Below, piece by piece: positions 1 through 50,318 of a stretch of DNA of 50,318 nt. Each line of letters starts with the position of its first letter. Positions within the stretch are counted from its first letter, which is position 1. Source of the stretch: a virus; the IMG/VR virus record IMGVR_UViG_3300034105_002646, positions 1-50,318 of that record; one strand, 5' to 3'. The translations under genes were made by a program, and so were the position numbers. Under the pieces are notes generated by a model. The model did no database searches. It saw nothing but the letters and a program-made list of their open reading frames with translations, and had not been told where the DNA came from.

Positions 1-971
1 GCATCCGTTGCACCATTACCAGCATTTTCACCTAAGAAATTTGAGTATTCGGCATTTGTTGTTTGATAACCAGCAAAATCACCCAAGAAATTTGAATTAT
101 TTGCATTTTGTGAATTCCAACCAGCATGATTACCTAAAAAATTTGATTGGTAAGCACCTGATGCATATTGCCCAGCATTATTACCAAAGAAATTTGAATT
201 ATAAGCAGCTGACCCACCCCAACCAGCTTGAGTACCCATGAAATTTGATTGGTAAGCACCTGATGCATATTGCCCAGCATTATTACCAAAGAAATTTGAA
301 TTGCTGGCACCTGTTGCTTGATAACCAGCAGCATTACCAATGAAATTTGAATATGATGCACTTTTTGCTCCACTACCAGCATCAGGCCCAAAAAAGTTTG
401 AATATGACGCACCTGTTGCTTGATAACCAGTACCAACTAATCCAGTTGAAAATAAACTATTGGTATTTTCAACTGTTATTGGCGATGATGTTCCACTAGC
501 AAACCCACTTACATTAAATATTGTACCACTATTATTAGTAAAAGTAGCAATACCAGTATTTTGATTATAAGTACCACCAGTAGTAAATGTATCTGTATAT
601 CCACTACTAAAACCACTTACACTAAATGTTCCACCACTATTATTGGTAAAACTAACAATACCCGTATTTGAATTATAAGTTCCACCAGTAATAGTCATAT
701 CAGTAGCTAATATACCTAAATTTTGTGTAAAATTGGTATTATCATTATTTCTAATTGTTAAATCATAATTACCTTGATTAAAAGTAAAACCAGTTACATA
801 AGTATTAGACCCAGAAAAAGTGACCTCGTTTTCTATTAAATCAATTATTTGTTGCATGTCTGCTTTATATGAGCTACCATTAGGGTCTTGTGAAGTATCA
901 TTAATTAATACAACATGCATAATATCTGTTAATGTAAGTCCCGATGCTTTTTGTCTTTCAGTTAATTTCAT
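1..971 (-). CDS. tail fibre/adhesin with 17-aa repeats (partial, 3' end outside window)
   Basis: An open frame on the minus strand starts at the ATG complementary to 969-971 and has no stop before the window edge, so the C-terminus is missing. The N-terminus (MKLTERQKASG...) looks like a fibre attachment region. It is followed by two related beta-rich segments of about 35 aa built on Y-x3-TG-x3-FTNNSG-x2-F-x-VSGF (roughly 505-690). Then come eight consecutive 17-aa repeats with the core SNF(F/L/I/M)G-x2-AG. Such short Gly/Asn/Ala repeats are typical of trimeric beta-solenoid fibre or YadA-head-like shafts. Inference: a receptor-binding or side tail fibre, the last gene of the baseplate/fibre run. 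The leader is A-rich with no Shine-Dalgarno; a TATAAATAT (plus strand) lies 13 nt upstream. The exact fibre type is unknown. Confidence 0.8.
   Translation of the reverse strand, partial: MKLTERQKASGLTLTDIMHVVLINDTSQDPNGSSYKADMQQIIDLIENEVTFSGSNTYVTGFTFNQGNYDLTIRNNDNTNFTQNLGILATDMTITGGTYNSNTGIVSFTNNSGGTFSVSGFSSGYTDTFTTGGTYNQNTGIATFTNNSGTIFNVSGFASGTSSPITVENTNSLFSTGLVGTGYQATGASYSNFFGPDAGSGAKSASYSNFIGNAAGYQATGASNSNFFGNNAGQYASGAYQSNFMGTQAGWGGSAAYNSNFFGNNAGQYASGAYQSNFLGNHAGWNSQNANNSNFLGDFAGYQTTNAEYSNFLGENAGNGATD
18..425 (-). repeat. eight tandem 51-bp (17-aa) repeats inside the fibre gene
   Basis: Eight in-frame 17-residue units, first YQATGASYSNFFGPDAG and last YQTTNAEYSNFLGENAG, followed by the start of a ninth at the window edge. 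SNF, G and the AG pair are nearly invariant; the first six residues vary. Two units (QYASGAYQSNF...) are almost identical to each other at DNA level, which suggests recent unit duplication or recombination. Confidence 0.9.
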
Positions 972-980
972 TTCTTTGTT

Positions 981-993
981 TATTTATAAATAT
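981..993 (-). promoter_or_regulatory. phage promoter-like motif ATATTTATAAATA
   Basis: On the minus strand this reads ATATTTATAAATA, 9-13 nt before the fibre ATG. It contains a T4-late-like TATAAATA. The same ATATTTATA core precedes several other transcription-unit heads in the window. Promoter function is inferred; the motif is AT-only and the genome is AT-rich. Confidence 0.35.
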
Positions 994-1022
994 TATAAAA
1001 TACGTAATGTTTTAATTTTTAT

Positions 1023-3182
1023 TTAAATAATATATGTTGAACTGCTATACGTTGCTACACCACCTGAATAACGATATGCTAATACATAAGGCCCACTATA
1101 ATTATAGTTAGATATTGGTCTAGCATATATTTCATAATCAAGATTATTTAGTAAATTAGGTAATCTAATTTCAAATTGACCTAATCTTTGTACATTAGTC
1201 AAAGCATTATTATATGGTAATGAATCAATATATGAAGAAGTAATTGCAGATAAACTAGGTATCAAAGTACTTGTCCCAGAATACGGATACATTTTATTTC
1301 CATATGAATTATAAACTACATATGAATCAAACAATGTAGATGCTGTAGCTCGACCAGTAGTAGATGGATTATTTGCAACTTGTATCCTAGCAAAAGGTCT
1401 ATCTCCTTTAAGACCAACATTACTTATATAATTATTAGCAGTAGCACCTGTTGTTGAACCATTGATTAAATTAATAATATAATTAAGATTACCTTGACAA
1501 TTAATTTGACAATTAGTAAAAGAAAAATTATTTGCTGGTGGTAATCTTGGTTGTGTTACTGTTAATGTATAATTTGATGCACTCATACCACTACTTACTA
1601 TCATTGTTGGTGGGTGTAAATAAAAATCTGTAGCACGACTATTATCTCCACATATTGTTAAAGGAGAATTTATACTACTATAATAATGTCTAAGATAAAC
1701 AAATCTATAATAACTAATTATTGCAGGATTTGTAGTACCACTATATAAAAATACTTTTATTGCTGAATCGTAAGAATTTTTAAAATCAAAATAATTAGAA
1801 AATTCCATATAATATGTTGCAGCTGAGGTAATAGCATTGTATGTCCTATTAAATATCACAGTATTACCTGTTGAAACGCAATTAAAAGTACCAATATCTG
1901 GTAGATTGGCGTTATTACATACACTTTGACCACTTAAATTCATATCACCATAATTATCATTTGAATTTACTGGTGAATGTTTACTAGCACCACCACCCAA
2001 ATAATTATAAATTTGAGGTAACGCTATTGGTCCACCTATTAATTTTGCCGTATAACGAATATATCCACAAGTACCAATAATAGGAGTTATAGTACTGGCA
2101 CTAAGTTTAAATGATGTATTTTTATATGCTTCATAATCACCTAATGTTGTGTCAATAGTATCAAAACATTTTAAACTTAAATTCCATGATGTATCAGGAT
2201 TAGTTGTATTTGGTGTTACATCAATTGTTAAAAAATCATTAGGTGTTATAGTTAAACCAGTTAAACACAAAACTTTTGGGTAACTTACCAAATAAATTTG
2301 CCTAGGTATTGTTGATGGGTTTATATAAGAAAGACCACCATTAGTATTTAATATCATATTTTCTAAAACTACTGGATTAGAATAATTAACACCTGAAAAC
2401 GTTATTTTAATTGTATCAGGTACACTAATACAATTAAAAGATAATGCAAAATAATTTGTAGCACCAGTTAATAAAAATTTAGCTTTTAAAGGTGTTGGTA
2501 ATACCCCATTTGATTTTGCATCAAAAGTCATTGTATGAGAATAAGTTGTTGCTGAATTACCATTAGAACAATTAAAATCTTGAACAGTTACATTAGGTAA
2601 ACAATTTAAATCAGCAAGTACTTGACCTGTACCACCTGTTGATGAAAATGTTACCCCACTTGTTGGTGAAGATGTTAGACCAGTAAGGATTATTTTTTGT
2701 AATCTTGGTCTATATACACCTCCAACTTGTATTAAATCACTGAAAGGTTGTTGATACCCGTAAGTGTATTTTGTTCCTTTTCCAGAAGTAAAAGCTAAAT
2801 TTGTTAAACTATCTGGTCCATACCAATTTATTAAATAATCACTAATATTTGTATGACATGACCCTGTTAATTCACCAATACTAAGTTTACCAATACTATT
2901 AGTGTTGGTAAAAGCACTAAAATTTAAATTACAAACATCACAAACTTGATTACATGAAATATCAATATAGACACAATAATTATTTGTTGACAATATTTTA
3001 ATTTTTGTTGTTTCATCTGGTATGTTATTTATAACATATGGACAATTACCTCCAGTAATAGCAGATAATGATAAAGTACCAAATGAGATGTTATAATTAT
3101 CACTATCCGAATAAAGAGTTAACGGATTTGTTAATATAGTTGTTCCTGTATATGATAAACATGTTGATGCTGAAAATGGCAT
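1023..3182 (-). CDS. hypothetical tail/baseplate-associated structural protein (719 aa)
   Basis: A 719-aa protein with no family I can name. It is rich in Ser, Thr, Asn, Gly and Tyr, has many scattered cysteines (for example CNQVCDVCNLNF near residue 80), and lacks a signal peptide or membrane segment. This composition fits a secreted or virion surface beta-sandwich protein. It lies between the 1023-aa TSP1-containing protein and the terminal fibre gene, all on one strand with short gaps (43 nt upstream, 51 nt downstream), so it is probably co-transcribed with the baseplate/fibre genes. Likely role: fibre, fibre connector or baseplate-periphery protein. Start chosen: the ATG at 3180-3182, the first in the frame, with an A/T-rich leader. 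Confidence 0.6.
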   Translation of the reverse strand: MPFSASTCLSYTGTTILTNPLTLYSDSDNYNISFGTLSLSAITGGNCPYVINNIPDETTKIKILSTNNYCVYIDISCNQVCDVCNLNFSAFTNTNSIGKLSIGELTGSCHTNISDYLINWYGPDSLTNLAFTSGKGTKYTYGYQQPFSDLIQVGGVYRPRLQKIILTGLTSSPTSGVTFSSTGGTGQVLADLNCLPNVTVQDFNCSNGNSATTYSHTMTFDAKSNGVLPTPLKAKFLLTGATNYFALSFNCISVPDTIKITFSGVNYSNPVVLENMILNTNGGLSYINPSTIPRQIYLVSYPKVLCLTGLTITPNDFLTIDVTPNTTNPDTSWNLSLKCFDTIDTTLGDYEAYKNTSFKLSASTITPIIGTCGYIRYTAKLIGGPIALPQIYNYLGGGASKHSPVNSNDNYGDMNLSGQSVCNNANLPDIGTFNCVSTGNTVIFNRTYNAITSAATYYMEFSNYFDFKNSYDSAIKVFLYSGTTNPAIISYYRFVYLRHYYSSINSPLTICGDNSRATDFYLHPPTMIVSSGMSASNYTLTVTQPRLPPANNFSFTNCQINCQGNLNYIINLINGSTTGATANNYISNVGLKGDRPFARIQVANNPSTTGRATASTLFDSYVVYNSYGNKMYPYSGTSTLIPSLSAITSSYIDSLPYNNALTNVQRLGQFEIRLPNLLNNLDYEIYARPISNYNYSGPYVLAYRYSGGVATYSSSTYII

Positions 3183-3225
3183 ATTTTTATTTTATTTATT
3201 ATTATGTTATTTGTAAATTACCTAC

Positions 3226-6200
3226 TTAACCACCTACTTTACCTAAAAATTCAGAACCAGCACTTATTTGCGATAAATAAATAGTATCATAAATGGTTTT
3301 ATTTACTACGGTATTAGTTGGGTTATTAGTTGAAGTAATATATGTTGTTATTATTTCAATATTTTTATTTTCACAAAAAATAACTTTAATTTTATTTGTT
3401 TTATTTAATTCAAGTTTTGTATCACAATCATTTGTTTTACAAAAGATTGATGTGTATTCTTTATATTTAAATTTTTGTTCATCAAATATTGTGTTTGTGT
3501 GTATTTTAACACTACCCCAAATACTAGTAGATGGAATTACTTGTTCTATTATATCTATCCAATAATCACCTACAAGATTAGAAAAGTTATCCATAGTAAC
3601 ATAATTGAAAGCTGAACTAGTAGTATTCACATAATTAGCACTAATTAAATATCTTTCATAAATCGCTCTAAGTGTTGGGTACGAAGATATCGTTTGTCTA
3701 TTTTTAGCATCAATTAATTCTGAAAGTATCATATTTTCAAAATCATTAGTGGTTTTAATTGACGATAAATCAGTAGTAATTATTTCAGTAAAATCAAGAC
3801 TACCATCACCACAACATGCCGTATTTTGATTAATTTTACCATCCATAAAAATATATGAAAAATCATTCATGAAAAGAAAACATTCATCATCTTGAAAATT
3901 TTTAATCAAGTCTTCACACGGATTACAATAAGTTACACCGCTTAATAAACCACTATTATCATTTAAATAAGTCCACATATCTGTTTCAATTGCTGAAGCA
4001 ATACTAATATTTAAATCAATTTCTTTTGAATTTATTATTAATCTATCATCATTTAAATCATAATTAGTTTGTCTAAATGGATTATCCCCATTATTTTTAG
4101 CAATAAGAAACTCTCTACTAGTTTGAGTAGTTATATCAGACCATGATTTTTTATTATCAACAACTCTTTTTAAATCAAAACCTGGATTTTTTGATATTAA
4201 AATATCATTTCTATCATAAAATTTACAAACCTTATCTAATACTATATTATCCAATAAAACACAAAAATCAACACATGAAAAATTAACTTTAAGGGTCATT
4301 TTTATTTTTTTATTAGTTATTAAACTAATAACTTTTGGGTCACTAATTACTGTTGTATATGTTAACCAATTTGAACCTAAAGCATTTTTTGGTAGTGTTT
4401 TTAAATCAATATTTGGAAATAATGTTTCAATAAGTGAATTACAACTAGTAGTATTTGGGGTTTCTTCAAAAGTATTATTTATTGTTAAACTTGTACAATC
4501 TGACAATCCAATATCAGTATTTGATGGGTCACCACAAATATAAAAACCACTATCACCAGATGTAGTTAAATAATCATATAATTTGCTAGTTTTATTAATA
4601 GCTGGAAATGTTACTGCTGAAAACGCAATTTTAGTTTCCATATCATCATCAATATAATCTAAATGCATTTCTATATCTAATGATTCTAATGCCTGAGTTG
4701 CCGTACTACATGTAGAGTTAGATGTAACACCTGTTTCAATATTGCTTTCTAAACTAATTAATGCATTTTGTTGTTTAGTTAATTTATCTTTTAAATTAGT
4801 TAAATCAATCATTAAACTATTTAATTGATTTAACAAATTAGTTTTTGCACCAAAAGGTGTATCACATGAATAAATTAAAAGATTAGTATCTGATGATTGA
4901 GTCACTATTTGTTTAACGTCATTACATGTATATGAATTAGGGTCACCTTGTATAAATAAATTATATTTTTCTACACCTAATATATTTTTCCAAGTAACTA
5001 AACCAGCCTCTGTTAAACAATAATTTACCTTAGTATATGTTGTGGTATCTGTTTTATAAACACTAGTATTTACTAATGTATTATCAATTGTTTTTGAAGC
5101 AAAACCGCTATTATCAAAAGAAGATAATTTACCTAAGGTAGGAAAAACACCAGGTGTTGTAGTAATAACACTGGTACAACCAGCTTTAGATTCAAAATAA
5201 TCACCAGCTTCAATTTTAACCCCAATAATATCTGCTTTATATCCTCTAGCACAAAAAGTATAATATTCACCAAGACCAAGTGGTTTAAATGTCTGACTTT
5301 GAGTTAGCCCATTACAATCCTGATATGTTAATGTTCTAGAAGTATTAAAAGGTTTAAACATATAGGTTCTACATGGTTTATCTGGTGGACATATTCCATT
5401 ATTAACTATTGTTGCACTACTACTTGGATTTACATTTCTCGCACAAAATTTTGTACCTGATGTGGTATAAGGTATACGGTATCTTGGAACAATTAATCCA
5501 TTACAATCAGTTATAGTAACATCTTCACCATTTGTATTAGTTGTAGTTACAATAAATTCATAACATGTAGTTGAAGTGTCTGGTACTATACATGATTGGG
5601 TTTCAGTTGTTACTGGACATGATGTACCACCGTACATAGGTTCAGTTAAAATAGGTCTAATTCTAGTTTGTGAAGAATTAACACACGTTGACCAAGCTGA
5701 CCAATCACCAACAACACAATTAACTGGTAAATCAGGAGTTACTATTTGAAAGTTATCACATATAATTGAATATGGTGTAATCGCTATTTCTTCATTTTTA
5801 GAAATAATAGCGTTAGTTGTAACTTCTATTTGAGAATTTAATGTTTCAATACTTTGTTGAGTAGTGTTTATTTGAGTTAGAGTTGCCTCGCTAACATAGT
5901 TTGTTGTAATTGTTGGGTTAGTTATATTATTTAAACTTTCACATTTAATTTTCAATAAATAATCAAAACTAATTTTTAAATTACACGTTTCATTTTCAAA
6001 ATCATCAACAAAAAATAAAGTACCGTCATTACCTTTAGGGTTAATAACAAGATTAATAGGTTCACTAAAACCACATGTTATAGGTACATTAGACCATTTA
6101 CATTTTTGAGTATTAATATCAAAAGAATATGTAGTGTCTAATGTTTTACAACATTCTAGTGTTAATTGTACTGGATATAAATCAAGTGTAGAGTTTTTAT

Positions 6201-6297
6201 AAAATACACTAACAGTTCCATCGCTATTTTTTTGAACTAACCCTTTATTTGCCTCAATTTCACTTTTAGTAAAACAATTATTTTGTGTGTCTGCCAT
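3226..6297 (-). CDS. cysteine-rich structural protein with a thrombospondin type 1 repeat (1023 aa)
   Basis: A long, cysteine-rich protein. Residues about 194-236 match a thrombospondin type 1 repeat: WSAWSTC, then R-x-R, then GGTSCP and a final E-x2-SC, which is the standard W-x2-W-x2-C ... GG-x2-C ... C order. An ECCK...CKWS element at residues 48-69 resembles one in the upstream 892-aa protein. A short Gln/Thr-rich, coiled-coil-like stretch covers about residues 138-170. No signal peptide or membrane segment is seen. The gene starts 1 nt after the upstream stop, so translation is probably coupled. TSP1 repeats are adhesion modules elsewhere; here I infer a virion surface or baseplate-periphery protein involved in host contact. 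The overall family is not recognised. Confidence 0.7.
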   Translation of the reverse strand: MADTQNNCFTKSEIEANKGLVQKNSDGTVSVFYKNSTLDLYPVQLTLECCKTLDTTYSFDINTQKCKWSNVPITCGFSEPINLVINPKGNDGTLFFVDDFENETCNLKISFDYLLKIKCESLNNITNPTITTNYVSEATLTQINTTQQSIETLNSQIEVTTNAIISKNEEIAITPYSIICDNFQIVTPDLPVNCVVGDWSAWSTCVNSSQTRIRPILTEPMYGGTSCPVTTETQSCIVPDTSTTCYEFIVTTTNTNGEDVTITDCNGLIVPRYRIPYTTSGTKFCARNVNPSSSATIVNNGICPPDKPCRTYMFKPFNTSRTLTYQDCNGLTQSQTFKPLGLGEYYTFCARGYKADIIGVKIEAGDYFESKAGCTSVITTTPGVFPTLGKLSSFDNSGFASKTIDNTLVNTSVYKTDTTTYTKVNYCLTEAGLVTWKNILGVEKYNLFIQGDPNSYTCNDVKQIVTQSSDTNLLIYSCDTPFGAKTNLLNQLNSLMIDLTNLKDKLTKQQNALISLESNIETGVTSNSTCSTATQALESLDIEMHLDYIDDDMETKIAFSAVTFPAINKTSKLYDYLTTSGDSGFYICGDPSNTDIGLSDCTSLTINNTFEETPNTTSCNSLIETLFPNIDLKTLPKNALGSNWLTYTTVISDPKVISLITNKKIKMTLKVNFSCVDFCVLLDNIVLDKVCKFYDRNDILISKNPGFDLKRVVDNKKSWSDITTQTSREFLIAKNNGDNPFRQTNYDLNDDRLIINSKEIDLNISIASAIETDMWTYLNDNSGLLSGVTYCNPCEDLIKNFQDDECFLFMNDFSYIFMDGKINQNTACCGDGSLDFTEIITTDLSSIKTTNDFENMILSELIDAKNRQTISSYPTLRAIYERYLISANYVNTTSSAFNYVTMDNFSNLVGDYWIDIIEQVIPSTSIWGSVKIHTNTIFDEQKFKYKEYTSIFCKTNDCDTKLELNKTNKIKVIFCENKNIEIITTYITSTNNPTNTVVNKTIYDTIYLSQISAGSEFLGKVGG
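5590..5718 (-). other. thrombospondin type 1 (TSP1) domain
   Basis: Residues 194-236 of the 1023-aa protein contain WSAWSTC, TRIRPILTEP, GGTSCP and TETQSC. The Trp pair, Arg-x-Arg, Gly-Gly and cysteines sit in TSP1 order. Seen directly from the motif; no profile search was possible. Confidence 0.75.
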
Positions 6298-6298
6298 T

Positions 6299-8977
6299 TT
6301 ATCTTGTTATATTTCTTATTTTTAATGTTGAACAACATCCTACGTTACCATCTCTTTTTTGTTTTAAGAAAATTGCCATTTCACTGTATTCACCCTTTTT
6401 TAAATCTTCTAATCCGTTTTGAGTTAATTTACAACCATAACCTTTTTCACCAGTGTATGGGTCTAAAGTATTAGGTGTTGGTACTGTAAAGTTAGCTTGG
6501 CCTATTAAACAATGTGAACCATCTGGTGTTACAACACCTAGACTACCATCTTCTTTTATGAATTCCATATAGTTATCTTGTTCTACAGTATTTAACGGTA
6601 ATAATATTGGTTGGAAAATTGGTGACCATTTACAAGCAACATTACAACCACAATTACCTATTGTGTCACTAGTTTTGCAACATACATACCCTGTATTTTT
6701 TATTTTATTATTTTCCATTATACTATAAATAGTTGGAAAACCAGCATTTGCTTTACAACATTCTTTAGTAGCATAAATACTAGTATTAATAATTGGGTTA
6801 TGATTAGCATCATAAAATATATTTTTATCTTTGTCATATGTATTATATTTAAAAGATAAATAACCATAATTAGTTATTTCAGGGATAGATGCCATATCAT
6901 AACAAGGTAGAGGTTTAACATATTCTTTAATATCTATACAAATACTCAAAGCATCATCATCGCTTGCTGGTGAACAACCACATTCATTTGTTGTTGGTTG
7001 TGGATTTGGGTCTGGAATAACACTACTCGTTACTACTATACAATTACCAATATCTGAACCATCATCATTGATTGAATCTACATAAGTTTTACCACTATAA
7101 TTAGTTATATCACCAACATTATAATTAGTAAATAATTTAGTACTACCAGTTGTTATTGTTTCAGATGTAAACGTAACAGCTGAAAAATTAGGTATTAACC
7201 CTTTAAATTGATTAATATATGCATATCCACCATCATATGGTCCTAAATGTGGGTTATTACCAGCGATAATATCACGAACTGAATTTGAACCACCTGTTTC
7301 TCTAAACCAAAGACCGTAATTTTGATAGTATAAAGAACCAGTATCTTCTAATGGATATGGATAACCTTCATTGTCAATAGGATATATTGTTAAATCAGTA
7401 TTATCTAAACCATTTAAATCTAAAGTCGCCCTAAATAAATCCATATCTATTGGGTTATCAGCTTTATATATGTATTCATTAAAAGTAACTAAACCTAATG
7501 GAATACCTATAAATTTAAGTAAAAATTCTATAGATTTACGTGCACCTTTTGATTTCCATAACCATGGTGAGTTTAATATTATTCTTCTCCATAATTCGAT
7601 ATCAGCTTCAACAGCTGTTAAACCAACTGATTGACCTTCGTAAGTGGAATTAGATGTTGTTACATAACTAGATAATAAACCATTTTCAATTACTGAAGAT
7701 GTTAATTCCCAACCTAAAACTCTAGCTAAGTTTTTAATATAAATGTCAGGTATATTATTTTGTTTATTATAAGAAACAGTATTAGCAAATGAAATACCAT
7801 CAATAAAATTATTTATTTCATCAAAACTCCTACCATATATTCTAAGTGTTTTTGTTACTTTTTGACCTGTAGAATCTTTATCTAAATCATATAAATTAAT
7901 AGGAGCGGTATCAAAAGATGATATAGAATCTGATACTAAAACCCTATTCATTAAATCACTACTACTTAAATCATTATTACTTGATATATCTAATAATTTT
8001 GTTGCGTAATCAACATATGCATCAGTGTCAAAATCAATATTATAACCATCAGTTGTTGGCCAAGTTACTGAATCTGTAACATATAAAACAATACCAGCAT
8101 CTGATTTAATTGAATAATTAAATGTTGCTGTGTATTTAGGCATAATTAATCTATTCAGTAAATAATATTCAAAATCTGGTAATTCATTAAAGAATGTTTC
8201 TTCTTTAAGTTTATTAGGTTTTATATGATATGATATATTTGATGTTGAAACACCTGAAAATGGGTCTCCTTTAACATTGAAATATATGTAATCATTTGTT
8301 GGGTATGTTGCACCAGTAAAGTTTAATACTGAATATTCTGTATTATTAATTAAAACAACATACGATTCATAATTAACTGTTACATTTCTTAAATCATTAT
8401 TAACATTAAATGTATCAATAATACTACCACTTTTAAGTATATTTAATTGATAATTATTATTAATGAAATTTGTATTTATTCTAAATGATGATGTATCATT
8501 TGTTAAATCATAAATGTAATTATCATAAGTATTTCCTACAATAGTATTATTGTTAGAATTTAATGCAGTATTTTTAACATATAAAGATGCTGGCCAATTA
8601 GTTATTATATTTTCTAAAGAAACCCTTACAAATTCATTTAATGAACCAAATTGAGCGTAGAATTTTAAATTACCCTTATCTAAATTAAGTAAAACACCAG
8701 CATTATCAGTAAGCAATTTATTTGCATCAGCAAGAGTTAAATCTAAATCAGTTAATGATACAAAATTAGAAAATTTATTTGTGACAAAAAATTTATCACT
8801 TTTTGGGTCCATATTGGTAGTAATATTGAAATTACCCATGGTAAACAACGGGGTTCCACCTTCACTAGCTACTTGTAAACCAACTAGGTCAGGGGTAAAA
8901 TTTCTATATTCGATACCGTTACCAAAAAGTTCTCTTTTTGCGTAACCAACTACCTTAACCCTAGGATTATCACTCAT
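6299..8977 (-). CDS. baseplate wedge protein, tentatively gp7/P2 gpI-like (892 aa)
   Basis: An 892-aa protein. A central helical segment (about residues 460-500) reads LWRRIILNSPWLWKSKGARK followed by SIEFLLKFIG. This resembles the R-x-L...KG-x3-SIE-x-LL...G signature of P2 gpI-type tail proteins, which in contractile tails pair with the J/gp6 protein in the wedge. The C-terminal third is cysteine-rich (ECCK, VCCK, NCGCNVACKW and a final GCCS) and may bind metal or form disulfides. The gene is 9 nt downstream of the 316-aa gene and 1 nt upstream of the 1023-aa gene, so it is part of a tightly packed late operon. The gpI relation is an inference from a short motif; an alternative is a phage-specific baseplate protein. 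Confidence 0.6.
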   Translation of the reverse strand: MSDNPRVKVVGYAKRELFGNGIEYRNFTPDLVGLQVASEGGTPLFTMGNFNITTNMDPKSDKFFVTNKFSNFVSLTDLDLTLADANKLLTDNAGVLLNLDKGNLKFYAQFGSLNEFVRVSLENIITNWPASLYVKNTALNSNNNTIVGNTYDNYIYDLTNDTSSFRINTNFINNNYQLNILKSGSIIDTFNVNNDLRNVTVNYESYVVLINNTEYSVLNFTGATYPTNDYIYFNVKGDPFSGVSTSNISYHIKPNKLKEETFFNELPDFEYYLLNRLIMPKYTATFNYSIKSDAGIVLYVTDSVTWPTTDGYNIDFDTDAYVDYATKLLDISSNNDLSSSDLMNRVLVSDSISSFDTAPINLYDLDKDSTGQKVTKTLRIYGRSFDEINNFIDGISFANTVSYNKQNNIPDIYIKNLARVLGWELTSSVIENGLLSSYVTTSNSTYEGQSVGLTAVEADIELWRRIILNSPWLWKSKGARKSIEFLLKFIGIPLGLVTFNEYIYKADNPIDMDLFRATLDLNGLDNTDLTIYPIDNEGYPYPLEDTGSLYYQNYGLWFRETGGSNSVRDIIAGNNPHLGPYDGGYAYINQFKGLIPNFSAVTFTSETITTGSTKLFTNYNVGDITNYSGKTYVDSINDDGSDIGNCIVVTSSVIPDPNPQPTTNECGCSPASDDDALSICIDIKEYVKPLPCYDMASIPEITNYGYLSFKYNTYDKDKNIFYDANHNPIINTSIYATKECCKANAGFPTIYSIMENNKIKNTGYVCCKTSDTIGNCGCNVACKWSPIFQPILLPLNTVEQDNYMEFIKEDGSLGVVTPDGSHCLIGQANFTVPTPNTLDPYTGEKGYGCKLTQNGLEDLKKGEYSEMAIFLKQKRDGNVGCCSTLKIRNITR

Positions 8978-8986
8978 TATCTATAC

Positions 8987-9937
8987 TTATATTGTTGTTA
9001 TTGTACTAAATGTTTTATTGAAATCAACACTACTTCTTTCTTCCCTTACTTCAAATAATGGAGTACCAGTATATACGTCTTTTATCTCGTATAAGTTGTA
9101 TTGTTTATAAATATCATTATTAAAATTATATATAGTATAAATTCCATCATCAAGGGATTTTGTTTGATTTCCAAACATAGCAAAAGCAAGTGTTTCAACA
9201 TCATGTTGTACCATTTCAATTTCAACCATCAAAGGATTAAAAAAAGTATTGGTAATTATTACTTGTTGATTTGGTTGTCCTATAAACGGAAACACATTTG
9301 GATTAACACTAGAAGATGAACTCGGTGTTACTGTACAATACGTAAGTGTTGAATTGTCATTGAATCTATAACGAATAGCTTTTTGACTTGTGTTAGTAAG
9401 ATTTTGATTAACTGGTTCAGCTCTATTATTAGATGTAATTACTCTATAAAAATTATTTATTTTATTATCTGTTGTTGATGTATTTGTATTCAAATATTCA
9501 ATTCTATAACCAACCAACCCATTATTTTCAAATCTATTAGCAAATGCGGTTGGAACACTTGCAATATCAAATACTAAACCTTTGGTATCTGGATAGGCTG
9601 ATAATACACCTACATCAACAATTCTAGTACGAATTTCAATTGGTTTAATAATGATTGTATAAAAACCTTTTGTACCAAAAGTAGCTGTTGGCAATTTAAG
9701 TGTATACATACCTCCAAAAACTTCAAAACCAGCTGTATTTGAATTTAATCCAGTTGATACATTTGATTGACCTCTATTTGGGTTATTTATTTTAATTAGA
9801 TAATCACTACTTGGACTTAATTTTTGTAACGTTGTGTTACCAATACTATCTCTAGACGCTGAAAAATGATAAAATATTTCTACATCATCTGGTGTTATAT
9901 CTGCTGGTCTTACTATACCAAAAGTGCCTACGCTCAT
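8987..9937 (-). CDS. hypothetical baseplate-region structural protein (316 aa)
   Basis: A 316-aa protein without a recognised family. It has alternating polar/hydrophobic beta-type sequence, no signal peptide and no membrane segment. In the ancestral order it would directly follow the 302-aa gene, but a plus-strand homing endonuclease gene and a displaced gene fragment now separate the two. Position within the wedge/fibre run suggests a virion component. The ATG at 9935-9937 follows an A/T-only leader. A TATAAATAT near 9103 lies inside this gene about 125 nt before the next start; I do not treat it as a promoter. Confidence 0.6.
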   Translation of the reverse strand: MSVGTFGIVRPADITPDDVEIFYHFSASRDSIGNTTLQKLSPSSDYLIKINNPNRGQSNVSTGLNSNTAGFEVFGGMYTLKLPTATFGTKGFYTIIIKPIEIRTRIVDVGVLSAYPDTKGLVFDIASVPTAFANRFENNGLVGYRIEYLNTNTSTTDNKINNFYRVITSNNRAEPVNQNLTNTSQKAIRYRFNDNSTLTYCTVTPSSSSSVNPNVFPFIGQPNQQVIITNTFFNPLMVEIEMVQHDVETLAFAMFGNQTKSLDDGIYTIYNFNNDIYKQYNLYEIKDVYTGTPLFEVREERSSVDFNKTFSTITTI

Positions 9938-9971
9938 TGCTTTATTTGTTTTTTAATTATGTTATTTTTTA

Positions 9972-10091
9972 TTATTGTTTATTTAATGTATAAAATCCAT
10001 TACCATAACGTGATAATTCATTTAAATTTTTTATTTCTGATAATCTTAAATGTTTATCAATAACTGAAGTTATCCCTCGTTCTATAAATAC
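9972..10091 (-). pseudogene. displaced 3' end of the 302-aa baseplate gene
   Basis: On the minus strand this encodes a 40-aa tail (VFIERGITSVIDKH... ending TLNKQ, stop) nearly identical to the C-terminus of the 302-aa protein encoded at 11023-11931. There is no start codon, and an in-frame stop lies just upstream. Relative to the intact copy, the visible amino-acid changes over the shared part are Met to Ile, Asp to Asn and, at the edge, Ile to Val; other base changes are silent. It is best read as the original 3' end, left behind when the endonuclease gene entered with its own copy of that end. Confidence 0.85.
9974..10085. repeat. direct repeat, left copy flanking the homing endonuclease gene
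   Basis: A 112-bp stretch matches 11025-11136 at a constant offset of 1051 bp with six mismatches by eye (about 95% identity). Both copies code for the C-terminus of the same baseplate protein on the minus strand. It is far too long to be an ordinary target-site duplication. Confidence 0.9.
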
Positions 10092-10114
10092 TTATAAATA
10101 TTTTTAAATTACAT

Positions 10115-10123
10115 ATATTTATA
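10115..10123 (+). promoter_or_regulatory. ATATTTATA promoter-like motif before the endonuclease gene
   Basis: A plus-strand ATATTTATA, continuing AATATATAAAA, lies 20 nt before the endonuclease ATG. It is the same core found ahead of several minus-strand genes. No Bacteroidetes-type -33/-7 pair was found here. Function inferred. Confidence 0.35.
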
Positions 10124-10143
10124 AATATATAAAAAAATTAAAT

Positions 10144-11037
10144 ATGTGTAATTTAACTAAACTAAATAAATTTATAACAAAAGCAAAAAAAATACATGGT
10201 GATAAATATGATTATTCATTATGTGAATATATTAATTCAAACGTAAAAGTAAAGATAGTATGTAATAAACATGGAGTTTTTGAACAATTGATGGTAAAAC
10301 ATATAAATAGAAAACAAGGTTGTTCATTATGTAATGGTGGTGTAAAATTAACCACTAATGAATTTATAACAAGAGCAAAAAAAATACATGGTGATAAATA
10401 TGATTATTCATTATGTGAATACATTAACTCAAAAATAAAAGTAAAAATAATATGTGATAAACATGGGGTTTTTGAACAAATTGCTAGTAGTCATACTGAC
10501 CAAAAAACTGGTTGTCCAATTTGCTCAAAAAAACATAATTATAATAATAGTGAATTTATTGAAAAAGCAATAATCATTCATAATAATATATATGATTATT
10601 CTGATATAGAATATAAAAATAATTACACAAAAATAAAAATAAAATGTAATAAACATGGGGTTTTCGAACAAACACCAACAAACCATTTAAATGGTAAAGG
10701 ATGTCCTATTTGTAAAGATTCAAAAGGTGAGCGTGAAATAAGACAATATTTAAACCAAAATAATATTAATTTTATATACCAACACACATTTAGTGATTGT
10801 AGAAATATAAAATTATTACCATTTGATTTTTATTTACCTAATTATAATATATGTATAGAATTTAATGGCGAACAACATTATAAACCAATTAAATGGTTTG
10901 GTGGTGAGAAAACATTAGAAGGTATTAAAAAAAGAGATAAAATAAAAATGGAATATTGTCAAAATAATAATATCCCATTAATAATAATTAACAATGATAA
11001 TTATGATTTACAAAAAAAATTATCATTGTTTATTTAA
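10144..11037 (+). CDS. free-standing homing endonuclease with three zinc-ribbon modules and a Vsr/PD-(D/E)XK-like nuclease (297 aa)
   Basis: Encoded opposite to its neighbours. It has three tandem modules (about residues 8-64, 72-128, 135-190), each running F-I-x-K-A...IH-x-(D/N)-x-YDYS...K-I-x-C-x-KHGVFEQ...H...GC-x2-C, so each has paired Cys/His groups likely to bind zinc and DNA. The C-terminal domain has PFDFYLPNYNICIEFNGEQH and later RDKIKMEYC, the D...E-x-N-G-E-Q-H...D-x2-K layout of Vsr-like phage endonucleases. The modules resemble repeats I associate with DUF723-type phage proteins (family name from memory). The stop overlaps the 3' end of the convergent baseplate gene by 15 nt. Inferred role: cuts an empty target allele at the end of the neighbouring gene so that this segment is copied in. 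Confidence 0.85.
   Translation: MCNLTKLNKFITKAKKIHGDKYDYSLCEYINSNVKVKIVCNKHGVFEQLMVKHINRKQGCSLCNGGVKLTTNEFITRAKKIHGDKYDYSLCEYINSKIKVKIICDKHGVFEQIASSHTDQKTGCPICSKKHNYNNSEFIEKAIIIHNNIYDYSDIEYKNNYTKIKIKCNKHGVFEQTPTNHLNGKGCPICKDSKGEREIRQYLNQNNINFIYQHTFSDCRNIKLLPFDFYLPNYNICIEFNGEQHYKPIKWFGGEKTLEGIKKRDKIKMEYCQNNNIPLIIINNDNYDLQKKLSLFI
10171..10482 (+). repeat. 192-bp-spaced duplicated zinc-ribbon modules
   Basis: The first module (from 10171) and second (from 10363) of the endonuclease match over about 117 bp with nine mismatches by eye (about 92%). The third module is much more diverged. This indicates a recent in-frame duplication that lengthened the DNA-binding array. Confidence 0.8.
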
Positions 11038-11931
11038 TGTATAAAATCCATTACCATAACGTGATAATTCATTTAAATCTTTTATTTCTGATAACCGTAA
11101 ATGTTTATCCATAACTGATGTAATCCCTCGTTCTATGAAAATTTCACTTTTTACTTCTGGTGGAAAAATTATACCAAATAAATATTCTTCTTTTGTTATT
11201 GCCGATAATGAACTATTTAATAAATTAATACCCTCACAAACATAACTAAATTGAGTGATTGGAATTCTATAATTAACACCATTTAATATTACCTGTCTAG
11301 TTTGACCTGTATATTCAATATATTGTAAACCATTGACTTGATTAGTTGTTCCAAGTGTTGAACCAGTTGGTGTGTCAAACACATAAATTCTAGGTTCAGC
11401 CATTGAATGAATTCTACTCACACCTAAAATAGAAGCATTAACATAGTTATAATAATTAGCTTTTTCCATATCAAAACCAATTTTAAATGGAGTGGTAACA
11501 TCATATGACCTTAAATCTTCTATTTTACTATCAGTATAACCTGTAATTTTAAAATTTAAAGAGTTAACTCCTGGATAATTACTATAACCAGAAAGCGGTA
11601 TTTGTGGTATTCTTAATATTTCTTTATTTGTAAGGTTGTAGGGGTTTGTTGTATATGTACTACCCGTATAAAAATTAAAATCAGTTATATTTAAATTAAA
11701 TAATTTTTCTTTTAATATTTTATAATCAGGAATTGAACTAATATCAGTTTTAGGAAAATATTCAATATCAGCAAAAATACCCATATTATCCATAGATTGA
11801 GTTAACATGATATTTACATAAAAAGTATCCGCTGTCATTTTTCCCCATTTTAAATTAGTGGTTCCATCTGGAGCATAAGCAGTTCTATCAATAAAATCTT
11901 CTAATAATATTTTTTTTGTTAATATTTCCAT
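11023..11931 (-). CDS. baseplate-region structural protein with a recoded 3' end (302 aa)
   Basis: A 302-aa protein of unknown family. The sequence is polar and beta-rich with aromatic residues, with no membrane segment. The upstream gene ends with its stop at 11931, overlapping this start by one base. The last ~38 codons exist twice: here as the functional end, and at 9972-10091 as a start-less remnant beyond the endonuclease gene. Inference: the original 3' end was displaced and replaced by a slightly diverged copy that arrived with the endonuclease, so the full-length protein is kept. Position in the run after gp6 suggests a wedge or wedge-periphery component (in T4 the region of gp8-gp11), but I see no motif that proves this. 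Confidence 0.65.
   Translation of the reverse strand: MEILTKKILLEDFIDRTAYAPDGTTNLKWGKMTADTFYVNIMLTQSMDNMGIFADIEYFPKTDISSIPDYKILKEKLFNLNITDFNFYTGSTYTTNPYNLTNKEILRIPQIPLSGYSNYPGVNSLNFKITGYTDSKIEDLRSYDVTTPFKIGFDMEKANYYNYVNASILGVSRIHSMAEPRIYVFDTPTGSTLGTTNQVNGLQYIEYTGQTRQVILNGVNYRIPITQFSYVCEGINLLNSSLSAITKEEYLFGIIFPPEVKSEIFIERGITSVMDKHLRLSEIKDLNELSRYGNGFYTLNKQ
11025..11136. repeat. direct repeat, right copy (functional gene end)
   Basis: Partner of the 9974-10085 copy; it carries the functional stop region of the 302-aa gene. The last codons of the plus-strand endonuclease gene run into the left end of this repeat. Confidence 0.9.
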
Positions 11932-12812
11932 TAAGTTGCTTGTATTTGATATAGGTTTACTATTATTTCATTATTAGAATAACTTACATTATGTTTTTTA
12001 GTAATAGTTTTACCATTTTCATCTAAGTTTCCATTTCCTTGGTAGGTATCGTCAATAATATAATAATAACCAGTTGTATTTCTAATTAATATATATCTAG
12101 TATATAATTCATGTACTAATGAATCTACAGGTAATGCATAATTTTTTGTCATAAGGTTAATCGACCTACCAGTTTTAGCGTTTTTAAAACTAGCTCGCAT
12201 ATATAAATATTTAGTTTCATTAATATTCAATTCATCTTTATAATCATATAAATAATAACCTTCAGAAAAACCTTTAGGTTTAAGTATAGGGTTTTCAACT
12301 ACAAAATGTAATTTTACCTCATTTGCTGGTACTGGTTGACCTGGAATACCGATTACTGAACCATAAGATTTTGTTTGAGCACTTTCAACACCTAAAAAAT
12401 CATTAACGTTTAATTTAGAAAAAATAGTAGTATATGTGATTAGTCTTTGTGTCATTGGATTAGGTGAATCATAAAAACCCATATAAATAAAGCTTTCTTT
12501 AAAACAACTTTTTTCATATTTAATATCATCATCAGCAAAACCTATTGCTTTATAATCTGTTAAACCACTTAATTCTAAATTATATGTTATTGTTATTAAT
12601 GGTTTATTTTTTAAATTTAAAGGTAAAAACCTAACTTTTTCATAATCTGAAATAGGATTTATTGCATTTTCTACTTGTACATCAACAAATACTTTATCAA
12701 TTAATTCAGATTGGCCAATTTCTTGACTTTCTAAACTAATAGGTATGTTTATAGTTGTTGCTGTTGTAGTAGCACTTAAAGTCGTTAAATTTATTTGATA
12801 TCTAGCAAACAT
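11931..12812 (-). CDS. hypothetical baseplate-region structural protein (293 aa)
   Basis: A 293-aa protein without a recognised family. Thr/Ser-rich N-terminus, mixed beta-type sequence, no cysteine cluster and no membrane segment. It overlaps the upstream 605-aa gene by 11 nt and meets the 302-aa gene at a one-base stop/start overlap, so the three are tightly coupled translationally and probably form part of one late transcript. Its size and place, two to three genes after gp6, would allow a gp8-like wedge role, but that is only positional. Confidence 0.6.
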   Translation of the reverse strand: MFARYQINLTTLSATTTATTINIPISLESQEIGQSELIDKVFVDVQVENAINPISDYEKVRFLPLNLKNKPLITITYNLELSGLTDYKAIGFADDDIKYEKSCFKESFIYMGFYDSPNPMTQRLITYTTIFSKLNVNDFLGVESAQTKSYGSVIGIPGQPVPANEVKLHFVVENPILKPKGFSEGYYLYDYKDELNINETKYLYMRASFKNAKTGRSINLMTKNYALPVDSLVHELYTRYILIRNTTGYYYIIDDTYQGNGNLDENGKTITKKHNVSYSNNEIIVNLYQIQAT

Positions 12813-14619
12813 CTTCTTCTGAATTAATTGTAAATTTATTAGTTAATTTTTCACCTATTGGGTCAGATGGAAAATTGGTATGAAATAAATCCCACGTATT
12901 AAATGGGTCTTGTCTTTTTAAATAAAAACAAAAATTATCATATAAATAATGACTACCATTAAGAAATGGGTAATCTAATGGTTTAATATTAGTTTCAGCA
13001 AAACCTAAATCTAACAAATCTCTCCATACAAATCTTCCATCACCTAAATCTATAGCATAAGTTGGTTTATCTACAGTTGCTGCATCACCAACTTCAATAT
13101 AACTAGAAAAATTTCTAATTTTCATTATATGATGAGCTTTATAATAATATCCTTCTTGTCTTGGCCCTAAAACTATTTTTTCTGTAGTTAAGGTAGCTGC
13201 TGAAGCTTGGAGTTTACTTACTGCTTCTAAAGTAGCTGGTGTTTCTCTATTTAAAGTATTAAATCTATGATGAACTTCCCCTAAAACATATTCAATCAAA
13301 TTATTATTATTAAATTCCACTAAATCACCATAAAATAAATTATTATTAATTAAAATATTTGACTCTAAAGGTGTATAAGAAGGAAATGGTAATGATGTTG
13401 ATGAATAACCGCCATCGTGTATTTTATTAATAATGGGTAATTTTTTTAAATAATCATAACTTCCCCCATTATTGTTAAAAACTTCAAAAAATGGAGTTTC
13501 TAAACCTGAAGACACATTACTAAATAATTTATTACTATCTGTTTTTATTATACTTAAATATATTTCACTTAATGGTCTTCCTAAATTATCAGTTAAATTA
13601 CTAACATCAATATCTTCATTAAAAACAAATTGTACTATTTTATCATAATAAATATTTTCACTAAAACCTAAACCATATGTTTCGTAATCATCTGTTTCAA
13701 TAATTGGTGTAGTTTTTGTTTTTATTTTTTTAAATTGTCTAAAATAATATTGAGATTCTATCCCATTTATTACTTTAACCATTCTGGTATCATTATCAAT
13801 ACTACCCGTATTTGGTATATCCAAAACAAAATAATAATCTTTTAAATCACCATTATCTAAACCTGTTCTAACAACTACTCGTTGACCATCAAAATCTGTA
13901 CTACCAGTAATTTTAACAATATCACCAATTTTAAGATTATGTTTACACGCTAAACCAAAACCTGTCATAGGTCTTGTTGCTATTGTACACGTAACTTTAT
14001 CTACTATTAATAAACCACCATTAACCATATAATGTGTTGTATCTGCAGATACTGGATATGTTATTGTTAATTCCCAATTTTTAACTTGTGTTGTTGTATC
14101 AGCAGCTTGTTCTGATGTTGGAGAAAAAGGATTTGTATCTGGAATAAAAGAAAAACGTTCTCGTTTTGGTTCCATATCATAAAAATTACAAAAACCTGAA
14201 CGTGTTTTATCTGGGTTTTTATGACCAAACCAACCATTCATTTCAAGCAAATTATTTTTAAGTGATAATTGATACGTATAATCGGTTTTATCAGCTACAT
14301 CATTATCTTTTGGGTATGATGTATCCAAAAATGAAATATCGTTGAATGTGGACCATGTAAATGCGTTTAATTTATCATTATTATTTAAATTAAATAATGG
14401 ATTAGAAACTGTTGGATTTATTGAACCTATTATCCTGTAATAAGAGCTACGATTTCTTTCAGTATCAAATCTATCACCTGCATTAACTGTTTTATTTTTT
14501 TCATCAGGTGGTAATAATCTTTCTTTCGTATTTAAATTAATTTTTAAATACGTATCATCATTCACAGCTTTTTTTGATGTGAAACCATTAAGTCTTTGTT
14601 TTAATCTTTCTATATCCAT
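12802..14619 (-). CDS. hypothetical baseplate-region structural protein (605 aa)
   Basis: A 605-aa protein not assignable to a family from sequence. The N-terminus is charged and helical (MDIERLKQRLNGFTSKK); the remainder is beta-rich, with Tyr/Phe/Asn-rich stretches. No signal peptide or transmembrane segment. It starts 1 nt after the 1455-aa gene ends and overlaps the next gene by 11 nt, so it belongs to the same late baseplate transcript. A virion structural role is inferred from context alone. Confidence 0.6.
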   Translation of the reverse strand: MDIERLKQRLNGFTSKKAVNDDTYLKINLNTKERLLPPDEKNKTVNAGDRFDTERNRSSYYRIIGSINPTVSNPLFNLNNNDKLNAFTWSTFNDISFLDTSYPKDNDVADKTDYTYQLSLKNNLLEMNGWFGHKNPDKTRSGFCNFYDMEPKRERFSFIPDTNPFSPTSEQAADTTTQVKNWELTITYPVSADTTHYMVNGGLLIVDKVTCTIATRPMTGFGLACKHNLKIGDIVKITGSTDFDGQRVVVRTGLDNGDLKDYYFVLDIPNTGSIDNDTRMVKVINGIESQYYFRQFKKIKTKTTPIIETDDYETYGLGFSENIYYDKIVQFVFNEDIDVSNLTDNLGRPLSEIYLSIIKTDSNKLFSNVSSGLETPFFEVFNNNGGSYDYLKKLPIINKIHDGGYSSTSLPFPSYTPLESNILINNNLFYGDLVEFNNNNLIEYVLGEVHHRFNTLNRETPATLEAVSKLQASAATLTTEKIVLGPRQEGYYYKAHHIMKIRNFSSYIEVGDAATVDKPTYAIDLGDGRFVWRDLLDLGFAETNIKPLDYPFLNGSHYLYDNFCFYLKRQDPFNTWDLFHTNFPSDPIGEKLTNKFTINSEEDVC

Positions 14620-14620
14620 T

Positions 14621-17600
14621 TTATCCTACAATATTAAGTACACAACCATTAGCATCAGTAACTGCATCAACATATATCAAACTAGTATTATTTATTGTAA
14701 ATTCTTTACCGCTAGTTATTGTTGTACCATTTGATATTTTTAAAGGTGCTATACCACCAGTAACTGTTATTTTTTTAGAATATGGACCAGTACCATTAGT
14801 TGAAATATTATAACTCAATGCAGCTGTTGGTAATTTGATTCTAGGGTTATACCAACCAGTTGTTGGGAATACACATCCTTTATTATCAGTTATTCTAATA
14901 TAAAAATCGACATAATCATCAGTAGCACCATTTTTAATATTAGTATTTTTAACTCCAGTCAGTGTTACTAAACCACTATAATGCGTTAAAGTTTTCATCG
15001 TTGAGTTTAATATTGTTTCAACATGATAATCAATTGTATAAGGAGTTCTACTAGTTAAACCTATATCTAATTGATTAATACTAAATTTATATGTGGCAAT
15101 ATCAGCATTACATTGTTTTTTATTTTGATATATTAATTCCAATAATGGTGAATCGTTAGTAGCTAACCCATCTTTTATGTATGTACCAGTTAATATTGGT
15201 GGCAATGCCATTTCATAAACCTCATAAGAAATTTCTTCTGAATAACATGGTGGTAGTCGTACATTATTTTCATCATAACGAATAATATTATCAGACCAAA
15301 TTCTAAAAATAACACCATTATCTGCACTAACACTATCTTTAGATAATTTTATTACATATCTATTATTTGATGAAGATTCTATAATTGGATTACTAGCCCA
15401 ACCTTCACCACCATTTAAACTATATTGGATATTTGGTGGACCAGAAATAATGTCAAAAGGTATATAATAATTATATGGGTCACACTGTTTTGATACATCT
15501 TCATCTGGAGCTTTTTCAATTTTTAATTCTAGGTTATCAAGTGATACATTAACGGATAAAGTTTTTGCAGAAGCAACACTATCAAGAACATTTATTGTGT
15601 ATTGACCTGTTTTTAACCCACTTGAAACTTCATCATATGAAGAATAATTGTCAGGACCACTAATAACAATTTCATATGGTTCTACACCACCAGCTATATT
15701 TAATTTTATTTCGCCATCATCTTCACCGAAACAATGAACATTTTTCACTTTAGCTGTTATGTTTAAAACACTAGGACCAATAATTACTAAATCACTAGTA
15801 ATACATTCTTGTCTTGGTGTTGATTCATCGTAAACAGTTAATGAATAACCAAGGCTATCACCAGACAAATTATTAATTATTAAATTAGTTGTTGCATTAC
15901 CAAAATTAATAATAGTACCTTTTGAATTTTTAAGTTCATATTTTAATACACCTAAACCACCTCCAACATTTTGTAATGTGATAGCACCATCACTAGTTTT
16001 ATCATGACTTAACATAGCGGAAACATTTGCAAAACAATATAATGGTATTGGACCATTAACTGTTATAGTGTCACTTACAATAGTACCTAATGAATCTGTT
16101 GCATCTATTGAATAAATACCAGAATATAATTTACATATTTTAGTATCTAAATTACTAGTACTAGCTGAACCAACTATTGGTGTAATGTTTAATGGAATTC
16201 CTTGTAAATCATTTAAACCAGTAATAGTATAATTAAATGGACCTACACCACCAATAAATGAAAAAGTTATGCAACCATTCCCATCTTTTAAATTATCTGG
16301 CGTTGAATTTGATTCAATTACAATATCATCTCTTCGTGGTTGTATACATGAAGCAAAGAATTTTTTATTCATTTTATCTAATCCAGTAGAACCAGGTTTA
16401 AGTCCAAAATAAAAATAATATGAATGGTCTGGTTGTCCAAATGTTAAAGGGTCAGGTGTTGAGTTGCTGAAACTATAATTTCTAAATTTACTATAATCAT
16501 TACCATTATCAATATTATTTACAAAATTATATGTTCCCACATCTTTTATGTTAAAATCACTACTATATGGTAATGATAAACTATTCACTCCTTTCCATGG
16601 TGTTTTTGAATTATTTAAACCTAAAAATACATCTCTAAACCATTTTCCATTTAATTCATCAATATCACTTATACCAATATTGCAATTTGGTCCTTTTACA
16701 ATTACATTATTAGCATCATAAATAGCTTCGTCAAGATTTACACCCATTTCACAAATATGTCTAACGTTAAGTATTTGGGTGGTATTAGAATGTAATCCAC
16801 CACAGTTAATACTAAAAAATAAACCACATGGACTACTTATATTTGCCATACCTGAAACTACTGGTTTTTCATTATCATCTACTTCTTCATCATCTGGTGG
16901 TAAATTATATGTTGTTGATAATAGTAATTGTTGTATTTTAGGTATTCCTTGCCAATCACATTCAAATACTGAACCTAAATTAATTAATTCAGTTGTGAAT
17001 AATTTAATATTTGTAGTTTTGTCAGTTGCCGCATAATAAAAATCATCATTATATTTTTTAATCAAACCTTCTTTTAAATTTACACCTCTAGTTTGTTTTT
17101 GTGAATCGCCACTACCAGTAGGTATACACGTATCTAAAACGATACTTTTGTTACAATCATTACCACTACCAAGTGCATCATCGCAATTATATTCACAAAA
17201 TTTTTCTTTTTTGTTTTTTTTCTTTTTATATTTTAATAGAAAACCATACAAAGAACCATTTATCCAATCATTATAAAAATCAAATTGGAACATATTTAAA
17301 ACCCTAGCCAACTGAAAAAGAAAACATTTTTTTAACTCATTTGTGTTTGTGTTAGAATTATCAGTTATCCCACAACCACTACAACCAGGTTGGTATTTTA
17401 TACTTGGGTCACCGCAGTTGATAGGTATACAGTCAACACATTTTATTTTAGGCCAAAGAGTAATTCTAAATAAACGTTTAACCCTTATAACTCTAGGTGG
17501 TATATGATTTAAAAGTGAAATTATACCATTTAGACTTTTAACGATTAAGGAATTAATACCAGATACTATAGTTACTATAATTGTTATTATAATACATAGT

Positions 17601-18988
17601 ATAAGAAATAGTGGACTTGTTTCAGTATTTACTTTATTATATGGAAATGGTGTTTTATTACCTTCTGGCCCATCTACATCTTTAATTCCAATAGTTGCTC
17701 TAGTTAATGTTGGAGTCCATTTGTTATTACTTTGAAATCTACTTATAAAATTACTTACTGTATATATTTTATTCCACGATAAATCTCTAAAACTTGTATC
17801 ACTAGTTTTATTACCAAATTCATAATCAATATCACTAACTAGTTTAGGGTTATTTGGAACTAAATATCTAGCTCTGGTTCTTATTCTACCCTCACCTCCA
17901 TCATTATTCATACCAATATTAAACCTAACTCTAGCTCTAGTTGGAATTCCTTTATCAGGGTCTTGAGATAAAATCAAATTACCACTTTCATCAGTTACCA
18001 TATAATCCAAATTCATAGGTATTTGATAAGCCCATGCACCATTTTCATCAATTAATTCTGAACCTTCAACATTAAATTCTTCGATTTTATTATCAATAGT
18101 TTTTCTAATCATACGAATAGTACCTTCACCAGATATTTGTTCTTTTAATTCACCTAATTTTTTTCTAGGTCTACAATTTTTATTTACGCTATTTTTACCA
18201 TGGTCACCAAAAATACTACCCATAAAGATAGCCGATGGTGTTATGTCATAATTTAAATCTAAATCTAATCTAGTAATTCCAATTTCATAACTTTCAATAT
18301 CACCCCAAAATGGTTGTACGTTTACACCAGCATCTAGGCTTTTTACTTGTACTAATTTATCTAAGTTAGTACCAGTTGAAAATTTAGTTGTTGAATCAAA
18401 ACGGGATACTGGAACACCTTTAGAAATCATATCATAAGGTCTTTGCGATGCAATACCAATATCTGAAATATCTGCATCTAAATGTACTGTATAATTACCT
18501 AATGGTACACCAAAAATCATAAAATCCCCAGCATGATTAGTAGTTGTTGTAAATTTATAATATTTACAATAAACCTCTAACATGGTATCATTATCTAAAA
18601 CTTCTCTTTTTGTAGGAAAGGTTCCAATTGGAGAAAAACATTCATTTTGTGAATCAGAATCTTTTGTTAATAAATTATATCTTATACCATCACTATTTTT
18701 ATCACTAACTTTTTCGTAAGGATATAATCCTCTTTTTAATGTATCTTTTTTATCAATATCATCTAACGGTATAAAAACACTAACTTTTGCATTTGGAACT
18801 CCAAATCCATTATTAATAATTACTCTGCCAACAATCACACCATAATCTGAAGAAAATCTTTTATAGACATCTTCTTGATTAATATTTAATGATAAAACTT
18901 CTAAAAAATCAAAATCTTGTTCTAATTTAATTTTAATATATTTATCACCACCATTGGGTGTTGTTTTTATTCTTATTGCTTTTGACAT
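14621..18988 (-). CDS. giant baseplate-region adhesin-like protein with CNA-B-like and SprB-type modules (1455 aa)
   Basis: A 1455-aa protein with several visible regions. Residues ~20-170 hold carboxypeptidase-regulatory/CNA-B-like beta segments (VIVGRVIINNGFGVPNAKV; later NHAGDFMIFGVPLGNYTVHL). Around 455-490 there is a strongly hydrophobic stretch (LFLILCIIITIIVTIVSGI) that looks like a membrane or buried helix. Around 510-540 lies a cysteine cluster. Around 885-1150 there are three Ig-like modules; the clearest reads VHCFGEDDGEIKLNIAGG ... Y-x-I-x-V-x-D, the pattern of SprB repeats from flavobacterial gliding adhesins. The extreme C-terminus has one more such segment. It lies two genes after gp6. 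Inference: a very large wedge-attached protein decorated with host-derived adhesion domains. A T4 gp7 equivalent is possible by size and order but unproven. Confidence 0.7.
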   Translation of the reverse strand: MSKAIRIKTTPNGGDKYIKIKLEQDFDFLEVLSLNINQEDVYKRFSSDYGVIVGRVIINNGFGVPNAKVSVFIPLDDIDKKDTLKRGLYPYEKVSDKNSDGIRYNLLTKDSDSQNECFSPIGTFPTKREVLDNDTMLEVYCKYYKFTTTTNHAGDFMIFGVPLGNYTVHLDADISDIGIASQRPYDMISKGVPVSRFDSTTKFSTGTNLDKLVQVKSLDAGVNVQPFWGDIESYEIGITRLDLDLNYDITPSAIFMGSIFGDHGKNSVNKNCRPRKKLGELKEQISGEGTIRMIRKTIDNKIEEFNVEGSELIDENGAWAYQIPMNLDYMVTDESGNLILSQDPDKGIPTRARVRFNIGMNNDGGEGRIRTRARYLVPNNPKLVSDIDYEFGNKTSDTSFRDLSWNKIYTVSNFISRFQSNNKWTPTLTRATIGIKDVDGPEGNKTPFPYNKVNTETSPLFLILCIIITIIVTIVSGINSLIVKSLNGIISLLNHIPPRVIRVKRLFRITLWPKIKCVDCIPINCGDPSIKYQPGCSGCGITDNSNTNTNELKKCFLFQLARVLNMFQFDFYNDWINGSLYGFLLKYKKKKNKKEKFCEYNCDDALGSGNDCNKSIVLDTCIPTGSGDSQKQTRGVNLKEGLIKKYNDDFYYAATDKTTNIKLFTTELINLGSVFECDWQGIPKIQQLLLSTTYNLPPDDEEVDDNEKPVVSGMANISSPCGLFFSINCGGLHSNTTQILNVRHICEMGVNLDEAIYDANNVIVKGPNCNIGISDIDELNGKWFRDVFLGLNNSKTPWKGVNSLSLPYSSDFNIKDVGTYNFVNNIDNGNDYSKFRNYSFSNSTPDPLTFGQPDHSYYFYFGLKPGSTGLDKMNKKFFASCIQPRRDDIVIESNSTPDNLKDGNGCITFSFIGGVGPFNYTITGLNDLQGIPLNITPIVGSASTSNLDTKICKLYSGIYSIDATDSLGTIVSDTITVNGPIPLYCFANVSAMLSHDKTSDGAITLQNVGGGLGVLKYELKNSKGTIINFGNATTNLIINNLSGDSLGYSLTVYDESTPRQECITSDLVIIGPSVLNITAKVKNVHCFGEDDGEIKLNIAGGVEPYEIVISGPDNYSSYDEVSSGLKTGQYTINVLDSVASAKTLSVNVSLDNLELKIEKAPDEDVSKQCDPYNYYIPFDIISGPPNIQYSLNGGEGWASNPIIESSSNNRYVIKLSKDSVSADNGVIFRIWSDNIIRYDENNVRLPPCYSEEISYEVYEMALPPILTGTYIKDGLATNDSPLLELIYQNKKQCNADIATYKFSINQLDIGLTSRTPYTIDYHVETILNSTMKTLTHYSGLVTLTGVKNTNIKNGATDDYVDFYIRITDNKGCVFPTTGWYNPRIKLPTAALSYNISTNGTGPYSKKITVTGGIAPLKISNGTTITSGKEFTINNTSLIYVDAVTDANGCVLNIVG
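15490..16335 (-). other. SprB-type Ig-like repeat modules
   Basis: Three consecutive modules of roughly 90-95 aa start at about 16320, 16035 and 15750 (minus-strand reading). Each has D-G-x-I-x-L/F-x(2-4)-GG-x(2)-P/L-Y near its start and a Y-S/T-I/L-x-V/A-x-D near its end. This is the spacing of SprB repeats common in Flavobacteriia. Recognised by eye. Confidence 0.65.
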
Positions 18989-19356
18989 TATTTATTATCT
19001 TTATTTGTTATATCTTCAACATTTAACATTATTAAATCTTCTTCATCTAAAAATTCATAATCATCATCGTCATCATCGTCATCATCTTCATTTTGAGCGT
19101 CAGTTGTTTTTTTCATACTTTTGGCTAAATGTAGTAAAAAAGGTTTGATATCTAAATCTCTAGTTAATACTATTGTTGTAAACATATAATATATTATTAC
19201 ACCCATAATAATAGGTGTAGTTAATAAAACTATCAAAAATAAAATAGTTTTACTAGTATATGATTTTATTTCATCTATTATTTTTTTCTTAGGTATTATA
19301 ATTTCTTCATTAGGTAAAAAATCAATATCTTTTTTTGTTTTACATCCACAACCCAT
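18988..19356 (-). CDS. small single-pass membrane protein with acidic tail (122 aa)
   Basis: A 122-aa protein. N-terminus MGCGCKTKKDIDFLP with two early cysteines; one hydrophobic segment at about residues 37-65 (ILFLIVLLTTPIIMGVIIYY); a cytosolic-type tail with nine consecutive Asp residues followed by more acid. I do not recognise the family. Its stop overlaps the next gene's ATG by one base, so translation is coupled to the 1455-aa baseplate protein, which also has a hydrophobic stretch. Possible roles: a membrane-anchored assembly factor for the wedge, or a holin-like protein; nothing in the sequence decides. Confidence 0.7.
   Translation of the reverse strand: MGCGCKTKKDIDFLPNEEIIIPKKKIIDEIKSYTSKTILFLIVLLTTPIIMGVIIYYMFTTIVLTRDLDIKPFLLHLAKSMKKTTDAQNEDDDDDDDDDYEFLDEEDLIMLNVEDITNKDNK
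19061..19087 (-). repeat. Asp-codon microsatellite
   Basis: Interrupted tandem triplets (tca/tcg/tcat-type on the plus strand) code for nine Asp in a row in the small membrane protein. A length-variable tract is plausible. Confidence 0.6.
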
Positions 19357-19419
19357 TTTTAGCTTTTTTTAGTATTTATTATTTAGGTCAATATAATTAA
19401 AATAATAAATAAGGAAATA

Positions 19420-21240
19420 TTATTTTACTCTAACTATTATATCAGTAGTAGGGTCTTTAACCTCAAACATACTAATTGGTTCACCAAAAAGAGTATAATC
19501 AGTTGAAATATCTACTTGTCTAGTTGTAGCATCAGAATATGGTTGTGATATCTCATTAAGACTATATTTACCTTGTCCTACTTTATTATATACTCTTAAA
19601 TCAATAACATTTAACACACCACCAACATTATTGATAGTTTCAATCAATGATGATAAATAAATATTATCACCCATTTGATATTTGTTAATATCCATGTATG
19701 TTTGTACATCTGAAATTACTTGACTTATAATTTGACCTTGTGGTTGTTTTTTATCAATCATTAAATCAATTTGAAAACCTAAATTAATAATTCTACCATT
19801 TGTTACTTCAACATAGTCATTAATCATTCTATAATCAGCTAAATATGTTGATATATTATCTCTAAGTACACTAGTTGATTCGTTGGTTAATTTTGAATTT
19901 GCATCTAGGCTAAGAATATAAACCTTAATTTTGTTTTGTTGTTCTAAAACACCACATCTAAATGGAACACCAAAATTACCAGGCATTTGAGCAATTCTTG
20001 TTTGATAATCTTTAATTGTAACCGCTCTATTTTGTGATGAAAAATTATATCTTACTAAATTTCTAATTTCTTCAACACTGGGAGCGTTTTTACCACCCAA
20101 AGCTGGAAATGCGTTATTAACTTTAATTGAGTTTTTAACGGCAGCATTTATTGATGGATTGGAACCATTAACGTTCATATTCATTAACCCAACACTAGTT
20201 AATACGTTTGGACCAACATTACTATCAGAACCACCACCTACTCTATATTTAATGAACATAGTAGTATTTGATGTTGGAGTAATACCTAAAGACATATTGT
20301 TAATAAAATCACCTATTTGATTAACCAAAGCGGCATTGGTATCAAAATCAGTAAGGCTACTAGTATCTTGTGTACCACCACCTAGAATTATTTTGGTAAA
20401 ACCTAAATCTGTATATTCTTTAATAAATTTTTTATTAGTTGAAATCCATTTACCTGGTCTAACACTTGAACTATCACTAATTTTAGAAGTATCCTCAATA
20501 AAAACTTTATCTTCAGCCAAAGCATCCATTTCAAACCATCTATTATCTAAATTAAGAAAATCATCAAGTGTTGGTTGTTTTGTATAACTTGTTCCTGGTA
20601 ATGTAATTACAGATTCTATAGAAATTACATTATCTTCTGGAAGAATTATTTCTAAAAATGGTTTTACATCAGCACTGGTTAAAACTCTTTTAAAAACCTT
20701 AGAAGTACCATTTGAAACGATTTCTCTTTTTGTAAGTGTGTAATTAACTAAATTACCATTTGAATCAACATTTGGTATTATAAGTCTATTAGGAATTCCA
20801 TTAATATTAAATGGGTTACTAAAATCAATATCATTATTAACTTCAAATACTTTTCCAGCACCATTAACTTGTGAACCTGTTCTAATAACAGGTGCATATG
20901 AAATATCATATGAATCACCATAAACTGGTACCGTTACTGAAAAATCTACAATTGTTACACTAGGTCTTTTACCTGGTATTTTTAACCCAAAAGTTCTAGC
21001 CATTGAAAGTATTGATTTTCTTTCTTTTGCATAATCAATTTGTGTTTCTTGAAACATTCTATCAGTATTGGTTGATAACATATCACCAACAGCTGCATTT
21101 AATTCCAAAAGCATCATACCTACTGATGCATCATTAAAATCCCCAAAAATATCTGGATAATATTGTTTTACCATATTCACCAAATCTGTACGTATTTCCG
21201 CAAAATTCCTACTAGTGTAATGTATTCCGTTGTTTGCCAT
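19420..21240 (-). CDS. 6: baseplate wedge protein gp6 / baseplate J-like (606 aa)
   Basis: A 606-aa protein, close to T4 gp6 in length. The N-terminus has the typical J/gp6 opening (NGIHYTSRNFAEIRTDLVNM, then YPDIFGDFNDASVGMMLLEL), and the central region has VRYNFSSQNRAVTIKDYQTR, the conserved 'NRAVT-x-x-D' motif of the family. gp6 dimers link neighbouring wedges around the hub and build the baseplate ring. Its partner gp25 is encoded just upstream in transcription order, but a plus-strand endonuclease gene now sits between them. The ATG at 21238-21240 has an ATATTTATA motif 16 nt upstream. Confidence 0.92.
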   Translation of the reverse strand: MANNGIHYTSRNFAEIRTDLVNMVKQYYPDIFGDFNDASVGMMLLELNAAVGDMLSTNTDRMFQETQIDYAKERKSILSMARTFGLKIPGKRPSVTIVDFSVTVPVYGDSYDISYAPVIRTGSQVNGAGKVFEVNNDIDFSNPFNINGIPNRLIIPNVDSNGNLVNYTLTKREIVSNGTSKVFKRVLTSADVKPFLEIILPEDNVISIESVITLPGTSYTKQPTLDDFLNLDNRWFEMDALAEDKVFIEDTSKISDSSSVRPGKWISTNKKFIKEYTDLGFTKIILGGGTQDTSSLTDFDTNAALVNQIGDFINNMSLGITPTSNTTMFIKYRVGGGSDSNVGPNVLTSVGLMNMNVNGSNPSINAAVKNSIKVNNAFPALGGKNAPSVEEIRNLVRYNFSSQNRAVTIKDYQTRIAQMPGNFGVPFRCGVLEQQNKIKVYILSLDANSKLTNESTSVLRDNISTYLADYRMINDYVEVTNGRIINLGFQIDLMIDKKQPQGQIISQVISDVQTYMDINKYQMGDNIYLSSLIETINNVGGVLNVIDLRVYNKVGQGKYSLNEISQPYSDATTRQVDISTDYTLFGEPISMFEVKDPTTDIIVRVK

Positions 21241-21256
21241 AACTATTAATTTTTAT

Positions 21257-21265
21257 TATAAATAT
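21257..21265 (-). promoter_or_regulatory. ATATTTATA promoter-like motif before gp6
   Basis: TATAAATAT on the plus strand, so the minus strand reads ATATTTATA, 16 nt before the gp6 ATG. The inserted endonuclease gene separates gp6 from gp25, so an own promoter here would keep gp6 expressed. Function inferred. Confidence 0.4.
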
Positions 21266-21280
21266 ATGTTAATAAAAAAA

Positions 21281-21315
21281 TTAATAAATATTTGTTTAAT
21301 TAATAAATATTTGTT
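21281..21315 (+). repeat. 16-bp direct repeat in the endonuclease promoter
   Basis: TTAATAAATATTTGTT occurs at 21281-21296 and again at 21300-21315, 19 bp apart. The first copy supplies the TTTG of the -33 element of the promoter described next. Confidence 0.8.
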
Positions 21316-21322
21316 ATATTTG
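21291..21322 (+). promoter_or_regulatory. Bacteroidetes-type promoter for the endonuclease gene
   Basis: TTTG at 21291-21294, a 20-nt spacer, then TATATTTG at 21315-21322. This matches the Bacteroidetes primary-sigma consensus TTTG/TTG-N17-23-TANNTTTG exactly. It lies about 29 nt before the endonuclease ATG and points away from gp6, so this gene can be transcribed by host polymerase independently of the phage late programme. Confidence 0.65.
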
Positions 21323-21350
21323 TAATAATTATAATGAAACACCATAAAGT

Positions 21351-22973
21351 ATGAAAAAGAAAACAACACAAGAATTTATTAAAGAAGCAAATATCATACA
21401 TAATAATAAATATGATTATTCATTATCAACATATAAAACAAATAACACTAAAGTTAAAATAATATGTCCTATACATGGTGTTTTTGAACAAACACCCGTA
21501 AAACATATATTAGCAAAACATTGTTGCCCTAAATGTTCTAATATAAAATTACATAATATTCAAAGAAAGGATAAAAATACATTTATTTTGGAATCAAAAA
21601 ATATACATAAAGATAAATATGATTATTCATTGGTTGAATATATTAATAATAGGACAAAAATAAAAATAATTTGTCCTATTCATGGTGTTTTTGAGCAAAC
21701 ACCAATTAATCATTTAAAAGGTAAAGGTTGTAAATATTGTGGTGGTACATCTAAATTAGACACTAATTTTTTTATTTATAATGCTAATAAAATACATAAT
21801 AATTTTTACGATTATTCATTAGTTGATTATTTAGATTCTAGAACTAAAATAAAAATAATTTGTCCTATTCATGGTGTTTTTGAGCAAACACCTAATAATC
21901 ATTTATCAAAAGAACAAGGTTGTTTCAATTGTTTAAATAAAATACATGATAATATTACTTTTTCAAATTATTGTTCATTATTACATAACAATAAATATGA
22001 TTATTCATTAGTTAATTACACATTAATCACTAATAAAGTTAAAATTATTTGTCCAATTCATGGAGCATATGAACAAAGAGCCGATTCACATAAAAATGGT
22101 AATGGTTGTAATAAATGTTCTAATAATGGTGTTTCTAAAGAAGAAAAAGAATTAAATAATTGGTTGAATAGTTTAGGTATTATAACTGAAACTAATGATA
22201 AAAATACATTAAATGGTTTAGAATTAGATATTTATATTCCATCACATAATTTAGCTATTGAATACAATGGTTTATATTGGCATTCTGAAGAATTTATAGA
22301 TAAAAATTATCATATTAATAAAACTGAATTATGTGAAAAACAAAATATTCAACTTATTCATATATTTGAAGATGAATGGTTATTTAAAAAAGATATTGTT
22401 AAATCAAGATTAATGAATATACTTGGATTAACAACGAATAAAATATATGGAAGAAAAACTGAAATACGAGAAGTAAGTTCTAAAAAATCAAAAGAATTTT
22501 TAGATGCTAACCATATTCAAGGTAATGTTAACTCTAAAATAAAATTAGGTTTATACTATAAAGATGAATTAGTTAGTATTATGACTATAGGTAAAAGACC
22601 TATGATAAATAATTATGAATATGAACTTCTTAGGTTTTGTAATAAACTAAATACTAATGTAATTGGTGGGGCTGATAAATTACTTAAAAATTTTATTAAA
22701 ACATATGAACCAAAACAAATCATAAGCTATGCCGATAGAAGATGGTCACAGGGTAATTTATATGAAAAATTAGGTTTTAATTTTAAAAATAATTCTATAA
22801 TTTCTTTTTCATATATTATTAATAAAAAAAGAGTAAATAGATTGAATTTACAAAAACATATATTAGTTAAGCAAGGTTTTGATTCTAATAAAACTGCTAA
22901 ACAAATAATGTTGGATAGGAAAATATATAGAATATATGATTGCGGAAGTAAAAGCTATGAACTAATTTTTTAA
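21351..22973 (+). CDS. free-standing homing endonuclease, four zinc-ribbon modules plus Hef/Vsr-like nuclease (540 aa)
   Basis: Plus strand, between gp6 and gp25. Four modules (about residues 7-61, 75-127, 137-193, 200-255) share F-I/S...IH-x-N/D-K-YDYSL...K-(V/I)-K-I-ICPIHGVFEQ...H...C-x2-C with Cys/His pairs likely to bind zinc. The C-terminal half starts with GVSKEEKELNNWL, then LDIYIPSHNLAIEYNGLYWH (D...E-x-N-G...H) and later RFCNKLNTNVIGGADKLLKN and SYADRRWSQGNLYEKLGF. That tail resembles phage 'Hef'-type homing endonucleases (comparison from memory). The stop overlaps the convergent gp25 stop by 4 nt. Unlike the 10144 gene, no displaced copy of the neighbour's 3' end is visible. An alternative ATG at 21334 is closed after six codons. 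Confidence 0.85.
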   Translation: MKKKTTQEFIKEANIIHNNKYDYSLSTYKTNNTKVKIICPIHGVFEQTPVKHILAKHCCPKCSNIKLHNIQRKDKNTFILESKNIHKDKYDYSLVEYINNRTKIKIICPIHGVFEQTPINHLKGKGCKYCGGTSKLDTNFFIYNANKIHNNFYDYSLVDYLDSRTKIKIICPIHGVFEQTPNNHLSKEQGCFNCLNKIHDNITFSNYCSLLHNNKYDYSLVNYTLITNKVKIICPIHGAYEQRADSHKNGNGCNKCSNNGVSKEEKELNNWLNSLGIITETNDKNTLNGLELDIYIPSHNLAIEYNGLYWHSEEFIDKNYHINKTELCEKQNIQLIHIFEDEWLFKKDIVKSRLMNILGLTTNKIYGRKTEIREVSSKKSKEFLDANHIQGNVNSKIKLGLYYKDELVSIMTIGKRPMINNYEYELLRFCNKLNTNVIGGADKLLKNFIKTYEPKQIISYADRRWSQGNLYEKLGFNFKNNSIISFSYIINKKRVNRLNLQKHILVKQGFDSNKTAKQIMLDRKIYRIYDCGSKSYELIF

Positions 22974-23347
22974 ATATTTATTATTATAATATCTGATTGT
23001 GTAAAGACATCATCTGTTATTGTATATTTTATTGTAACTACTGCAGCATATTCACTTTCTTCAGATTCAACTACTGATATTTCATTAATATCTAATTTAG
23101 GTAAATATCTTTTTACTACTGTGGTTATTTCTGATTTAATACCTGCAAGAGTTAAACTATCATTAGGTTCAAAGATAAATTTTAATAAATCAGTACCAAA
23201 ATCTGGATTATAAAGTCTTTGCCCTTTTCTAGTTAAAATAAGGTGCAGCAAATCACTTTTTATAGCTTTTTCATCAGTAGATGTTAAATCTAAGAAAAAA
23301 CCTTTAGGACTATCTTTAAATGGGTAGTTTATGTTAATATATTTCAT
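22970..23347 (-). CDS. 25: baseplate wedge protein gp25 / GPW_gp25 family (125 aa)
   Basis: A 125-aa protein with the diagnostic LTRKGQRLYNPDFGTDLLKF then FEPND motif of the gp25/W family, at the family's usual length. In T4 and simpler contractile systems this small protein staples wedge proteins gp6 and gp7 to the sheath-proximal baseplate. The gene begins just below the terminator that ends the nrdA unit and starts the baseplate run leading to gp6. The 3' end overlaps the convergent endonuclease gene by 4 nt. Confidence 0.93.
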   Translation of the reverse strand: MKYININYPFKDSPKGFFLDLTSTDEKAIKSDLLHLILTRKGQRLYNPDFGTDLLKFIFEPNDSLTLAGIKSEITTVVKRYLPKLDINEISVVESEESEYAAVVTIKYTITDDVFTQSDIIIINI

Positions 23348-23410
23348 ACTTATTCTTTTTTAGATAAATATAATAATAATTTATTTTTATAAGTAAATAT
23401 GGAAATAAAA

Positions 23411-23433
23411 AAAGGGGCCATTTAGGCCCCTTT
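23411..23433 (-). terminator. rho-independent terminator after nrdA
   Basis: Stem AAAGGGGCC (23411-23419), loop ATTTA, stem GGCCCCTTT (23425-23433). The GC-rich core is exceptional in this AT-rich sequence. Read on the minus strand it is followed by a run of seven T, 8 nt after the nrdA C-half stop. The plus-strand flank is also T-rich, so it may work in both directions. It separates the replication/nucleotide unit from gp25 and the baseplate genes. Confidence 0.93.
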
Positions 23434-23441
23434 AATTTTTA

Positions 23442-24056
23442 TTATGATGAACACCCGAAGCATTCAAATTGACTGTCTTGCGGTTTTTCTGGTTTATTCT
23501 TATCCATATCAATCGCCAAGTGTTTAGCTTTATTATCTACAGACTCACTTCTTAGATAATATTGGCCTGTTTTAAGACCTAATTTCCAAGATAAGGTATG
23601 TGAAGTTGTTAACTTACCAACTGTTGGTGTAGAGAAGAAAATATTAAGACTTTGTGATTGGTCAATAAATGGTCCTCTATCAGCAGACATTTCAATAAGG
23701 GCTTTTTGTGATATCTCCCAAACTGTTTTATATCTTTCTTTAATATCTTCACTTATTGTTGGGATATTTTGAACACTACCATCATTCTTCATTAATTCTT
23801 GAAGTGTTTCTCTATTCCAAATACCAGCTTCTTCTAATTCTCTAACCAAGTGTTTATTTACCATTGCAAACTCACCACCTGTTACTCTACGAACATATAA
23901 GTTGGATGTAAATGGTTCAAAAGCTTCGTTTGACCCAATTACACGAGCAGAATTATGACTAACACAACCATTTTCCATTATATAATTATGAACATTTGGT
24001 ACTTCAATATCCCAAGTTGGTTTGACACCATTTTTAGTTATACTTTTTATTTTCAT
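23442..24056 (-). CDS. nrdA: split NrdA, C-terminal half: 35-aa C-intein plus 169-aa C-extein (204 aa)
   Basis: Residues 1-35 are a C-intein: block F PTWDIEVPNVHNYIMENG and block G CVSHN, ending in His34-Asn35. Residue 36 (Ser) is the +1 nucleophile. Residues 36-204 continue class Ia RNR large subunit exactly where the N-half stops: SARVIGSNEAFEPFTSN, RRVTGGEF, and the C-terminal redox cysteines in ECFGCSS. Joined to the N-half by trans-splicing, the product is 600 + 169 = 769 aa, the expected NrdA size (T4 NrdA is about 754). The ATG lies inside the last codons of the upstream endonuclease gene (23-nt overlap), so translation probably depends on reinitiation. A simple pseudogene is excluded by the intact splice residues. 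Confidence 0.93.
   Translation of the reverse strand: MKIKSITKNGVKPTWDIEVPNVHNYIMENGCVSHNSARVIGSNEAFEPFTSNLYVRRVTGGEFAMVNKHLVRELEEAGIWNRETLQELMKNDGSVQNIPTISEDIKERYKTVWEISQKALIEMSADRGPFIDQSQSLNIFFSTPTVGKLTTSHTLSWKLGLKTGQYYLRSESVDNKAKHLAIDMDKNKPEKPQDSQFECFGCSS
23952..24056 (-). other. C-intein (IntC) of split NrdA intein
   Basis: 35 residues starting at the ATG. Asp16 and His23 of block F, penultimate His34, terminal Asn35 and Ser +1 are all present. Length and layout match known naturally split C-inteins such as cyanobacterial DnaE IntC (36 aa). Confidence 0.92.
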
Positions 24057-25113
24057 TTAATTTTTGTTTTATTATTTTATTTATTTTTTCTTTATTTATA
24101 ACTTCACTATCTGAAGACCATAACTCTAAGTAATCAAAACCATTTTTTAATGCTAGTTGTTTTTTATTTTTATCTTTAGTGATTGATTCTTCTAAATTTA
24201 ACCTAAAGTATTTTCCCCACGCATCTTCTTTTAATTTACTTACACCATATTTTTGGATATTTGGGTGGAATTTTTCACCATGATATTCTATAATTATATT
24301 TAATGATAGAATAGTTAAATCATATGAAAAAGTTAAATTATTTTCTAAATCATGTAGTCTATATTCGTATGAGCCACTTACACCTAAAAAAATATCATTT
24401 CGTTCAACACCGTTTTTACGTAAATGTTTATATAATGGAATAAAATATTTTAAAGATTCTTTAGATGCTGTAAAAAATGAAACATCTCTTTTCTTGAGTT
24501 CTTCTATTTGCAATATTTTTGCTAATTTTAAATCACCATTAGTTTTCTTTAAAAAGAAATTAATACTCATACAATCTTTTTTTAAAGAAAACTTTTGATA
24601 CAAGTCAATCGCTTTTTTTCTATCACCATTTGTTTTTTTTAAGAAATAATTCATTGACGAACCATCTTTATTTTTATTTATTTCATTTAATTTAGTTTTA
24701 GCAATATTAATATCACCATATTTTTTAATTAATTTTTCTAAACTAACTACAACACTTTTTTTACGCTCAATCAACATTTCATTAGCAATATTAATATCAC
24801 CATTAGACTTTTTTAACGCCCAATCTTTACTGTTTGAATCTTTCGTTTTTAAATATTCAAACCATTTATTTGTACCATCAACTTCACCATATTTAAAGAC
24901 AAATGTTTCTAAAGTATGTTTACTTTTATCACAAAATTCTTTATATTTTATTAAACCATCAACTTCACCATGATTAAAAATAAAACTTTCTAAAGTTCTA
25001 CCACATTTTAATTTGTGGATTTTTACTTTATCAATCGCTTCATTTTCAGAAAAACCTTTACCTAACCAATATTCAATTTTAAAAGGTGTTGTTTTACTAG
25101 ATATTTTTTCCAT
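24034..25113 (-). CDS. free-standing homing endonuclease inside split nrdA (359 aa)
   Basis: Lies between the two halves of nrdA on the same strand. Residues ~12-35 carry EYWLGKGFSENEAIDKV, a motif common at the start of phage homing endonucleases. Residues ~40-210 are six tandem units of about 28 aa, built on S-x2-x-F-(L/I)-K-K-x-(N)GD-x2-x-A, probably a DNA-binding array. Residues ~245-340 form the nuclease core: YDLTILSLNIIIEYHGEKFH (D265, E276, H278), then KDKNKKQLALKNGFDYLELW, the Vsr/PD-(D/E)XK-like layout described for endonucleases associated with fractured split-intein genes (EDxHD group). The C-terminus overlaps the NrdA C-half start by 23 nt. Inferred role: homing into intein-less or unfractured nrdA. 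Confidence 0.85.
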   Translation of the reverse strand: MEKISSKTTPFKIEYWLGKGFSENEAIDKVKIHKLKCGRTLESFIFNHGEVDGLIKYKEFCDKSKHTLETFVFKYGEVDGTNKWFEYLKTKDSNSKDWALKKSNGDINIANEMLIERKKSVVVSLEKLIKKYGDINIAKTKLNEINKNKDGSSMNYFLKKTNGDRKKAIDLYQKFSLKKDCMSINFFLKKTNGDLKLAKILQIEELKKRDVSFFTASKESLKYFIPLYKHLRKNGVERNDIFLGVSGSYEYRLHDLENNLTFSYDLTILSLNIIIEYHGEKFHPNIQKYGVSKLKEDAWGKYFRLNLEESITKDKNKKQLALKNGFDYLELWSSDSEVINKEKINKIIKQKLNENKKYN

Positions 25114-25125
25114 AATTTTCTTTAT

Positions 25126-25134
25126 TATAAATAT
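25126..25134 (-). promoter_or_regulatory. ATATTTATA promoter-like motif before the nrdA-embedded endonuclease
   Basis: TATAAATAT on the plus strand, 12 nt before the endonuclease ATG and within the 44-nt gap after the NrdA N-half stop. It could drive separate expression of the endonuclease and, by coupling, the NrdA C-half. Inferred. Confidence 0.35.
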
Positions 25135-25157
25135 CTAGTAAAACTTTAAACGACCAA

Positions 25158-27302
25158 CTAATCTTCAAAAATATTTAAAATATCGTCCGTGGTTAATAAA
25201 TCTTCAACTTTAACCCAAATATTAAAATCATCACGTTTAACTTTAAATTTATGATTTCCTGTTGCTTCAAATATTGAACCATCTTCCATTTCTATTTTAT
25301 ACACTTCAGAGTGACCATTATACCTAATTTGCGTTACTGTTTCCCACCCTGTTTCTGTTTTAACATCAATGGGTTCTAATTCAATCCAACTAGGTATATT
25401 TGATTTTTCATACCATTCATAATCAACATTGTTATCAACTAAAATATTTTTAAACGATTTTATTCCATTATCTGTTATAATATCAGTATTAATAACTTGG
25501 CAACTTGCTGTTGGTGGACATGTCGTTACCAAAGAATTTCTAACACCATATTTTTTAATATCTTCACGTAATTGTTTCCAATCATACATTCCAGATAAAA
25601 TTTCTTCTTTAATATCCCACATTTCCCATTGAAAAATACCTTGTGATATAGGTGAACCTTCAAAACCACTATAGGTTAATCCACTTTCTTTAGCTAACCT
25701 ACATGATTCAGTTAAAGCATTAAAATAAATCGTTTCAAATATATTTTTATTTATTTGTCTTGCTTCTGGTGATGTAAAAGGCAATTTAAGCAACGCAAAT
25801 ACATCAGCTAAACCTTGGATACCAATTCCTAAAGCTCTTTGTTCTAAACCACCTTTACGGCCTTCCTCAGTTGAATATTCATTAATTTCTAAAGCAATAT
25901 TAAGTGATTTGGTAATTGAACGAGCAACACGACCTAATTCATTATAATTATAAACACCATCATTTACAAATTTTTGTACTGGAATACTAGTAAGAGTACA
26001 AATAGCTGTTGTATTAGCATTAGTTGTCTCCATAATCTCGCTGCACAAGTTACTAGAATGGATAACACCCATATTCTTTTGGTTAGATTTGATGTTTGCT
26101 GAATCTTTAAAACACATATAAGGCATTCCACTTTCAATTTGTGCTTCAAGTATCTTAAGCCATAAATCATGTGCTTTAATTTTGGTACCAATACCTAATT
26201 CTACAGCCTTATTATATTCTTCTTCATACTCAGCACCATAAATTTCATAAAATGGTTTTAAACCAGCCATTTTGATATCATGTGGACAAAATAAATACCA
26301 ATCAGTGTTTCCTTCTACTGCTCTCATAAAATTATCTGGAATCCAAAGTGCAGAAAATAAATCTCTTGCTCTAAGTGTATCATCACCAGTTTTCTTTCTC
26401 ATATCCAATACATCAAAGATATCTTTATGCCATGGTTCAATATAAATAGCACATGAACCAGGTCTTTTACCTCTTTGATTCCAAAATCTAAGAGCTTCAT
26501 TTATTACTTTAAGGTATTTGAATATACCACCAGCTTTACCATCAGAATTACCAACGTTGGTTTCTCTAGAACGAATATTTGAAACAGCTAAACCAATACC
26601 TTCAGCTTTAGAAGATGAAATAGAAATTCTACCTAACATGTTTAATAACCCTTCAGTTGAATCATCTGGTACTATTGATAAATTACATGATGCAATTTGA
26701 CCAATCTTGGTTCCAATATTTATTTTTATTGGTGTTGCTGGAGATTCTTTTTGGTTACTTAAATCATTATATTTCTCTCTGAAATCATCAGCATTGTTTG
26801 TTACCATAAGAGCAACTCTAATGTATAATTGTTGTGGTCTTTCAACCAACTGACCATCTTTAGTTTTTAAGAGATAAATATCTTTAAGTGAACACCAACC
26901 AAAATAATCAAAATGATAATCTCTTTTATAATCAATTACAGAATCAATAAGTTCAATATTTTCTTTTACTTTATTATAATAGAAATCATTTAACAAACCT
27001 GCATTATATTGTTTTTTGGTTGCTTTCATGAAATTATCTTCAGTTTCTTTATGTAACTTACTAATAGAAATATTAGAAGCTAATATTGAATAATCTGGAT
27101 GATTCATTGATAATGATTCAGCAACAATTGAAATTAAATCATCAACTTCATTTGTTGTCATGTTATCAGCAATTCCTTGTGTAACTTTTAAGAACAATTC
27201 ATCAGGGTTAACTTTTAACCCATCTGATTGTTTTTTTATTCTTAATAAGATTTTATTTGGATTAAAATCTATTTTCTGTCCGTTTCTTTTTATTACTTGC
27301 AT
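25158..27302 (-). CDS. nrdA: split NrdA, N-terminal half: 600-aa N-extein plus 114-aa N-intein (714 aa)
   Basis: Class Ia ribonucleotide reductase large subunit, which reduces NDPs to dNDPs with NrdB. Residues 1-90 form an ATP-cone (VIKRNGQKIDFNPNKILLRI). The catalytic core shows QIASCNLSIV (active-site Cys), SSNLCSEIMETTNA (N-x-C-x-E radical-chemistry loop) and ICTLTSIP. The extein stops at TCPPTAS (residue 600), the conserved loop where intact NrdA would continue into the SARVIG-type strand. Residues 601-714 are an N-intein: Cys1 in CQVINTDIITDNG, and block B with T81-x-x-H84 (ATGNH). The frame closes right after the N-intein. nrdB lies 7 nt upstream. The enzyme lacks its essential C-terminus until trans-spliced. 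Confidence 0.94.
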   Translation of the reverse strand: MQVIKRNGQKIDFNPNKILLRIKKQSDGLKVNPDELFLKVTQGIADNMTTNEVDDLISIVAESLSMNHPDYSILASNISISKLHKETEDNFMKATKKQYNAGLLNDFYYNKVKENIELIDSVIDYKRDYHFDYFGWCSLKDIYLLKTKDGQLVERPQQLYIRVALMVTNNADDFREKYNDLSNQKESPATPIKINIGTKIGQIASCNLSIVPDDSTEGLLNMLGRISISSSKAEGIGLAVSNIRSRETNVGNSDGKAGGIFKYLKVINEALRFWNQRGKRPGSCAIYIEPWHKDIFDVLDMRKKTGDDTLRARDLFSALWIPDNFMRAVEGNTDWYLFCPHDIKMAGLKPFYEIYGAEYEEEYNKAVELGIGTKIKAHDLWLKILEAQIESGMPYMCFKDSANIKSNQKNMGVIHSSNLCSEIMETTNANTTAICTLTSIPVQKFVNDGVYNYNELGRVARSITKSLNIALEINEYSTEEGRKGGLEQRALGIGIQGLADVFALLKLPFTSPEARQINKNIFETIYFNALTESCRLAKESGLTYSGFEGSPISQGIFQWEMWDIKEEILSGMYDWKQLREDIKKYGVRNSLVTTCPPTASCQVINTDIITDNGIKSFKNILVDNNVDYEWYEKSNIPSWIELEPIDVKTETGWETVTQIRYNGHSEVYKIEMEDGSIFEATGNHKFKVKRDDFNIWVKVEDLLTTDDILNIFED
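25161..25502 (-). other. N-intein (IntN) of split NrdA intein
   Basis: 114 residues, from Cys1 directly after PPTAS to the stop. Block A (CQVINTDIITDNG), block B (FEATGNHKFKV with the TxxH motif) and the final LLTTDDILNIF are typical of natural N-inteins. No endonuclease domain is present in the intein itself; the endonuclease is a separate gene. Confidence 0.92.
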
Positions 27303-27309
27303 AGTTTAT

Positions 27310-28263
27310 TTATATTTCTTCATCAAATGAAATAGCACCAGATAAATCAGCCGCTTTATACTCTGAGGACCTTCCTTCAAAGAAATTTTGTTTTGTTTTA
27401 AGTGTGATTTGATTCATAAACTCAAAAGGATTTTTTGAATTAAATTCTTTTTCACATCCTAATTGACCCAATAACCCATCAACAACAAATTCTAAATATT
27501 GTTTCATTAAATCAGCATTCATTCCAATCAAAGAAACTGGTAAAGACTCTGTAATGAATTCTTTTTCTATTTCTAATGCCGATAATAAGATTTCTCTAAT
27601 TCTATCTTTAGTTGGTTTATTTACAATATGATTATTCAATAAATGTATTGCAAAATCAGCATGTAATGCTTCATCTCTAGAAATAAATGTATTTGAATCA
27701 CAAAGACCTGGCATAAGACCTCTAGATTTCAAATAGAAAATACTACAGAATGAACCTGAAAAGAAAATACCCTCTACAGCTACAAACGCAATTAATCTTT
27801 CTACAAATGAGTCTGATTCAATCCATTTAAGTGCCCATTCAGCTTTTTTCTTAACTGGTGGCATATATTCGATAGCTTTGAAACATTCATTTCTTTCTTT
27901 AGTATCTTTGATGTAAGTATCAATAAGAAGTGAATACATATGACTATGAATATTTTCCATCATAATTTGAAATCCATAAAAGAACTTTGCTTCTGGGTAT
28001 TGTACTTCATTTAGAAAGTTTATTGCTAGGTTTTCATTTACGATACCATCTGATGCCGCAAAAAATGCTAATACATTTTTAATAAAAAATCTTTCATTAT
28101 CATTAAGTTTTTTATTCCAATGGTCTAAATCTTTGGATAAATCAACTTCTTTTACTGTCCACATTGCTTCTTGTTCTATTTCATAATAATCCCACAAATC
28201 TTGGTGTGTGATTGGGAAAATAACAAAACGCTCTGAATTTTCTTTTAATATTGGTTCTATCAT
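27310..28263 (-). CDS. nrdB: ribonucleotide reductase small subunit NrdB (317 aa)
   Basis: Class Ia R2 subunit supplying the tyrosyl radical to NrdA. All ligands are visible with canonical spacing: D72, E103, H106, radical Tyr110 ([10 protein letters not shown]), then E164 (EGIFFSG), E198 and H201 (RDEALH). The spacings 31-3-4 and 34-3 match eukaryote-type R2. At 317 aa it is somewhat shorter than T4 NrdB. The C-terminus ([10 protein letters not shown]) is acidic and hydrophobic, as needed for docking to NrdA. It lies 17 nt after the helicase gene and 7 nt before nrdA, one operon. No intron or intein seen. Confidence 0.95.
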
Positions 28264-28280
28264 TATTTTTATTTTAATTA

Positions 28281-30800
28281 TTAATTATTTGGTTTTTCAA
28301 ATAGGTCACTATTTAATAGACTATTTTTAGTTTGTATAGCACCTATTACTGTATTTACTCTAGTTTGCTCTTTAATCTCTACATTTTTTTTATATTCACT
28401 ACGACTAGAACCATGTTTATTCTCACCCATTTCTATTTGAATTCTAGCGTTATCAAATATAATATCTTCAAATACCTTCCCAGATTGACCAAAACGAGAT
28501 TTAAGAATAGCCATAGTTGCAGTACTTTTTTCTTTTTGGTCCAGTGTTTTAGCAATAGATACTACAAAGTGTCCAATTTGTGCTTTTTTAATGGAACCAC
28601 CCATTTGGTCAGCTTCAACTACATCAGCTTTAATAGAGCTTCTATTACCTTGAACAGCTGTCCAACCAGCAATATCTAATTCGGATAACATAGTTTCAAA
28701 TTGTCTCATTACACTACCCTCACCAGCATTCACATCATCAAATCTTCTTGAAGGTTCAACACAATCAATATAATCTAATACTACTATATCAGGTCTGAAA
28801 CCAGTAGCAATTAATTTTCTAATATATTGTCTAATTATTGGTATTGTTGTCCCATCACTAGAGAATTTTTTAAGTCTTAATTCCCCACCATTACTCTTTT
28901 CCATCATATTTTTAATCATCTCTTTTATCTCTTCTTTATGAATTGATAAACTATTAAGGTCATATTCTGACCAGCATGATAAGTGTTTTCTTTGAATTAC
29001 CTTAGGGTTATCCTCAAAAAATATTTGTAAAACTTTATTACCATCAGACATAGCAGTATTAGCTATTTTAGTCATCATTGTTGTATTATGTGTAACAATA
29101 AAATCATCGGTAATAAATAAATGTTCATCATTATCAACCATTATACACGTAGCTTCTTCATCGTGTGAATATTCTATTGATTTTATAAATTTATTGTTAT
29201 CATATTTAACTCTATTAATTACTCTATCATTTTTTCTAGTTAATTTGAATGGTATTATATTATTTTTTTCTGGAAAAGATATAGTTAATTTATAAGCTTT
29301 TTTTCCAATTTTTTTAACACCTTTATAGGTATAGGTTGGTAATTTACTAGATAATTTACAAAACCCACCCAATGATAAAACTAACCATCTAACATTTTCA
29401 ATTAATTCTTTTGATGTACTGACATATTCAATCCCACCATTTTTTCTAACATTACCATCGGTATCTAATAACCCCCTAAGTAGTTCTACCCTATTTTCTA
29501 TTGAATTGAATAAATAATCTCTAGGTATAAATTTAGTATCAGATTTTTTATCATATAAACCCAAAGATTTTAATTTATCAGTAATCCCATAAATACAAAC
29601 ATCAAATAAACACTCTTGAACTAAAACATCACCTTTATCAATATCTCTACATCTTTCTTTAATTGAAACGTTTACTGAATTAGTTCTACTAACTTCATCA
29701 GCTATTTCAATATCTTTAGTTGTAAATCTAGATGATTTCATATAACCATCACCTAACATAACACCTAAAACATATGGATTTATTAGTAATTCTTTTTCAT
29801 TAAATTCAACTGGTTCCACTATTGGTATCTTAAAATTTAACGATTTTTTGGTTCCAAAGGTTAGTTTATTAATTAAATCTGATGTTTTAATTACTTTAAA
29901 TGAATTATCTGGTTCTAATTTAATTCTTTTTCCATCTTTCCACGATGAACGATTTCGTTGGTTGATACTATTAACTGACCACAAATGTTCTTCATCACAA
30001 AAAGTAAAAGTATCATCATTAAAACTAATCTTAAATATTGGTCTATTACCTTGTGGGTAAACACCAATAACATTAGTTTCTTTACCGTTTCTACCAAATA
30101 CTTTATCATTAACTTTTACATCACCCATTAGTTTGTAACCTTCAGGTGTGTAAATTTTATTTGAATTTGGTAACGCTTTACCTACTCCGAATGGTGCTAG
30201 AATTATTGCTAATTCAGTTTTTGATAAACCACCATCCATTATTTCATCTAATCCTTCGATACCTGTACGTATTGGTTTTCTAAAATCGTCAGCCAAAACT
30301 GAATCTATATCATTAAATACACTCATACCATCATCTTTACTATCACCGTGTTCCAGTGCTTTTCTTAATTTACTTTCACATTCTTCATAATTATCAATAT
30401 CACCTTTGCTTATGATTTTATTAATTTCAGCAAGAGCTTTCATAAGCTCATGTTGTTTACAAAATTTCATTGCAGTTTCTTGTACCCAAAGAGTGTCGTT
30501 TAAATCAGCTTCTTTTATTTTTCTGATTTGTGTTAAAGCATAACGTCTTTGAGTGTCATCTTTAACTTCTTCGAGTAATCTAAATTCCAAACTATTAATA
30601 TCTGGGATTATATCATCTTTTGCTTTAGCGTTTTTAATACCACCAACAACAATTCTTAAGTATTCATCTTCGAAATAATTTGGATTAACAATATCTATTA
30701 TAGCATTACCGAATTTTCTATCGGTAAGTATTTGTGCTATTAATCTAAGTTGATAATCCGCACCTAAATACCCTAAATTACTTCTGTCTATTTTTGCCAT
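28281..30800 (-). CDS. 41: gp41/DnaB-like replicative helicase interrupted by an intein in Walker A (839 aa)
   Basis: The precursor is 839 aa. Residues 1-208 and 573-839 form a 475-aa helicase (the T4 gp41 length). The N-domain is helical; [18 protein letters not shown] leads to the P-loop APFGVGK, whose Thr-Thr follows only after the intein; Walker B is [12 protein letters not shown]. The hexamer unwinds DNA 5'-3' at the fork with primase. Residues 209-572 are the intein. Because it splits GVGK from TTMM, the precursor cannot bind ATP until spliced. nrdB follows 17 nt downstream. The leader carries AGAAAGGA, one of the few Shine-Dalgarno-like sites here, and an ATATTTATA motif 30 nt upstream. 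Confidence 0.94.
29085..30176 (-). other. class 3 intein with LAGLIDADG homing endonuclease (364 aa)
   Basis: Starts at Ala209 (after GVGK) and ends at Asn572 (VTHN) before Thr +1. The usual nucleophile at position 1 is Ala. The class 3 signature is complete: Trp at intein residue 66 (DEEHLW, block B), Cys at 344 (EATCIMV, block F position 4) and Thr at 362 (VTHN, block G). An endonuclease domain shows both LAGLIDADG helices: VLGVMLGDG (about 136-144) and [10 protein letters not shown] (about 232-241). Class 3 inteins are known in phage DnaB-type helicases; the block F Cys begins splicing through a branched intermediate. Confidence 0.9.
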
Positions 30801-30830
30801 ATATTTTCCTTTCTTTTAAAACTTTGTTAT

Positions 30831-30839
30831 TATAAATAT
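30831..30839 (-). promoter_or_regulatory. ATATTTATA promoter-like motif before the helicase
   Basis: TATAAATAT on the plus strand; the minus-strand motif lies 30 nt before the helicase ATG and immediately downstream of the 16-bp hairpin, as expected for a new transcription start after a terminator or processing site. Inferred. Confidence 0.4.
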
Positions 30840-30873
30840 GCAAAAGTGTCGAATTAGTTCGACACTTTTGCAT
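30838..30873 (-). terminator. perfect 16-bp hairpin between the 175-aa gene and the helicase
   Basis: ATGCAAAAGTGTCGAA (30838-30853), loop TTAG, then its exact complement (30858-30873). The stop codon of the 175-aa gene lies in the loop. On the minus strand the trailing sequence is ATTTATAATAA rather than a clean U-run; on the plus strand it is followed by ATTATTTTTTA. So it may be a weak terminator, an RNase processing site or a stabiliser rather than a classical terminator. Confidence 0.7.
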
Positions 30874-31381
30874 TATTTTTTACACTTAAATAATATCTTA
30901 TTTCAGTGATAATTTCTTGGATAACTTCTCTAATATCAACATTGATTTTAGGGTTTAACGTAAAATATTCGTTAGGAAATTCAACTTTAAGGATTGATTG
31001 AGTATCAACTTTAACCTCAAATTGAAACAAATCACCTTTCTTTGGCGGTGTTTTATAAGAATCTTCATTTTGAGCATAATATGGTTTATAATTATCCCAT
31101 AAATAATCAATTGATTTTCTTTTTAAGAAATTTGGTATAATACCATAATCTACACTTGCAACTGAATCAGCTAATTCTTTTAAGGTAGCTATTTTATCTA
31201 ATTCTCTATTGATATTAGATTTATAATTTCTTGCACCATATTCATCTAATGGTGCTAACTTTTCATCAAAATCTCTAATTTTGAAATATCTCTGACAAAT
31301 AATATTATCATTTACGAAGAATGAAAATTCAAATCTTTCCACTTCTACTCTTTTTTGCGTATCTACTGTTGTTTGTGACAT
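30854..31381 (-). CDS. hypothetical replication-region protein (175 aa)
   Basis: A 175-aa soluble, charged protein with no recognised family. The N-terminal half contains aromatic-rich strands (VERFEFSFFVNDNIICQRYF) and the C-terminal half ends in a helix (REVIQEIITEIRYYLS). It lies between the RNase H/exonuclease gene (17 nt upstream) and the helicase. In T4-like phages a helicase loader or other accessory factor can occupy such a site, but nothing here proves this. The stop codon sits in the loop of a perfect hairpin. Confidence 0.65.
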   Translation of the reverse strand: MSQTTVDTQKRVEVERFEFSFFVNDNIICQRYFKIRDFDEKLAPLDEYGARNYKSNINRELDKIATLKELADSVASVDYGIIPNFLKRKSIDYLWDNYKPYYAQNEDSYKTPPKKGDLFQFEVKVDTQSILKVEFPNEYFTLNPKINVDIREVIQEIITEIRYYLSVKNNAKVSN

Positions 31382-31398
31382 ATCTTTTTAATTTATTT

Positions 31399-32451
31399 TT
31401 ATTTATTTTTTTCTTCTCTATCGATTAACTTTTTAAAAGGTATTAAATACTCTGGATATCGATATTCTCCTATTTCTTTATCTATTCCATGAATTTTCAT
31501 CATTTCAAAGACCTTTTTAAATTCCCTATTTTCAGGTAGTAGAGAACCATTTTTAAGTAGTTCTAACGCTCTTATGCCGTCTTTGGTCATCATAGGTTTA
31601 GATAAATTAACCAATTGCTCATTGATTTGATATATCTTCTTACCTTGAACTCCATCTGTTACGCCATCTATGATATTTTGTAATACCTTAAGAGGTTTCT
31701 GTTTTTGTGCGATTCTTTCTTCTTGTTGTTTACTAGCTTGTTCTATAATTTCATTTAAAGTTACTTTTCTTTCTATCAACTCAGGAAAATGTGTTAGTAG
31801 TGTTTTTTCACCCAAACCTTTAATTCCTTTAATACTATCTGCTGTATCACCAATCATTGATTTAATCAACATTGAATTTTCTTGGTTATGGTGAAAGTAC
31901 GAAGAATAATTGGTTTTACCAACATAATTTTTAAAATTTAAAAAAAATATTCTTACGTCTTCATTTATTAATTGAGCCATATCACTATCATTTGTACAGA
32001 TAGTTATCTTTTCATTTTTGTTTTTGGTAAGACAATAATATGCTATAAAGTCATCACCTTCGATAACTTCATCTTTTAATTGTCTGATACATAATTCATT
32101 TAGATAATCCCAAACGATTCTGCGTTGTTTTAATTCTGATTCGTCAATTGGCTGAGTGCCGTTAATGTAGTCTTTACCACGAGCACTTTTGTATGGCTCA
32201 TATATTTCGTATCTTAATTTGCCACTGAAATTACCATCCCAGAATACATATACTCTGTGATACATTTCTTGTTCTAGCAACATACGAAGTGTTGTAAGGA
32301 ATTGATATACCCCACCTATGTGGGTACCATCTTTGTTGTATAATCCTTTAGCACCAGAAAAGCCCCGTTTAAATAGGGCATTTCCGTCTACTAAAAGTGT
32401 GTTTTGAATTTCTTCTCTTATTTCACCATTTTTTGGTGGTCTTTTATTCAT
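31399..32451 (-). CDS. rnh: RNase H / 5'-3' exonuclease, T4 Rnh-like (350 aa)
   Basis: FEN-family nuclease that removes RNA primers and 5' flaps. Visible metal-binding acidic motifs: LLVDGNALFKRGF (D22), VYVFWDG, EVIEGDDFIAYY and ICTNDSDMAQL; then the helix-3-turn-helix DNA-binding element GDTADSIKGIKGLGEKT. Length is a little above T4 Rnh (305 aa). It lies between uvsX and the 175-aa gene. The start is supported by an AAAGGTTTAAA leader that forms half of a small palindrome (AACCTTTTAAAGGTT, 32456-32470), which might influence initiation. It could equally be called a 5'-3' exonuclease. Confidence 0.88.
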   Translation of the reverse strand: MNKRPPKNGEIREEIQNTLLVDGNALFKRGFSGAKGLYNKDGTHIGGVYQFLTTLRMLLEQEMYHRVYVFWDGNFSGKLRYEIYEPYKSARGKDYINGTQPIDESELKQRRIVWDYLNELCIRQLKDEVIEGDDFIAYYCLTKNKNEKITICTNDSDMAQLINEDVRIFFLNFKNYVGKTNYSSYFHHNQENSMLIKSMIGDTADSIKGIKGLGEKTLLTHFPELIERKVTLNEIIEQASKQQEERIAQKQKPLKVLQNIIDGVTDGVQGKKIYQINEQLVNLSKPMMTKDGIRALELLKNGSLLPENREFKKVFEMMKIHGIDKEIGEYRYPEYLIPFKKLIDREEKNK

Positions 32452-32494
32452 TTTAAACCTTTTAAAGGTTAATACTTGTTTTTGTTACTATACC

Positions 32495-33613
32495 TTAAAG
32501 TTCTCTAGTGTCACCACCTTCTATTTCTCCTTCTGTTTCTTTAAACGTTAATTCTGCATCATAACTAACATTTAAAGCATCGTGGATAAATTGTCTTTTT
32601 TCTTTCTTATAAACATCTAACTCAGTTGGGTTTATAAACCCATGAGGTGTTGATGCTATAACACCGTTTCTTTCAATACCAGTTACGTGATTTTTTTCAC
32701 ATCTAATTTTAGCCTCAGTACCAAATTGAAAGTCTTGTCCTAATGCAACAGCTGTTAATTTTTTTGTACCGTGTGTTAAAATACCACCTATATGAACAAT
32801 AATTCTAGAATTAAAGAACATAAATTCTCCACCTTTGTGTTTAACAACAGTACCATTCATATTATCTAACCATATTTTTTGTACACAAATCATTGTGTTG
32901 GTATATAAACTGTCAAGGCTTCTGCTTGATGGTATTTTAAAATTAACAATCGCTTGAAAACAATTCATTGCACCAGCATTCCATTGTGCATTGCTTGAAT
33001 TTGACGTTGCTGATTTATAACAATTAAGAGTACCAATTGAATCCCAAAGGAAACACATATCTCTTGATATCAGACCATTTTCTTGTTTTTGTAACATTTC
33101 ACTAATAAATAATGAAACATCTTCAATAACTGGTTCACCCCTTGTTGGTTTTGTCGTCATTTTACTAGCTGAATGGTCATAATTTTTATACATATTGTAT
33201 AAATCTTTACTCCTAACTAAAATAAAACCATCTGGTTTTTCAATAATTTCACCAGTTTCTTTATCAACAACTTCTTTGAATTTAACACCTATTTGTTTAG
33301 CATGTTCTTTATTCCAGTTACCCTCTGTTTCAATTACAATCGCTAAATCGCCAATTTTTTGACTTCCAGCAATTGCTTCATAAAACGCTGTTGATTTACC
33401 CGTATTTGAATACCCTCTTACTAAAGATAGATAACCACGTGGAAATCCAGGTAATTTTAATGCATCGTGCCATGCTTTTGATATTGGAACCCAAGATAAT
33501 TCTTTATCTTTTGGTTCTGAATTTATATTTTCTGATTCTAAAAATGCGTCTAAATCAAATGATACTTTAGCTATTGCTGGTTTTTCACTTTCTTTTTTTG
33601 GTTTTACTGCCAT
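32495..33613 (-). CDS. uvsX: UvsX/RecA-like recombinase (372 aa)
   Basis: A RecA-fold ATPase of UvsX size. Walker A RGYSNTGKST at residues 66-75; LAIVIETEGNW with the catalytic-type Glu; Walker B-like MCFLWDSIGTLNC; a loop region NAQWNAGAMNCFQ; MICVQKIW; and ALGQDFQFGTEAKIRCEKNH toward the C-terminus. It would promote strand exchange and recombination-dependent replication with gp32. It sits directly after gp32 across a likely AT-rich terminator and before rnh. Assignment as UvsX rather than another RecA paralogue rests on size and gp32 linkage. Confidence 0.85.
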   Translation of the reverse strand: MAVKPKKESEKPAIAKVSFDLDAFLESENINSEPKDKELSWVPISKAWHDALKLPGFPRGYLSLVRGYSNTGKSTAFYEAIAGSQKIGDLAIVIETEGNWNKEHAKQIGVKFKEVVDKETGEIIEKPDGFILVRSKDLYNMYKNYDHSASKMTTKPTRGEPVIEDVSLFISEMLQKQENGLISRDMCFLWDSIGTLNCYKSATSNSSNAQWNAGAMNCFQAIVNFKIPSSRSLDSLYTNTMICVQKIWLDNMNGTVVKHKGGEFMFFNSRIIVHIGGILTHGTKKLTAVALGQDFQFGTEAKIRCEKNHVTGIERNGVIASTPHGFINPTELDVYKKEKRQFIHDALNVSYDAELTFKETEGEIEGGDTREL

Positions 33614-33647
33614 TTAATTTTTAATTTTATTTCTCGTTATTTTAGAA

Positions 33648-33679
33648 AAAAAAAGAAGCAATTTCTCACTTCTTTTTTT
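33648..33679 (-). terminator. AT-rich hairpin between gp32 and uvsX
   Basis: AAAAAAAGAAG (33648-33658), a 10-nt loop, then CTTCTTTTTTT (33669-33679). On the minus strand it lies 17 nt after the gp32 stop and leads into a T-run. The stem is mostly A-T, so it is likely leaky, which would let gp32 be made in excess while uvsX is still read. Confidence 0.65.
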
Positions 33680-33696
33680 ATTATTTAGTACCATTT

Positions 33697-34611
33697 TTAG
33701 AATGGGAGGTCATCCTCTTCATCTTGTGTTGTGGTAGATACTGGATTTGTAACTGTTTCAGCTTGTGTTACGTTAGATTTAACGTTTTCAACAGCCATAG
33801 TTAATTCAGAATCTAATTTAGCATCAGTATTCTCTGATTCAACCATTAATTCTTTAGCTACGAAACATTTATTTTCTTTATCCCAGATAGGCGTATAACC
33901 TCTTACGATAATCGCTAAATAATCATAATTTCTTACTGAATAAACATCTTCCCAAGTTCTTTCATCAGCTAACCATTCAGCATATTTGGTTTCATCAGTA
34001 GTTAATACATCAGAATCTTGTGCAACGATAGAAGAAATAATTGGAATACCAGTTTGATTTCTATTAATCATAATAGTTAAATCACGACCTTCAGTTGGAC
34101 TTGAAATGTTTTTGTTTTTCTTAAGACCAGCAACAACACCATGAATTAAATCGAAAGCACCTTTCTTAGTGTAATCGTTGTTAAATCTCCAAAACTTAAC
34201 TCCTTCATCTTCGTTATTTCTATCGATAATTTTAGCAATATACATTTTTTTAGGATTGTATTTTTTCGCTAATTCTTTGTCACCAGCATCGCCAGTTGCA
34301 AGTAAAGCTTCACGAGCTTCACAGAAAGGACATGCAGTACCTTTTTCGTGTTGTAAACATGGGAATGTTTTCTTTTGTCCATCGACAATAGCCGTGTGGC
34401 CATAAAATTCAACTAACGGAGAACCACCTTTTGGGTTTGGTAAGATTCTGATTTCTTTAGTTTTAGATTGTTCATCTTTTTCTAAATCGTAAGTTGTAAA
34501 ATAATTTTTTAAATCATACGTTTTAGCGGTTTCGCTTTTTTCGTACTTTGGTTTGTTGTTAGCTTCATACTGTGCCAACATTGCCGTTAAGGCATCTTGT
34601 TCATTACTCAT
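33697..34611 (-). CDS. 32: single-stranded DNA-binding protein gp32-like (304 aa)
   Basis: A 304-aa protein, the gp32 length. Zinc site FPCLQH...ACPFC with C85, H88, C94 and C97 in the OB-fold; basic N-terminus; EIRILPNPKGGSPLVEFYGH strand; an acidic, flexible C-tail (about residues 265-304) ending DEEDDLPF, like the protein-protein interaction tip of SSBs. It coats ssDNA and recruits replication and recombination proteins. It is the first gene of the replication block, with a host-type promoter about 67 nt upstream and a terminator from the previous unit further upstream. Confidence 0.92.
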   Translation of the reverse strand: MSNEQDALTAMLAQYEANNKPKYEKSETAKTYDLKNYFTTYDLEKDEQSKTKEIRILPNPKGGSPLVEFYGHTAIVDGQKKTFPCLQHEKGTACPFCEAREALLATGDAGDKELAKKYNPKKMYIAKIIDRNNEDEGVKFWRFNNDYTKKGAFDLIHGVVAGLKKNKNISSPTEGRDLTIMINRNQTGIPIISSIVAQDSDVLTTDETKYAEWLADERTWEDVYSVRNYDYLAIIVRGYTPIWDKENKCFVAKELMVESENTDAKLDSELTMAVENVKSNVTQAETVTNPVSTTTQDEEDDLPF

Positions 34612-34677
34612 TGTTTCTAAATTTATTTAATTAATTGTTATTTTTCTAAGTTATTTTTCTAAATTCTTTTTGATATA

Positions 34678-34707
34678 CAAATATACTAAAAATTTTCAAA
34701 AAGTCAA
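34678..34707 (-). promoter_or_regulatory. Bacteroidetes-type promoter for gp32
   Basis: Minus-strand TTG (34707-34705), 19-nt spacer, TATATTTG (34685-34678), matching TTG-N17-23-TANNTTTG. It leaves a leader of roughly 60 nt before the gp32 ATG. The -33 element overlaps a small inverted repeat (AAGTGA...TCACTT). Consistent with early or middle transcription by host polymerase. Confidence 0.65.
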
Positions 34708-34822
34708 GTGATTTATTCACTTATTTTTATTAATTGTGATTATTAAATCTTAATTTTTACAAAACTACAACTAATAATTACATTTAACAAGTTTTTATTT
34801 TTATTTTTTTAAATAAAATAAA

Positions 34823-34845
34823 AAACCCTTGATTATCAAGGGTTT
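34823..34845 (-). terminator. rho-independent terminator after the Ala/Pro/Glu-rich gene
   Basis: AAACCCTTGA (34823-34832), loop TTA, TCAAGGGTTT (34836-34845). On the minus strand it is followed by TTTTTATTTTATTT. It lies 22 nt after the stop of the 264-aa gene and upstream of the gp32 promoter. The remainder of the 256-bp gap (34612-34867) holds that promoter and AT-rich leader only. Confidence 0.9.
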
Positions 34846-34867
34846 AGTTAATATAATTAATTTATTA

Positions 34868-35662
34868 TTAAATATCTTCTTCTTCATATTCATCTGGTTT
34901 TACAGCAAAGCTTTGTTTAATATCGTTTTCACTATAATCGTAATCAACAGTATCTTTATCCAATACATATTCTTCTTTTTTATCATTACCCATTACATCA
35001 TATGCACCATGTTTATCAGCCCAATAATCTGTTAATTTTTGAGTGTAAGGACCTGAATGTAATGATTGCATTTCTAATTTTTCAACGTTGGTTGGGTTTC
35101 TTTTCACTATTTCTTTTTCAAGAGCATCAATTTTACCACTAACAGCATCCATACTAGCAATACGTGATTCTAAATCTTCTAATTTTTTCATAAGAAGTTT
35201 AGTATTGTGACTTGCTTTATCAGCAGCACTTTTAGCTTCATCAGTTGAATCAACTAAATCAGTTACATCTAATTCAACTTCATCACCTGCTGGTTCTTCC
35301 ATAGGAACTTCAGGAGCAGCTGGTGTTGGTTCCATAGGTGGTTCTGGAGCTGGTACTTCTTCAGCATTAGCTGGGTTTGGTTCAGCTGGAGGAAGTGCAG
35401 CATCACCTGCTTGAGCATCGCCACCAAAATCTGCTGGTGCGGCTGCTTCTTCACCTGGAGGTGGAACACCTAAATCTTTTGCAATTGCATCACCTGCAGC
35501 TTCTGGGTCTTCATCAGCTTCATCTAAATAAGGACTATTACCTAATATCAGGTCGTCATCATCTAAATTTCTTTCACGCATACCAAAAGAATATTCATTA
35601 ATAGATTTAAATCTATTAAGTTCTTCTTTAAGTAATTCTGGGTTAAATTTTGTTTTCTTCAT
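34868..35662 (-). CDS. Ala/Pro/Glu-rich protein of unknown function (264 aa)
   Basis: N-terminus MKKTKFNPELLKEELNRFKS is helical. About residues 50-130 form a low-complexity Pro/Ala/Glu/Gly tract (PPPGEEAAAPADFGG, PAPEPPMEPTPAAPEVP). A predicted coiled coil follows at about 140-190 (KLLMKKLEDLESRIASMDAV). The C-terminal tail is acidic (DEYEEEDI). It is coupled to the upstream 60-aa gene by an overlapping TAATG. I do not recognise it; an acidic linker plus coiled coil would suit a head scaffold/core, decoration or tether protein. The tract has GC-richer codons than its neighbours. Confidence 0.6.
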   Translation of the reverse strand: MKKTKFNPELLKEELNRFKSINEYSFGMRERNLDDDDLILGNSPYLDEADEDPEAAGDAIAKDLGVPPPGEEAAAPADFGGDAQAGDAALPPAEPNPANAEEVPAPEPPMEPTPAAPEVPMEEPAGDEVELDVTDLVDSTDEAKSAADKASHNTKLLMKKLEDLESRIASMDAVSGKIDALEKEIVKRNPTNVEKLEMQSLHSGPYTQKLTDYWADKHGAYDVMGNDKKEEYVLDKDTVDYDYSENDIKQSFAVKPDEYEEEDI

Positions 35663-35844
35663 TAGAATAATAATTGTCTACCATCTTCTGTTATGATTTT
35701 TTTGTTGATTCTTTCAACTAGGCTTTTATCACCTTTAATCACACAAACACCTGATGTACAATCCATGTTTGGGTCTTTACTTTCATTATTTAAAAAACCT
35801 TCTAAGGCTTTATCTAATTTTTCGTTTTTAATATCTTTTTCCAT
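35662..35844 (-). CDS. small conserved-looking phage protein (60 aa)
   Basis: A 60-aa protein: charged N-terminal helix, then DCTSGVCVIKGDKSLVERIN and KKIITEDGRQLLF. The C-x5-C pair and the closing 'EDGRQLL' look like a conserved short motif, but I cannot name a function. Its stop overlaps the next ATG by one base (TAATG), so it is translationally coupled to the Ala/Pro/Glu-rich protein. An ATATTTATA motif lies 30 nt upstream. Confidence 0.65.
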   Translation of the reverse strand: MEKDIKNEKLDKALEGFLNNESKDPNMDCTSGVCVIKGDKSLVERINKKIITEDGRQLLF

Positions 35845-35874
35845 AACTAATTTATTTAAGTTTGTTATTTTATA

Positions 35875-35883
35875 TATAAATAT
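35875..35883 (-). promoter_or_regulatory. ATATTTATA promoter-like motif before the 60-aa gene
   Basis: TATAAATAT on the plus strand, giving ATATTTATATATAAAATAAC on the minus strand, 30 nt before the ATG. It is the same spacing as at the helicase gene. Inferred. Confidence 0.4.
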
Positions 35884-35893
35884 CGAGAAATGA

Positions 35894-36295
35894 TTAAAAA
35901 ACTCTACTTATATTTAAAATCTTAACTTCTTTATCTTTAAGTAGTATAAATTTATCTTGATATTCTTCCCAATTGATTTTAATTTCTTTATAATCTATAT
36001 TACCAATAGATGTTTCTGTTTTTTCTTCAATTAGTTTATTTAACGCATTTATAGTATATAATGCATTACCTTTTTTATGGATAATAACTGCACTAGGGAA
36101 TAATTCTTTAAAATTTAATGATTTATCGTCTGGTATTGTAATTTTGAAGGTTAGTATAAGTTTTGATTCATCTTCATTATCTTTATAGCAGAATACTTTT
36201 TCTTTACCGATAAAAAATTTAGCTTCTAAATAACTTAGAAACCATTCAACTCTTTCTGGGAAAATAAATGATGCTAGTAGGTTTGTTTTACTCAT
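35894..36295 (-). CDS. hypothetical protein (133 aa)
   Basis: A 133-aa protein with no recognised family; mixed alpha/beta, e.g. LLASFIFPERVEWFLSYLEA and KLILTFKITIPDDKSLNF. It overlaps the upstream 199-aa gene by 8 nt, so it is made from the same transcript, which starts at a host-type promoter. Early or middle accessory function is inferred only from that promoter. Confidence 0.6.
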   Translation of the reverse strand: MSKTNLLASFIFPERVEWFLSYLEAKFFIGKEKVFCYKDNEDESKLILTFKITIPDDKSLNFKELFPSAVIIHKKGNALYTINALNKLIEEKTETSIGNIDYKEIKINWEEYQDKFILLKDKEVKILNISRVF

Positions 36296-36887
36296 TGATT
36301 ATTGATACTAAATATGGAATATATCGAGCTTGAAGGTCCATTTCTTCTAAGTTCTTTTTATATTCTATAAGTATCTCATCATCTGTCAAAAAGACATTAC
36401 TAATCGATTTAATTTTTGTAATTAATTTCTTATTATCCATTCCAACATATCTAGTTAATTTTAAATCTATTCCAAATATTAAATTATCACTATAAATATA
36501 TATCATATCATTATGAATATATGTGGTAATATGTTTAAATTCACGTATTTTTTGGATAACACGTTTAAGAGTTCTGGTTTTATTTTGAATAAGGTCAATA
36601 AAATAGTAGGTTACGCCTTTAAGTAAATCATAATAAACTTTATTAATGAAAAAGTTTAAATCTTCAGCATATTTGTCACGTTTCTGAGTTTTTTTAAATG
36701 TCCAATAAACATTTGGTGCTAAACAAATATCTGTAATGTCAAAATCAGGGTATAGTTTATCAGCATGGTTTAGACCTACTATTAAAGTAGGAAGACCATG
36801 TTGTATTTCATCCATGGTCTTTACTACATTAAAAATTTCCGAAACGTCTATTGTATTATCTGAAACTATGTTTGCAATCTTTTTCAT
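36288..36887 (-). CDS. hypothetical early/middle protein (199 aa)
   Basis: A 199-aa protein with no recognised family. A central stretch (residues ~70-115) is rich in Lys/Arg and aromatics (KTQKRDKYAEDLNFF, RTLKRVIQKIREFKH), suggesting nucleic-acid or partner binding. The rest is alpha/beta. The -7 box of a good Bacteroidetes promoter lies only 4 nt before the ATG, so the mRNA may be nearly leaderless. The promoter is embedded at the 3' end of the large hub gene. First gene of a two-gene unit with the 133-aa gene. Confidence 0.65.
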   Translation of the reverse strand: MKKIANIVSDNTIDVSEIFNVVKTMDEIQHGLPTLIVGLNHADKLYPDFDITDICLAPNVYWTFKKTQKRDKYAEDLNFFINKVYYDLLKGVTYYFIDLIQNKTRTLKRVIQKIREFKHITTYIHNDMIYIYSDNLIFGIDLKLTRYVGMDNKKLITKIKSISNVFLTDDEILIEYKKNLEEMDLQARYIPYLVSIINE

Positions 36888-36891
36888 TTTG

Positions 36892-36922
36892 CAAATGTAC
36901 TAAATTATTTTTAAATATCAAA
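36892..36922 (-). promoter_or_regulatory. Bacteroidetes-type promoter at the end of the hub gene
   Basis: Minus-strand TTTG (36922-36919), 19-nt spacer, TACATTTG (36899-36892), an exact match to TTTG-N19-21-TANNTTTG. It overlaps the last codons and stop of the 2104-aa gene and ends 4 nt before the ATG of the 199-aa gene. Confidence 0.7.
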
Positions 36923-39900
36923 TTTCTTTAGGAAAATACCATTTTTTAGTTTTAATCATATTACTAATGTCAGTTGCATATGTGACTCTTTTATTATATG
37001 TATTATCTATTTTATTCATCTGCGTTAATCTTTTTTCAACTTGTTCTGAAGTAAAACTACTCATCCCTAAACTACCACTTTCATAAGTAATATAAAATAT
37101 CTTAGTAGCATTTGCAATATCAGTATTTGATGCTAAATTTTTACCAGTATATTTCCAACTACCATTTAATTCATATTTTAAATATTGTATTTGGTCTTTA
37201 TATGATGTTTTATCTAAATTATTAGTTTTTAACCAATTTAAAAGGTTTGTTTTTCTTTCGTTAACCCATTGTACTAATCCATAATCACCACCATCAGAAT
37301 TTAATGCTGTTGGTTTGAATTTACTTTCTTGATAAATATTACCCATAATGGCAGCAATTGCCACATCACCATATCCTAATTGTTTTTTTAATTCTTCATA
37401 TATAAGTTTAGTTTCTATTTGTTCTCCGTTATCTACTGTTCCTTGGTCATTTTTAGTAAAAACATATTTACAACCATTATAAATAGCTGGTTTTCCGTCT
37501 TTACCTTTTGGATTTTTAACAATATCAATTTTTTGTGTTTGTCTTGGTAAAATTGTAGTCTTATATCCACCAACAGTTAGTGGGTTAGTTTCCATTATAC
37601 ATTTAGCGGCAGTACCATGATATTCATAATGCCAATATTCATTATATTTTCCTTTACCATCTCTAATACCAAAAGGTGATGCAAAACCATATTTCCATGA
37701 ATTAGCTAATAACCATTCTAATGCTGGGTTATTTGCAATTTTAAACCATTTTAAATTTTGTTCTGTTGGAATTAAATTACCTTTTTTATCTGCCATTTTA
37801 AAATCTATAGCAATACCGTATTGGTGGTAAGAAACTCCTGGTGCTTTATTAGCACCTGAGTTTGCTTGGTCTTCAGGACTTCTAAAAGCTGATGTTATTT
37901 GAGCATAATACGTGTTATTATCATTAGGGTATTTAAATCCACTAAATCCAGCTTCATTTTTCATCCAATCAACCCATGCCTTCAACATTTCTTCTAGTGG
38001 TTTAATTGCTTCACTTATTAATCTATTTTTACTAGTACTTGATGATATTTGACTTCTAATTCCAGGTATTGCTGGTATAGCTGTCATAGTTATATAACCA
38101 GCTTCAATATTAGATGGTATACCACCATTTTCATCAATTGTACCAATAATAGGTGGTACACTTTTACTACCAACAGTACCAGTTGCATTACTAGCATTTG
38201 CTGAAAGTTCCATACTATCTAACATTCCCATATAAAAATCAGAACCACTTAATAATTCAGTTTTTGGGTATCTAACCCTAACACCATTAAATGTTGTTAA
38301 CATGTGGTTTGGTTTTATCGAGTGTTTTACACGTGTAATAAGATATGCACCATGAAACATAGGGATATTATTTAATTGAAAATGCATCATTGGTTGAATC
38401 ATCGCATTCCCCATCATTTCAACTTCAGCCTTGTAACTTCTAACAGAATAAACACTATATATGTTCTGACCACCAAGACTTATATTATTTTCAGAAGCTG
38501 TATGTGTTATGGAGTCAGTTATTTTTAATGATTCATCAGTTTCACCAAATTCACTTTGGTCAAGTGTTATATCTTTAAATATATTTTGATTTTGTTGTGA
38601 ATAATTTACTGAAAATACAGCAACATCATTTTCATAATCATTACTACTACCAACAAAATCAGATGGGACATCTAAAATATCTTTACCAGATGGACCAACA
38701 CATTGAAAATCAACACCATCATTTGGATATTCTGATTCTGAAAAATCTAAGTGTTTTGAAGATTCACCAGCATATACACTAACAAAACTAGGTCCACATA
38801 CAGCATTTTTTATTTCATTATAATTAGGATAAGTATCAAACATTGACGCTAATGTATCTGGGTCATTATAATTAATAAATGTTGGTAATGGTATAAACGT
38901 GAAATGATTTGATGCTAATAATTGACTAATGGCATCAAATATTGATGTATTAGGGGTATTCATTAAATAATCATTAACTGGTACAGGATTCATATAAAAT
39001 AATTTACCTATATCATTAAATGCTCTATCAACAAACCTAAAACTATCAATTAATCTAGTTTTAGTGTCATTTGGTCGATATTTTTTTTGTAAACCTGTAT
39101 CAACGGTATTTGTTACACCACCACACTGAAAAATAATATTATTTGCATTATCAACACCAGCAAGCCATTTATCATTTATATTTTTACATGTTTTATATAA
39201 TTGAAATTTAATTGCATCGGTATCACTAGTTCCAAATATTTCTATTTCTGCTTTTGCTATATCAGCATTTATTGCATTTGTGAACCATTTATCATTTATT
39301 ATTTTAATTGCTGTATTAAAATAAGCATCAAAATTTGTTTTATTGGTCTTTACTGGGGCATATTGTTCTTTTGAGATTACAGGGTCTTTCCAAATTTGAA
39401 AACCAGTGTTAGCTAATATAACTTCTTCATTCATCATAGCAACAATCATACCTACTGGTGATGTTAAATCATTTGCATAACCATTAAGCATTAAGTTTAT
39501 TTGACCAAAATCTTTTCCATCAGAATTTTTAAAATTTTCATCACCAATTAATGGTACCATCCATTGGTATTTATCAACATTATGTAAATTTCCTGTTATA
39601 CTAGTAGTCTTAATATAATTAATACCATCAATTTCTTGTGCTTCGTTTTCGTCTTCTATATGTTTTTGGATTTCACCCCATTTTTTATCAAATGTTTCTA
39701 ATTTTCCATCTGAAACTATTTGAAGCATATCATTTAATGTATTAAAATCTAAATCACTTTCACTATTATCACCTTGTATTGTAGAATTTTTATGTACAAA
39801 ATTAAAAAATATGTTTTTAAAAACATTTCTTACATTATAGGGTAATGCAAATAATACATAGGGTAAATCAGTATAATCATCAATAGATGTTGCATATACT

Positions 39901-42900
39901 AACATTTTACTAATATCTTTATTGATTAGTGGTTTTTGATAATCATTTATACCAAGATAACCACGTCTATATGGGTGATATATATCAACAACGTTTTTAT
40001 TTTTATCACCTTTAGCAAATTTTAAAGGGTCACTAGCACCAGCACCAGAATTAGCATCATTTATTAAACCATCTGAATCCAATTTTACATCACCAGCATC
40101 TCTCCTCCATATTAAACCTCCAACATATGCTGCCCATAATCTAGGAACATGTATAAAACCATTTCTTATATTAAATAATTGTTTAATTTCTGGTTTTTCA
40201 AAAGGCATACCATTCCATGGGAGAGTACTTAAAAATAATAAAGCTTTAGAATATAATGGAAAATCAGATGTACTTTGAGCATAATAAAATCTACTACCAA
40301 ATAAACTATAATTAAAGTTTGATTTTCCAATATATAAAGGTGATTCATCAATATTATAAATAGCATCCGAATAAGTTGCATCAACAAATGGATATGAAGT
40401 TGTTTTTAAATCTAGATTAGCCATTATTGACCAATTACTACCAATTTTATCAAATTTATTTTGAAAAGCTTTATCTCTTATTTTTGTTGGGTCCCACCAA
40501 TTCAAAGTTATTCCACCATAATCATAATATGGGCTAAGACCTTTATTAAAATTAATTAAATCATAAGATGTTGTTGAACCTTTTATTAAAGCTAAACCTA
40601 TTAGACTTTCTTCTTTATAAAATAAATTTCTTAATTTTAAATCTTTTAAGGTGTCATCACCCCAATCCATATTTACAAATTCTTGCATACCATGTATTCC
40701 ACCAAAAGGGTTAAAATTAGCATCAATCACTTGTTTAGGTGTTGTTAAAATTTTTTTAATTTTTTCAAGTATTATATAATTATCATCTATTTTAACATTT
40801 GCTGGTTTAACACTAGTATCTAAATTTGGTGTGTTATTAAATTCTGAAGATTTGATTTCTTTTAAATAAATAGCACCATCATCAGTATTTTTGTAATTGT
40901 TACTATAATAAATAAAAGTTTCCCCATTATCCATCTTTAAAGTTTTTTTCTCTACACTATTTTTGTAATTACTTAAAAATATAGTATCAGTACCACTATT
41001 TACATAATGTTTTTCATCTTGGGTATTATAATCCCATATTCCTGAAAAACCATCACTAATTGGTAAAATAATTTGACCTTCTACTTGATTAGTGGGTGGT
41101 GCATACCCTATATAATCATATTTATACTTATCATCAATAAAAAACTTTCCATCTGGTGATTGGTTTTTAGTTATTGCATCACCCCTTAATTGAAAAAAAT
41201 TATCTGGTGTTTTATAATTATTAAATATCGTATGTTTAATGTTAGTATCTTCAATAGTATTAATCATTGTCATGGTATCTATTTCAGCCATTTCTTGTAT
41301 TTCAGTAATATCTAATAAATCATTATAACCTAAAAAAGTCATAGCTCTAATTAACATTAAATTAACTATTTCTTTTTCTGATGAAAATCCATTTTTACCG
41401 ATTCTAGCATAAGGTGTTGTTGGTACAAATAACTTACTGTCTGCTGGATTTACTGGAAACCAACTATTTTCTGCTTGATTTGTAATATTTATAGCATTTT
41501 CAGTTTGTTGTTCAGCTTTTATAAAACCATTTAATAAATCTTCTATAAATGCTATTTCATTTACATCCGATGGTTTTTCCAATATTGGTGTTGGTTTTAA
41601 AGAACCTAAATATTTTTCAACATAACTTTCTTTATTATCTACAGTTTTTGCTTCTCTATAACCAGGCCATGAAAGAATATGTTTATCAGTATCTTTTACA
41701 TTTTTGATATCAACACTTTTTTGGTTTTGAAATTTTTTATTAATTTGGATATTTCTTAATCCACTTGAATCTTGTTCTGCCTCACTTGAAACTTGATATA
41801 TTGATTCCATAAATACTTCAACTGCTGTTGTAAAAATTTCAATTATGTTTCTAATTGTAGGGTCTAAACCAAGTTTAGTTTTAATATTTTTTCTAACTGC
41901 TTCACCTAGATTTTTTTCAGCTATTTTTTGTGATTCCTCTAATAAGGGTCTAATTCTATTTATTTCAGCAAAAGCGTATGTTAAATTCCATGATTCAAAT
42001 TTTGTTGTATCAGTCATTACACCAGTAAGGTTATTATCAACATTATGGATATATTCTATTATTTGATAACCTACAGTACTAGAAGAATTTTGAGTATTCT
42101 TAATAATTTCATTTAATCCATCTACTGTAGTCTCACCAAGATAAGAATAAGAACCATATGATATATCAAAAAATGTAGTATTTATTTGTATATTTGAATT
42201 TGTATTAAAATCTGTTAATAATTTATCAATATTTGTTTTATAATCAGCAATGTATGTATTAGCTTTTGTTTCATGAACACTTGGTTTAATAATATAATTA
42301 AAATTAAGTGGTAAATTTGTTTGTCTTATATCTAATTGACTACCTAATCCAGTTATAGCATCTTTTATATCGTTAAGTTTTGATATTTTATCTTTAGTAT
42401 TTGTTATTTCTATAGCGTTAACATCGTCAGCGGCTAATTTTTTAACATCTCCATTAATATTAGAGATAGCAATCATTAAATCAGTTAAAGTCATAATTTT
42501 ACCTAATCCATCTAAATTCCTAACATTATTAATATCCTGATATTTTTGTCCACCAATTGTAGTAAATGGAATTGCTTTAAGATATCCAATAAGCATATCA
42601 GACATCATAGCATATGTAAAACCAATAAAATTAGCAGTAATTTCAAAATTACCAGTTTGAGAATTAAATTTAGAATTAAATTTTGTCATATGTAGACAAT
42701 ATTCAACAGGTAAACCATAATATCCTTTAATTGTTAATCTAAATAAAGGATATGGTAATTGAAAAAATGTAGAATATTTATTTTTTCCACCTGTAATATT
42801 TGCTTCATTTTGAAATATAGCTGACCCTCTCACATCAATAAAATTGATTGTGATTAATGGTGCTTGTTGCGAATTAAAGTCAATATCAATACTAGTAATA

Positions 42901-43232
42901 CCTAAACTCTCACCAGCATTATTTGTTGCATTATCATCAAATATTGTTGTTAAATCAGTATAATTTGTTGTAAGTACTTTTTTACCATTAACGTTACTAC
43001 CATCAATGAAATTAATACTTATATCCCCTTGAGTATTAAATGTACCAGTAGTATTATTAGTAGCAGTTAAAATGGTTCTACCTTTTTTATATGTACTTAA
43101 AATAACTGAAATTGTTAAATCTTCATTATTTACTGGTATATTACTAAATGAATCATTACTATGTATTTTATTTGGGTCAATTATTTTTAATCTCCCACTT
43201 TTGCAACTTATTTTATCTTCACTATTCGCCAT
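36918..43232 (-). CDS. giant baseplate hub protein with M15 peptidase and phage tail lysozyme domains (2104 aa)
   Basis: N-terminal ~250 residues look like a tail hub (DVRGSAIFQNEAN; LPYPLFRLTIKGYYGLPVEY). About 1596-1650 carry EVEMMGNAMIQPMMHFQLNN and HGAYLITRVKHSI, a typical hub/gp27-D-like strand pattern. Residues ~1773-1880 form an M15/VanY-type D-Ala-D-Ala peptidase: SYHQYGIAIDF (S-x-H-x2-G-x-A-x-D) and EYWHYEYHG. Residues ~1943-2104 resemble phage tail lysozyme: AAIMGNIYQESKFKPTALN (Glu) and DYGLVQWVNERK. So peptidoglycan peptidase and muramidase activities seem fused to the hub, where T4 uses gp5 lysozyme and gp27 as separate chains. The start overlaps the upstream 106-aa gene by 11 nt. 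Confidence 0.85.
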   Translation of the reverse strand: MANSEDKISCKSGRLKIIDPNKIHSNDSFSNIPVNNEDLTISVILSTYKKGRTILTATNNTTGTFNTQGDISINFIDGSNVNGKKVLTTNYTDLTTIFDDNATNNAGESLGITSIDIDFNSQQAPLITINFIDVRGSAIFQNEANITGGKNKYSTFFQLPYPLFRLTIKGYYGLPVEYCLHMTKFNSKFNSQTGNFEITANFIGFTYAMMSDMLIGYLKAIPFTTIGGQKYQDINNVRNLDGLGKIMTLTDLMIAISNINGDVKKLAADDVNAIEITNTKDKISKLNDIKDAITGLGSQLDIRQTNLPLNFNYIIKPSVHETKANTYIADYKTNIDKLLTDFNTNSNIQINTTFFDISYGSYSYLGETTVDGLNEIIKNTQNSSSTVGYQIIEYIHNVDNNLTGVMTDTTKFESWNLTYAFAEINRIRPLLEESQKIAEKNLGEAVRKNIKTKLGLDPTIRNIIEIFTTAVEVFMESIYQVSSEAEQDSSGLRNIQINKKFQNQKSVDIKNVKDTDKHILSWPGYREAKTVDNKESYVEKYLGSLKPTPILEKPSDVNEIAFIEDLLNGFIKAEQQTENAINITNQAENSWFPVNPADSKLFVPTTPYARIGKNGFSSEKEIVNLMLIRAMTFLGYNDLLDITEIQEMAEIDTMTMINTIEDTNIKHTIFNNYKTPDNFFQLRGDAITKNQSPDGKFFIDDKYKYDYIGYAPPTNQVEGQIILPISDGFSGIWDYNTQDEKHYVNSGTDTIFLSNYKNSVEKKTLKMDNGETFIYYSNNYKNTDDGAIYLKEIKSSEFNNTPNLDTSVKPANVKIDDNYIILEKIKKILTTPKQVIDANFNPFGGIHGMQEFVNMDWGDDTLKDLKLRNLFYKEESLIGLALIKGSTTSYDLINFNKGLSPYYDYGGITLNWWDPTKIRDKAFQNKFDKIGSNWSIMANLDLKTTSYPFVDATYSDAIYNIDESPLYIGKSNFNYSLFGSRFYYAQSTSDFPLYSKALLFLSTLPWNGMPFEKPEIKQLFNIRNGFIHVPRLWAAYVGGLIWRRDAGDVKLDSDGLINDANSGAGASDPLKFAKGDKNKNVVDIYHPYRRGYLGINDYQKPLINKDISKMLVYATSIDDYTDLPYVLFALPYNVRNVFKNIFFNFVHKNSTIQGDNSESDLDFNTLNDMLQIVSDGKLETFDKKWGEIQKHIEDENEAQEIDGINYIKTTSITGNLHNVDKYQWMVPLIGDENFKNSDGKDFGQINLMLNGYANDLTSPVGMIVAMMNEEVILANTGFQIWKDPVISKEQYAPVKTNKTNFDAYFNTAIKIINDKWFTNAINADIAKAEIEIFGTSDTDAIKFQLYKTCKNINDKWLAGVDNANNIIFQCGGVTNTVDTGLQKKYRPNDTKTRLIDSFRFVDRAFNDIGKLFYMNPVPVNDYLMNTPNTSIFDAISQLLASNHFTFIPLPTFINYNDPDTLASMFDTYPNYNEIKNAVCGPSFVSVYAGESSKHLDFSESEYPNDGVDFQCVGPSGKDILDVPSDFVGSSNDYENDVAVFSVNYSQQNQNIFKDITLDQSEFGETDESLKITDSITHTASENNISLGGQNIYSVYSVRSYKAEVEMMGNAMIQPMMHFQLNNIPMFHGAYLITRVKHSIKPNHMLTTFNGVRVRYPKTELLSGSDFYMGMLDSMELSANASNATGTVGSKSVPPIIGTIDENGGIPSNIEAGYITMTAIPAIPGIRSQISSSTSKNRLISEAIKPLEEMLKAWVDWMKNEAGFSGFKYPNDNNTYYAQITSAFRSPEDQANSGANKAPGVSYHQYGIAIDFKMADKKGNLIPTEQNLKWFKIANNPALEWLLANSWKYGFASPFGIRDGKGKYNEYWHYEYHGTAAKCIMETNPLTVGGYKTTILPRQTQKIDIVKNPKGKDGKPAIYNGCKYVFTKNDQGTVDNGEQIETKLIYEELKKQLGYGDVAIAAIMGNIYQESKFKPTALNSDGGDYGLVQWVNERKTNLLNWLKTNNLDKTSYKDQIQYLKYELNGSWKYTGKNLASNTDIANATKIFYITYESGSLGMSSFTSEQVEKRLTQMNKIDNTYNKRVTYATDISNMIKTKKWYFPKEI

Positions 43233-43542
43233 ATAATTGTTTATGTGTTGTTACTCCTGTTGTATATCTACTTAATGCACTATCATAAGGAAATGGTATC
43301 CTTATAATGGTAGAATCAGGTATGTTAAATTCTAACCCACCGAATTCTGGATTAGCTAACATAATTAACCACCCACTATAAGGGTTATTATAATACGTAT
43401 TACTTAATTTGTCAAGTCTACTGCTAATTTCTTTATACACAACGTATTTATCTGCAGGGTCTACAGGTATAGTAATACCTGGTATTGGTTTAATTTCAGA
43501 ATTAATTCTGAATTTGTTATATCTATCAAAGTAATTTGCCAT
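43222..43542 (-). CDS. small LysM-like/gp53-like baseplate protein (106 aa)
   Basis: A 106-aa protein whose centre reads NPYSGWLIMLANPEFGGLEF then IPDSTIIRIPFP, a LysM-like pattern (N...G..I.IP) found in tail protein X/gp53-type baseplate components. It lies 12 nt after the 1259-aa gene's upstream end and overlaps the hub gene by 11 nt, inside the hub cluster. T4 gp53 closes the wedge and includes a LysM-like fold; equivalence is plausible but unproven, and this protein is shorter. Confidence 0.6.
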   Translation of the reverse strand: MANYFDRYNKFRINSEIKPIPGITIPVDPADKYVVYKEISSRLDKLSNTYYNNPYSGWLIMLANPEFGGLEFNIPDSTIIRIPFPYDSALSRYTTGVTTHKQLYGE

Positions 43543-43554
43543 AATTTATTTTTT

Positions 43555-46500
43555 TTAAAGTCCGAATGATTCGCCAAAACCTACGTTATTTTTTATACCT
43601 GTTTCCCATTGAATTGATAATGATGAATTAGGTAATTTTATTGCTTTAGCAACTATTTCATTTTGTGTATCATCTAAATCTAAAACAACACTCCAATTTA
43701 GAGCACTATTCATATCTTGTAAAACTATAATTTCTTCACCAACTACAGCTCCAAATACTACACCATTATCAACTCCATTTGAACGAACCGATATATAACC
43801 TAGATTAGTCATTATTTTATTATCTTCATTTTTAACATAAATTTGACCTTTATATGTTTTAACCGCACTAGCATCTAAATTAAATGTTTTTATTACACTA
43901 TTTGGAGAAAAATTAAATACTAAACTTAAAATAGGGTTATCAAAAGTATAAGTTCCAAAACCTACAAAACCTATTCTACTAATAACTGCTTTATCATCAA
44001 TGGTACCTGCAGATACAGTTAAAGGTGTTGTTGTTTCTTGTGGTGAATTAAGTATTTCAAGTTCTTGTGCTAATTGCTCATCGATATTTGGTGGGTTTAA
44101 ATCTAAATTAGTAAGAGTTTTTTCTTCACTCCTATTAATATAACATGGGTCGCCATCATTAAGATAATATCCAGATAAACTATCTGCATTAGCATAGGGT
44201 TTATCTTTAGAAATATAATCAGCTCTAGCGTCATAAACTTGTGTATTTGCAAAATAATTAAACGATAATGCATTTTGAAGTTTATTAATTGGTCCCATAA
44301 GGCTTGACCCTCCAAGAAATTTAAATGATATATTAACATTTGCAATCATTGGTTGAACTCCGATTCCTTCTGGGTTTAAATCCCAAACCAATGGTTCATA
44401 ATCAATATTAACACTATCCATAACAATTTTAGTGTTATAGAAATCACCTATTCTAAGAATACATACAGGTGGTCTACCAAAAGCTAAATTATTAGGCCCT
44501 TGGGCTTCATATGTTGGTCCTTGTCTTGTACATTGCAACAAAAAGTTAAGTCTAGAATTAAGACCTTCAGGTGTTGTTGAATGGAAAGCTGGGTGAAAAT
44601 ATCTTATCTTTTCTCTAAATGAATCAAACACTAAAGGGTCAATATCAGTTAATTGGTCAAAATATAATGTTTCATTATAAAATCTATCCGTTATTTTAGT
44701 ATTAAATGTTTTTTTCCCAACTTCTGTAACAATATCTGGTAAAGGTATAGATTCTGCTACTAATTCATTAGAAAATTTAAATGTTACTTCAGCACGTCTA
44801 TCTACTTTACAAGGTTTTTTATCAATAGCAATTTCATCACCTGGTTTACAGTCTGGATTATTTGGTACTTCACCTTTAAGTCTTTTAAATCTAGCATCTC
44901 TTTCATTTTCTGGTAAAAATTTAAATAAATATTTTTTTAATTCAGTAACTAATACTTCTGCCCTACCAACTACTAAATCTTTGTTTGATTTAACAATACC
45001 TTGTTGACTAGCAAAACCTTTTACTTCACAAATACAATTTGGACATTTTTCTTTTAAATGTTTTTCAACTTCAACTAATAAAGTACTTCTATCTTGCCAA
45101 CCCCAATATTCAACACCATTAAATTTAATAGGTGTTGCATGATAACTATGACCATTTAAACCATAATTTGTGTTATCATTCCAACCTGTTTTTTGATGTA
45201 TTCCTGGTGTAAAACGAGCTGGGTAATTATCAATACCATATCCTTGACCTTCTGGATTTACTGAATAATCTATTCTTTCAGTAATGCTAGTACCACTCAA
45301 ACCATTTTCATATTTTTCAGGTAAAGTAATATTATCATTAGGAAAATAAACTTTTAAATTTATATCTGGTTTTGGTTCATTTTTTGGTGTAATTTTTTGA
45401 GGTGTTCTTATTTCAAGTTTTTCATAACTAGTTTTTTCTGTTGATGTTAATAAATTGCTATCTGGTGGAATACAACCAGCCCAAAATGAATTTACATAAT
45501 GGTCATCTACCTTATTTTTTCCAGTTCTAAATGAATTAGCATAACTAGGGTGGTCTACAACTACCTTAAATGATAAATTACCACTTCTTTCTGTATTATT
45601 ATATGTATATACTGGTTCACCTCTACCAATAAAATTAGTAGACTCCCAACTAACATTATTACTTTCACTAAAATTTATATCATATGGTGGAAACCACATA
45701 ATTCTTCCTTTTTTATTATTAATTAAATCACCAGAACCAATTTCAGCTAATGGTAAATCACCAATATTATCAGCCCATGCTAAGTTTTCAATTGAAAACA
45801 TGTATCTTTTAGGGTCAGTAGTATCACCTTCAGTATAATCTTTAGTGAAAGGTGTTATTTGTGGATTACCATATTTATCTAATATAGAACCAATACTCTT
45901 ACCTTTTGTATGTCTATAATTTACTTTATCATTTCCATAAATACCATTTATACTTTCACCATCACCACTACCATGTCTTACTAATTTAGTTATACTATCA
46001 TATCTATCTAGCGTTGTCCAACTTCTACAATAAGTTTCATCTGCTGTATGTGTTCCACCACTATATACACCGTTAACAAATAAATTACCATTTAAAACTG
46101 CATTACCTTTAGAAAAACCACCACCATTTGCTTGAGAAATTTGTGTTGATTTTTTATTCATATCACCTTTTACAGTAACAATATTTTTCATACCAATACT
46201 GTTAAATAATTTTTGTGTTTTAACTAAAAGAGATTTTTTATCCCCTATTATTTCATCAGGATACGGTACATTATTAACCATTCCACCACTACTAGTTGTC
46301 CAACTAAATGGAATTGAACTAATTACTCTATTATCATACCCACCAAAACCTCCTTTAGGATTAGGTGAAACACTGAGTTCATCTGGACTTAAAAAACCAG
46401 CAGCTATGGCTTTTTTTTCACTTAAATAAACTAAATCTGGAATAACCCCATCACTAATTGCTAAAATATTTTCAAAGTTTTTATTATCATTTGAAAAAGC

Positions 46501-47334
46501 ATATAATTTAGCATCAGTAATTTGAAGAACACCTTTATTATTAGTAAAACCTGGTGCATATCCACTTCTAAATGGTGATTCTGTTGAATTTACATCTAAA
46601 TTAGCTCTAGCGTTTGCTAATAAAGCTAATACTTGCCCTTTACCAGTATTTTGAATCATACTGTTAGCTCTAGCTATATTTTCAGCATAATTATTTTCAT
46701 CTTGGAATATAGAACCATCATCACCTAAATAACTTCTTGGAATAGTATAACCTAGCATTTTACCAGCAAAATCAGCTACTTTACCAAATGTTCCTGAAGC
46801 AACTGTAATTTGATAACTTGGTCTAAAACCAGGTAATGGTGCTCCTTTAACCAATGCTAATACGTTATCTTGAATATTTAAAGAACCTAAAAGACTTTGT
46901 TCTACATTAAATGCTGCATTATTAGCTAATGATAATGCTAATTGTTGTGCACCTATCGTTCCAATCTTTGTATCATTCAACATACCAGTAGCACCTAACA
47001 CACGACCTGCTAGAGAGCTTCTAACATCAAAATTAGGTATAATTGAACCTCCACTACCATTTCCCACTCCTTGACCGTTTAAAACGCTTCCTAGAATGTC
47101 TACATTTAATGTATTAAAATCTAATTGTTGATGTGGATAAAAATTTAAATGATTTGAACCAGTATCCAATACTGGTTCACCAATATGCGGACTGCCATTA
47201 ACTGATGTTGATACAGAAGGATAAGTTGAAGATATATTCTGGTTTAACAAAAAATCTCTAATATCAATCGAAACATTGTTGATTGAATTTGATGTTTCTG
47301 GTGTTGGTTTAGTAGTATTATAAAAGATGGGCAT
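43555..47334 (-). CDS. large tail/baseplate protein with an OmpA-like peptidoglycan-binding domain (1259 aa)
   Basis: Domain order visible: a Gly/Ala/Leu-rich N-terminal third; about residue 548, RIMWFPPYDINFSE...GRGEPVYTYNNTERS, a pattern of tail-tube/baseplate cap proteins; about 750-852, an OmpA-like domain (LLVEVEKHLKEKCPNC, EVKGFASQQG, GRAEVLVTELKKYL, VDRRAEVTFKF with the R-A-E and R-R-A-E elements); about 980-1030, WDLNPEGIGVQPMIANVN and GGSSLMGPINKLQNALSFNY. The final 150 residues are beta-rich. OmpA-like domains bind peptidoglycan, so this protein may anchor the baseplate to the cell wall. It lies between the tape measure and the hub genes. A gp48/gp54-like tube-cap relation is a guess. 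Confidence 0.75.
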   Translation of the reverse strand: MPIFYNTTKPTPETSNSINNVSIDIRDFLLNQNISSTYPSVSTSVNGSPHIGEPVLDTGSNHLNFYPHQQLDFNTLNVDILGSVLNGQGVGNGSGGSIIPNFDVRSSLAGRVLGATGMLNDTKIGTIGAQQLALSLANNAAFNVEQSLLGSLNIQDNVLALVKGAPLPGFRPSYQITVASGTFGKVADFAGKMLGYTIPRSYLGDDGSIFQDENNYAENIARANSMIQNTGKGQVLALLANARANLDVNSTESPFRSGYAPGFTNNKGVLQITDAKLYAFSNDNKNFENILAISDGVIPDLVYLSEKKAIAAGFLSPDELSVSPNPKGGFGGYDNRVISSIPFSWTTSSGGMVNNVPYPDEIIGDKKSLLVKTQKLFNSIGMKNIVTVKGDMNKKSTQISQANGGGFSKGNAVLNGNLFVNGVYSGGTHTADETYCRSWTTLDRYDSITKLVRHGSGDGESINGIYGNDKVNYRHTKGKSIGSILDKYGNPQITPFTKDYTEGDTTDPKRYMFSIENLAWADNIGDLPLAEIGSGDLINNKKGRIMWFPPYDINFSESNNVSWESTNFIGRGEPVYTYNNTERSGNLSFKVVVDHPSYANSFRTGKNKVDDHYVNSFWAGCIPPDSNLLTSTEKTSYEKLEIRTPQKITPKNEPKPDINLKVYFPNDNITLPEKYENGLSGTSITERIDYSVNPEGQGYGIDNYPARFTPGIHQKTGWNDNTNYGLNGHSYHATPIKFNGVEYWGWQDRSTLLVEVEKHLKEKCPNCICEVKGFASQQGIVKSNKDLVVGRAEVLVTELKKYLFKFLPENERDARFKRLKGEVPNNPDCKPGDEIAIDKKPCKVDRRAEVTFKFSNELVAESIPLPDIVTEVGKKTFNTKITDRFYNETLYFDQLTDIDPLVFDSFREKIRYFHPAFHSTTPEGLNSRLNFLLQCTRQGPTYEAQGPNNLAFGRPPVCILRIGDFYNTKIVMDSVNIDYEPLVWDLNPEGIGVQPMIANVNISFKFLGGSSLMGPINKLQNALSFNYFANTQVYDARADYISKDKPYANADSLSGYYLNDGDPCYINRSEEKTLTNLDLNPPNIDEQLAQELEILNSPQETTTPLTVSAGTIDDKAVISRIGFVGFGTYTFDNPILSLVFNFSPNSVIKTFNLDASAVKTYKGQIYVKNEDNKIMTNLGYISVRSNGVDNGVVFGAVVGEEIIVLQDMNSALNWSVVLDLDDTQNEIVAKAIKLPNSSLSIQWETGIKNNVGFGESFGL

Positions 47335-47347
47335 AATTTTGTTTATA

Positions 47348-47356
47348 TATAAATAT
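47348..47356 (-). promoter_or_regulatory. ATATTTATA promoter-like motif before the 1259-aa gene
   Basis: TATAAATAT on the plus strand, 13 nt before the ATG and downstream (minus strand) of the duplicated terminator, so it could restart transcription for the baseplate genes. Inferred. Confidence 0.4.
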
Positions 47357-47420
47357 TATAATACACAAAAATTAATCAAAATAAATAAATAAATAATTGA
47401 AAATGAATTTATATATAATA

Positions 47421-47447
47421 AAAAAAAGCACATAAAGTACCCTTTTT
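47421..47447 (-). terminator. terminator hairpin, repeat copy 1
   Basis: Minus-strand RNA AAAAAGGGUAC, loop UUUAU, GUGCUUUUUUU: an 11-bp stem with three G-U wobbles, running straight into a U-tract. Second of two terminators met by minus-strand transcripts. Confidence 0.75.
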
Positions 47448-47485
47448 ATTTTATTATTAATATATTATTAATATACTATATAATA

Positions 47486-47512
47486 AAAAAGAGCACATAA
47501 AGTACCCTTTTT
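47486..47512 (-). terminator. terminator hairpin, repeat copy 2
   Basis: Minus-strand RNA AAAAAGGGUAC, loop UUUAU, GUGCUCUUUUU: an 11-bp stem with two G-U pairs. The single base that differs from copy 1 turns one wobble into a G-C pair. On the complementary strand the wobbles become A-C mismatches, so it is directional for minus-strand transcripts. Confidence 0.82.
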
Positions 47513-47569
47513 ATTTTATTATTAATATATTATTAATATACTATATTATTTATTTTTATTATATAATAG

Positions 47570-47600
47570 CAAATATACGGAATTTAAATTAAATAATCAA
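47570..47600 (-). promoter_or_regulatory. Bacteroidetes-type promoter upstream of the duplicated terminators
   Basis: Minus-strand TTG (47600-47598), 20-nt spacer, TATATTTG (47577-47570). The bases around it (GTATATTTG and ACTTGA-like) resemble the gp32 promoter. Transcripts would start near 47563 and meet the first terminator after roughly 50 nt, so the product would be a short RNA or an attenuated leader. Confidence 0.6.
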
Positions 47601-47669
47601 GTAATATTAAGTCTTTTTTTATTTATTTTTTATAAAATTATATAAATAGTTGAATATCACTTGATTATA

Positions 47670-50063
47670 TTAACCTGTTTGTTTTTGATTCATCATTCTT
47701 TTAGTCTCACCATGTATTAAACCAGTTACTTGTCTTATAAAATGTGCATCTTTTAATAATTCAACACTTTTACCAGGATTACCTGGTGTATCTATAGTTA
47801 TACTACCTTTAAATTCAATAGGTGCAAATTCATGATTTATACTTGATGGTATGTTAGCATTTTGATTTCCTTTACCATTTTTAGAAAGTGGACCACCAGG
47901 TTCACCAATAAACATTTCTCTATCCTGATTAGTTATTGGTGTTGCAACACCATCTTGTATGATTTGTCTACCTTTAGAATATTTAGGTTTTTTTAAATAA
48001 CCATCTTCAATTGGTTGTCCTTGATATCTTGGGTCATCACTATGCATTTCATCACCAATCATTTTACCAGCATAAGAACCTATACCAGCACCAGCAGCGG
48101 CTAATGCACCAGTTGCTAATAAAGATGACCCACCTGTAAATGGTGCCAATGCTACACCTAACCCCATACCAATAGCAGCACCCCAATTGGCAGCGGTATC
48201 ACCTTCTGAAGTATCTTTATTACCTGCTGCTTTAGAACTAGCAGCACCTGCTTTTTTACCAAGCCATGTTGCTCCTAAAACAGCAGCTAGTGTTCCTAAA
48301 GCACCTACTAAGGGACTAACAGCGGCACCTAATCCACCAACACCACCTGTAACTCCTAAAAATCCTGTACCTAAAGCTATACCATTTAAAATCCATTTTC
48401 CTGCGTCTAATAAAAATTTACCACCAAATAAAACAGCAAGTGTTCCTTTAGGTCCAAGAGCCATAACCATTTCTCCAATAGTTGTAAAAATAGGTTTAAG
48501 ACCTTTTATAAATTCACCAATATCTTTACCTAATTTCATTAAATCTCCTTGCCAATCAGGGTCTTCCATAAAACTAGTAAGAATTGGTCCAAGTGTTTGA
48601 TTAATACCATCAATAATTGGTAACATATATGTCTTAACTTGATTTATAAGATTTGTTAATTGGTCATCGAAGTTTTGTGAAGCTTTGGCTCTTTCTACCA
48701 TTGATTTTTTCTCACTAACTTGCATTGCTAGAAATTTTTTATCGCCATCAGTCATTTGACTAACTAACTTAGTACTACCATCAATTGTAATTGTTGCTTT
48801 ACCTTTTTCATCTAATTGAGCAGTATTTGCAATAAATTCTTTTGTTTCAGCATCTAAACCTGGCAAACTAATTTGATTTTTAACCTTATTCATTTTAAAC
48901 ATTTCTTTACCAGATTTTACTAAATCATCGTACTCAAGACCTGTTTGTTGTGCAATAATTTTAAGTCTAGACATTTCCAAACTAGACATTTCAATACTAC
49001 CATCTTTAGCAAAATGCATAGAAGCTTGAGACGCTTCTGCAATTTCTTTTGTTAACCCAGCCATATCTTCACGAGCCATATACATTAAATGGAAAGGGTC
49101 AGCCATTTTAGCCCAAGCACCACCCATAACCTGTAATTGAGCCGACATATCAACAGCACCTTCAATATCCCATAATTTATCTGACATACCAGCAGCAAAA
49201 TCCATTTTAATACCTAATTTAGTAGTTAATTCAGCCATTTTAGCTAATCCTCTAACACCATCTTTGAAATGATATTTGTTAAGCATTTTGATATTACCAG
49301 CAATATTTTTAACTACTTTAGAAGCATTAAGACCCATTTTATGTGAATCATTCATTGTTTGTTCAATATAATCACCAGTACGTTCTGCTGAAAAACCAAC
49401 CTCTTCCATATTAACAGCTAGTTCACCAGCACCTTCAGCTCCTAAACCAGTAGCTACAGACATTGCTGCCATAGATTTAAGACCTTTATCACCAAGCATA
49501 ACACTTCTACCTAAATCTTCAGTATATTGCCCTTGCATTTTAGCTAAAGCCTCAATATTAACACCTATTTCATTAGTGCTAGCAGCTGTTTGTCTAATAG
49601 ATTCAGCATATGATGAACCTTCTTTACCCAATAGACCCATTTGAAGAGCTGACATCTTAACAGCCTTATCCATTTCAAATAAACCAAATCCTTTAAGTTT
49701 ACCCCATTGTCTTTGTACTTCACCTGGTAATTTAGCTAAACCATTAATACCAGCTTTACCTGCAGAAAGTAAAGCCATTTGATATTTATTAGCCTCTTTA
49801 ACGGCTAATTTTATCATTTTTATTTGTCTATTGTATTCAAGAGTTTGTTCTTTAAGATATTTTATTTGTTCTTCTAACTTAATTTTTTGTTGACCAATTG
49901 CATTATTTCTTTCTTCTTCTAATTTTGCAATAAATTTTGTGGTATCTTTTACTGTTTTTTGAAGAGTTTTTAATTTTTCAACACCAGCTAGATAACCTTC
50001 CATAGAGGTTGAAATTTCAGCCCTATATTTAGCTTCTTCTTTTAAATCACTTAAACTTGACAT
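47670..50063 (-). CDS. tail tape measure protein (797 aa)
   Basis: A 797-aa, Ala/Gly/Met-rich helical protein. Residues ~1-95 are coiled-coil (KLKTLQKTVKDTTKFIAKLE...). Residues ~100-480 have repeated helical segments typical of tape measures. Hydrophobic Gly/Ala-rich stretches at about 525-680 (GTLAVLFGGKFLLDAGKWIL; GLGAAVSPLVGALGTLAAVL) could be membrane-interacting. A polar C-terminus ends with a helix (FIRQVTGLIHGETKRMMNQK). It sets tail length and may cross the membrane at DNA entry. It lies at the head of the hub cluster, as T4 gp29 does. Confidence 0.82.
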   Translation of the reverse strand: MSSLSDLKEEAKYRAEISTSMEGYLAGVEKLKTLQKTVKDTTKFIAKLEEERNNAIGQQKIKLEEQIKYLKEQTLEYNRQIKMIKLAVKEANKYQMALLSAGKAGINGLAKLPGEVQRQWGKLKGFGLFEMDKAVKMSALQMGLLGKEGSSYAESIRQTAASTNEIGVNIEALAKMQGQYTEDLGRSVMLGDKGLKSMAAMSVATGLGAEGAGELAVNMEEVGFSAERTGDYIEQTMNDSHKMGLNASKVVKNIAGNIKMLNKYHFKDGVRGLAKMAELTTKLGIKMDFAAGMSDKLWDIEGAVDMSAQLQVMGGAWAKMADPFHLMYMAREDMAGLTKEIAEASQASMHFAKDGSIEMSSLEMSRLKIIAQQTGLEYDDLVKSGKEMFKMNKVKNQISLPGLDAETKEFIANTAQLDEKGKATITIDGSTKLVSQMTDGDKKFLAMQVSEKKSMVERAKASQNFDDQLTNLINQVKTYMLPIIDGINQTLGPILTSFMEDPDWQGDLMKLGKDIGEFIKGLKPIFTTIGEMVMALGPKGTLAVLFGGKFLLDAGKWILNGIALGTGFLGVTGGVGGLGAAVSPLVGALGTLAAVLGATWLGKKAGAASSKAAGNKDTSEGDTAANWGAAIGMGLGVALAPFTGGSSLLATGALAAAGAGIGSYAGKMIGDEMHSDDPRYQGQPIEDGYLKKPKYSKGRQIIQDGVATPITNQDREMFIGEPGGPLSKNGKGNQNANIPSSINHEFAPIEFKGSITIDTPGNPGKSVELLKDAHFIRQVTGLIHGETKRMMNQKQTG

Positions 50064-50065
50064 AA

Positions 50066-50318
50066 TTAACTATTTTTAACTTTAAAACCTGTTGAATCTA
50101 AAAATTGTAGTTTAACAGGTATTGATTTGTTTTTAAATTTATTCCCTGTTTTGGTTGAATATGTTGATACATAACAAAGAAAATAGTTAGGGGTTTTTTC
50201 AGTGCTAATATTTTTTGTAACTAAAATTTCAAAATTTTTATCCACATCTGTTAGTTTTCTTTGATTTTTTTCGTTTGTATTACCAACTTTAGCTTCTCTT
50301 TCTCCATTCAATACTATA
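50066..50318 (-). CDS. partial hypothetical tail gene (C-terminal 84 residues visible)
   Basis: The frame ends with a stop at 50066-50068 and stays open to the window edge. The only in-window start would be a TTG at 50309-50311 with open codons before it, so I treat the gene as extending beyond the window. The visible part is charged at first (EREAKVGNTNEKNQRKL) and then beta-rich (NYFLCYVSTYSTKTG, IPVKLQFLDSTGFKV). It lies 2 nt before the tape measure gene, so it is probably a tail protein co-translated with it. Function unknown. Confidence 0.6.
   Translation of the reverse strand, partial: IVLNGEREAKVGNTNEKNQRKLTDVDKNFEILVTKNISTEKTPNYFLCYVSTYSTKTGNKFKNKSIPVKLQFLDSTGFKVKNS

What the first reader, a model, noticed from the sequence alone, without database searches (positions are those of the whole stretch)
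23442..27302. Fractured nrdA: split intein with a free-standing homing endonuclease gene between its halves
Seen: the NrdA N-half ends PPTAS followed by a 114-aa N-intein and stop; a 359-aa nuclease gene follows; then an ORF begins with a 35-aa C-intein ending HN and continues with Ser-ARVIG of NrdA. All catalytic intein residues (Cys1, TxxH, block F D and H, HN, Ser+1) are present and the exteins add to a normal 769-aa NrdA. Known: such 'fractured gene' layouts (split intein plus EDxHD/Vsr-like endonuclease) were described mostly from environmental sequence. Here the whole operon and phage context are visible: the phage's dNTP synthesis depends on trans-splicing.
Basis: partly seen in the sequence, partly recalled or inferred. 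Interest (0 to 1): 0.92.

Follow-up and report, generated by a model that had tools for sequence, protein, structure and literature searches.

The report
Phage enzyme gene split by intein
In this uncultured phage the gene for a key DNA-building-block enzyme (NrdA) is broken in two by a split intein with a selfish DNA-cutting-enzyme gene in the gap, so the phage very probably stitches the two protein halves together after translation; the arrangement is a known kind, but its relatives show every stage of how such breaks arise, spread and outlive the selfish gene.

Summary
The layout recurs in independent metagenomes, so it is not an assembly error. Splicing residues are conserved and the intein halves are under purifying selection, also in relatives that lost the nuclease gene; trans-splicing is therefore the best reading. 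The nuclease is Vsr-like/EDxHD. This is a new member of the known 'fractured gene' kind (Dassa 2009), not a new kind. The added value is comparative. The closest relative (97% NrdA identity) has an empty site. Other relatives carry an intact, gutted or missing nuclease but stay split. Some have NrdA in three pieces by two split inteins. The Campylobacter pair CC_R7/WX1 shows a contiguous intein and the same intein broken by a nuclease gene in ~92% identical DNA.

The parts
25503..27302 (-). NrdA N-extein, 600 aa (ATP cone, all-alpha and most of the barrel domain; holds ASC206, NLC420 and the PPTAS insertion site)
   Evidence: Pfam PF03477, PF00317, PF02867
25161..25502 (-). N-intein, 114 aa, Cys1 ... 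TGNH (block B), followed by TAG stop
   Evidence: TIGR01445 above cut-off
25114..25157 (-). leader between the N-intein stop and the nuclease start; holds ATATTTATAATAA
25126..25134 (-). promoter-like ATATTTATA; intergenic copies enriched 9 vs 1.4 expected, 8 of 9 on the - strand
24034..25113 (-). free-standing homing endonuclease gene, 359 aa: N-terminal array of helical repeats (about residues 10-210) and C-terminal Vsr-like nuclease
24109..24465 (-). Vsr-like/EDxHD nuclease domain (residues 217-335); candidate catalytic E250, D265, E276, H283, D314
   Evidence: TIGR00632 vsr, residues 248-334, E=0.0022
24034..24056 (-). 23-bp overlap of the nuclease gene end and the C-part start
23952..24056 (-). 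C-intein, 35 aa, own ATG, WDI (block F) ... SHN (block G)
   Evidence: TIGR01443 above cut-off
23445..23951 (-). NrdA C-extein, 169 aa, Ser+1; holds the radical-transfer tyrosines (QYYLR) and the C-terminal redox CFGC
27310..28263 (-). nrdB, class Ia small subunit, directly upstream in the same gene cluster
28281..30800 (-). DnaB-like helicase with a contiguous LAGLIDADG intein (about residues 209-572) that is absent in L010 and others

Best explanation
A mobile fractured-gene element sits in a phage class Ia ribonucleotide reductase gene. The two NrdA polypeptides are made separately. Their intein halves find each other, form one Hint domain, cut themselves out and join PPTAS to SARVIG, giving intact 769-aa NrdA. 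The gene in the gap encodes a Vsr-like (EDxHD) homing endonuclease, proposed to cut intein-less nrdA alleles of co-infecting phages so that repair copies the whole block (N-intein, nuclease gene, C-intein) into them. The nuclease gene arrives with its own promoter-like element, which may also drive the C-part. Shown by sequence: anatomy, conservation, sporadic distribution, horizontal spread, loss of the nuclease without re-fusion. Inferred: trans-splicing activity, cleavage specificity, promoter function.
For: Exact block anatomy and NCBIfam intein_Nterm and intein_Cterm above cut-off. Each half lacks what the other has: the active-site cysteines are in the N part, the YY and C-terminal CxxC in the C part. 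dN/dS is 0.09-0.31 in the N-intein and 0.03-0.23 in the C-intein, also between phages without a working nuclease gene (L061-L066: 0.09 and 0.045). Intein-bearing NrdAs are scattered over the extein tree, and a single clade of the close set is rejected (p-AU 0.0026). The window groups with empty-site L010/L014 (SH-aLRT 99; L010 97% identical). C-intein dS to L062 is 0.18 against 1.54 for the adjoining extein (only 35 codons). The nuclease resembles Vsr (NCBIfam vsr E=0.0022; Foldseek 1cw0 probability 0.99; BFVD 'putative VSR endonuclease' of phage Aes123, E=4.8e-9). Longer related contigs (94-368 kb) carry one NrdA only.
Against: No biochemical evidence. No co-conversion tract could be shown: near the site the window does not match intein donors better than elsewhere. 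The AlphaFold model is of moderate confidence (pTM 0.42, 7 sequences) and its PDB matches have E-values of 0.01 or worse. The host and the rest of the genome are unknown.
Confidence: 0.9

Rival explanations
1. Genes-in-pieces without splicing: the two NrdA fragments assemble non-covalently into a working enzyme, as in Aeromonas phage Aeh1, and the intein halves are inert remnants.
For: A precedent for a nuclease-split, unspliced, working NrdA exists (Aeh1, cited in PMC3653736).
Against: Cys1, the block B His, block F WD, HN and Ser+1 are all kept in a family diverged to 47% identity, with dN/dS well below 1 even where the nuclease is lost; inert remnants would decay.
Confidence: 0.05
2. Broken nrdA (pseudogene); the phage uses the host enzyme or another RNR.
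For: The record is incomplete, and the literature called the interrupted Campylobacter phage CPt10 nrdA a pseudogene (PMC3653736).
Against: Extein dN/dS is about 0.1, as in comparisons between the window and the intein-less L010; all motifs intact; the CPt10 break itself turns out to carry a complete split intein.
Confidence: 0.03
3. The nuclease is not specific for this site: it is a passenger that landed in an already split intein and no longer homes. (This can be true together with trans-splicing.)
For: Nucleases of different families occupy the same split site in other phages (HNH in Klebsiella and Campylobacter phages), and several split inteins have none.
Against: Nuclease and intein seem to travel together (W-L002 dS 0.64 and 0.68 against 0.94 in the extein and 1.42 in nrdB); dN/dS in the nuclease 0.14-0.21, so it is or recently was selected.
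Confidence: 0.12

Closest known systems
'Fractured genes' of Dassa et al. 2009 (NAR 37:2560, doi 10.1093/nar/gkp095; not held here, cited through PMC3653736 and PMC7090010)
   Same: A DNA-metabolism gene, mainly of phages, broken in two by a split intein with a free-standing, often Vsr-like, nuclease gene in between (abstract recalled from memory); PMC3653736 says 7 nrdA and 2 nrdJ cases interrupted by inteins were reported from ocean metagenomes.
   Different: Here the close relatives with empty site, full, gutted and absent nuclease are all seen, as are doubly split NrdA relatives. Whether one of the seven published nrdA cases is at this very site could not be checked.
Split inteins gp41-1, gp41-8, NrdJ-1, IMPDH-1 and NrdA-2
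   Same: Class 1 split inteins cut at the usual endonuclease position, N about 90-115 aa, C about 35-40 aa.
   Different: Different sequence; weak profile match to gp41-1 structures (6qaz, E=0.007).
I-Bth0305I / Vsr-like EDxHD homing endonucleases
   Same: Vsr-like catalytic domain with E, D, E/H and D residues invariant in relatives.
   Different: The DNA-binding part is an array of helical repeats; structural match to I-Bth0305I itself (3r3p) is weak (probability 0.23).
Campylobacter Firehammervirus nrdA (CP220, CPt10, CC_R7, WX1, CP21)
   Same: Related intein at an equivalent NrdA position (about 36-38% identity over the matched part), contiguous in CP220, CPt10 and CC_R7, split with a nuclease gene in WX1 and CP21.
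   Different: The nuclease is of the HNH kind, not Vsr-like; the phages are unrelated to the window's group.
Aeromonas phage Aeh1 nrdA-a/nrdA-b with mobE
   Same: NrdA in two pieces with a homing endonuclease gene between.
   Different: No intein reported; functional nevertheless (PMC3653736).

Membership tests
Fractured gene (Dassa 2009) | Conserved enzyme gene broken in two ORFs by the two halves of a split intein | tested here: met
Fractured gene (Dassa 2009) | Free-standing endonuclease gene between the halves | tested here: met
Fractured gene (Dassa 2009) | Host gene acts in DNA synthesis or repair, phage context | tested here: met
   nrdA next to nrdB, dnaB, gp25 and baseplate wedge genes
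Class 1 split intein | Cys1, block B T/S-x-x-H, block F Asp, C-terminal His-Asn, nucleophile at +1 | tested here: met
Class 1 split intein | Splices in trans | not testable with these tools
   indirect only: purifying selection
Vsr-like/EDxHD homing endonuclease | Vsr-like fold with E, D, (E)xH, D active site | tested here: met
   invariant E250, D265, E276, H283 and D314; vsr model E=0.0022 (below its curated cut-off); Foldseek 1cw0 probability 0.99
Vsr-like/EDxHD homing endonuclease | Cuts the intein-less allele and homes | not testable with these tools
   distribution consistent:
Group I intron-borne endonuclease | Self-splicing RNA around the nuclease gene | tested here: not met
   only 44 nt between the N-intein stop and the nuclease start and a 23-bp overlap at the other end; no room for a group I intron

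The most novel reading that the evidence does not exclude
Relatives of this phage (L061, L062, L066, L071, L106, L008; cultured: Campylobacter phage WX1) make NrdA from three separate polypeptides with two different split inteins, one placed exactly at the active-site radical cysteine (NLC). The enzyme would then be dead until two orthogonal trans-splicing reactions are complete, and the promoter-like element inside the fracture could let the phage time its RNR by when the C-part is made.
Probability: 0.12. Interest if true: 0.8.

Novelty: new member of a known kind. Interest (0 to 1): 0.55.

Why it matters
Split inteins are major protein-engineering tools, yet how they arise in nature has rested mostly on metagenome fragments. 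This family gives close comparisons for the whole life cycle: empty site, full element, dead nuclease, split intein without nuclease. In every intein-bearing metagenomic relative checked, the intein stayed split also where the nuclease was lost, which suggests that breaking is hard to reverse. The cultured Campylobacter pair CC_R7/WX1 (contiguous against broken intein in about 92% identical DNA) makes the origin of a split intein testable at the bench. The family also offers new split intein pairs that differ from each other within one enzyme.

Tried and rejected
Co-conversion tract around the site: divergence from L010 is higher in the 300 bp before the insertion, but differences do not favour intein-bearing relatives; inconclusive. 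Apparent 100% C-extein identity of L049: a short chance match, discarded. Homing site as an unusually conserved DNA stretch: not so (rank 292 of 755 windows). Genome-collection search for the N-intein: no relative. PDB sequence search with the nuclease profile: only a chance hit. T4 late promoter TATAAATA in sense direction: the motif is on the opposite strand in the leader; the enriched sense motif is ATATTTATA. Intron explanation of the insertion at NrdA residue 420 in relatives: rejected, it is a second split intein. Dassa 2009 full text: not held, so exact comparison with its nrdA cases could not be made. The extein tree is a quick search with SH-aLRT only; L107 was mislabelled as empty in the first tree and corrected, where the distant rows L008, L102, L103, L108 and L109 were left out.
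Full report
Check of the observation. On the - strand the window reads nrdB - nrdA-N - nuclease - nrdA-C. NrdA-N is 600 aa of NrdA ending PPTAS plus a 114-aa N-intein and a stop; the nuclease ORF has 359 aa; NrdA-C is a 35-aa C-intein ending HN plus 169 aa beginning SARVIG. The extein sum is 769 aa. NCBIfam's intein_Nterm and intein_Cterm models pass their curated cut-offs. The nuclease gene starts 44 bp after the N-intein's stop codon and its own stop lies 23 bp inside the C-part gene. The window is the whole of an IMG/VR record of 50,318 bases. The same layout occurs in contigs of several other metagenomes at 65-83% protein identity (L002-L006), so an assembly or sequencing error is excluded for practical purposes.

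Why trans-splicing. Cys1, the block B His, the block F WD motif, the terminal HN and the +1 Ser are kept across relatives down to 47% N-intein identity. Pairwise dN/dS is 0.09-0.31 for the N-intein and 0.03-0.23 for the C-intein, including pairs in which the nuclease gene is dead or gone (L061-L066: 0.09 and 0.045). The N part holds the active-site cysteines (ASC206, NLC420), the C part the two radical-transfer tyrosines and the C-terminal CxxC (roles from established knowledge of E. coli NrdA). Neither half can be a full enzyme. Related contigs of 94-368 kb hold a single NrdA, so it is probably the phage's only one; this is not proof of dependence.

The nuclease. All seven aligned relatives keep E250, D265, E276 and H283, and the six complete ones keep D314. 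The NCBIfam Vsr model matches residues 248-334 (E=0.0022, below its curated cut-off). AlphaFold (mean pLDDT 75, pTM 0.42) gives an array of helical repeats followed by a nuclease domain; Foldseek finds E. coli Vsr (1cw0, probability 0.99, E=0.09) and, weakly, I-Bth0305I (3r3p, probability 0.23). Among viral models the best is a putative VSR endonuclease of Aeromonas phage Aes123 (E=4.8e-9). The Aes123 PolB1 intein is itself a known natural split intein (PMC11923092).

A promoter-like element. ATATTTATA occurs 15 times in the window, 9 of them in the 4.7% that is intergenic (1.4 expected; 0 of 500 shuffles reach 9), 8 of the 9 on the - strand, the strand of most genes. One copy lies in the 44-bp leader of the nuclease gene; the longer form ATATTTATAATAA is shared with the leaders of dnaB and a baseplate wedge gene. 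L002 has the same leader almost unchanged. The HEN-less relatives L062 and L066 lack it. It may drive the nuclease and the C-part; this is inference.

Life cycle in relatives. Of the loci fetched with NrdA, about 60 have an empty site with the two exteins joined directly. The window's nearest relative, L010 (97% over 769 aa), is empty, and the two fall together with empty L014 at SH-aLRT 99. Intein-bearing rows are scattered; at least six changes are forced by well-supported branches, and a single clade of the close set is rejected (p-AU 0.0026). The window's C-intein differs from L062's by dS 0.18 while the adjoining extein differs by 1.54 (35 codons only), and N-intein and nuclease dS to L002 (0.68, 0.64) lie below those of the extein (0.94) and nrdB (1.42). 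The block therefore moves between phages. In L061 (the same contig as L096; L097 alike) the nuclease has lost its ATG and residues 105-326, the catalytic domain included, in frame. In L062/L063/L089-L092, L066-L068/L098-L101, L071 and L103 no nuclease remains, with only tens of bases between the halves, yet the intein is still split. L064, nearly identical to L061 in its exteins (99%), is empty at this site.

Two split inteins in one enzyme. L061, L062, L066, L071, L106 and L008 have a second split intein at NrdA residue 420, directly at the NLC radical cysteine, with a nuclease gene that looks GIY-YIG-like in L061, L071, L106 and L008 and none in L062 and L066 (the GIY-YIG reading is by eye). 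NrdA is then encoded as three polypeptides. Within L061, L062 and L066 the N-inteins at the two sites show no significant pairwise similarity (E about 1 or worse). L042, L061, L066 and L071 also have a split intein in the dnaB helicase, with a related Vsr-like nuclease in L042 and L061.

Cultured phages. tblastn of the N-intein in phage records led to Klebsiella phages phiKp_21 and KP13-7, whose nrdA is broken at the equivalent site with an HNH-like nuclease gene between, and to Campylobacter phages. CP220 and CC_R7 have a contiguous mini-intein (146 aa in CP220) at the equivalent site; WX1 has the same intein split by a 373-aa HNH-like nuclease gene; CP21 has it split with a frameshifted nuclease. 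WX1 and CC_R7 are 91.8% and 92.1% identical on the two sides; 25 bp of the contiguous intein's linker correspond to 1,114 bp in WX1. Since CP220, CPt10 and CC_R7 share a similar linker, insertion into a contiguous intein is the simpler direction. The nrdA of CPt10, called a pseudogene in PMC3653736, is read here as a fractured gene: its first break carries a complete split intein at NLC with two ORFs in the gap, and its second site a contiguous intein.

Verdict. The finding is real and its mechanism very likely as stated. It is a new member of a known kind. The comparative series, not the single locus, is what deserves attention. My literature search is limited to open-licence papers, and the founding paper was not available, so I do not claim that the three-piece NrdA or the CC_R7/WX1 pair is unreported.

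Noticed in passing
window 28281..30800 (-): The DnaB-like helicase carries a contiguous LAGLIDADG intein after GVGK that starts with Ala and has HLW in block B, a Cys in block F (ATCIMVD) and Thr at +1, which suggests a class 3 intein. It is absent in the near relative L010.
   Followed up: partly
window 21351..22973 (+): 540-aa protein with repeated treble-clef-like motifs and a Vsr/MTES_1575-like domain, opposite to the gene cluster and next to gp25; homologues sit at the same place in several relatives (L036, L037, L040, L066, L072). It resembles the Hef-like protein next to nrdA in Campylobacter phage PC14.
   Followed up: partly
window 10144..11037 (+): A further free-standing endonuclease (phrog_559/681), also opposite to its neighbours; the region before it is rich in ATATTTATA.
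   Followed up: no
window, 9 intergenic places such as 21257, 25126, 30831, 47348: ATATTTATA enriched in intergenic DNA on the gene strand: a candidate phage promoter motif.
   Followed up: partly
L042:3002-4800, L061:3002-4748, L066:4050-4700, L071:4100-4698: dnaB split at GNR|SS by a split intein, with a related Vsr-like nuclease in L042 and L061 and none in L066 and L071.
   Followed up: partly
L118 (Campylobacter phage CPt10) 171-4238: nrdA annotated as disrupted and called a pseudogene in the literature has a complete split intein at NLC with two ORFs in the gap; probably a working fractured gene.
   Followed up: partly
L069, L105-L107: The intein sits one codon further upstream (MPVA|S) than in the window group (PPTAS|S), so related inteins are shifted by one residue.
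   Followed up: no
L110:7001-8393, L111:5289-5836: More distant split relatives of this intein in other genes (a RecA/UvsX-like and a NrdJ-like context, by eye).
   Followed up: no
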